Below, piece by piece: positions 1 to 35,098 of a DNA stretch of 35,098 nt. The DNA comes from a virus, in IMG/VR virus record IMGVR_UViG_3300049830_000128, positions 1 to 35,098 of that record; one strand, given 5' to 3'. The notes beneath the pieces were generated by a model. It had not been told where the DNA came from. It searched no databases and saw only the letters and a list, made by a program, of their open reading frames with translations. A program made the translations under genes and the position numbers. Within the stretch, counting starts at the first letter, position 1. Every line of letters begins with the position of its first letter.

Positions 1-123
1 ACCCAACCGGGGATTAGTGGTCTTGCTAACGGGGGTAGCGGTGGTTCCGGAGCTTCCAATGTAGGCGCGTTTGGCGGTGACGGCGCGGATGGATATATAA
101 TAGTAGAAGAATTTTATAACTAA
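1..123 (+). CDS. Tail fibre / adhesin, C-terminal end (partial)
   Basis: Only the last 40 codons are inside the window. The frame is fixed by the TAA at 121-123 and is open to the left edge. The peptide is glycine-rich, with runs such as GGSGGSGASN and GGDGADG, and ends in the hydrophobic/acidic tail GYIIVEEFYN. Glycine-rich C-termini ending this way are common on phage receptor-binding tail proteins, where they form polyglycine bundles or loops that contact the host surface. It lies directly upstream of the lysis genes, the usual place for the last tail gene. The function is inferred from composition and position only, because the diagnostic N-terminus is outside the window. Confidence 0.6.
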   Translation, partial: TQPGISGLANGGSGGSGASNVGAFGGDGADGYIIVEEFYN

Positions 124-136
124 AAAGGAGCGGGTA

Positions 137-376
137 ATGCCTGACATTCACTTAGATTTAGTAGCTTTAATATTAGCCGCGATTTTTGGTGTTATGTCTC
201 ACGCCACTCTAAAAGCAAAACTTAACTCACTCGAAGAAGATCGAAAAATTCTTTGGAAGAAAGTCGAAGGCATCATCGAAAAACATGATGCCTTAGATGA
301 GAAAATAGTCAGCCAACTAACCTCCATTCGCGAAAGTTTGGCGCGTATGGAAGGCAGAATGAACCCAAACAGTTAA
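137..376 (+). CDS. Small membrane protein with coiled coil, lysis cassette
   Basis: A 79-residue protein. Residues about 5-25 form one hydrophobic segment (VALILAAIFGVMSHATL). The remainder is charged and heptad-like, consistent with a helical or coiled-coil domain, giving a single-anchor topology. The start has a clear Shine-Dalgarno (AAAAGGAG) upstream of ATG 137. It sits between the tail-fibre end and a two-helix membrane protein, the normal place for holin or spanin genes. It could be a pinholin-like protein, an antiholin or an inner-membrane spanin. Nothing in the sequence chooses between these. Confidence 0.7.
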   Translation: MPDIHLDLVALILAAIFGVMSHATLKAKLNSLEEDRKILWKKVEGIIEKHDALDEKIVSQLTSIRESLARMEGRMNPNS

Positions 377-386
377 GGTAGGTACT

Positions 387-569
387 ATGGATAGCAAAAG
401 CCCATTTTTATCGAAAACATTGTGGATCAATTTATTGATGGCGATCTTCGCTTTCATCCCGGTTGTTGGGACTTACGTTTCAGCACACCCTGAAATCTTC
501 ATGTTCGGATTCTCCGCTATAAATATCGTTCTTCGTTTAATCACGAAAAAAGAAATTTCAATTAGTTAA
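387..569 (+). CDS. Putative holin, two transmembrane helices
   Basis: A 60-residue protein with two predicted membrane helices, at about residues 11-30 (TLWINLLMAIFAFIPVVGTY) and 35-52 (PEIFMFGFSAINIVLRLITK), and a short lysine-rich end. This size, the two-helix hairpin and the motif NIVLRLITK match a common class of short phage holin-like proteins. A holin would form inner-membrane lesions to let lysis enzymes out or to collapse the membrane potential. The start ATG follows AAGGTAGGTACT. It is spaced 10 bp after the preceding gene, so the two are probably co-translated. Holin is a family-level inference and no catalytic signature exists. Confidence 0.65.
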   Translation: MDSKSPFLSKTLWINLLMAIFAFIPVVGTYVSAHPEIFMFGFSAINIVLRLITKKEISIS

Positions 570-583
570 TCCAAGGACGGAGA

Positions 584-629
584 GGGGCAGTGGACGCACC
601 CGACATGATCCGGTCGACCCCACTGCCCC
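584..629 (+). repeat. Perfect 10-bp inverted repeat between lysis genes
   Basis: GGGGCAGTGG at 584-593 is matched by CCACTGCCCC at 620-629, with a 26-nt loop that contains its own CGAC/GTCG mini-stem (601-604 and 613-616). No T-run follows, and a strong ribosome-binding site for the gene at 646 starts just downstream. It is therefore more likely an mRNA structure (stability, attenuation or translation control) than an intrinsic terminator. Confidence 0.7.
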
Positions 630-645
630 GATTTAAAGGAGAAAT

Positions 646-885
646 ATGGCCGAGCTTATTTTACAAATCATCGAAGGCTCTCTTACCTTAATTAATAAAA
701 TTACGCCTGATGAGGCTACTCGTATCAAAAATCGCATTTTGGACTATAGGAGGGCATGGGATGCAGAATTTGCAAAAGGTGAAAATCGTGACGACGCTAG
801 GCTTGCTGAGCTTGATCGTGAATTGCGCGACATTGGCCAGCTATTTCTTGCCACAATTAACGGACCGTCAACTCCGAGTAGTTAA
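646..885 (+). CDS. Small helical protein of the lysis region
   Basis: A 79-residue protein with no signal peptide or obvious membrane segment. It is mostly charged helix (EATRIKNRILDYRRAWDAEF, then RLAELDRELRDIGQL) with a short serine/proline tail. The Shine-Dalgarno AAAGGAG lies 5 nt before ATG 646. Similar short helical proteins occur in phage lysis cassettes next to holins, but their role is not established. Its last 125 bp overlap the gene starting at 761 in another frame, an arrangement that recalls overlapping lysis genes. Confidence 0.7.
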   Translation: MAELILQIIEGSLTLINKITPDEATRIKNRILDYRRAWDAEFAKGENRDDARLAELDRELRDIGQLFLATINGPSTPSS

Positions 886-1060
886 GTTACCGGGGGCTGC
901 GTGCGCTGTGACTGAGTTTCGTTGGTATGAAACTTATGGTTTGTTCCATCTCCGTTCGCGCGAACGCTTGGAACATGATTTTGACTTCTCCAAAGATGAG
1001 GACATTAAAAAATTCAACCAAATGGGGTTTGATTGCGGCGTTAGGAAAAGACCGCAATGA
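761..1060 (+). CDS. Nested/overlapping small membrane-anchored protein, spanin-like position
   Basis: A 99-residue protein read in a different frame from the gene at 646-885, overlapping its last 125 bp. I chose ATG 761 because AGGAGG stands 7 nt before it. A longer start at 710 lacks such support. Residues about 8-30 are hydrophobic (IVTTLGLLSLIVNCATLASY) and include a Cys in a lipobox-like context (LIVNC). The C-terminal half is soluble and charged, ending FDCGVRKRPQ. An N-terminal anchor plus soluble domain plus out-of-frame overlap resembles spanin genes, but no homology was recognised. If the overlap is not real, GTG 908 would be an alternative start. Confidence 0.5.
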   Translation: MQNLQKVKIVTTLGLLSLIVNCATLASYFLPQLTDRQLRVVKLPGAACAVTEFRWYETYGLFHLRSRERLEHDFDFSKDEDIKKFNQMGFDCGVRKRPQ

Positions 1061-1458
1061 ATATCAACCTTACGAGAACGGACTTTCGTGAGGATGGGAT
1101 ATTTGGTTTTATATCGGACGAGAAATTTAATTTCTTGTTCGTGACCTTAGAACACTCCTATTCAAACATCCCTAAACTTCCGCCGGGTGAGTATATCTGT
1201 AAAAGGGGTATTCATAGACTTCATGATCTAGTGGACTTTGAAGCGTTTGAAGTAATGGACGTTCCCGGACACACAGGGATTTTATTTCACGTTGGAAATT
1301 ACAATGAAAACTCTGACGGGTGTATTCTGCTTGGAATGGGCTTGGGATATAAAAGTAATGGGATTGGTAGAATGATCATGGATAGCGGGAAAGCTTTCAA
1401 TAAGTTTATGATCCTACAAAAAGACTGTGATGAATTTAACCTGAACGTGGAGGCATGA
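1057..1458 (+). CDS. DUF5675-family protein, possible peptidoglycan-active enzyme
   Basis: A 133-residue protein starting in an ATGA overlap with the preceding gene. It opens with a beta-rich region (FGFISDEKFNFLFVTLEHSY, then LPPGEYICKR) typical of DUF5675 proteins found in phages and lysis loci. Residues 78-90 read HVGNYNENSDGCI, that is H-x-G-N-x4-S-x-G-C-I. This resembles the catalytic His/Cys signature of YkuD-type L,D-transpeptidases (HG...S.GC). The sequence shows the motif. Enzymatic activity on murein is inferred. With no classical endolysin in the window, it is the best candidate for a cell-wall enzyme. It overlaps the next gene by 4 bp. Confidence 0.7.
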   Translation: MNINLTRTDFREDGIFGFISDEKFNFLFVTLEHSYSNIPKLPPGEYICKRGIHRLHDLVDFEAFEVMDVPGHTGILFHVGNYNENSDGCILLGMGLGYKSNGIGRMIMDSGKAFNKFMILQKDCDEFNLNVEA

Positions 1459-2030
1459 TGAAAAATTTAAAAGTGTATTTGGCGTTAGTCCTAATCTTAA
1501 TTAACGGGTGTACTACTTCAAAAATACTACCTGATGTGTCCATCAATCCGCCCGGAAGTCCGACGCCAAGTACTTCTCCCGGTAGTGTGCCCGTTATCAA
1601 TTTAGGAAACATTAACTCGGGCGGTTTGGTAATTGACGTGATTCAAAACGGAGGGAAGCTTGCAAACAAAATGCTCGCATCCGACTGTTTTAGATTGGCC
1701 CTATTAGATTCTCACTTCACAGAGACGAATGGATTAAAGCCCGCTGATATTTGGGCATTGATGATCAAAGAAGTGCTCACTTTGGACGTGGAAGTTTTTT
1801 ACGGGTCTTACGCCCAAAACCATTTCTCCAAAACAATGGGGTATGAAAATGACAATGAACCGGGGAAGGTTTACGCAAATTCTTATTTTATTTACACTGC
1901 TTATGATTTTGGGGATCTACTTGTGCATGAATGGGCGCATAAGCTTGGTTTCACTCATTATCAGGTGAAAGAGACTTCTGTTCCTTACGGGATGAACAGT
2001 ATCTATGAAAGCTGTAGTCCGAGAATTTAG
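1455..2030 (+). CDS. Lipoprotein with metzincin-type zinc metalloprotease motif
   Basis: A 191-residue precursor. Residues 1-18 are a lipoprotein signal (basic MMKN-LK, hydrophobic core, lipobox LING before Cys19), followed by a proline/serine linker. The C-terminal domain carries HEWAHKLGFTH at 158-168, a full HExxHxxGxxH zinc motif, with a following SVPYGMN (Met180) that could serve as the Met-turn of metzincins. This predicts a membrane-tethered zinc peptidase acting in the periplasm or at the outer membrane. It starts in ATGATGA, overlapping the previous stop, and ends with TAG, a stop codon little used in this window. The role in lysis or lysogenic conversion is open. Confidence 0.7.
   Translation: MMKNLKVYLALVLILINGCTTSKILPDVSINPPGSPTPSTSPGSVPVINLGNINSGGLVIDVIQNGGKLANKMLASDCFRLALLDSHFTETNGLKPADIWALMIKEVLTLDVEVFYGSYAQNHFSKTMGYENDNEPGKVYANSYFIYTAYDFGDLLVHEWAHKLGFTHYQVKETSVPYGMNSIYESCSPRI
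1695..1705 (+). repeat. Dispersed motif copy (TTGGCCYTATT)
   Basis: TTGGCCCTATT, preceded by GA so that the longer form GATTGGCCCTATT is intact. It lies inside the metalloprotease coding sequence. It is the leftmost copy of the dispersed asymmetric motif discussed in the findings. Confidence 0.6.
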
Positions 2031-2196
2031 ATTCAACCCACATAGGGATTTGAGATTGAGGAAACGATTCTTTCATCGCTGTCACGATTTCACGAACCGT
2101 TTCCTCTCTTATCATTGCCGCAGCAAATTCATCGCCATCGGCAAAGTATTTTTTATTTCTTAGTAACTGGAGTAAGTTTATTCGCTCTAGGGTCAT
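1951..2196 (-). CDS. Small protein downstream of integrase, convergent overlap
   Basis: An 81-residue leftward ORF whose ATG lies inside the last codons of the integrase in another frame. It runs 80 bp into the 3' end of the convergent metalloprotease gene. The first 57 residues look protein-like (RNKKYFADGDEFAAAMIREE followed by an amphipathic helix). The last 24 are antisense to the peptidase and may be fortuitous. Its position after the integrase would suit an accessory lysogeny gene, but no excisionase motif is visible. No strong ribosome-binding site is seen. Treat it as possible rather than certain. Confidence 0.4.
   Translation of the reverse strand: MTLERINLLQLLRNKKYFADGDEFAAAMIREETVREIVTAMKESFPQSQIPMWVESKFSDYSFHRYCSSRKEQKSLSPDNE
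2058..2106. repeat. 9-bp inverted repeat at the convergent gene junction
   Basis: GAGGAAACG at 2058-2066 and CGTTTCCTC at 2098-2106 are perfect inverted repeats 31 nt apart, between the rightward lysis genes and the leftward integrase operon. It could be a bidirectional transcription stop without a clear U-tract, or part of an attachment region, since attP often adjoins the integrase. The sequence alone does not decide. Confidence 0.45.
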
Positions 2197-3307
2197 TTTT
2201 AGCCCCGATCATGGTTTGGATACAATCAGCGATAGAATCTACCGCTCGAAACTTCGAGTCTTGCATGAGCTTGGCGTAAATCTTTGTCGTTTGTGTACTT
2301 TTATGATTAAGAATTTCGGATATAACCCCAACATCTTGGCCGTGGCTTAGTCCGATTGTGGCGAAGGTGCGTCTGAAGTCTCTTGCCCAAAGATCGTTGC
2401 ACCCCGCCTCTTTTCTAATAGCCTGCCAAAAATCACGCGGAAATTTGATTCCCGTAAGGGTCTTATCGGCACTAATTTCAACCTTGTCGAGGATTGATAA
2501 AGCTTGGCTTGGTAGGATAACTTGTTCTTCTTCTCCGGTTGAGGCTGTGCTTTTTCCTTTGAAAGTGAGGACGCCATATTCACGATCGCCCGCTCGAACT
2601 CTAACGAGGCAATCGTGAGTCGCACGTTCTATGCTTCTTGGTCTAGCTCCTGTGAATATGAGCAAATATATAAAAGCGACTGCCTGAGGCTTTCCTTGTG
2701 CTTCGCGATTGAGGATGGATAAAATCTTTGTGAGTTCTTCTTTGGTTGCATATCGTTTGCGCTTTCGTTCTTTAAAAGTTTTTACCCCAATACACGGGTT
2801 TTGTCCGCGAGATAAAATCCCGTCTTCAATAGCATAATTAAACATTTTAGAAAGAATCTCTAAAGAACGATTTCCGGCGTAGACGTTGTCCTCGTAAGAT
2901 TTATGCCAACCGCGAATTTCCTTTTGGGAAATTGCCGAAAGTTTCCGACGTCCGAAAGGCTTCTTTATGTTTCGTAACCAATTACCGGCTACTTCCCGGC
3001 TCCAACCCGACTCTTTAAACTGTTTCTTACCCCAATGCTCGATCCAAACCTTGTCAAAAAGAGCATCAACGGTGATTTCAGCCCGTTTTACATCCCATTC
3101 ACCCTTTGGGTCTTCCCCAAGAGCCACGCGTTCTAGTAGCATCCGGCAGCGTTTACGGGCTTCAGCTAGGCTGATTTTGCCTACCTCGCCGATCTTTGGC
3201 CTGCGCTGAACATTATCCCGCGTGCGGTAATACAGCATATAAACCGATTTTGAATCGAAGTGCCTTGTGTGAAGCCCGCGAACATTAGTATCCCAAGTGA
3301 CTTTCAT
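2153..3307 (-). CDS. int: Tyrosine recombinase / phage integrase
   Basis: A 384-residue integrase counted from the ATG at 3307. A longer start at 3394 would overlap the PrimPol gene and lacks support. The order is an N-terminal arm-type domain with a basic face, a core-binding domain at about 80-175, and a catalytic domain at about 185-360. Visible catalytic residues are Arg222 in FTGARPRSIE, Lys250 or Lys252 in the beta hairpin, Arg312 in ARDFRRTFAT, His335 in ILNHKS, and nucleophile Tyr344 in TTKIYAKL. The usual His three residues before the second Arg is Arg309, as in some P2/P4-like integrases. It would integrate and excise the phage at an att site. This is the main evidence for a temperate lifestyle. 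Confidence 0.93.
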   Translation of the reverse strand: MKVTWDTNVRGLHTRHFDSKSVYMLYYRTRDNVQRRPKIGEVGKISLAEARKRCRMLLERVALGEDPKGEWDVKRAEITVDALFDKVWIEHWGKKQFKESGWSREVAGNWLRNIKKPFGRRKLSAISQKEIRGWHKSYEDNVYAGNRSLEILSKMFNYAIEDGILSRGQNPCIGVKTFKERKRKRYATKEELTKILSILNREAQGKPQAVAFIYLLIFTGARPRSIERATHDCLVRVRAGDREYGVLTFKGKSTASTGEEEQVILPSQALSILDKVEISADKTLTGIKFPRDFWQAIRKEAGCNDLWARDFRRTFATIGLSHGQDVGVISEILNHKSTQTTKIYAKLMQDSKFRAVDSIADCIQTMIGAKNDPRANKLTPVTKK

Positions 3308-3338
3308 AAACGCACCGTACCATAGAAGGTTGTGGGTA

Positions 3339-5522
3339 TCAAGCCCAATCGGATCGGTACCCGATGTATGTATCCCAATCCATTCTAGCCTCAACTAGAA
3401 GCGGTAATTTGTAGTGGCGAATGAAGTTCACTTTATCTTTACGATGAGTGACATCTTTAAGCCCCGGAATAAGTTCACGAAGTTCTTTGCCAATAGCGGA
3501 ATCGGTCGGAACGCGAGAGTGAATTGCCCGGTCTTTGTAGTACTGCCTTATTGAGCTTTGAATTGTGCTTCTTGGTATTTCTACCGGCCATCCTTCTTGG
3601 TGACCTAATTTATAGATATTTTGTTCCTGCAAACAGTGAACCCACCATTGCTGAATCGGGGTCAGACTGTTCATTTTTTGTTCATAAAGCCCTTCAGTAT
3701 TTGGGGCGCGGCTTACTTTGAAGTTTGAAATATCACGATCCAAAAGATAACGAAGCAAATATTGGTATCCGCCCGCCTCCATGTTTTCGCGCATTTTTTG
3801 AAAGAAATCTAAATTCTGTTTCTTCCCGTTTCCCACTTCAAAAACGGCGAAGCGTCGTTCGTCGTTACTAGCCGGGATCAACCATTTCTCATTACCTATA
3901 ATTACGGTACGAGTACAATTTTCAACCGTATAACTTTCTTTCCCTTTATGTTCAATCGCGTGGCGAGTGCCGGTGATTAATCCTTTGAGTACGCCTTCAG
4001 ATTGTTTGTCTCCGCTCCAAAAGGCTTCGTCGAGAACGCACATAAGATTATTTTCAAAATGCCCGTTAAAATTACCAACGAGATAGCGTTTATCAGAAGT
4101 AAGAAAGAAATGGCTGCCAAGCAAAGCCCCAATACGTTCAACCAGTGCATTCTTACCAACCCCTTTTTCACCCCAAAAAACGAGTGCTACTAACGGCAAT
4201 TCCCACGGCTTTTGGATAAGATGGGCGAAATAATTCATAAGCCATTCAAATGAACTGACATCCCCTTTGCAGACATTCTCAAGTGCATGATCCGAAAACG
4301 CTTTAAGGGCGTCTTGCATGACCTTCGTAGGCTTTTCATCTTTTGGTAACGGATCATACGCAAAACCTCTCCATAAGTTGTAAAATCCCGTTGGTGTTTC
4401 TTGCCCGGGCTTAAAACAAATCCCATCATAAGAACGCCTGCGCGCACTTGCCATCCAAACTTGAGTGGCGGCTTTAGGTTTATCATTGTGAATCATCATG
4501 AAAGACGCCTTCATTTTATGAAATGACTGTTCGTTCATGTGTTCTAGTTTGAAATGCCCGCTAGAATCTAGCCCCTCTCTGAGGATATGATGCCCGCCTC
4601 CCGCAGTAACGAAGGCAAATGTTTCGTTGAGAATGTCGATTTCGTCTTTTTCTTCTTCTTCGATTTCTGTTTCAATGTCTTTGAAATCCGCTTCAGCGGT
4701 GTTCGACCCCACTGCGCTTTTGCTACTTCGATAAGCACTCGTAATAATAGTGCCAAGCTCCGACATAGACCAAGGGGGTAGGCAACGAGGGTTGTAATGC
4801 TCAAGCGCAAGTTCCATGCAATCAATCTGAGATACGCCGCGATCCTTAGCATTTGCCATAACGAGAAAGGTAGTGTTATTCCCGCCTTCTCCTTCAATCG
4901 CAGGCGGGGCTTCGTGAAGAAAATAGTGGGTGACTGACGCGATTGCACGATCGCGATTAATAGTTTTTGGGGCTTCTTTTTTCTCGTGTTTGACGCCTTC
5001 GGCGCAATGAGTTTTGAGCCATTCTTCCGCTTCTTGGAATTGTTCTTCATCGCTTGTGTATTCCTTTCCTTCTATGATTGAGCCCGCGCCTACGATGTAT
5101 CCACCTTGGGCGCGAATATCTAACCCATCGCCTATGAATGAAACACTGTTTTTAGCGGGTTTATCCGTCCAATAAATATAATGGTATCCACCTGTGGGCG
5201 TTTTTTGAGTGCGTGTTTTAGGGAAAAGAATGCCCTTTAATTCTAATTCTACGATTGATTGTGAGCCTTTTTTCTTGGCCTTATTGTCCACGTCTACCAC
5301 GATTAAATGTTTGTCATCGCCAAAGCACGAAGTTGATATTCCAATATTATAAGGTTGTTCGATTTCCATAACAGGGTCGACCCAAAAAGACCTAATCTTG
5401 TCAGGATTACGCGTCGCCACTTCTGGAAAATCAAAAATAGCGGGGAGTTTTGAATTTGGTTGTAATGGAAAGACGTGAAAGCCTTGTTCTGCTAAGGCCA
5501 AAGCCTTTTTAAGTAAACTCAT
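3339..5522 (-). CDS. PrimPol-type primase fused to phage helicase domain
   Basis: A 727-residue protein from ATG 5522, which has GGGGA upstream. A TTG four codons earlier is less likely. The N-terminal domain (about 1-170) is a bifunctional primase/polymerase of the archaeo-eukaryotic type, with metal ligands D77 and D79 in VVDVDNK and the TPTGGYHYIY segment (His114). An acidic linker lies at about 280-300. The C-terminal part is a phage D5/DUF5906-like ATPase with Walker A GEKGVGKN (451-458) and Walker B LMCVLDEAF (D498, E499). It would prime and unwind DNA for the adjacent PolA. The gene begins 12 bp after the polA stop, suggesting coupled expression. Confidence 0.92.
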   Translation of the reverse strand: MSLLKKALALAEQGFHVFPLQPNSKLPAIFDFPEVATRNPDKIRSFWVDPVMEIEQPYNIGISTSCFGDDKHLIVVDVDNKAKKKGSQSIVELELKGILFPKTRTQKTPTGGYHYIYWTDKPAKNSVSFIGDGLDIRAQGGYIVGAGSIIEGKEYTSDEEQFQEAEEWLKTHCAEGVKHEKKEAPKTINRDRAIASVTHYFLHEAPPAIEGEGGNNTTFLVMANAKDRGVSQIDCMELALEHYNPRCLPPWSMSELGTIITSAYRSSKSAVGSNTAEADFKDIETEIEEEEKDEIDILNETFAFVTAGGGHHILREGLDSSGHFKLEHMNEQSFHKMKASFMMIHNDKPKAATQVWMASARRRSYDGICFKPGQETPTGFYNLWRGFAYDPLPKDEKPTKVMQDALKAFSDHALENVCKGDVSSFEWLMNYFAHLIQKPWELPLVALVFWGEKGVGKNALVERIGALLGSHFFLTSDKRYLVGNFNGHFENNLMCVLDEAFWSGDKQSEGVLKGLITGTRHAIEHKGKESYTVENCTRTVIIGNEKWLIPASNDERRFAVFEVGNGKKQNLDFFQKMRENMEAGGYQYLLRYLLDRDISNFKVSRAPNTEGLYEQKMNSLTPIQQWWVHCLQEQNIYKLGHQEGWPVEIPRSTIQSSIRQYYKDRAIHSRVPTDSAIGKELRELIPGLKDVTHRKDKVNFIRHYKLPLLVEARMDWDTYIGYRSDWA
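5275..5285 (+). repeat. Dispersed motif copy (TTGGCCYTATT)
   Basis: TTGGCCTTATT on the + strand, inside the leftward PrimPol gene where it encodes part of NKAKK. It is one of the copies lacking the GA upstream extension. Confidence 0.5.
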
Positions 5523-5534
5523 GTTGATCCCCAA

Positions 5535-7514
5535 TCATTTTCTATATCTCTTGCCTTGCCATCCTTCGGCATCAATCGGAAAGCCCTTCGCCCATGAAGG
5601 GACTTCACTCATAATCTTTTCAAATTCTTGTAATGACGTTTTGCCGGTTTCGACTTCGCAGACGATTTCGTCATGGGCGTGCATGACAACGGGAAAGCCC
5701 CGTTCCTCGAAGCGCATGATGGCTTCTGCTAATATATCCCTACACAAACTTTGTGTAATGTTCTCAGAAAGCGAACCCCCATAATGTTTGGCGCGTTCCC
5801 AAACCCTCGTAACTGAGTTTTCAGTCATGTAGGTTAGGCCCATTTTCTTTGAGCCCCACGGCGTTTCAATTTCTTCGATGTTAGGATAAGGGTAGCAAAG
5901 GATTCCGCCCGATGGCAACAAACACCATAAGAAAGACCCCTCGACCACAAACTTTACTTCGCGCCCTTTTGGACCGGCTTCCGACTGCGTACCGGGGAAC
6001 TCGACCGCGCTGATCGCGGCTTCTTCGAGCGCGTACCAATACTTAACGATTTGCGGGTTCGCCGCGCGCCATTTGTTTTTAATTTCTTCGGCTTCTTCGT
6101 CACTAACAACAACTCCATATCCTTTCGCCATTTGTTGAAAAGCGCCTTTTCCTCCACCGTAACCAAGTGCCAAAACGGCGACTTTTCCAATTTGTCTTTG
6201 AGCTTTATTAACGTCCGCAATGGGGATTCTATAAATTCCGCTCGCTGCATGTTCATAAATTTTCCCATTCCCTCTAAATATTTCTAAGATCGATTCTTGG
6301 CCTGAAAGCCACGCCAAACCCCGCGCTTCAATGGCCGAAAAGTCTGCGCACATTAATTCGCATCCATCTTTTGCAATGATCATTGAGCGCAGACAATCAG
6401 AAAGGACGGTCATCGGGGATCCGTACACAATCTCCATGTAATCGCGAGCGTGTGGTTTTCCTAATTGCTCAACCACTTTTTCAATCTGTTCATGCTTCAT
6501 GGTGGGGCGAGGAAAATTTTGTAACTGCAATCTTCTCCCCGCCCAACGCCGCGTGTGTGCTGCGGTAAACTGAAAACAATTCCGAACGCGACCGTCATCA
6601 CAAGCGCCGTTGATCATGGCCTCATATTTTGCGGTAGAACTTTTGGCCGCTTCTTGTCTGATCTCAAGCGCCCGCCTAACGTCGTTTGGAATGTCTGAGC
6701 GTAATAAATTTGTTACGGCAGCTTTATCGATAGAATCTGCCTCAATTCTCCGGGTTTTTAGCCATTCTTTAAATTGTTGGTGGGCATTATAAGTGCTCAC
6801 CCCGTTTGCAGTCACTTGTTGGAGTTCTGAGCGTAATCTTTTTTGTTCAAACGTCACGATCTCAAGCGCAGCTTTTGCCTTCTCTACATCAACCTTGATT
6901 CCGCGCTGATTAATGTAATGGTCTACAATCCAAAGGGCACGTTCTTTGGTTGAGATTGGTTTTAAAGTTTTATAAAGGGCGCGCTCAACTTCAACGTCGA
7001 CGGCGCAGTAATCGTACATTTTTCTAAACTTGTCGGGGTATTCAGATCGTTCGTACCAAGTGAGGGGGCTCTTTGTTCGGGGCTGAGAAAGTTGGAGCAT
7101 AACTCTACCCCCCGCCAAATCTTTAGTGTGGGACAATCCGACTGCCGATGAACTCTTATCGAGCGAACCGGGAATGCCCATCGCATAGGCATAGATCATC
7201 GTATCGTAGCACTGTTCTATTTTTAATTTTGGCCAACCATATTTTAAATGGCAAACGTGGAACCAAACGGGGACTTCAAATCCCCCAATATTGTGCCCGA
7301 CAACATCGCAACCTTCCTCAATGGCGAATAATAAATCAAATGGGGCAGGATCGCCAAATTTCCACATTTGTACGGGTTCGTCGTTAAAAGCATAACCAAG
7401 ACACAAAACCTCTGTAGTCGAGTGACGAGCGTAAACGTCAGACCCGCAAGCCTTCAGATCGCACGCACTCTTTGTCTCGAAGTCGATATAAACGGTGTCT
7501 CGTGTCTTGGTCAT
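5535..7514 (-). CDS. polA: Family A DNA polymerase
   Basis: A 659-residue replicative polymerase from ATG 7514. An upstream ATG would extend it into the SSB gene, and AAGG just before ATG 7514 is a better ribosome site. An N-terminal 3'-5' exonuclease domain starts with YIDFETK (D11, E13) and contains VVGHNIGGFE. The polymerase domain has motif A CADFSAIEARG (D391), motif B RQIGKVAVLALGYGGG (R440, K444) and motif C MHAHDEIVCE (H614, D615, E616), all with catalytic residues present. It is the phage DNA polymerase working with the neighbouring SSB, PrimPol-helicase and nuclease. The order DUF2800-DUF2815-polA is a common phage replication cassette. Confidence 0.95.
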   Translation of the reverse strand: MTKTRDTVYIDFETKSACDLKACGSDVYARHSTTEVLCLGYAFNDEPVQMWKFGDPAPFDLLFAIEEGCDVVGHNIGGFEVPVWFHVCHLKYGWPKLKIEQCYDTMIYAYAMGIPGSLDKSSSAVGLSHTKDLAGGRVMLQLSQPRTKSPLTWYERSEYPDKFRKMYDYCAVDVEVERALYKTLKPISTKERALWIVDHYINQRGIKVDVEKAKAALEIVTFEQKRLRSELQQVTANGVSTYNAHQQFKEWLKTRRIEADSIDKAAVTNLLRSDIPNDVRRALEIRQEAAKSSTAKYEAMINGACDDGRVRNCFQFTAAHTRRWAGRRLQLQNFPRPTMKHEQIEKVVEQLGKPHARDYMEIVYGSPMTVLSDCLRSMIIAKDGCELMCADFSAIEARGLAWLSGQESILEIFRGNGKIYEHAASGIYRIPIADVNKAQRQIGKVAVLALGYGGGKGAFQQMAKGYGVVVSDEEAEEIKNKWRAANPQIVKYWYALEEAAISAVEFPGTQSEAGPKGREVKFVVEGSFLWCLLPSGGILCYPYPNIEEIETPWGSKKMGLTYMTENSVTRVWERAKHYGGSLSENITQSLCRDILAEAIMRFEERGFPVVMHAHDEIVCEVETGKTSLQEFEKIMSEVPSWAKGFPIDAEGWQGKRYRK

Positions 7515-7518
7515 TACA

Positions 7519-7529
7519 TTGGCCTTATT
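7519..7529 (+). repeat. Dispersed motif copy at the SSB/polA junction
   Basis: On the minus strand this copy reads AATAAGGCCAA. It simultaneously supplies the TAA stop of the DUF2815 gene and the AAGG ribosome-binding site of polA. The same arrangement recurs at 14155-14165. Confidence 0.65.
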
Positions 7530-8100
7530 TAAATAACGCCGAAGCATCGCTATCTACTGCCACTGAACTGAAATCAGACATTGCATTCGCTTTGCCTGAA
7601 ATCTGGTCCCCATCCCCAACTTTCATAATATTATTTAATCCTAAAGAGACGCCTTTGTTGCCCTTCTGATCGTAGGCGAACGCATTAACACTCGCGACCA
7701 AATAGCATCCTGCGTAGATTTCGGATGTGTCGATAATGTCTTCAAGATCGCCGTTCGGGTTTCTTTTGACAATTTGCGGTTTTTGCGCGCTTTTAAGGTT
7801 GATAAAGATTCCGCCTTCTTCATGTCCGGGTGGAAGGAATGTTTGTCCTGTGACTTCATCGGTTTTCGCTTTCTCGCTTTGGTTGCGGAACGGGGTTTTA
7901 AGATTTGGTGGCCACTTCTTTGGTTCATTGCCCCACTTAGCTTTAATAGCTTCTTCACAAACTTTTTTAAGCGCAGATAAATCCGTCCCTTTAGGGAATA
8001 ATGCAACAACACTGTATTCATCCTTTCCGTTTAGATCGTTCTTTTTTGATTTGAATAAATTCGGATATGACGCCCGAAATTTAGGTGTATTAATGGCCAT
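7525..8100 (-). CDS. ssb: DUF2815 ssDNA-binding protein
   Basis: A 191-residue protein from ATG 8100, chosen because GAGGAG stands 6 nt upstream. The longer frame to 8160 has no such site. It matches the DUF2815 phage family: INTPKFRASYPNLFKS at the start, a WPPNLKTPFRNQSEKA segment, then GCYLVASVNAFAYDQKGNKGVSLGLNNIMKV, and an acidic, Ser-rich tail ending ASALFK. DUF2815 proteins have an OB-fold-like structure and act as phage single-stranded DNA-binding proteins. The acidic tip resembles SSB tails that recruit partners. It ends 10 bp before the polA start, so the two are likely co-translated. Confidence 0.88.
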   Translation of the reverse strand: MAINTPKFRASYPNLFKSKKNDLNGKDEYSVVALFPKGTDLSALKKVCEEAIKAKWGNEPKKWPPNLKTPFRNQSEKAKTDEVTGQTFLPPGHEEGGIFINLKSAQKPQIVKRNPNGDLEDIIDTSEIYAGCYLVASVNAFAYDQKGNKGVSLGLNNIMKVGDGDQISGKANAMSDFSSVAVDSDASALFK

Positions 8101-8114
8101 TTTGTTCTCCTCGT

Positions 8115-8158
8115 GATCCCGCGTTTTACGTTTTAGAAGCGCGAGCAAAGATGGGATC
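8115..8158. repeat. Short inverted repeat in the leader of the SSB gene
   Basis: GATCCC (8115-8120) and GGGATC (8153-8158) flank a T/A-rich segment just upstream of the SSB ribosome-binding site. The region 8101-8204 otherwise holds no gene. It might be a leader-RNA hairpin, but support is weak because the stem is only six base pairs. Confidence 0.3.
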
Positions 8159-8204
8159 AACCTCCTCGCCCGCGCCTATAGAGCAATTCTCCCACAACTA
8201 GGAG

Positions 8205-9341
8205 TTATGCCAAATTTTTGAAATCGCTCTTTGCGTCTTTAGAAATTGCGGGACGGTCATCGTCCTCGCGAACCAAAGTCTCGCCGCTTGATACTTTGGA
8301 AACCAAATCATCGAGCATAAAAGCATTTGCTTTGCCGATGATCTTTTCCACTTGGGCGGGTGACTTTAATTCTGGGTCAGTAAACAAATCTCGCACAATA
8401 TTTGCGCTTAATTTTGTTTTTAGAAAGCTTTCGGCAATGTGGGGATCATTCCAACGGCGTATACCTCGCTTAGGTACGAGCTTATATTTTGGAACGTCTT
8501 TGCCTTGAGATGCTCGTTCGTAAGCAATCTCTCTAATGCCCTTGATCCACGCTTCAACAACCGGGATCTTATCAAGGGCATTAGAGAGTTCAAGGGAACT
8601 TAAACCCGTCATAGGTTCATGTTGAAACTGTTGTTTCGCCACTTCGTTTGCAGCTTTACTTAAAGCGGGACACACACTTTTAGCTGCGCACCAATGGCAA
8701 TGATCGCCCGGATTTGTTGGTGCGTCTAATTGTTGGGTCGCTTTTGCATAATTCACCAAATCAGCCGAGAAATCGACCAAATCTAAAGCTGGCAAACACC
8801 ACGTTTTAATCGCGTTTAATGAATCAAAGCGCGGCTGAACGATTACGAGTTCGACTTCTTTACACGCTAAATTTAGCGACAAGAGTGCTCCGAGCCCGTA
8901 GTACATTAATTGCGGATTACGATATGGAGAAACAGGAATGCCTTTTCCGTTTTTGTAATCGATGACGTAAAGCTTTTTCTTGCCGCCGTCATAGATCACA
9001 CAGTCCGCAGTACCAAAAAGACCGGGATAAAGTTTTGAAAGGTCAAACTTGTGCTCGATCAGCATTTTGTTTACGACACCTTCACAATTACGAATGAGCA
9101 TTTGGCAATATTCGACGTAAATTTTGATCGCTTCAAACATTTCAGGATCGATGTTTTCAGGCGGTAAAGTGCCTTCTAGCCATTCGCTTGCATATTTATG
9201 CGCAAGCGTGCCTTCTTCTGCATACTCTGATGTTTTGTTTGGCATCCCTCGCGATAAACGAACAGACGCCGGACATGCCGACCAACGCTCCATAGACGAC
9301 GCGCCGATCTCTGAGTGAGTCGGTAAATTTGTGGTTTCCAT
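8205..9341 (-). CDS. DUF2800 PD-(D/E)XK nuclease, Cas4/AddB-like with Fe-S cluster
   Basis: A 378-residue protein of the DUF2800 family. The N-terminus has the typical SSMERWSACPASVRL (Cys23) and GTLAHKYA (His48). The nuclease core is TADCVIYD (D113), VIDYKNGKG (D128, K130), and a helix with NPQLMYYGLGA. The cysteine set C215, C218 and C224 (HCHWCAAKSVCPAL) with Cys23 fits the 4Fe-4S cluster of Cas4/AddB-type exonucleases. It probably processes DNA ends during phage replication or recombination. It starts 5 bp after the previous stop with little ribosome-site sequence, suggesting translational coupling. Confidence 0.9.
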   Translation of the reverse strand: METTNLPTHSEIGASSMERWSACPASVRLSRGMPNKTSEYAEEGTLAHKYASEWLEGTLPPENIDPEMFEAIKIYVEYCQMLIRNCEGVVNKMLIEHKFDLSKLYPGLFGTADCVIYDGGKKKLYVIDYKNGKGIPVSPYRNPQLMYYGLGALLSLNLACKEVELVIVQPRFDSLNAIKTWCLPALDLVDFSADLVNYAKATQQLDAPTNPGDHCHWCAAKSVCPALSKAANEVAKQQFQHEPMTGLSSLELSNALDKIPVVEAWIKGIREIAYERASQGKDVPKYKLVPKRGIRRWNDPHIAESFLKTKLSANIVRDLFTDPELKSPAQVEKIIGKANAFMLDDLVSKVSSGETLVREDDDRPAISKDAKSDFKNLA

Positions 9342-9345
9342 CTTG

Positions 9346-9768
9346 TTAGACTTTCGCTTCTTTAGCGCAAGCTACAATGAAATCAGAATAGAGTGCTTCC
9401 TTCACATCAGAAATTTTCTCTACCCCAAAAGATGCGATCACTTTGCGAACGGCATCGATGCCCTTGCCGTCGGTTTCCATAAGTGTTTGCATCGCGGTCT
9501 TACAATCATCGATCGTAATATTTGAAACAGTCGCGGCCTTTACTTCAGCAACATCGATCACAGATTTTTCTTCATTCACGACCACGTCTTCAGTCGCGCT
9601 TGTAGTAACTTTCGCTACTTTTTTATTTTTAATTTTAGGTAATGGAAGTTCTTCTCGGCGGGCGTCTACTGTCGGTACCGGACGCATTGAGCTGAAATGG
9701 TTAGCGAGTTCCGCTAATTTTGCCGTTAATTCCATAGGTGTTTGAGCTTGAATGTGTATGTTTATCAT
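9346..9768 (-). CDS. Small replication-operon protein with C-terminal helical domain
   Basis: A 140-residue protein starting at ATG 9768 after GGGGGATCA. The N-terminal about 85 residues are low-complexity and basic/acidic (LPLPKIKNKKVAKVTT), likely disordered. The C-terminal about 50 residues (ITIDDCKTAMQTLMETDGKG, then ASFGVEKISDVKEALYSDFI) form a helical module seen at the end of several phage replication-associated proteins. It is wedged between the SNF2 helicase and the DUF2800 nuclease, which suggests a helper in the same complex. The function is not recognised, and the helper role is inferred from position only. Confidence 0.75.
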   Translation of the reverse strand: MINIHIQAQTPMELTAKLAELANHFSSMRPVPTVDARREELPLPKIKNKKVAKVTTSATEDVVVNEEKSVIDVAEVKAATVSNITIDDCKTAMQTLMETDGKGIDAVRKVIASFGVEKISDVKEALYSDFIVACAKEAKV

Positions 9769-9819
9769 TGATCCCCCGTTGATAATTTGTTGTACAGACG
9801 TTGTGATAATCGAATAACC

Positions 9820-11184
9820 TCACAACCACGGGTCTGGCAAGATCAATTCTTCTGGTTGATCAAAAATTTTTACGAGATCGGCTGTTTTACGTTTTAGGGT
9901 ACTTACAATCTTTTGGTCTAATGAATCTGGAAGCGAAACAATACGCACATTTAGAGGCTCTTTTGATCCAATACGATTACACCGTTTTATTGCCTGAGCA
10001 TTGTCGCCGGGTACCCAAGATTGCTCAAGCATCACTAACTGAGATGACGCCGTAAGAGTGATTCCTGTTCCTGCGGCGGCAATGTTGCCAATAAAAACCC
10101 TGCATCGCGGGTTGTTTTGGAACTTATCAATATTTTTCTGCCGCTTTTCAGGTGGAGTACCTCCATAGACAGTGACCGGATTAAACTTCCGGAGAGCATG
10201 TCGTATTCCTTCAACGACATCACGGTGATGTGCAAAGACCACAACTTTTTGATATAAATTCGCATCGAGTTCCTCCTCCAATAACTTGGCCGTATTTTCA
10301 ATTTTAAGAATGCCTGTGTAACGCCGTAAGGTCGCGACCGAATCATAAATGGATTCGAGCTTATCGATTGCTTTCTCCGCGATTGAGCGTTCATCGGCCA
10401 AAATACTCTCAAATTCGGCCATCTTTTCAGCCGAGCGCGTGAATTGAAAAAATCCTGTGTCTTCTAAATTTACTTCGGACGCTTCAACCGTCACTTCTTT
10501 AATGAAAATTTCAGGCAGATCGGGCAATACATTTTCAGTTAAACGCCTGATCATGAATCCGTGTAGTAATTCTTGGAACTTCGGAATCGCTCGCGACTTT
10601 GCGCCCTTAATTACTTGGTGATCTTTAAACGTATAATGTTCGCAAAACTCGTCAACAAAGCTATCGTAACTTAATTTCGTGCGGGCGGTAGCGTATAAGA
10701 TTGGCCACATTTCGGCAGGGTTATTAGGAGATGGAGTGCCTGAGATGAACCACATTCGTTTGCAATGATGAATGATTCCGCCTGTACCGAGAATAGCCTT
10801 GGCCCTATTTGATGTGGTTGATTTTAAGTAATGGGATTCGTCGCAAATGACTAAATCAAAATCTAATTTAAGTCGTTGAAAGTGATCGGCGGCGTATTCG
10901 TAGGAGCAAATAAAACTTTCAGTATTAATGCCTGGTTCCGGCTTATCTGTAAATTTGAGTAGGATTCTAAATTCGCGAGAATCTTTTGACCATTGCTTAA
11001 ATTCGCGAGCCCAATTAACGCGAGCGATTGCGGGGCAGATAACGAGAATCGTTTTTGCACCGATCTTATCTGCGGCTGCAATTGCTTGGGCAGTCTTGCC
11101 AAGCCCCATTGAATCCGCAAGTAAAGCATACGATCGCTTAGCCAAGAACTCACTTCCTTCAACTTGGTAAGGAAATAGTTCCAT
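9820..11184 (-). CDS. SNF2-family DEAD/DEAH helicase
   Basis: A 454-residue superfamily 2 ATPase, compact as in phage SNF2 proteins. Motif I is MGLGKT (26-31), motif Ia lies in VICPAIARVNWAREF, and motif II is CDESH (115-118 DESH). Motif III is ISGTPSPNNP. The C-terminal RecA domain contains VVFAHHRDVVEGI, AAGTGITLTAS and motif VI QAIKRCNRIGS. It would translocate on dsDNA to assist replication or recombination. It starts just 3 bp after the previous stop, indicating an operon. Phages with the DUF2800/DUF2815/PolA set usually carry such a helicase. Confidence 0.92.
   Translation of the reverse strand: MELFPYQVEGSEFLAKRSYALLADSMGLGKTAQAIAAADKIGAKTILVICPAIARVNWAREFKQWSKDSREFRILLKFTDKPEPGINTESFICSYEYAADHFQRLKLDFDLVICDESHYLKSTTSNRAKAILGTGGIIHHCKRMWFISGTPSPNNPAEMWPILYATARTKLSYDSFVDEFCEHYTFKDHQVIKGAKSRAIPKFQELLHGFMIRRLTENVLPDLPEIFIKEVTVEASEVNLEDTGFFQFTRSAEKMAEFESILADERSIAEKAIDKLESIYDSVATLRRYTGILKIENTAKLLEEELDANLYQKVVVFAHHRDVVEGIRHALRKFNPVTVYGGTPPEKRQKNIDKFQNNPRCRVFIGNIAAAGTGITLTASSQLVMLEQSWVPGDNAQAIKRCNRIGSKEPLNVRIVSLPDSLDQKIVSTLKRKTADLVKIFDQPEELILPDPWL
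10799..10809 (+). repeat. Dispersed motif copy (TTGGCCYTATT)
   Basis: TTGGCCCTATT on the + strand within the SNF2 gene, where the minus strand encodes SNRAKA. It lacks the GA extension, so it may be a weak or fortuitous copy. Confidence 0.45.
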
Positions 11185-11187
11185 CGG

Positions 11188-11514
11188 TTAAATCTTCGTG
11201 ATTGCGATTGAAGTATTTTTGCCATTAAATAGCTCCAAAACCGTACTGTCCCCCGAAATAGTCGTGATCGTACAAACCATTTGGTCGGCGTTGTTTTTAG
11301 CCCAATGGCACGTTCCATTTAAAAAGATTGGCGGTGGGACGGTATATTCGGCATAAGTATCGTTTGATCCGAGATCAGACAAATTGACTGCGGTTCCCGC
11401 TTCGTTTCTAATCGCGCCTTCTGAGTACGAAAGAACTTTCGCGGTTCCTGAATGTGTCCAAGTAATGTGAAAACCATGCACAACCATGCTTGCTATCGCG
11501 CGTTCTTTTGTCAT
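11188..11514 (-). CDS. Hypothetical early protein
   Basis: A 108-residue protein in an ATGA overlap with the gene upstream (start at 11514, GAGGATGAAA before it). The sequence is beta-rich, with a central TVPPPIFLNGTCHWAKNNAD and a C-terminal STVLELFNGKNTSIAITKI. It has no signal peptide or membrane segment, and two cysteines. No family was recognised. It is tightly embedded in the helicase operon, three bases before the SNF2 start, so it is expressed with replication genes. Confidence 0.7.
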   Translation of the reverse strand: MTKERAIASMVVHGFHITWTHSGTAKVLSYSEGAIRNEAGTAVNLSDLGSNDTYAEYTVPPPIFLNGTCHWAKNNADQMVCTITTISGDSTVLELFNGKNTSIAITKI

Positions 11515-11717
11515 TTTTCATCCTCTTCGTATTTGATTTTGGTGAGTTTAAGTCCGGTCTTTGCAGCTTTGCGCCTTGTATGCCTATTAGCCAAGAAATG
11601 TCCGGGCTCAAAGATTGGTGTTTTCTTCTTCACGGATTCCATTTCGCTTAGCTGCGGTTCCAAAAGAGTGGTCATTTTTCTCATCATTTTCTTAGCATGG
11701 CCTTTTGCGCTACCCAT
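11511..11717 (-). CDS. Small basic protein
   Basis: A 68-residue, strongly basic protein (MRKMTTLLEPQL, then FLANRHTRRKAAKTGLKLTK) with an acidic tail EEDEK. The ribosome site GGGAGTTAAG precedes ATG 11717. The HTRRKAAK stretch resembles short basic motifs seen in many small phage proteins and could bind nucleic acid. This is inference from charge only. Its stop overlaps the next start by 4 bp. Confidence 0.65.
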   Translation of the reverse strand: MGSAKGHAKKMMRKMTTLLEPQLSEMESVKKKTPIFEPGHFLANRHTRRKAAKTGLKLTKIKYEEDEK

Positions 11718-11780
11718 TCTTAACTCCCTTTGGTTTTGGACAGGTACAAACGAAGATGATGCAATTTGAAGTGTGTTCCA

Positions 11781-11990
11781 TTAGTACTCTGTATATTTCT
11801 CGTAAAGTTTTCGCAACAACTCAAATTCTTTAAACGTCACGACCTCCGCATTGAAGTGCTTATCATAAACGCGGTCAAAGAATCCCCGCATGTAATCATC
11901 ACGCGGCATGTGGATTTCTATTTCTTCTAAATAATGCTCAATCAAGATGCGCCTATTTTCAGCGGGCGTCGGATATTCCGGCTCATTCAA
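11781..11990 (-). CDS. Small acidic helical protein, TTG start
   Basis: A 69-residue protein (NEPEYPTPAENRRILIEHYL, then TFKEFELLRKLYEKYTEY) that is helical and acidic. No ATG is available near the N-terminus. The reading frame opens with TTG at 11990, forming a TTGA overlap with the stop of the upstream gene, which suggests translation by re-initiation. No family was recognised. The same TTGA style of overlap occurs in the small-ORF chain near 15245. Confidence 0.6.
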   Translation of the reverse strand: MNEPEYPTPAENRRILIEHYLEEIEIHMPRDDYMRGFFDRVYDKHFNAEVVTFKEFELLRKLYEKYTEY

Positions 11991-12283
11991 AAGTGTACAA
12001 CCCCCATTTCCTTAAGCTTATTGTAAAGCTTTTGGTGTTTATGTCGAAGGGAATCTATACTCGTCCCCTTCGGGGGTGTTACGATAAAGCCATCGGGTAT
12101 CCCCAAACGACGATCGATATTGAGAACGCCGCCTAAAAACGTCTTTTGAATCTCTTGTTTAAGATTATTGCGACGGTTCCAAAGCGCGCCTCGGTGCGCC
12201 TTTTCCTCATCACAACAAATGATTTCGATTAGTTCTAGTCCCATAAATTTGTAACAAGACCAACCCATACGAGTTTTGATCAC
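11987..12283 (-). CDS. Hypothetical early protein, GTG start
   Basis: A 98-residue protein starting at GTG 12283 with GAGG 8 nt upstream. An ATG two bases earlier is out of frame and hits a stop at once. The sequence begins IKTRMGWSCYKFMGLELIEI, has a CC pair, and continues with a basic helical region (NLKQEIQKTFLGG) and HKHQKLYNKLKEMG. No conserved domain was recognised. It follows a 160-bp gene-free segment that carries one motif copy at 12334, so it may head its own translational block within the leftward operon. Confidence 0.65.
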   Translation of the reverse strand: MIKTRMGWSCYKFMGLELIEIICCDEEKAHRGALWNRRNNLKQEIQKTFLGGVLNIDRRLGIPDGFIVTPPKGTSIDSLRHKHQKLYNKLKEMGVVHF

Positions 12284-12333
12284 ACCATTGTGACCTCAAC
12301 CAACAATTTCAATAAGTTTATAGATCGTATTGA

Positions 12334-12344
12334 TTGGCCTTATT
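12334..12344 (+). repeat. Dispersed motif copy in the 12284-12445 intergenic gap
   Basis: GATTGGCCTTATTT starts at 12332 in the only sizeable gap inside the leftward early operon. The surrounding 160 bp contain no convincing gene. It is therefore a good candidate for a functional, non-coding copy of the motif. Confidence 0.65.
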
Positions 12345-12445
12345 TAACAAAAACGTAATGAGGAAAAGGAACTTTGTCCATTATTTTAGTTTAAGCCGAT
12401 TGATTTGGTCTGATAAGGCATATTATGTAAACTTGGTTTATTCAC

Positions 12446-12775
12446 TTATAGTGTTTCAAAACGGGTATCTTTCAACTTTTGGAAGCACACATAATATTCA
12501 TTGAAACACTTTTTACATTTATAAACCTCAACCTTTTTACCGCTATGATCGAAAGAGTGGTCATCAAGTTCGTGTGGTAATTCTTTATTTGATTCACAAT
12601 CACCGACCGTGCTGTATTTAACACTAATCGAGCATTTAACATCAAAATGTTTTTCACATGAGCCACATTGAATTGATTCGCAATCTCCATCTCTCAAATT
12701 GTATTCGTATGGGTCACTTTGTTCGTGATCACAATATGGGCATTTTATTTCGCTTTTATAGCTATGTTCACTCAT
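12446..12775 (-). CDS. Zinc-ribbon-like small protein
   Basis: A 109-residue protein with three CxxC knuckles: C12-C15 (CPYC), C37-C40 (CGSC) and C87-C90 (CKKC). The first two form a typical zinc ribbon, and the third may pair with nearby His/Cys (H73, H77). Small phage zinc-ribbon proteins of this kind often bind nucleic acid or modulate host enzymes, but no specific family was recognised. It starts with GGGCGAG upstream of ATG 12775, 36 bp after the XRE regulator. Confidence 0.75.
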   Translation of the reverse strand: MSEHSYKSEIKCPYCDHEQSDPYEYNLRDGDCESIQCGSCEKHFDVKCSISVKYSTVGDCESNKELPHELDDHSFDHSGKKVEVYKCKKCFNEYYVCFQKLKDTRFETL

Positions 12776-12811
12776 CTACTCGCCCTTCCCTTGCATGTTG
12801 GTTACTGGGGT

Positions 12812-13192
12812 TCATTTCAAAAAATTCCTTGGGTTTAATTGATTCAAAACAGACATTGAAGCTTCCACTGGAATCTCATGGATTATTTTAAAGTCTTTCG
12901 TTTTACACTCCACAAAGAAAGACTGAATTGGTTTTCTTAGTGCTATTGAAATTCGATATAAGGTTATTAGGCTCATGGCGTACTTTCCAGATTCTAGTCT
13001 TTGATAAAATCTACGCTCAAAACCCAGGGCAATCATTTGTTCTTGAGTGAGGCAGTTTTCATGTCGTGCTTTTTCAATATTACCCGAAACTATAAGAATT
13101 AGATTACGGTAGTCGTCATCAAGTAGTATATTGTCTATGCCTTTGTTTTTTCTTATTCTCTTGCGACGTTCCGCGCTCCAGCCTTCTTTCAT
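12812..13192 (-). CDS. XRE-family helix-turn-helix regulator
   Basis: A 126-residue protein. Residues about 33-92 form an XRE/Cro-CI-type helix-turn-helix (NIEKARHENCLTQEQMIALG, then FYQRLESGKYAMSLITLYRI, ending RKPIQSFF). A basic N-terminal arm (AERRKRIRKNKG) and a short C-terminal extension flank it. It lacks a LexA/CI-type autoprotease domain. It is the only obvious DNA-binding transcription regulator in the window and so a prime candidate to bind the operator-like sites at 14978-15159 or the dispersed motif. It starts in an ATGA overlap with the coiled-coil gene. No repressor activity is proven. Confidence 0.82.
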   Translation of the reverse strand: MKEGWSAERRKRIRKNKGIDNILLDDDYRNLILIVSGNIEKARHENCLTQEQMIALGFERRFYQRLESGKYAMSLITLYRISIALRKPIQSFFVECKTKDFKIIHEIPVEASMSVLNQLNPRNFLK

Positions 13193-13620
13193 TTTTCATT
13201 CCCTCGGCTTTGATCCAAAGAGGCTAGGCAGTCGCGGCTTTTCTCTATTCCTGCGCCAATTTCTAAATCAAAATGCGACAGACTTTCTAGTGTGTTTCTC
13301 ATATACTCCATCGCTTCCCTTAATTTGAGGTTGTCTGATTGCGCTTTGTCTAGCATCCAAATGTCTTTGTCTCGTTGAGCGACCCAACACTTTAGAGCCA
13401 TTTCCAATTCCTCAATCCGCTTATTCGCATCAGCCAGTTGGGATTCGAGGCGCTTAATGTCTGCATATTGTTTTTGAATAATTTCGTGATTTTCTATAAC
13501 TGCTCGGCCATATTCATTTAGCTGTATTTCTACACACTGATCTTCCAATTCCTCAATACGCTTATTCGCCTCAGCCAACGCGCCATCGAGTCGTTTAATT
13601 TCTTTTTCTAAATCATTCAC
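13189..13620 (-). CDS. Coiled-coil protein with internal duplication
   Basis: A 143-residue protein that is almost entirely coiled coil. It contains a duplicated block, RLDGALAEANKRIEELE near the N-terminus and RLESQLADANKRIEELE about 45 residues later. The similarity is visible in DNA too, so the duplication is fairly recent. The start is GTG 13620, overlapping the end of the HNH gene by 8 bp. The second half includes CWVAQRDKDIWMLDKAQSDN. Small coiled-coil proteins of this type are common among phage early genes, and the role is unknown. Confidence 0.75.
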   Translation of the reverse strand: MNDLEKEIKRLDGALAEANKRIEELEDQCVEIQLNEYGRAVIENHEIIQKQYADIKRLESQLADANKRIEELEMALKCWVAQRDKDIWMLDKAQSDNLKLREAMEYMRNTLESLSHFDLEIGAGIEKSRDCLASLDQSRGNEK

Positions 13621-14149
13621 GTGGCACCATCTTAAATGTCTTTCCTCTGATTAAATGCTTCAATACATGAAGCGATATTCCAAACTCATCACACAGCTTC
13701 TTTCTCCTGTGTTTTACTCCATTAGCTTTTAGCTCTTGATTGCGCTTTAATACTTTGGCAGCGGTTTTATTGGTCATCGTAGCGGAATAATTTTTCTCAC
13801 CGTGTGAAAATTTAAATTGTTTGTGTGCTTTAGATACGTTTTGCTCCCACGTTAACCATTGGAGATTATCTAACGAGTTGTTTGTTTTATTTCCGTCAAT
13901 GTGGTCTACAGTCATGTTGTCGTAATCATCAAGAGGCTTAAATGTTGATAACAACAAACGATGTAGAAAATATGTTTTCCTTTGTGATGAAACCTGTATA
14001 TAGCCTTTATTTTTATTTTTAGCTAAACTTCTCCCTGTAAATTCTGATCTTACATCGCCACGTCTGTTTATAATGGCCCTAATTAGGTTCGGACCATTAT
14101 ATGCTTGCACATAGGCCGCGGCCTCAACCTGTTCTTGGAGTGTTTTCAT
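13613..14149 (-). CDS. HNH homing-type endonuclease
   Basis: A 178-residue protein from ATG 14149, taken over an upstream in-frame ATG because AAGG precedes it. The HNH core is FLHRLLLSTFKP followed by MTVDHIDGNKTNNSLDNLQWLT (His63, His83 and the Asn-rich loop), as in the HNH_3 homing endonucleases of phages. The C-terminus (KKLCDEFGISLHVLKHLIRG) looks like a DNA-binding helix-turn-helix. Such free-standing endonucleases spread by cutting homologous alleles lacking them. The gene interrupts the resolvase/coiled-coil order and may be a later insertion. Confidence 0.88.
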   Translation of the reverse strand: MKTLQEQVEAAAYVQAYNGPNLIRAIINRRGDVRSEFTGRSLAKNKNKGYIQVSSQRKTYFLHRLLLSTFKPLDDYDNMTVDHIDGNKTNNSLDNLQWLTWEQNVSKAHKQFKFSHGEKNYSATMTNKTAAKVLKRNQELKANGVKHRRKKLCDEFGISLHVLKHLIRGKTFKMVPRE

Positions 14150-14154
14150 ATAGA

Positions 14155-14165
14155 TTGGCCTTATT
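14155..14165 (+). repeat. Dispersed motif copy at the resolvase/HNH junction
   Basis: On the minus strand it reads AATAAGGCCAAT. It contains the TAA stop of the RuvC-like gene and the AAGG ribosome site of the HNH gene, exactly as at 7519-7529. Confidence 0.65.
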
Positions 14166-14652
14166 TTAGTTTCGTTGCGCCAAACCATGCCAAGATTGCG
14201 GCTTCCGCTAATCCGTCATCTTTAGCTCGTTTCCAATGACTTGCCATATAAGGGAATTTTAGTGAAGCAAATTCTCTGGCCTTATTCTTATCTCTATCAA
14301 GATTGAGCGCGCATTTCCAAACGCTTGGCTTAACGAACGCTATGGGGCAATTAAACGCAGCCACAACGCCGTGGATGATTCCGCAAGTGTAACCAAACCG
14401 AAACATGCCAGTCACTCCTTGGCCGGGCATTGCGCTTGGCTGTTCGATTACAGCGTACTCAAGATCGAGGGCATAAGGTTCAATGAGATCGGCCAAAGCT
14501 TCGCCATTGATCCAATCCTTATCGCCATTGCCCATTTTGGTTAAGGGCATTGCGGCGACTGCAATAATCATTTCAAGCTTGAGATCGTAAATCGCGATGC
14601 CGCCTTTGAATCCGGGATCAACTCCAAGAATCAAGGGATTTGGTTGTTTCAC
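14161..14652 (-). CDS. RuvC-like Holliday junction resolvase
   Basis: A 163-residue RNase H-fold protein. The acidic catalytic set is visible: D12 in LILGVDPGFKGGIAI, E70 in AVIEQPSAMPGQG, and D145/D146 with E150 in RAKDDGLAEAAILA. The size and spacing fit phage RuvC-type resolvases that cut branched replication or recombination intermediates before packaging. The start is GTG 14652 with no strong ribosome site, 27 bp after the first gene of the operon. It is the second gene of the leftward early transcript. Confidence 0.88.
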   Translation of the reverse strand: MKQPNPLILGVDPGFKGGIAIYDLKLEMIIAVAAMPLTKMGNGDKDWINGEALADLIEPYALDLEYAVIEQPSAMPGQGVTGMFRFGYTCGIIHGVVAAFNCPIAFVKPSVWKCALNLDRDKNKAREFASLKFPYMASHWKRAKDDGLAEAAILAWFGATKLK

Positions 14653-14679
14653 TAATGTTAAGAAACCACAAAATTGAGA

Positions 14680-14901
14680 TTATATGCAATCTAAATAGTT
14701 CTTTACTACGATCCGAACAGGCTCACCGGAATGCCTAGAATACGCCTTGATCGTAAAAGGGATATTTTGGACTGCTATGGCTTGGGTAAACTTTTTAGCC
14801 TTTTTAATGTCCTTGGTCAGTTCTACCTTTTCGGTGCAGTTATCTAGTAATACTAATCTGCGAACAAATTTGTGGCCTACCATAATGACGTGATTATTCA
14901 T
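14680..14901 (-). CDS. Small basic protein, first gene of leftward operon
   Basis: A 73-residue basic protein starting at ATG 14901 after AAAGGCGC. It contains KFVRRLVLLDNCTEKVELTK, then KKAKKFTQAIAVQNIPFTIK and ends in a short LDCI. It has no membrane segment. It is the first gene downstream of the candidate leftward promoter region. No family was recognised. Confidence 0.65.
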   Translation of the reverse strand: MNNHVIMVGHKFVRRLVLLDNCTEKVELTKDIKKAKKFTQAIAVQNIPFTIKAYSRHSGEPVRIVVKNYLDCI

Positions 14902-14977
14902 GCGCCTTTAGTACCACAAAATAGGGTGTGATAGGCAAAAAAAGGGCTATAAGCGAATAACCCAATGAAAACAAGCG

Positions 14978-14993
14978 TGTGACAATTGTGCTA
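14978..14993. promoter_or_regulatory. Operator-like site 1
   Basis: TGTGACAATTGTGCTA. It shares the layout TGTnACAnnTGTnnnA with the site at 15085-15100. Leftward, it contains a TTGTCA hexamer that could serve as a -35 box. Confidence 0.4.
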
Positions 14994-15035
14994 GGTTTTT
15001 TTAGAGTGGTCAGCTCACAGGGATTGGCGGCAGAT

Positions 15036-15081
15036 ATGCTTATATACAATATACATATATATAATATTATTATTATTATTA
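15036..15081. other. TA-rich tract, possible unwinding element
   Basis: A 46-bp run made almost only of TA, TAT and ATT steps, ending in repeated ATT triplets. Such tracts are typical of easily melted DNA at origins and of promoter -10 regions. It lies between two operator-like sites. Confidence 0.45.
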
Positions 15082-15105
15082 GAGTGTAACAGTTGTCACA
15101 GACAA
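15076..15105 (-). promoter_or_regulatory. Candidate leftward early promoter
   Basis: On the minus strand TTGTCT (15105-15100) and TAATAA (15081-15076) are separated by 18 bp. The spacer is occupied by the imperfect palindrome at 15085-15100. A regulator bound there would block RNA polymerase. It would drive the operon beginning at 14901. This is a sequence-based guess with no experimental mapping. Confidence 0.35.
15085..15100. promoter_or_regulatory. Operator-like site 2 (imperfect palindrome)
   Basis: TGTAACAGTTGTCACA is nearly palindromic (TGT-A-ACA / TGT-C-ACA halves) and matches site 1 in most positions. It sits between the candidate -35 and -10 boxes of the leftward promoter. Confidence 0.45.
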
Positions 15106-15143
15106 TAAGTATATATTAATATTGAAGAATTTTGTTATTGAAG

Positions 15144-15159
15144 TGTGGCAGCGTGACAA
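15144..15159. promoter_or_regulatory. Operator-like site 3
   Basis: TGTGGCAGCGTGACAA is a looser relative of sites 1 and 2, keeping TGTG.CA and GTGACAA. It is 43 bp to the right of site 2. Confidence 0.3.
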
Positions 15160-15293
15160 GGTAAATGGTAAAATCGATTGAAACCAGAAAAACGACATTG
15201 ATTGGCCATATTGAGATTGGCCTTATTTTGCCCGTGTTGCTTGGTTGATTGGCCTTATTCTCCTACTATGGATCGCCAAACGTTCCGAAAATG

Positions 15294-15328
15294 AAAAAAG
15301 GCCAACCCATGAGTAATATGGATTGGCC
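15294..15328 (-). terminator. Intrinsic terminator-like hairpin, leftward
   Basis: GGCCAACCCAT (15300-15310) and ATGGATTGGCC (15318-15328) form an 11-bp stem with one mismatch and a 7-nt loop. Read leftward the stem is followed by TTTTTT (15299-15294). It would stop transcription arriving from the 15537-16133 genes before it enters the replication operon. One arm is a copy of the repeated motif. Confidence 0.6.
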
Positions 15329-15476
15329 CTATTTTGTCGCGGTTACCTTTATTAGGCGTATTGACGAATATTTTAAACGTGTTAAGTTGAGTCATCAACT
15401 TAATCAAAGACGAAAAAAGACCAATCTCGCTAATGAGATTGGCCCTATTTTCGACAATCACGGTAACCGCTATTAG
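15309..15476 (+). CDS. Possible small ORF inside the repeat region
   Basis: 55 codons from ATG 15309, preceded by AAAAAAGG at good distance. The peptide (MSNMDWPYFVAVTFIRRIDE, then a basic KLSHQLNQRRKKTN) looks protein-like. It overlaps the end of a 23-codon hydrophobic ORF (TTG 15245 to TAA 15316), which itself overlaps a 27-codon ORF (15165-15248) through TTGA. The chain resembles coupled small genes, but it runs through terminator hairpins and repeats. It may instead be fortuitous. Confidence 0.3.
   Translation: MSNMDWPYFVAVTFIRRIDEYFKRVKLSHQLNQRRKKTNLANEIGPIFDNHGNRY
15382..15403. repeat. Perfect 9-bp stem, 4-nt loop hairpin
   Basis: TTAAGTTGA (15382-15390) and TCAACTTAA (15395-15403) are exact inverted repeats around GTCA. 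The stem is AT-rich without a T-run, so a protein-binding palindrome is as likely as an RNA hairpin. Confidence 0.55.
15413..15442 (-). terminator. Intrinsic terminator-like hairpin, leftward (bidirectional?)
   Basis: CCAATCTC (15421-15428) and GAGATTGG (15435-15442) form a perfect 8-bp stem with a 6-nt loop. Leftward it is followed by TCTTTTTT, a good U-tract. Rightward it is followed by CCCTATTTT, so it may act both ways. The right arm is part of a motif copy. Confidence 0.65.
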
Positions 15477-15530
15477 CAGGTTGAACCGTTACCGCGCAAA
15501 ACCAAACGCCCGGAGTGAGCGCGGGTTTTG
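15461..15530. repeat. Two further inverted repeats at the right end of the control region
   Basis: CGGTAAC (15461-15467) pairs with GTTACCG (15488-15494). CAAAACC (15497-15503) pairs with GGTTTTG (15524-15530). In addition GCGGTTACC at 15339-15347 is the exact inverse of GGTAACCGC at 15462-15470. The second hairpin lies just beyond the stop of the gene at 15537 and may contribute to its transcript end. Confidence 0.5.
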
Positions 15531-15536
15531 GTCAAA

Positions 15537-15809
15537 TCAGTCTACGAATATCTTTACATGCCTGTTTTGGTCAATGATCCCTTTCAATAGCTTATAGGCG
15601 ATCGACTGAATCTCACGCCTGCGCTCATAGCCAGTGGTCATCATATCAGTCACGCATATTGAGATCATGTCCTCGCTTCTTTTATAGCGTATGATCCCTC
15701 CACCCTTGAGCCAGTTTTTGATTACTGCATCCTTTGGCATCTTGCCCGCCGCTTGCGCGGCGAGCAGGATTGAATAACATTCATTTTTGATATCTATGGC
15801 GTCCTTCAT
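15537..15809 (-). CDS. Small hypothetical protein
   Basis: A 90-residue protein starting at ATG 15809 after AGGTGAAAA. It begins KDAIDIKNECYSILLAAQAA and later reads TTGYERRREIQSIAYKLLKG. It is mixed helical, without a membrane segment. It is followed leftward by several hairpins including two terminator-like ones, so it is probably transcribed separately from the replication operon. No family was recognised. Confidence 0.65.
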   Translation of the reverse strand: MKDAIDIKNECYSILLAAQAAGKMPKDAVIKNWLKGGGIIRYKRSEDMISICVTDMMTTGYERRREIQSIAYKLLKGIIDQNRHVKIFVD

Positions 15810-15902
15810 TTTTCACCTGCTAACATCGTGCTCACAACCTTTGGTAAAACATATAAGACGACCCAAAAATGACCAAAATATAAAATACGTTAATGAGCTT
15901 AT

Positions 15903-16133
15903 TCACGATTGCACTGCCCCGCTCTTGTGTTTACTCGAAACGATATAGCCTGTGGATACGTCTCGAATATCAAACCGATAAGGTATGTTCTCCCTCATGT
16001 TTTTTAGTATGCCTAACGCTTCATCAGAACTATTAAAATCAAGAGCCATCGTGGTGTTGTCGTCGGATCGTATTATCAGCCGCTTGCATGATGGCGAAAT
16101 AGCTATTTCGGTTATTTTGATCGGTTTATTCAT
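15903..16133 (-). CDS. Small hypothetical protein, divergent from terS
   Basis: A 76-residue protein from ATG 16133 with CGGAGTAATA upstream. The sequence is beta/alpha (KITEIAISPSCKRLIIRSDD, then SDEALGILKNMRENIPYRFD). No family was recognised. It is the first leftward gene from the 130-bp divergent region shared with the small terminase gene, a position often held by regulatory or early genes. Confidence 0.65.
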   Translation of the reverse strand: MNKPIKITEIAISPSCKRLIIRSDDNTTMALDFNSSDEALGILKNMRENIPYRFDIRDVSTGYIVSSKHKSGAVQS

Positions 16134-16263
16134 TTTATTACTCCGTTATTCGTTGCGTTCACTATCAATGGGGTTCAAACCACTAGCGAACACGATCAGT
16201 ATTGCACAGTGCGTTATTGATTGCAAGTATAAAAAGCAAAAAAAGATTGATAACGTAAAAATA
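16134..16263. promoter_or_regulatory. Divergent intergenic region between early and late genes
   Basis: 130 bp between the leftward gene at 16133 and rightward terS. It must hold start signals for one or both directions. A small palindrome GCACAGTGC lies near 16204-16212 and a TATAAA near 16229, but I could not define convincing -35/-10 pairs. Late transcription of the morphogenesis genes probably begins here or just upstream. Confidence 0.4.
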
Positions 16264-16767
16264 ATGAGTAAAGGCGATCACAGCGAACGAATTGACGAAG
16301 TAATAAGATTGATTAGTGAGGGTATCTCGCTCAGAAAAGCATTAAAAGAAGTAAAAATGGCCGCGACTACCCTATACGATGCGCTTGACCGTGACTCAGT
16401 ACGACAAAAACAGTACGCGCGCGCGCATGTAATTGCGTCGGATATGTTAGCGGGCGATATAATCGACGTTGCTGAATCAGATATAAACCCTCACGCTGCT
16501 CGAAATATCATAGATGCAAAAAAATGGACGGCGTCCAAGTCTAATCCGTCTAAGTATGGGGATAAGTTAGATATTAATCTAAGCACTACGGTTGATATTA
16601 CTCTTGCACTAAAAGAATCCTCAGCGCGTGCGCTACCTATATGCTACCCATCAGATACAATAGAGATACAAGCTAATGATATTAAACAAGTAAACACTGA
16701 TGATACAACAGGTTGTGAATCTGTTATTGACCTCGACCCCAAAAATGAAACCGACCCTTTCGACTGA
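16264..16767 (+). CDS. terS: Terminase small subunit
   Basis: A 167-residue protein from ATG 16264. The frame is open further upstream, but that part overlaps the divergent gene and has no start signal, and the ribosome site at 16264 is weak. Residues 1-60 form a helix-turn-helix (ERIDEVIRLISEGISLRKAL, then KMAATTLYDALDRD). They are followed by the family's AHVIASDMLAGDIIDVAESD and ARNIIDAKKWTASKSNPSKYGDK. These match phage TerS proteins that bind the packaging site and load DNA onto TerL. An Asp/Thr-rich tail closes the protein. Its location just before terL agrees. Confidence 0.85.
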   Translation: MSKGDHSERIDEVIRLISEGISLRKALKEVKMAATTLYDALDRDSVRQKQYARAHVIASDMLAGDIIDVAESDINPHAARNIIDAKKWTASKSNPSKYGDKLDINLSTTVDITLALKESSARALPICYPSDTIEIQANDIKQVNTDDTTGCESVIDLDPKNETDPFD

Positions 16768-16895
16768 AACCATCCCTAAAAATGAGGGGGGTGCGGCGGC
16801 GGGTGTACCACGGCCAAAAAAGCGGCCAGCGATTCCCCCGGTACCTTTGCGGGCAATGTTCTTTATTTTTAAAATTTTTTTGATACGTTCTAAAT
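16768..16895. other. GC-rich patch then AT-rich stretch between terS and the small ORFs
   Basis: A 128-bp gap. The first half is strikingly G/C-rich (GTGCGGCGGCGGGTG, a GGCC-aaaaaagc-GGCC hairpin at about 16806-16821, and a GGTACC palindrome). The second half is nearly all A/T. The abrupt composition change next to terS makes it a candidate packaging (pac/cos) site or a transcription stop/start, but no specific signal is provable. Confidence 0.4.
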
Positions 16896-17057
16896 ATGGA
16901 ACAAATAAGGCCAATCTTACTAATCGCCGTAGTCACTTCTTTTTTAAATTTTTTTATTTTTTCGCACGAGAAACATTCCCTACGAACAAACCGCTGTATT
17001 GATGAAATTAAGCAGTGTTTGGAGAATAAACCGATCGAGGACACGAAAGATGAATAA
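16896..17057 (+). CDS. Tiny membrane protein between terS and terL
   Basis: 53 codons from ATG 16896 to TAA 17057. Residues about 4-22 are hydrophobic (IRPILLIAVVTSFLNFFIFS) and the rest is a charged tail with two Cys (NRCIDEIKQCLENKP). It has an anchored helix plus cytoplasmic or periplasmic tail. The stop overlaps the ATG of the next tiny ORF, a typical coupled arrangement. No ribosome site stands out. The motif copy at 16904-16914 lies in its first codons. Confidence 0.5.
   Translation: MEQIRPILLIAVVTSFLNFFIFSHEKHSLRTNRCIDEIKQCLENKPIEDTKDE
16904..16914 (-). repeat. Dispersed motif copy, opposite orientation
   Basis: AATAAGGCCAA on the + strand. This is the only one of the 12 exact copies with TTGGCCTTATT on the minus strand. 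The extended form GATTGGCCTTATTT is intact. Confidence 0.55.
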
Positions 17058-17157
17058 GTTTAAAATAGACGACATTCTATTTTTTCTTCCTTTTATAATA
17101 GGCTTGGCCCTATTTATTTTCGTTCTCGATTGGGCGTGTGAGATAATGTTTTCGTGA
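17050..17157 (+). CDS. 35-residue membrane peptide overlapping terL
   Basis: 35 codons from ATG 17050. The peptide is almost one hydrophobic helix (ILFFLPFIIGLALFIFVLDW) with a short basic/acidic start and a Cys near the end. It overlaps the preceding ORF by 8 bp, and its TGA overlaps the GTG start of terL (GTGA). The double overlap suggests it is translated and coupled to terL. Function unknown. A second holin-like peptide or a coupling leader are possibilities. Confidence 0.5.
   Translation: MNKFKIDDILFFLPFIIGLALFIFVLDWACEIMFS
17104..17114 (+). repeat. Rightmost dispersed motif copy
   Basis: TTGGCCCTATT followed by TATTTTCG. It lies inside the 35-residue ORF just before terL. No further exact copy was found from here to the right edge. 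Confidence 0.55.
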
Positions 17158-18704
17158 GCGGAATAATCAAAAGTCCTTATAGTCCCGCCGATGAGACGAA
17201 GTTGATGATTCATCTTTGGGATCCCAAAATTAAGCACAATTTGGAAGCGTTCGTTATGGCCGCTTTCCCTTGGGGAAAGGCCGGGACGCCGCTTGAAAAC
17301 TTCAAAGGGCCGCGTGCTTGGCAGCGCGATGAGCTTCAGAAGATCACTCATCACATAGCTGTTCAGCAAAACCGCATTCGCCAAGGCCAAGTGCCCGAAG
17401 TTTATAAAAGCTGTACGACGAGTGGTCGGGGAACCGGGAAGTCAGCACTTGTGGCTTGGTTAAATTTGTGGTTTTTGAGTACGAGGATCGGAGCGACAGC
17501 GATTAACACTGCCAACACTGAGATCCAATTGAAGTCCAGAACATGGGCGGAAGTGGGAAAATGGCACACATTGTCACTAAATTCTCACTGGTTTGAAAAA
17601 AATGCTATGAGCCTAAAACCAGCCGAGTGGTTGGACAAGGAGCTTAAGCGTCAGATTAAAGTCGATACCGGATATTATTATAGCCAAGCCCAACTTTGGG
17701 CGGAGGAGAATCCCGATGCGTTTGCTGGAGTTCATAATCAAACTGGAGTTCTTCTTATTTTCGATGAGGCTTCGGGGATACCGGCTCCTATTTGGAAGGT
17801 TAGCGAAGGGTTCTTCACCGACCCTGTCCCTGACCGCTATTGGTTCGTCTTCTCAAACCCTCGGCGTAATACAGGTCCCTTTTTTGAGTGTTTCCACAAA
17901 AGCCGACAGTTTTGGCCGAATCGCCGTCATATTGATTCGCGGACCGTGGAAGGAACTGACAAGAAAGTTCTAAACGATATTATTTTGCAGCATGGAGAAG
18001 ACAGCGATGAAGCAAGAGTCGAAGTTAAAGGGGAGTTTCCAAGACAAGGAGACAAACAGTTTATCAGTCGAGAAATCGTCGATAAAGCCGTGGAACGAGA
18101 GATTGTGGAGGATCCATACGCACCGTTATGCATGGGCGTCGATCCCGCACGGTATGGCGATGATGCTACCGTTATCCGATGGCGACAGGGCCGAAATGCT
18201 AGAGTCTTACCTCCTACAGTAATGAAGGGTGCGGATAACATGAAGGTCGCGAATGAAGTCGCGCACCTTATCGATAAATTTAATCCCGACGCCGTTTTTA
18301 TCGATGCTGGTAATGGGACGGGGATCATTGATCGTTTGAGAGAGATGGGATACAAATGCCATGAAGTTTGGTTTGGTAGCAAGAGCGATAAGGACGAATA
18401 TTATAACAAGCGCACTGAAATTTGGGCGGATATGCGCGATTGGTTGGGCGGTGCTTGTATTGATGGATCCCCTGATCTCATCGACGATTTGGTTGGCCCT
18501 AACTATAAATTCATGGGCGGCTCGGACAAGCTTATGCTTGAGAGCAAAGAAGAAATGAAAAAGCGGGGAATACATTCACCCGACAATGCGGACGCTCTCG
18601 CTTGTACCTTCGCCATTAAAGTGGCGAGGAAAGATAAACATGCAAGTCGGCATGGACGCCAAAGTAGAATGGCAAAGGATGTAGACTACGACGTTCTAGG
18701 CTGA
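17154..18704 (+). CDS. terL: Terminase large subunit (packaging ATPase/nuclease)
   Basis: A 516-residue motor protein. The GTG start at 17154 overlaps the previous stop as GTGA. The ATPase domain has Walker A SGRGTGKSALVAW (GRGTGKSA at 91-98) and Walker B GVLLIFDEASG (D204, E205). The nuclease domain has MGVDPARYGDD (D330), AVFIDAGNGTG (D384) and SPDNADALACTFA (D477, D480), a complete RNase H-like metal site. It pumps DNA into the prohead through the portal and cuts the concatemer. The family is that of podovirus and BPP-1-like TerL proteins. Confidence 0.95.
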   Translation: MSGIIKSPYSPADETKLMIHLWDPKIKHNLEAFVMAAFPWGKAGTPLENFKGPRAWQRDELQKITHHIAVQQNRIRQGQVPEVYKSCTTSGRGTGKSALVAWLNLWFLSTRIGATAINTANTEIQLKSRTWAEVGKWHTLSLNSHWFEKNAMSLKPAEWLDKELKRQIKVDTGYYYSQAQLWAEENPDAFAGVHNQTGVLLIFDEASGIPAPIWKVSEGFFTDPVPDRYWFVFSNPRRNTGPFFECFHKSRQFWPNRRHIDSRTVEGTDKKVLNDIILQHGEDSDEARVEVKGEFPRQGDKQFISREIVDKAVEREIVEDPYAPLCMGVDPARYGDDATVIRWRQGRNARVLPPTVMKGADNMKVANEVAHLIDKFNPDAVFIDAGNGTGIIDRLREMGYKCHEVWFGSKSDKDEYYNKRTEIWADMRDWLGGACIDGSPDLIDDLVGPNYKFMGGSDKLMLESKEEMKKRGIHSPDNADALACTFAIKVARKDKHASRHGRQSRMAKDVDYDVLG

Positions 18705-18732
18705 TAAAATAGAATACAAAGGAGATTTACCT

Positions 18733-18930
18733 ATGGGAAGTCCTGATACTCCAACTCCGGCACCGCCGCCGATTGTTCCGCTAGAAGATCCAAAAGTTAA
18801 AGCACAGAGACTCGCTGCCGAAAAAGCGCAAATGGCGGCGCAAGGTAAAGCCTCTACGATGCTTACGGGCCCAGGTGGAGCACCAACTTCTCAAGCATCA
18901 ACGGCATCACGCGCTCTCTTAGGTACATAA
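18733..18930 (+). CDS. Small Pro/Ala-rich protein between terL and portal
   Basis: A 65-residue, low-complexity protein (PTPAPPPIVPLEDP, then a helix KAQRLAAEKAQMAAQ, then a Gly/Ala/Ser-rich end). A strong ribosome site AAAGGAG precedes ATG 18733. Short proteins like this stand in the same slot, terL then portal, in many T7/BPP-1-like podoviruses, with unknown role. It is probably disordered apart from one helix. Confidence 0.75.
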   Translation: MGSPDTPTPAPPPIVPLEDPKVKAQRLAAEKAQMAAQGKASTMLTGPGGAPTSQASTASRALLGT

Positions 18931-18934
18931 CTAG

Positions 18935-20575
18935 ATGGATAAAATTGCGAATCAGTCCGAAGGCGAAGTTCAGGAAATTCTGCGCGAGTTTGCCGCTCTC
19001 TATGGAAGTCGCGGGATTTGGGAGATTCACTGGCAAGAAATTGCCGAAAGGATCTTACCGTCAGCCTCTCAATCTTTTCAGGGTAACTTTCGATCACCGG
19101 GAGAAAAACGAACCTTCCAACTTTTCGACAGTACAGCCCAAGTAGCTTTAACAAGATTCGCAGCGATTTTAGATTCATTACTCACTCCTAGGAATCAGAC
19201 ATGGCATTCGCTCATGGTTGATAACGAAGAACTAGCAAAAAATCGTGACGTTCGCATGTACTTTGAGGACGTAAACCGAAAATTATTTAAGTATCGATAT
19301 AACGAACGCGCAAACTTCAGTTCCCAAAACCAACAAAATTATACGTCTCTCGGCGGCTTTGGAACAGGCTGCATGTTTACTGACGAACTTTGGGGCGGCC
19401 CCGGTCTTCGTTATCGCAACATCCATTTGGGTGAAATTTATTTTGCCGAGAATCACCAAGGCGTTGTGGATAAAGCTTATCGTAAATTTAAACTGACTGC
19501 TCGCCAAGCGAAGCAAAAATGGGGCGAGAATTTACCAAGTGAAATTTTAGGCGCGATGCTTACGAACTCAGAGATGGAATACGATTTCCTTCACTGTGTA
19601 AAACCCCGCGAAAAAGATTACGATCCTAATCGAAAAGATTTTAAAGGGATGAAGTATGCAAGTTATTACATCGCCTTCAAAGGAGAGAAGAAATTGTCTG
19701 AGGGTGGTTATCACACTTTCCCTTATGCTATCTCCCGTTACGAGCAAAGCTTGGGCGAAGTTTATGGTCGAAGTCCAGCTATGGATGTACTCCCCGCCGT
19801 CAAAACATTAAACGAACAAAAGAAGACTGCACTTAAAGCGGGTCATCGAATGGTTGATCCTGTTCTTTTGATTCACGATGATGGATCTCTTGATTCGTTT
19901 TCTTTGAAACCGGGTGCCGCAAACTACGGCGGCGTGACCGCAGACGGTCGCCCTCTCGTTCACACATTACCGACAGGCGATTACCGCGTGAGCAAAGAAC
20001 AAATGGAAGATGAGCGCAAACTCATCAATGATTCATTCTTAGTAAACCTATTCCAAGTTTTGACAGAAGCCCCTCAAATGACAGCAACCGAAGTTTTGGA
20101 GAGGACACGAGAGAAGGGTATTCTTCTTGCGCCTACAGTAGGTCGGCAGCAATCGGAGTATTTAGGTCCGCTTATTGAACGGGAAATAGATGTTCTTTCT
20201 ATGCAGAATCTTCTTCCCCCAATGCCCGCAGTTTTGAAAGAAGCTCGGGGCGAATATAAGATTCAATACGATTCTCCGCTTTCAAGATCGCAACGCGCGG
20301 AAGAAGCATCGGGCTTGCAGCGTACCGTTGAAACGGCCCTTCAAGTCGTCCAAATTACCCAAAATCCCGAGCCATTAGATTACTTCGATTGGGATGTGAT
20401 TATGCCAGAAGTGGCTTCAATCCAAGGCGTTCCATTTCGTTGGATGAAAACAGTTGACGCCGTTATGAAGGCGCGACAATCTAGGGCTCAACAGGCCCAA
20501 ATTCAACAAGCAGTTCAAGCAGCGCCCGCGATTTCTGCGGTTGCTAAAGTTGCGGGGCCTCAAAAGGCGGGTTAA
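18935..20575 (+). CDS. Portal / head-to-tail connector protein
   Basis: A 546-residue protein matching the T7-type head-tail connecting family. The start is ATG 18935. Recognisable segments are FDSTAQVALTRFAAILDSLL, TPRNQTWHSLMVDN, the GGFGTGCMFTDELWGG region, YGRSPAMDVLPAVKTLNEQK, and a C-terminal helical, Gln/Ala-rich tail. It forms the dodecameric ring at the capsid vertex through which TerL pumps DNA, and joins head to tail. The gene follows terL as in podoviruses, and its stop overlaps the next start (TAATG). Confidence 0.93.
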   Translation: MDKIANQSEGEVQEILREFAALYGSRGIWEIHWQEIAERILPSASQSFQGNFRSPGEKRTFQLFDSTAQVALTRFAAILDSLLTPRNQTWHSLMVDNEELAKNRDVRMYFEDVNRKLFKYRYNERANFSSQNQQNYTSLGGFGTGCMFTDELWGGPGLRYRNIHLGEIYFAENHQGVVDKAYRKFKLTARQAKQKWGENLPSEILGAMLTNSEMEYDFLHCVKPREKDYDPNRKDFKGMKYASYYIAFKGEKKLSEGGYHTFPYAISRYEQSLGEVYGRSPAMDVLPAVKTLNEQKKTALKAGHRMVDPVLLIHDDGSLDSFSLKPGAANYGGVTADGRPLVHTLPTGDYRVSKEQMEDERKLINDSFLVNLFQVLTEAPQMTATEVLERTREKGILLAPTVGRQQSEYLGPLIEREIDVLSMQNLLPPMPAVLKEARGEYKIQYDSPLSRSQRAEEASGLQRTVETALQVVQITQNPEPLDYFDWDVIMPEVASIQGVPFRWMKTVDAVMKARQSRAQQAQIQQAVQAAPAISAVAKVAGPQKAG

Positions 20576-20865
20576 TGAGGCAAGCAGTAGATGCGGCATG
20601 GGATAAGGCAAAGAGATTCCTTTTCCGTCGCCAAATTTGTTACAGACAAGTTTTTAATTTACAGAGTCAAGCGGCGGTAGTCGTTCTCGAAGACTTAGCT
20701 AAATTTTGCCGTGCGCACGATTCAACTTTTCATCCAAACGATTCAGCACAATCTATGATGGCGGGACGACGCGAAGTTTGGCTTCGCATCCAAAACCATC
20801 TTAAACTTAGCAGCGATGACCTATGGCAACTCCATTCGTCGGTAGCTCATAAACAGGGGGAATAA
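20575..20865 (+). CDS. Bbp19-like phage protein
   Basis: A 96-residue protein starting in a TAATG overlap with the portal gene. It contains YRQVFNLQSQAAVVVLEDLA, KFCRAHDSTFHPNDS and MAGRREVWLRIQNHLKLSSD, a pattern characteristic of Bordetella phage BPP-1 Bbp19-type proteins and their podoviral relatives. The exact role is not known. It sits between portal and scaffold, so a head assembly function is expected. The family assignment is from remembered sequence features, so moderately sure. Confidence 0.75.
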   Translation: MRQAVDAAWDKAKRFLFRRQICYRQVFNLQSQAAVVVLEDLAKFCRAHDSTFHPNDSAQSMMAGRREVWLRIQNHLKLSSDDLWQLHSSVAHKQGE

Positions 20866-20867
20866 AT

Positions 20868-21710
20868 ATGAAATATTTAAGAATGTTTTTTGAAGGTGAA
20901 GGCGCAGGAGCGGGCGGTTCAGCGGCGGCTCCCCCTCCGGTAGAAGCTAAATGGTATGACGGTTTCAAGCCTGAATTAAAAGGCTATGTCGAGAAAAAAG
21001 CTTTCGGCACCCCGGAAGTGATGGCGGACAGTTATTTAAATCTTGAGAAACTTGTAGGAGCGCCCCAAGACAAAGTGATCAAACTTGATGACCAAATGGA
21101 CGAAGGCAAATGGGATCAAGCTTTTAAGAAGTTAGGAAAACCAAACGAAGCAAAAGATTATAAAATCGATTTGCCCGCAGAAGGCGCTGACCCTAAATTC
21201 GCGGATTGGGCGAAAGGCGCTTTCCATAAAGCAAACCTCACCCAAGCCCAAGCAGAAGCACTTTCAAAAGAATGGAATGGATATGCGGGGAACACGACGG
21301 CGGAGATGACTCGCGCGGAACAGATCAAAGGCGAAGAAAGCCAAAAACAATTAAAGACCGAGTGGGGCGCAGCTTACGAACAAAATATGAAGCAAGCCAA
21401 ACAAGCGGCCACGAGTTTTGGAGTGAAAGCCGAAGTGATCGACGCAATGGAAAAGGCAGCGGGGTCTTTAGAGACGATGAAGTTCTTCCAAAGCATCGGG
21501 GCAAAACTGGGCGAAGATTCATTCGTTAGTGGTGGTTCAAAAGGCGGTTCGTTCAGCGGCAATGTTATGACTCCTGATGCGGCCAAAACAGAGATCGCTA
21601 TGCTTAGAGCCGATCAAGGATTTGTCGCTAGATACGTTAACGGAGACGCCGAAGCAAAAGCTCGCATGGGAAAACTTCACGAATGGGCTTACCCGGAAGC
21701 ACAAAACTAA
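20868..21710 (+). CDS. Scaffold / head assembly protein
   Basis: A 280-residue protein with a Gly/Ala-rich start (EGEGAGAGGSAAAPPPVEAK), then KWYDGFKPELKGYVEKKAFG, LDDQMDEGKWDQAFKKLGKP and long charged helices with a helix-loop end. This composition (high Ala, Lys, Glu, Gln, coiled helices) and its place just before the major capsid gene are those of podoviral scaffolding proteins that template prohead assembly and are then released. The ribosome site GGGGG precedes ATG 20868. Confidence 0.82.
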   Translation: MKYLRMFFEGEGAGAGGSAAAPPPVEAKWYDGFKPELKGYVEKKAFGTPEVMADSYLNLEKLVGAPQDKVIKLDDQMDEGKWDQAFKKLGKPNEAKDYKIDLPAEGADPKFADWAKGAFHKANLTQAQAEALSKEWNGYAGNTTAEMTRAEQIKGEESQKQLKTEWGAAYEQNMKQAKQAATSFGVKAEVIDAMEKAAGSLETMKFFQSIGAKLGEDSFVSGGSKGGSFSGNVMTPDAAKTEIAMLRADQGFVARYVNGDAEAKARMGKLHEWAYPEAQN

Positions 21711-21737
21711 TTGCATGGATTTAAGAAGGGGTCTATA

Positions 21738-21923
21738 ATGGATGATAAGAGACGTGAACTTCGATTAGAGTGTCTGAAATTAGCTTTCTTAACGTGTCGT
21801 GAATACACAGAAGCACTAGAGAGAGCGAAAGGATTTGAGGATCATATCCTCCGCGAAGACGAAGTTCAGGTGAAGCCAAAAGCTAAGCCAAAAAAGAACG
21901 ATAATTTAGGCAGTCCCGCCTGA
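21738..21923 (+). CDS. Small helical protein between scaffold and capsid
   Basis: A 61-residue protein starting at ATG 21738, because AAGAAGGGG is 8 nt upstream. A TTG at 21711 is less likely. It has a helical region (RRELRLECLKLAFLTCREYT, then EALERAKGFEDHILREDE) and a basic tail KPKAKPKKND. It lies between scaffold and capsid genes, where small accessory head proteins are found in podoviruses. No family was recognised. Confidence 0.65.
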   Translation: MDDKRRELRLECLKLAFLTCREYTEALERAKGFEDHILREDEVQVKPKAKPKKNDNLGSPA

Positions 21924-21988
21924 ACCGTTCGGACAGTCGGAAAGAACGACAGCCTTAGCTACGGCCAATGTAGTTAGAAGTAGGCCCC

Positions 21989-22034
21989 GTAAATGGATAA
22001 GCCCTTCGTAAATTTGTTTTAATTAACCATTTAC
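21989..22034. repeat. 8-bp inverted repeat in the capsid gene leader
   Basis: GTAAATGG (21989-21996) and CCATTTAC (22027-22034) are perfect inverted repeats immediately before the AGGAGGG ribosome site of the capsid gene. Together with the GC-rich GTTCGG stretch around 21930 this could form a structured 5' leader. The 127-bp gap holds no other gene. Confidence 0.5.
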
Positions 22035-22050
22035 CTAGGAGGGCATACCC

Positions 22051-22941
22051 ATGTCAGTGAATATTCCTACATTATTCGTTAGTCAATTCAGCACTAACAT
22101 TCAAGTTCTAGTTCAACAAAAAGGCCAACGTCTAAAACCATCAGTAATGAGCGGTTCACACGTCGGTAAACAAGCTTCACCAGTCGATCAAGTCGGAGCA
22201 ATCCAAGCGAACAAGATCATCACCCGGTTCTCACCTATGAACCGAATCGATGCGGTTCTTGATCGTCGATGGGTTTTCCCTCAAGACTACGATCTTCCAC
22301 AATTGCTTGATAGCTTCGACAAGCTTCGTTTGCTTGTTGATCCTCAGTCTATCTATGTGACCAATGCGATGTACGCAATGGGTCGCGCGCAAGATGACGA
22401 AATCATCGCGGCTTTCCACGGTACTGCAAAGACCGGAGAGCAAGGCGCAACTTCTACTACTTTGCCAGCGGGTCAAATCGTATCGGTTCAACAAGGCGGT
22501 ACTATTTCCGGCTTAACCGTTGCGAAAATGCGCGAAGGTAAACGTATCCTTATGGCCAACGAAGTTGATTTGAGCCAAGACGCTTTGTACTTGGTTGCTA
22601 AAGCCAAGCAAAAGGACAATCTTTTGGCCGAAGCGCAAATCATCTCTACCGACTTCAATGACAAGCCGGTTTTGGTTGAAGGCGAAGTTTCTCGATTCTT
22701 AGGAGTGAACATTCTCCATTCAGAACGCCTCTTAAACGGTACCGATGACCAATCAGGTACTTCAGATGCGATTCCAATGTACGTTAAAAGTGGTATGTAC
22801 TTCGGTGAATGGAGCGCGATCTCTGCTTCTATCTCTATCCGACACGATCTCGAAAGTGAGCCGTTCCAAGCTTACTGTAAGGGAACTTTCGGTGCGACTC
22901 GTTTAGAAGAAAAGAAAATGACAAAAATTTGGTGCCGATAA
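22051..22941 (+). CDS. Major capsid protein
   Basis: A 296-residue protein. A strong ribosome site, AGGAGGG, precedes ATG 22051. The sequence fits the HK97-like capsid family of BPP-1-like podoviruses: VLVQQKGQRLKPSVMSGSHV, the central LDRRWVFPQDYDLPQLLDSF, IYVTNAMYAMGRAQDDEIIA, VSRFLGVNILHSERLL and the C-terminal AISASISIRHDLESEPFQAY. It is flanked by scaffold and cement genes and has a structured leader. It is expected to be the most abundant virion protein. The identification is by pattern and position. Confidence 0.88.
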   Translation: MSVNIPTLFVSQFSTNIQVLVQQKGQRLKPSVMSGSHVGKQASPVDQVGAIQANKIITRFSPMNRIDAVLDRRWVFPQDYDLPQLLDSFDKLRLLVDPQSIYVTNAMYAMGRAQDDEIIAAFHGTAKTGEQGATSTTLPAGQIVSVQQGGTISGLTVAKMREGKRILMANEVDLSQDALYLVAKAKQKDNLLAEAQIISTDFNDKPVLVEGEVSRFLGVNILHSERLLNGTDDQSGTSDAIPMYVKSGMYFGEWSAISASISIRHDLESEPFQAYCKGTFGATRLEEKKMTKIWCR

Positions 22942-22953
22942 TCGGTAACTAAC

Positions 22954-22986
22954 TGGTAGTGGGCGTCGGGAAACCGGGGCCCACCA
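22954..22986 (+). repeat. Hairpin with GAAA tetraloop downstream of the capsid gene
   Basis: TGG(22954-22956) pairs with CCA(22984-22986), TGGGC(22960-22964) with GCCCA(22979-22983), and CGG with CCG around a GAAA loop (22967-22976). There is no T-run after it, so it looks like an RNA stability or attenuation element more than a terminator. It is the second of a series of GC hairpins between structural genes. Confidence 0.55.
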
Positions 22987-23014
22987 CTTTAACAAAATTT
23001 AAAAGGAGAATAAC

Positions 23015-23416
23015 ATGAGCGTAGTTAATCTAAGTTCTAAACAAATCACAAACAGAGACTCGGTACCTCAGATCATGAGTGACGCGTCTTATGCTAGAGC
23101 GGATCTACAAGAATCAGAAGGTTATATTACCGCTGGTTCTGCGGATTCAATCGGTTCTAAATACAAACTTTGCTCGGTGCCGTCAAACTCGCGCATCAGC
23201 CAAGTGCTTTTGTCATGCGGAGCTGTCACCAGTTCTGCCGCTGATATTGGCGTGTATAAAGACACCGCAGACGGTGGCGCAGTAATCAGCGCAGCTTTCT
23301 TCGGCTCTGCGGTTTCAATGGCGTCGGCTCTTACCAATTCAGACGTAACCAACGAATCAGGAAACTATACGGTAGACCTTCAAGAACTTCCACTTTGGAA
23401 AGCTCTCGGTCTTTAG
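23015..23416 (+). CDS. Bbp16-like capsid cement/decoration protein, ends at an in-frame TAG
   Basis: A 133-residue protein from ATG 23015 (AAAAGGAG upstream) with features of the Bbp16-type capsid cement family: a beta-rich body, YITAGSADSIGSKYKLC, SRISQVLLSCGAVTSSAADI, GVYKDTADGG, and PLWKALGL before the stop. It would trim or stabilise the capsid shell next to the major capsid protein. The stop is TAG at 23414. The frame continues without another stop for 30 more codons to TAA 23507, and those codons resemble the family's usual C-terminal strands. Truncation, read-through or a sequencing error are all possible. Confidence 0.8.
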   Translation: MSVVNLSSKQITNRDSVPQIMSDASYARADLQESEGYITAGSADSIGSKYKLCSVPSNSRISQVLLSCGAVTSSAADIGVYKDTADGGAVISAAFFGSAVSMASALTNSDVTNESGNYTVDLQELPLWKALGL

Positions 23417-23509
23417 GCAGATCCTATGTCAAACTTCGACATTTGCGCTACCCTAACCGCAGCTTCTACAGCTAGTGGTTTGGTTGGTTTAAAAGTTCGT
23501 TTCGCTTAA
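23417..23509 (+). other. Conserved-looking C-terminal extension after the amber codon
   Basis: 30 in-frame codons after TAG 23414-23416, reading ADPMSNFDICATLTAASTAS and GLVGLKVRFA, then TAA TAA. A central FDI.ATLTAA.TA followed by a beta strand is what I expect at the end of full-length Bbp16-like proteins. The same frame and the absence of a gap argue that this was part of the gene. A separate start at ATG 23426 would give a 27-residue peptide but has no ribosome site. Confidence 0.6.
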
Positions 23510-23520
23510 TAACTAATTTC

Positions 23521-23550
23521 GGGGAGGATGGGCAAAGGCTCGCCCTCCCC
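23521..23550 (+). repeat. GC-rich hairpin downstream of the cement gene
   Basis: GGGGA (23521-23525) with TCCCC (23546-23550), and GGGC (23530-23533) with GCCC (23542-23545), with a 4-nt bulge and an 8-nt loop. A mixed TTAACTTTTAAAAGG follows, so a weak terminator or an attenuating structure are both possible. Confidence 0.55.
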
Positions 23551-23572
23551 TTAACTTTTAAAAGGAGCTTAA

Positions 23573-23803
23573 ATGGCTACACGAAGATATAAATTATCGC
23601 CCGGCCAAACGGAGTTTCAAGTCATTGAAGAAGCTGGTATCGCTACCGTTTCTAATGTGGTTGAACTTACGATCGATTTGGGCGCAGCTATTACGGACGG
23701 AAACGCTCCGGGCGCAACTCGCTTCATCAAAAAAGAAGAAGCTTTGATGGCGCTAGAAATGTTTGAAAACTGGATTCTTACCCATGATTGGCTAGGTTCA
23801 TAA
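23573..23803 (+). CDS. Small head/tail-region protein
   Basis: A 76-residue protein with AAAAGGAGC before ATG 23573. It starts with RRYKLSPGQTEFQVIEEAGI and ends in a helix (KKEEALMALEMFENWILTHD). Its stop overlaps the next start (TAATG). It lies between cement and fibre genes. A connector or head-completion role is possible, but no family is recognised with confidence. Confidence 0.65.
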   Translation: MATRRYKLSPGQTEFQVIEEAGIATVSNVVELTIDLGAAITDGNAPGATRFIKKEEALMALEMFENWILTHDWLGS

Positions 23804-24114
23804 TGACTAGGGAAAGATCACAGGGACAGCGTCAGTTAGACGCGGTCCTTCTTTCCGCAGGTCCTTACGAACAGGTCACTAACTTGACTGCGGCAGTGGG
23901 GTTTTCGGCAATTCCTTCAAATACCGAAACAGCGGTCATTGTGGTTGAGGGGCAAGATATTCGATGGACTGACGACGGAGTTACAACTCCTACCGCAACC
24001 GTTGGTATGTTGCTCAAAAAAGATTCTACGTTCGTTTATAACGGAGAGATTAAAAACTTTAAAGCGATTGAAGTCGCCGCGAGTGCAAAACTTAACGTGT
24101 CCTACTACACCTAA
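23803..24114 (+). CDS. Beta-rich small structural protein
   Basis: 103 residues from ATG 23803, which overlaps the previous stop. An earlier TTG at 23788 would add five residues and is less likely. The sequence is beta-rich (GPYEQVTNLTAAVGFSAIPS, then TAVIVVEGQDIRWTDDGVTT), ending NFKAIEVAASAKLNVSYYT. Proteins with this pattern appear as small virion proteins next to tail genes in podoviruses. Exact role unknown. Confidence 0.65.
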   Translation: MTRERSQGQRQLDAVLLSAGPYEQVTNLTAAVGFSAIPSNTETAVIVVEGQDIRWTDDGVTTPTATVGMLLKKDSTFVYNGEIKNFKAIEVAASAKLNVSYYT

Positions 24115-24129
24115 TAGGAGGATTTTTAA

Positions 24130-25905
24130 TTGAATATTATTAATCCACCGGGTGATTCGAGTTCAGGAAGCATGGTGATTGGGGGTAGCATCAGTGGTGC
24201 TACCGCCAATTTATTTTTGTACTCTAATCCGGGCGGTAATCTATCTCAAGATGCACAGGCGTCTCGGATAGATGGGGCAGTTTACCAAACAGATATTTCA
24301 GCAAACACATACGCCCAAGGTTCCGATGATAATTTTAACGCCGTTTTACAGGCGGATAATATTGGGCCGTTAGTTACGCCGATACAAATATCGGGTGACG
24401 GAGTTTCGGATATAAATACTCTTGCCGGAAATTGGAATGCGGCGAATCCGAGTAACACCATTTCCGTAATTTCTGGTGGATCTTATGTTTTGAATAACGG
24501 CGACAAAATTGCTTTAACAGGCGGCGGAGTGTCCGGAACCTTTATGGGTTCTTCCGTGAATACAGGAACAGCGCTGATCAATTTACAAGGCATTGGAGAA
24601 TCCTCAACCGGGTTAGATGCGCTAGGTAATCCAGTAAGTGCGATTAATTTTTCGGGGAACATGAGTTCCGTTTTCGGTTCGTCAAAATTTGGTTTAATGA
24701 GTCACGCACATAATACGGTAACTAATGCGTTAGGATTTATTTCGGTAACTCCAGAGGAAGTTAAATTAGTTTCCACCGATAATTCTAGTTACGCAGCGGG
24801 ATTTCAGTTTGATAAAAATCAATCATTTTTGCAATTCGATGGGAACAGCCTCGCGCTTTCGGCATCATACGCGCGAATACAGACGGATAATTTCTTTCGA
24901 GTCAATAGTAGCAGCAATCAAGGGATGATCGAATCCCAAAATGGCGTTTATGTAAAATTAGGCGATTTTGAAGGATTCGTAAATTCATCATTTTTTGCAA
25001 TAGACATCGCTAATCAAACAATTAAGGCGCAAGCGAATAACCAGTTTATTTACCAAGCGGTAAACGGAAGTGCTTATCTAAGTTTAAACCCGGTTAATAA
25101 TTATTATGGTATCGGTGACATAAGTAATGCAAATAGCCGTACTAAAACCGAATGGGATGATGGCACAGGTACCATTCTTAGTACCGCTGGTGTTAGGTTT
25201 AGAGTTCAGAATACAAATGGTGATCTATCACTACAATTAGATCCAAGCGCCGACTACTATGCTGTCGGCGATCTAAGCGGTAAATTCCAAAACACCAAAA
25301 CCGTCTGGGATGATGACGGTGCGGTTATTCGTAGCAGCGTGAACGGTTCATTCGTCATAGAAAGCAATGGCGGGTTTAGATCATTCATTGCGGGTAACGG
25401 AAGCCGACAGGTCATGCTTGGCGACTGTGGATTAAGCAATGGGGTTACGTTCATCCAAATTGATGATCCATCTCAGTTCATCACCCTAAATGCAGCGGTG
25501 GGGCTGACTATTTCGGGTTCAGGAGTAAATTACTTAACGGTAAATGCGGGCGCTGGGTACACAAACATCAATACTGGATTAGTGAACAAACTAGCCGTTC
25601 ACACTTACGGATCAACTATTGTATTAACGGTTGAAGACTATGCGATCGTATTTAATGGAAGCACGGGGGCTTCAACGGTGTCGTTACCGCCAATCGCAAT
25701 AGTCGGTCAGATCATGGAAATCTCAGACGGCGGCAGTATCGCGAGTAGTTCTAACATTACGGTTGATGCGGGAGCGGGCGGGAAGATCATCTCCACATCA
25801 GGAACCGGACAGACCCATGTAAATAATGTGGATGGGCAGTCATTCTCATACAGATGTTTTGATAATAATTCCGGCGCAGGGCCAAGCAATTGGATGGTGG
25901 TGTAA
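24130..25905 (+). CDS. Tail fibre protein 1 (TTG start)
   Basis: 591 residues starting at TTG 24130 with GGAGGATTTTTAA upstream, the strongest start signal available. It begins NIINPPGDSSSGSMVIGGS, sharing its first six residues with the fibre gene at 26343. The body is beta-rich and repetitive. Two related blocks, at about 314-352 (NPVNNYYGIGDIS, then KTEWDDGTGTIL) and 365-400 (DPSADYYAVGDLS, then KTVWDDDGAVIR), are visible. The C-terminus repeats Gly/Ser-rich turns such as NITVDAGAGGKI. Such proteins form trimeric fibres that recognise host receptors. Confidence 0.8.
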   Translation: MNIINPPGDSSSGSMVIGGSISGATANLFLYSNPGGNLSQDAQASRIDGAVYQTDISANTYAQGSDDNFNAVLQADNIGPLVTPIQISGDGVSDINTLAGNWNAANPSNTISVISGGSYVLNNGDKIALTGGGVSGTFMGSSVNTGTALINLQGIGESSTGLDALGNPVSAINFSGNMSSVFGSSKFGLMSHAHNTVTNALGFISVTPEEVKLVSTDNSSYAAGFQFDKNQSFLQFDGNSLALSASYARIQTDNFFRVNSSSNQGMIESQNGVYVKLGDFEGFVNSSFFAIDIANQTIKAQANNQFIYQAVNGSAYLSLNPVNNYYGIGDISNANSRTKTEWDDGTGTILSTAGVRFRVQNTNGDLSLQLDPSADYYAVGDLSGKFQNTKTVWDDDGAVIRSSVNGSFVIESNGGFRSFIAGNGSRQVMLGDCGLSNGVTFIQIDDPSQFITLNAAVGLTISGSGVNYLTVNAGAGYTNINTGLVNKLAVHTYGSTIVLTVEDYAIVFNGSTGASTVSLPPIAIVGQIMEISDGGSIASSSNITVDAGAGGKIISTSGTGQTHVNNVDGQSFSYRCFDNNSGAGPSNWMVV

Positions 25906-26327
25906 TGAGCAGCGTTTCAATAGAAGCATTAAAAGCATCAGTAAAAACGTGTCCAAGATGGGTTAAGATTACAAAACAGTATAGCGACTTTTCTGCCGCA
26001 GCACTTATCAAAGACACTGAAATCTATTCACTTCCGGCGGCCTCTGTGATTCACGCAGTTCAAACATTTTTATTTTCACCTTTTTCCGGGGGGTTAATTG
26101 CTTCATATACAATATCGGTCGGAACATCGGGTAATTTTGTAAAATATCAACCCGCGACGAGTGTTTTTACGGGGGCAAGTTCTCCGCAGCCTACTGCGGT
26201 AATGGGAGTAGAAAGTTTTTCATCAAGCACAAGTATTAGGGCTAAAGCAATTTCAACCGTGGGTAATCTAAATACGGCCACTCAGGGCACGATTATTTTT
26301 TACCTTTTGGTTTCAACATTGGAATAG
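25905..26327 (+). CDS. Fibre-associated protein, ends at TAG in frame with the next fibre
   Basis: 140 residues from ATG 25905 in a TAATG overlap with the previous gene. It is beta-rich (AASVIHAVQTFLFSPFSGGL, then SYTISVGTSGNFVKYQP), possibly a tail-tip or chaperone protein. It ends with TAG. The five codons after that stop are open and run in frame into ATG 26343 of the next fibre, which however has its own GGAGG ribosome site. Read-through would fuse the two. Independent translation is the simpler reading. Confidence 0.65.
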   Translation: MSSVSIEALKASVKTCPRWVKITKQYSDFSAAALIKDTEIYSLPAASVIHAVQTFLFSPFSGGLIASYTISVGTSGNFVKYQPATSVFTGASSPQPTAVMGVESFSSSTSIRAKAISTVGNLNTATQGTIIFYLLVSTLE

Positions 26328-26342
26328 TGGAGGATCGAGATC

Positions 26343-28694
26343 ATGAACATTATTAATCCATCGGGCGGTGCAGGAAGTTTCGTACCTATTTCTGGTGGTA
26401 CGATGACAGGAACGCTCACATTAAATCCTTCATCACAAACAGGGAATAATGATGCGGCTACGATCGGCCAATTAGCTACTTTTGTTTCAGGACAAGCATG
26501 GAAGTCACCCGCCGCGAACGCGGCTTCTTTAGCGAATATAAATATTTCTGCTCCGGGCGCGTCGTTGGATGGTTATACTTTTGTAACAGCGGGCACAGAT
26601 TCTTTTGTAGCAAAGAATCAAACTACTACTTCTGAAAACGGAATTTATACTTGGAATGGCCCCGCGACTCCGGCGACTAGAAGAACGGACGCCAATACTT
26701 CAGGTAAATTAACCGCAGCTACGATAGGTATTATATCGGGTACTCAGGCAGGAAGCGCGTGGACGCAAACAACCGCGAACCCCGTTATTGGTACGGACCC
26801 CGTAGCATTTACTGACGTGGGCAAAATATATTTAGCTGGTTCAGGATTAACTTTAACCGGAAATTCCTTTTCGATCGCTACAGGCGGAATCGTAAACTCA
26901 ATGGTAAATGCGGCAGCGGCCATTGCGTATTCTAAACTAAATTTAACAGGAAATATTTTAAATGCCGATATATCGGCTTCGGCGGCCATAGCTCGCTCAA
27001 AAATAGCGTCCGGAACCGCAAACAGAATTGTTATAAATGATGGCTCGGGTGTAATGGTAGATGCGTCTGCTATTATGGCAAGCAGGGCGCTTCAATCTGA
27101 TGCAAGCGGGATCCCGGTTGCGTCTTCGGTTACTTCGGCAGAACTAGCTTTTGTTTCCGGAGTTACCTCCGCGATACAAACTCAATTTAATACGATCAAC
27201 ACTACTATTTCAGGTCTTCAACCGTTAATTACGGCGGGAACTACTGCGCAGTACTACAGAGGCGACAAATCATTTCAGACTTTAGATACAAGTGTTGTAC
27301 CTGAAAACGGAAACTTATATTTTACAAACGCGAGAGCAAGGAGTGCATTAATTGGAACTTCTCCGATTACTTATAACTCTGGCACAGGAGCTATTGGAAT
27401 TAATACAGCAAGCAGTTCGGTAACGGGAGCATTGACCGCTACTGATTGGACTACTTTTAACGGCAAATTCTCGCTCCCCTCTTTCACAAACAAATCGGTT
27501 TTATTCGCTAACGGAACTACGATCGTTGAAGACACGGCATTTAACTACGATAGTGCGACCGGATTATTAACTTCTAAAGGGCACGCCATAACAGGCACCG
27601 CAGGAGCTGGTAATATTAGTTTTGCGCTTCAGTCTAGTACCCCCGCTACTCCGGGTTCGGGGCTTAAGCTTTATTCTGATAACTCGGGTCGGTTTAACAT
27701 ATTAAATAGCGGCGGGAAAAGCTTGTCATTGGATACGACCGGATTAAGTGCAAGCCGAGCGCAAGTATATCCCGACGCAAACGGCACCTTCGGGCTAGTC
27801 CCGGCAAGTGGTTTTGTAAAATCAAACGGTTCCCTTCTTTCTTCGGTATCGTCGATAGTTGCGTCCACAGATATTTCAGGACTTCTACCGGCTGCAAACG
27901 GAGGAACAAATTCAAATTCTTCTGCGGCTACGGGAATTGCCCACGTTACAGCGGGCGCATGGGCATACTCGGCGGTGGACTTAGCAAGCGCGGATGTGAC
28001 AGGAGTACTACCATTAGCTAACGGGGGAAGTGCGTCTCCCAATTCTTCGACAAGAATCACCGACGATTATTGTGGCGGAACAGTTGCTCAGGTTTGGACT
28101 ACATCAGTTGCGGGGACGGGGGCTTCCGCAGGGCAAACATCGACAAGCGCAGCTTTGGGCTGGAGGCCGGGTATCGCTCAGTATGGAACAGGTACGACGG
28201 CAGCGGGACGCTCGGGCTTTGGTCAATCTGCGAGTACGATAGCCCTTGGAAACGGGGTTGGTTTTACCTATGAAGTTGATATTTCTATCCCCGTCTTATC
28301 GACAGGGGTGGATAGATTTGGACTAACGGCGGGATTCAATAACTCTTTTGGTCTACTATTGGGAACTAACTACGCAGGATTTTCGTATGTCGATAACGTA
28401 AACGGAGGAGCATGGGTTTGCACAACAACCTCAACTTCCGTATCTACAACAACCAATACGGGTACGACGGTAGCCATCAACACATGGTACAGACTCACGA
28501 TTACGGTAAATTCATCGGCAAGCTCGGTTACATTTTCCATTGACGGGACAACGGTCGCCACTCACACCACAAATATCCCTGTCGGCGCGCCAATTAACAC
28601 CATTACGAACATCATGAAAACGGTTGGCACAACGGCGAGGGTCATGAACATAGATTATTCATCATTGTTGGTACAAATGGCGACGGCGAGATAA
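26343..28694 (+). CDS. Tail fibre protein 2 with C-terminal beta-sandwich
   Basis: 783 residues from ATG 26343 (GGAGGATCGAG upstream). The N-terminus NIINPSGG is shared with the 24130 gene, implying a common attachment segment. Then come the phage fibre repeats GGTMTGTLTLNPSSQTGNND, ATIGQLATFVSG, and long stretches of Ala/Ser/Thr repeats such as AAIAYSKLNLTG. The last about 145 residues (GVGFTYEVDISIPVLSTGVD, then WYRLTITVNSSASSVTFSID) look like a concanavalin/laminin-G-type lectin domain, as expected for receptor or glycan binding. It is one of the main host-range determinants by context. Confidence 0.85.
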   Translation: MNIINPSGGAGSFVPISGGTMTGTLTLNPSSQTGNNDAATIGQLATFVSGQAWKSPAANAASLANINISAPGASLDGYTFVTAGTDSFVAKNQTTTSENGIYTWNGPATPATRRTDANTSGKLTAATIGIISGTQAGSAWTQTTANPVIGTDPVAFTDVGKIYLAGSGLTLTGNSFSIATGGIVNSMVNAAAAIAYSKLNLTGNILNADISASAAIARSKIASGTANRIVINDGSGVMVDASAIMASRALQSDASGIPVASSVTSAELAFVSGVTSAIQTQFNTINTTISGLQPLITAGTTAQYYRGDKSFQTLDTSVVPENGNLYFTNARARSALIGTSPITYNSGTGAIGINTASSSVTGALTATDWTTFNGKFSLPSFTNKSVLFANGTTIVEDTAFNYDSATGLLTSKGHAITGTAGAGNISFALQSSTPATPGSGLKLYSDNSGRFNILNSGGKSLSLDTTGLSASRAQVYPDANGTFGLVPASGFVKSNGSLLSSVSSIVASTDISGLLPAANGGTNSNSSAATGIAHVTAGAWAYSAVDLASADVTGVLPLANGGSASPNSSTRITDDYCGGTVAQVWTTSVAGTGASAGQTSTSAALGWRPGIAQYGTGTTAAGRSGFGQSASTIALGNGVGFTYEVDISIPVLSTGVDRFGLTAGFNNSFGLLLGTNYAGFSYVDNVNGGAWVCTTTSTSVSTTTNTGTTVAINTWYRLTITVNSSASSVTFSIDGTTVATHTTNIPVGAPINTITNIMKTVGTTARVMNIDYSSLLVQMATAR

Positions 28695-28765
28695 GTTTAG
28701 GCTTTGCATTGTTAAGGAGTGTTTGGTAATTTTTTGGGGAAAACCAACAATCCAAGGAGAAAAGA

Positions 28766-29092
28766 ATGAAAGTAAATTTAGACACAGCATTGTTTCAAAT
28801 CAACGGTAAACCATTCAATAAAGACGATAATAGCGGCGTCGCAACACTCCACGATGTTCTTTTAAAAGCGGCTCTTTTTGAACGCCAAGAAGAAAAACTG
28901 ACCCCAGAAATTAAATTTAAACGGTATCAATTAGCTCAAAAGATCAGTGTTGGTAAAGGTGAAATTGATTTATCTCCGGAAGACGTTGTTGTTCTAAAAC
29001 ATAATGCAGCTTATGCGTTTTTGATCGATGCGTATGGGGCGATTGTTACAGCGATTGAAGGTCACAAAGAAAATGTAATGCCTATCAAATAG
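28766..29092 (+). CDS. Small tail-assembly region protein
   Basis: 108 residues from ATG 28766 with CCAAGGAG upstream. It begins KVNLDTALFQINGKPF, then ATLHDVLLKAALFERQEEKL, ending with LSPEDVVVLKHNAAYAFLID and a helix. This follows the pattern of small phage proteins of about 100 residues found next to tail genes. The family is not named with certainty. The 71-bp gap before it contains a short imperfect hairpin and no gene. Confidence 0.7.
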   Translation: MKVNLDTALFQINGKPFNKDDNSGVATLHDVLLKAALFERQEEKLTPEIKFKRYQLAQKISVGKGEIDLSPEDVVVLKHNAAYAFLIDAYGAIVTAIEGHKENVMPIK

Positions 29093-29108
29093 GTAAATAG
29101 GGGGAGTA

Positions 29109-29681
29109 ATGGCGAGTTCAGTAGAGATTTGTAATAGAGCTTTACAGCTAATCGGAGCTTCGCAAATTGTTTCCCTGACTGAAAATTCGAGGGATGCGAG
29201 GGCGGTTAATCTTGCCTACGAGCCCTGTCTTGAGGCTGAACTTCGGATTCGCAATTGGAATTTCGCCACTAAAAATGCGGTTATCGCGGCGCTCGCTACC
29301 CCTCCGGTCGGCGGGCGCTCGAACGCGTATCAGCTTCCATCAGACTTTGTGAAGCTTCTCCCCTCATACCCCGAAAACAATTATAACGATACTGATTGGC
29401 AGATCGAGGGTCGTACCATTGTTTCTAATGAAGATGGACCTTTGACCATTCGGTACACAGCCTTGGTCACAGACCCGAACGTCATGGATTCAGCTTTTCG
29501 TGAAGCCCTTTCAGCGCGGATCGCGCGGGATGTGTGTGAACAACTTACTCAGTCAAATGCGAAACTTCAAGCAGTTGATGCCGCCTACAAAGCCGCAGTT
29601 GATGGGGCTCGGATTGCAAATGCTTTGGAAAATATTCCGGTAGAAGCCGCTATGGATACCTACCTTTCGGTGAGGAGATAA
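29109..29681 (+). CDS. Tail tubular protein A-like (T7 gp11)
   Basis: 190 residues from ATG 29109. It matches the gp11-like adaptor family: SVEICNRALQLIGASQIVSL, then TENSRDARAVNLAYEPCLEA, LRIRNWNFATKNAVIAAL, AYQLPSDFVKLLPSYP and the helical DSAFREALSARIARDVCEQL. In T7-like phages this protein forms a ring below the portal and connects it to the nozzle protein gp12. It is followed directly by the gp12-like gene, 3 bp away, as in podoviral late operons. Confidence 0.9.
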   Translation: MASSVEICNRALQLIGASQIVSLTENSRDARAVNLAYEPCLEAELRIRNWNFATKNAVIAALATPPVGGRSNAYQLPSDFVKLLPSYPENNYNDTDWQIEGRTIVSNEDGPLTIRYTALVTDPNVMDSAFREALSARIARDVCEQLTQSNAKLQAVDAAYKAAVDGARIANALENIPVEAAMDTYLSVRR

Positions 29682-29684
29682 ACG

Positions 29685-32528
29685 GTGCCTAAAGTCGCGA
29701 CGATACAAGGTAATTTTACGGGGGGAGAAATCAGTAGCCTACTTTTTGGGCGTACTGATGCCGACCGATATAAAATGGGCCTTGATACTTGTTTAAACCA
29801 GACTGTTACTTTGCAGGGAGGTCTTACAAGACGCCCCGGAACTAAGTTTGTTGCTGCCACAAAAACTCCTTCAGATAAAGCGCGGTTGATTCCGTTTATC
29901 TTTTCAAGCACTCAGGCGTATATGCTTGAGTTCGGGGATTTCTATATTCGCTTTTATGCGAATCATGGGCAAATTCAATTAAGTGGTTCTCCTTATGAGA
30001 TTGCTTCTCCTTACGCGATTGCCGATGTGGGCGACATTTCATTCACCCAAAGTGATGACGTTCTTTATTTAGTTCACGGAAACTATCCACCCCAGAAATT
30101 ACTACGTTTCGGAAATACCAATTGGATTTTATCCCAAATAGACATTCAAGACGGCCCTTATGGGAATATCACTTTTGCGACAGTTACCAGTTCAGATACA
30201 ACTAGAACTTATTTGACTGCATCTAAAGCAATCACAGGCGTAGTCGATGGAACAGGGGCTCCGACCCCTGCTGGTAATATTCAAATAACCTGTACCGCCC
30301 ACGGGTTTTCAACCGGCGATCGGGTGATGATTAGAGACGTGCAGGGTTCTACCGCAGCAAACGGTTACTTAATTACCATCACAGTAGCGAACGCCAACTT
30401 GTTTTATTTTCCGGGTACCATTGGAGCGGGAACTTACGTTTCCGGCGGATCAGTAAATAAATTTGTTGGGTTTGATGTAGGCTCTCAAAACAACCAACTT
30501 ATTCTAAGTGCGGGCTCCGGTGACATAACGGTAACCGTAGATTCTCAAAGTATTTCGGGCGCAGTAAATAACGGTTCAGGTTTGATCCGAATTACAACGA
30601 CCGCAAATCATTTTTTCGTAACAGGGAATCGGGTTGTCATAACGAGCGTAGCGGGAACCGTAGAAGCTAACGGATCTTGGATTATCACAAAAATTTCGGA
30701 CACGCAGTTTGATCTTCAGGGATCCGTATTCGTTAACCCGTATACGTCAGGGGGCCAAGTTCGCATCTCTACTTTTGCAGCGGGCGATATTGGCAGACCA
30801 ATTAGATTTCGCGATAACGTCACAGCGACGACAGCTAATCCATCCGGATATAATTGGGTTTGGGTTTCTATCATCACTTACATCAATGAATATACTGTCA
30901 CCGCACGGGTTCGTTCCAAAGAAGGAATTACCCAATTAACCGGGCTCCCATTCCGTTTGGGAACTTGGTCAGCAACAACCGGCTATCCTACACGGGCGGT
31001 ATTTCATGAAGATCGTCTTTGCATGTCGGGGGCGAGCGGCACCCCGCAACGGATCGATATGAGTAATTCGGGTGATTATGAAAACTTTGCACCTTCTGAT
31101 CAAGATGGAAATATTCCGGCTAATAGGGCCGTGGCTGCCACTCTCTCAAGCAACGAAGTAAACCAAATTCAGTGGATGACTTCCGATGAACGCGGTCTTC
31201 CGATCGGTACTACATCGGGTGAATGGGTTGTACGACCTTCAACCCTTTCAGAAGCCATCACTCCCACAAACGTATCAGCTAAAAAAGTTTCAGCCTTTGG
31301 TAGTTCAAACAAAAATGCGGTACTCGTTGGTAAGTCTTCAATCTACGTTCAAGCGGGAACTAAAAAATTAAGAGAGCTTTCTTACTTCTACAACATTGAT
31401 GGATTCCGCTCTACAGACGTGACCCTGCTTGCCGAGCACATCACGGGCGAAGGGATCGTTACTCATCCGACACTTCAAAAGACACCGCAACCGATCGTTT
31501 GGAACGCTCGTTCTGACGGCGCACTTCTTGGAATGACGTTTGATCGCGATTTAGATAATTTAAAAGCAGGATGGCATCGTCATGAACTAGGCGGCTTCGG
31601 CGACAACGATAAAGGAATACCGGTTGTCGAAAGTGTGGCCGTAATCCCTAATCAAGATGGCACAGTGGATGACCTTTGGTTAATTGTAAAACGATACATC
31701 AACGGTCAAACAGTTCGGTACGTTGAATATTTAACAAAGATTTTTGAATCATTTGACAAACAACAAGACGCGTACTTTGTGGATTGTGGATCAAGTTATG
31801 ATGCACCTAAAACGATCACCACAATCACTAAAGGAATAGCGACCACGGTAACGGCAGCGGCGCACGGGTTTTCAAACGGAGATGAAGTAGTGATCAGAGA
31901 CGTTAGTGGGATGACGGAAGTAAACGGAAATGTTTATAAGATTAGTAACGTCTTTACGAACTCTTTTGAAATTAATGATCTAAGCGGGAACCCTATTGAT
32001 TCTACAAATTTTAATAATTTTGTTTTCCCAAGCGGCACAGTAAGAAAGCGCGTATCTACAATCACGGGATTAACTTGGTTAGAGGGCGAAACAGTGTCAG
32101 TTCTTGGAGATGGGGCCGTGCAACCCGATCAAGTGGTCACAGGGGGCGCAATCACGTTAGCCTTCAAAGCAGCCACAGTTCAAGTAGGCTATGGTTACAA
32201 CTCAGATATTAAACTCCTCAGAATAGATGCGGGAGCCGCCAACGGGACTGCGGTTGGAAAGTTCCGCCGTATTCATGAAGTGGGTTTGATGCTTCAAAGA
32301 TCACTCGGCATCCAAATGGGAATGAGCTTTGACAAGCTCGATATTATCCCGTTTAGAACGACCACTGACCTAATGACTCATGCACCGGCCCTATTCACAG
32401 GGATCATTAAGAATCGGATCGAAGCGACTTACGACACCGAAAACCAAATTTGCATCAGACAGAATCAGCCCTTGCCCCTCACTCTTTTGGCCGTAATGCC
32501 AATGATGGAAGTGCAGGACCAAGGATGA
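29685..32528 (+). CDS. Tail tubular protein B-like nozzle protein (T7 gp12)
   Basis: 947 residues starting at GTG 29685, longer than T7 gp12. The N-terminus TIQGNFTGGEISSLLFGRTD, DRYKMGLDTCLNQTVTLQGG, and RRPGTKFVA is diagnostic of the gp12/stabilisation family. Extra length comes from three related beta modules at about 197-257, 299-360 and 720-790, each with TAHGFSTGDRV or a variant (ANHFFVTGNRV, AAHGFSNGDEV). These recall FCCH-type insertions. It forms the tail nozzle through which DNA is ejected. Confidence 0.9.
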   Translation: MPKVATIQGNFTGGEISSLLFGRTDADRYKMGLDTCLNQTVTLQGGLTRRPGTKFVAATKTPSDKARLIPFIFSSTQAYMLEFGDFYIRFYANHGQIQLSGSPYEIASPYAIADVGDISFTQSDDVLYLVHGNYPPQKLLRFGNTNWILSQIDIQDGPYGNITFATVTSSDTTRTYLTASKAITGVVDGTGAPTPAGNIQITCTAHGFSTGDRVMIRDVQGSTAANGYLITITVANANLFYFPGTIGAGTYVSGGSVNKFVGFDVGSQNNQLILSAGSGDITVTVDSQSISGAVNNGSGLIRITTTANHFFVTGNRVVITSVAGTVEANGSWIITKISDTQFDLQGSVFVNPYTSGGQVRISTFAAGDIGRPIRFRDNVTATTANPSGYNWVWVSIITYINEYTVTARVRSKEGITQLTGLPFRLGTWSATTGYPTRAVFHEDRLCMSGASGTPQRIDMSNSGDYENFAPSDQDGNIPANRAVAATLSSNEVNQIQWMTSDERGLPIGTTSGEWVVRPSTLSEAITPTNVSAKKVSAFGSSNKNAVLVGKSSIYVQAGTKKLRELSYFYNIDGFRSTDVTLLAEHITGEGIVTHPTLQKTPQPIVWNARSDGALLGMTFDRDLDNLKAGWHRHELGGFGDNDKGIPVVESVAVIPNQDGTVDDLWLIVKRYINGQTVRYVEYLTKIFESFDKQQDAYFVDCGSSYDAPKTITTITKGIATTVTAAAHGFSNGDEVVIRDVSGMTEVNGNVYKISNVFTNSFEINDLSGNPIDSTNFNNFVFPSGTVRKRVSTITGLTWLEGETVSVLGDGAVQPDQVVTGGAITLAFKAATVQVGYGYNSDIKLLRIDAGAANGTAVGKFRRIHEVGLMLQRSLGIQMGMSFDKLDIIPFRTTTDLMTHAPALFTGIIKNRIEATYDTENQICIRQNQPLPLTLLAVMPMMEVQDQG

Positions 32529-32959
32529 TTCAAATTGTGAAGATGACAGAAGATCACATGAAAGAAGTCATCGCAAGTCAGACTTCGGTTCGCGCGTGCG
32601 TGACTGATGCCCATATCAAAGCTTTGGCGGCTTACGAACATTCCTACGCCGCAATCGACGTTTATGGCCGAGCGATTGGTGTAGGAGGGGTTGTTGAAAA
32701 ATGGCCCCACCGGGTTGAGGCTTGGGCGATTATCGGCGATAATTGTAGAAAGTATTTCTTGGCCCTCCATAATGCTGTGAAACGATTTTTAGAAGTTTTC
32801 CCGGCAAGACGGATTGAAGCGACTGCCGATTGTGATTTTGAGCAAGGGCACCGCTGGTTAGAATTACTAGGTTTCAAATTAGAATGTGAGCGCATGGTTG
32901 CCTTCAATCATCAGGGGCGGGATGCCTCACTCTATTCTTGGATTAAGGAGGATATTTAA
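32525..32959 (+). CDS. GNAT-like protein in the gp13 position
   Basis: 144 residues from ATG 32525, which overlaps the gp12-like stop. An in-frame ATG six codons downstream would be an alternative. The sequence shows a GNAT-type fold: KMTEDHMKEVIA, AYEHSYAAIDVYGRAIGVGG, then ALHNAVKRFLEVFPARRIEA and EQGHRWLELLGFKLECER. T7-like phages often carry an acetyltransferase-like protein here, sometimes annotated as internal virion protein A. Catalysis is not proven. Confidence 0.8.
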   Translation: MIQIVKMTEDHMKEVIASQTSVRACVTDAHIKALAAYEHSYAAIDVYGRAIGVGGVVEKWPHRVEAWAIIGDNCRKYFLALHNAVKRFLEVFPARRIEATADCDFEQGHRWLELLGFKLECERMVAFNHQGRDASLYSWIKEDI

Positions 32960-33415
32960 ATGGCTCAAGCCGTACCTATCATCATTGCCGTGGTCGCGGC
33001 AGCTACGTCAGCATACGCAGCCGTTAAACAAGGACAGTCCGCACAAGCGGCGGCTGACTTCAACGCGGCAACCTCCAACCAAAATGCAGAATTAGCAAGA
33101 CAACAAGGGATCGCCGCAAGAGACGCGGCTGATCGTCAAAACCGCCAACGCTTAGGCTCGATGAAATCTGAAATGGGCGCAAGCGGGCTCGAATCCGATT
33201 CAGGTTCGGCTTTGGACACACTCATGTCTAGCGCGTCCCAAATGAAATTAGACGAAGCAAACGTAGGGTACAACGCCCAAGTACGGGCTTTGGGATACCA
33301 AAACCAAGCGGCAGGAGATACCTTCGAGGGACAATCGGCAGCTTCAAATAGTTATTGGAAAGCAAGCGGCGATCTTCTTTCCGGGGCATCTAATGTCGCG
33401 GGCAAGGTGAAATAA
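32960..33415 (+). CDS. Internal virion protein B-like (T7 gp14)
   Basis: 151 residues from ATG 32960 with TAAGGAGG upstream. A hydrophobic N-terminus (VPIIIAVVAAATSAYAAVKQ) is followed by Ala/Gln-rich helices (AAADFNAATSNQNAELARQQ) and a Gly/Ser-rich region. This matches podoviral gp14-type internal core proteins that form a channel in the outer membrane during DNA ejection. Its stop overlaps the next start by one base. Its place between the gp13-like and gp15-like genes agrees. Confidence 0.85.
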   Translation: MAQAVPIIIAVVAAATSAYAAVKQGQSAQAAADFNAATSNQNAELARQQGIAARDAADRQNRQRLGSMKSEMGASGLESDSGSALDTLMSSASQMKLDEANVGYNAQVRALGYQNQAAGDTFEGQSAASNSYWKASGDLLSGASNVAGKVK

Positions 33416-34890
33416 TGGCAAAGATACCAATCTACAATGCGGAAACCCAAGCTGGCGGAAATATCGAAGGGCGCAAACTCTTAGCCCCCGATCAGTCGGG
33501 GCTTGAGACTTTTGCCAAGGGGCTAAATGATGTTGGCAACGCTGTTCAAAAATATCAGGATCACGAACAGATTAGTGACGCCGCAAAAGACATTTCTCAG
33601 CTTCGGGTGGATTGGACAAACTATACTCAAGAATTAAAGAAGACAGGCGATGTTCCGGAGAGTTACGTCACGGATCTCCATAATCATTTAAGCCAATTAA
33701 AAGATAAGTATGCAAATAACCCCGCCGCTAAAGATTATGTCGAGCAACACTCAAATCAGATCATTCAAGACTATGCCGGTTTGGGTACTCACATTGAGTC
33801 TCAAATTGCGGGCGAAAAAGAATTAACGAACTACACTATCCTCACAAACAACGTAGCCAATGATGCACGGTCATCACCGACTACTTGGAAGACCGGTCTT
33901 TCCCTCATCAACGAACGGATCGATCAAAACGTAAAGGCAGGAAACGGTTTATCTTTTGAGCAAGGTGAAGTTCTAAAAAGAAAATCAATGACGGAAACTG
34001 CGGAAGCAGCGGCCCAAGGATACATCGACGCTAACCCACATGACGGGAAGATGCGAATCCTTAGCGGCGAATTTGATTCGTATTTGGACCCGAAGCAAAA
34101 AGAATCAATGATCCGGTTCGCAGATACCACAATGCGCGCAGACCGAGTGCAAAGTGACTATGATCGCGCTCGCGGTAAAGAAGCATTAAAAGACGCCCAA
34201 GACAAACAAATGGGCGAGTACATGAAGAAGCTTTACGGTGACGGATTGGATACTAGGACCGTCATTAATGATAAGATGCTGACCACACTCCAAAAAGAAA
34301 ATGTTCTTAACATGATCCATAAGACCGCAACGAATGCGGCTAGAAACGATCCCTCTGTTTCAAACGATATTTATAAAGAGATCAACAAACAAGATTCAAC
34401 TATTTTTAGCCCGGATCAAATCATCGAGAAGGTAGGTCACGGTATTGATGGAAAGACCGCTCAATGGCTTACTAAGGTACTGGCCGATCGCAAATCTCCA
34501 AATGGAATGAAGGAATCGGCGGCTCAGAATTTGGTCATGAAAGAAGCTTCTAAAAAACTTCTTGGGGATCCTACTCTTGGGCCAAATCCTGAAGGCCAGA
34601 ATCGTTTGAACGCCTTCACCCAAAATTTTTATAATGAATGGACTGAACAACGAAAGAACGGAGCTACTGCTCAAGAATTGTCTGATCCAAAAAGCCCTAA
34701 ATATTTAGGTAAACTTATTGATCAATACCAAATGAATTTTAAAGAAGTCTTAGATGCGAAGATGAAGACGATGAGTATGAAACAGCAACCAAAGGGCGCG
34801 GCTCCAACGAACAAGATGCCGACTGATGACGAGATCAGAAAGATGACTCCGGCGGAACGAAAAGCATTTAGAGAAAGCATAGGCGGATAA
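33415..34890 (+). CDS. Internal virion protein C-like (T7 gp15)
   Basis: 491 residues from ATG 33415 (TAATG overlap). It is mainly helical and charged, with many Gln/Asn/Lys residues: TFAKGLNDVGNAVQKYQDHE, then VDWTNYTQELKKTGDVPESY, HLSQLKDKYANN, and a long C-terminal helix ending AERKAFRESIGG. Organisation and location fit the large internal core protein gp15 that joins gp14 and gp16 in the ejection machinery. No enzymatic motif is visible. Its stop overlaps the start of the next gene. Confidence 0.82.
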   Translation: MAKIPIYNAETQAGGNIEGRKLLAPDQSGLETFAKGLNDVGNAVQKYQDHEQISDAAKDISQLRVDWTNYTQELKKTGDVPESYVTDLHNHLSQLKDKYANNPAAKDYVEQHSNQIIQDYAGLGTHIESQIAGEKELTNYTILTNNVANDARSSPTTWKTGLSLINERIDQNVKAGNGLSFEQGEVLKRKSMTETAEAAAQGYIDANPHDGKMRILSGEFDSYLDPKQKESMIRFADTTMRADRVQSDYDRARGKEALKDAQDKQMGEYMKKLYGDGLDTRTVINDKMLTTLQKENVLNMIHKTATNAARNDPSVSNDIYKEINKQDSTIFSPDQIIEKVGHGIDGKTAQWLTKVLADRKSPNGMKESAAQNLVMKEASKKLLGDPTLGPNPEGQNRLNAFTQNFYNEWTEQRKNGATAQELSDPKSPKYLGKLIDQYQMNFKEVLDAKMKTMSMKQQPKGAAPTNKMPTDDEIRKMTPAERKAFRESIGG

Positions 34891-35098
34891 TGAGTGGTGA
34901 GTTTCAACAAATGTCGTCTTCGGTTCAGGATTCTCCAGATCCCCTAACGTCGATGGAACAATTTTCAAAAGCCCAAGTGACTGATGAGAAAGTTCCATTC
35001 GGGGAAACTGCGCCTGTTACCGATGCGAATATGCCTCCACAGGATGCGCAAGCGGCACCAACGCCCGCTCCCGACTATGCGAACAGACAACCAAGCAA
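34890..35098 (+). CDS. N-terminus of internal virion protein D-like gene (partial)
   Basis: 69 codons visible from ATG 34890, which overlaps the previous stop (TAATG). The sequence is open to the window edge. The visible part is acidic and Ser/Pro/Gln-rich (SSSVQDSPDPLTSMEQFSKA) and likely disordered. By position after the gp15-like gene it should be the gp16-type internal core protein, which in T7 carries a lytic transglycosylase domain, but the domain part lies beyond the window. Confidence 0.65.
   Translation, partial: MSGEFQQMSSSVQDSPDPLTSMEQFSKAQVTDEKVPFGETAPVTDANMPPQDAQAAPTPAPDYANRQPS

Follow-up and report, generated by a model that had tools for sequence, protein, structure and literature searches.

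The A1 readthrough capsid protein of phage Q-beta arises at a conserved stop codon; the shorter product serves as the functional coat, and the tail adds a further domain. The capsid cement of Ralstonia phage GP4 forms an Ig-like trimer on the outside of the head, with 540 copies per head (PMC9698820). Phage phAss-1, which recodes TAG, has this codon in 41 ORFs and carries three suppressor tRNA genes (PMC10607447). Here we describe a putative capsid cement gene that is interrupted by one in-frame TAG. It lies in an IMG/VR virus record of 35,098 bases, the whole of which was analyzed and is referred to as the window. The record is classed as a linear piece and is a fragment. Its minus strand carries DNA-polymerase-type replication genes and its plus strand a block of head and tail genes; an integrase is also encoded. 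The features discussed below are as follows.

17154-18704, plus strand: terminase large subunit, intact, part of the 17154..20575 block
18935-20575, plus strand: portal/head-tail connector, intact, part of the 17154..20575 block
22051..22941, plus strand: major capsid protein (Pfam PF19821 Phage_capsid_2, PHROG 3437)
23015..23413, plus strand: N-terminal 133 codons of the putative capsid cement gene, matching family profile positions 1-135, with the Shine-Dalgarno sequence AAAAGGAG upstream
23414..23416, plus strand: in-frame TAG, private to this contig, in a column that holds a sense codon in 56/56 relatives
23417..23506, plus strand: conserved 30-codon C-terminus, matching profile positions 137-165 and holding the final two beta strands in the model
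23507..23509, plus strand: TAA where the family normally stops, with another TAA directly after it; relatives end 0-4 codons away

A cement-type gene beside the major capsid gene

The first-pass annotation had called the interrupted frame a capsid cement gene, an identification that is borne out by gene position and modelled fold. The gene starts at 23015, next to the end of the PF19821 major capsid gene at 22941, in a neighborhood that is kept in relatives. It is present once in the window and has a good ribosome site (AAAAGGAG). Searches of Pfam and PHROG returned no family match for the window protein, although five of its relatives weakly matched PHROG 8455 or 486 ("virion structural protein"), and a profile search of the PDB with the cement family likewise returned no match. 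We modelled the full-length protein from 19 sequences, leaving out the row from an annotated phage record. The resulting model (mean pLDDT 77, moderate confidence) is beta-rich; it has eight strands at least three residues long, and the final two (140-147 and 155-163) lie past the TAG. Its best matches among solved structures in Foldseek were cement chains, namely those of Pam1 (7eel_H, E 5.7e-6), KHP30 (7dn2_1, E 1.7e-3) and GP4 (8h89_J, TM 0.62/0.65), each with a probability of 1.00. Together, position and predicted fold give good support to a capsid cement assignment. The product, of ~164 residues, would be a trimeric-type capsid cement (decoration) protein with an Ig-like/beta-sandwich fold, located on the outside of the head shell. 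The gene adds a cement gene to a well-spread, poorly annotated family, which has no matching Pfam model and some of whose members PHROGs reach weakly.

The same annotation had likened the protein's end to that of Bbp16-like proteins, with a terminal strand pair of the type D..TLTAA. We rejected membership in the Bbp16 sequence family, as the hhalign probability against Bbp16 of Bordetella phage BPP-1 was 0.24% over 12 columns. Bbp16 itself ends otherwise; the ending in question belongs to the window protein's own family.

Several neighboring genes also merit description. The gene at 23788-24114, 3' of the cement gene, encodes a small protein with few relatives (one match, in locus L018) that may serve as another head decoration or joining protein. 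The products of 24130-25905 and 26343-28694 are both tail-fibre-like and have the N-terminal motif MNIINP.G in common, perhaps as a shared anchor. Between them, the 145-codon gene at 25890-26327 ends in a TAG that is in frame with 26343-28694, five codons 5' of the latter's ATG. Readthrough there would give a fusion of the two, but the arrangement is probably due to chance, since 26343-28694 has its own ribosome site. At 29685-32528 lies a gene for a 947-residue tail/stabilisation-like protein, three stretches of which match Pfam PF16190 (E1_FCCH); that name comes from ubiquitin-activating enzymes, and the match is likely a fold-level resemblance only.

A private stop codon ahead of a conserved C-terminus

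Translation of 23015-23509 yielded 133 codons, TAG at 23414-23416, 30 codons (ADPMSNFDICATLTAASTASGLVGLKVRFA), TAA and then another TAA, confirming the arrangement first reported after the capsid gene. The TAG lies 31 codons ahead of the cement gene's normal end; NFDICATLTAAS is an example of a peptide within the tail that follows it. We found an initial 21 relatives beside related capsid genes, in all of which the TAG column is read through and the protein ends close to the TAA of the window, a few codons off at most. Further viral contigs and ten bacterial genomes brought the set to 56 distinct relatives, one phage record included. No stop codon and no protein end was found at the TAG column in any of the 56, where the residue is Ser in 26, Thr in 18, Ala in 10 and Asp and Val in one each.

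A family profile built without the window matched the core at positions 1-135 (E 1.3e-50) and, separately, the tail at positions 137-165 (E 5.4e-7), in register with the core. With this match of its own, the open tail is not due to chance. Two of the eight invariant columns of alignment A1, D136 and D142, lie in the tail. Its codon usage is that of coding sequence, similar to the core (0.07 versus 0.12) and far better than that of the other two frames (-0.48 and -0.30). When tail identity to relatives was compared with core identity, the window ranked 25th of 39 sequences, a middle rank that gives no sign of decay or extra drift. On these alignments, the 30-codon extension is the normal C-terminus of the cement family, as the annotation had proposed. 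Alignment had also been put forward as a check, with homologues that all ended at the TAG counting against the proposal; among the 56 members of the protein's own family we found none that did. This outcome speaks for a TAG that is private to this contig, not for one that is leaky.

One of the bacterial loci, L067 (a deltaproteobacterial MAG contig), has two copies of the cement family close together past its capsid gene, at 10898-11420 and 11623-12130; some relatives may therefore make two cement types.

We also looked for internal stops elsewhere. As first reported, no other long gene of the window has an internal TAG, which holds for every window gene having relatives among the fetched loci; no broken gene was seen among the other sense-strand genes with relatives. 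Internal stops on the antisense strand were set aside, being shadow frames of intact genes. In related loci, 0 of 439 gene matches (duplicate contigs counted) contained an internal stop, so internal stops are uncommon in this group. With the window's other sense-strand genes that have relatives unbroken as well, the TAG stands alone. One such case is to be expected when a reader picks it out while searching for unusual features.

Readings of the interrupted gene

We also modelled the 133-residue form, truncating the same relatives at the corresponding position. Mean pLDDT was 68, and one strand of at least three residues was left, compared with 77 and eight at full length. AlphaFold does not measure stability, but the result is consistent with a tail that belongs to the predicted fold and is no optional add-on, and in the model the 133-residue form looks broken and unfoldable.

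The first-pass annotation had favored a leaky amber codon, in which two capsid forms result, as in Q-beta-type readthrough capsids. Some ribosomes would read the TAG to make a minor form of 164 residues beside a major one of 133. An intact, in-frame and undecayed tail is compatible with this idea, as a leaky stop would maintain selection on it. However, the TAG is conserved in 0/56 relatives, and the tail belongs to the modelled fold's core. Since the short form looks unfoldable, it is hard to see why a cement needed in hundreds of copies should be made mainly in that form. Neither the next base nor the downstream RNA fold gave a readthrough signal at the TAG: a C as the next base is the known leaky context, and here it is G, while the z values of the RNA fold are ordinary (-0.4 to -1.7). 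No suppressor tRNA was found in the window. We consequently regard a leaky amber as very unlikely. If the TAG were real and its natural host read it with a fixed frequency, which is similarly improbable, this lineage alone would have a short and a long cement, or would make full cement only in amber-suppressing hosts. Leaky reading, if true, would be a rare case of capsid decoration under stop-codon control; a single stop codon that is private to one metagenomic contig, however, is not evidence of readthrough.

Efficient reading of the TAG by an amber suppressor tRNA, supplied by the host or by a part of the phage genome off the contig, would yield a single 164-residue cement. The window contains no tRNA genes, but as the contig is a fragment such a tRNA could lie beyond it. 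TAG is also the rarest stop in the window, ending 4 of the 46 listed ORFs. Close relatives of the capsid protein were absent from bacterial genomes in a one-sequence search; a capsid alignment search recovered ten distant loci, from which the host is not identifiable. Against this, there is only one in-frame TAG among ~10,300 codons of the other genes plus the cement gene, three other window genes end in TAG, and TAG is the cement gene's own natural stop in four relatives (L018, L048, L049 and L062). TAG-recoding phages such as phAss-1 differ in having many TAG-bearing ORFs. Global recoding, which the annotation had also thought unlikely, can be rejected on the same counts, and suppression of this one codon is unlikely, to a degree that we would call highly improbable.

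We also considered a split gene, in which reinitiation at ATG 23426 would supply a 27-residue C-terminal peptide to join the 133-residue piece. This ATG lies 10 bases past the TAG and has an AGG 8 bases before it, such that weak reinitiation over 23426-23506 could occur. Yet it lacks a proper Shine-Dalgarno sequence, a split gene is without precedent in the cement family, and the same methionine is present in the intact relatives L010 and L004, indicating that it is inherited and not an adaptation. We find this reading scarcely credible.

The cement gene very probably carries a lone nonsense codon that either arose recently as a genuine mutation in the phage or prophage sampled or reflects a mistake in the consensus assembly. 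Such an origin, which the annotation had kept as its fallback, is the best-supported reading: it predicts that the stop is solitary, that the tail is free of decay and that no relative shares the stop, and all three were seen (TAG in 0/56). The private TAG and the conserved tail rest on sequence comparison, the fold and its loss on truncation on modelling. The TAG may be of recent origin, although the closest relative, only ~50% identical in protein, is too distant to date it; an IMG/VR search for near-identical sequence spanning the TAG, in which any codon was allowed at that site, gave no match and hence no sister strain for comparison. Two points weigh against a mutation or error: consensus errors have a low per-base rate, and a structural gene cut short ought not to persist. 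The tail's lack of decay could therefore also indicate that it continues to be translated. Were the codon real and amber not suppressed by the host, the sole product would be a 133-residue fragment missing the last two strands; this fragment would probably fail to fold into working cement, leaving an allele that is defective or attenuated.

Comparison with known capsid proteins

Capsid cement genes of this type are already known, and the window gene appears to be a new member. One of the closest known counterparts is in the uncultured phage Manatee Spring podovirus ct8d5349 (MW202898.1), whose protein UOF83097.1 is 40% identical over its full length, including the tail, and is encoded in the same gene order next to a major capsid protein with 59% identity. 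It differs in having a sense codon at the TAG column and is an intact protein of 166 residues. The cements of GP4 (gp1, 8h89), Pam1 (7eel) and KHP30 (7dn2) are similar in length and resemble the modelled beta-sandwich/Ig-like fold, but have no detectable sequence relation to the window protein. Like Bbp16 of BPP-1, the window protein is small, beta-rich and encoded beside the major capsid gene; there is, however, no profile match to Bbp16, and the capsid proteins do not match either (hhalign probability 0.3%). With Q-beta A1, the window gene shares an in-frame stop followed by an open tail, but its stop is private to one contig (0/56 relatives) and its tail appears to be part of the ancestral fold.
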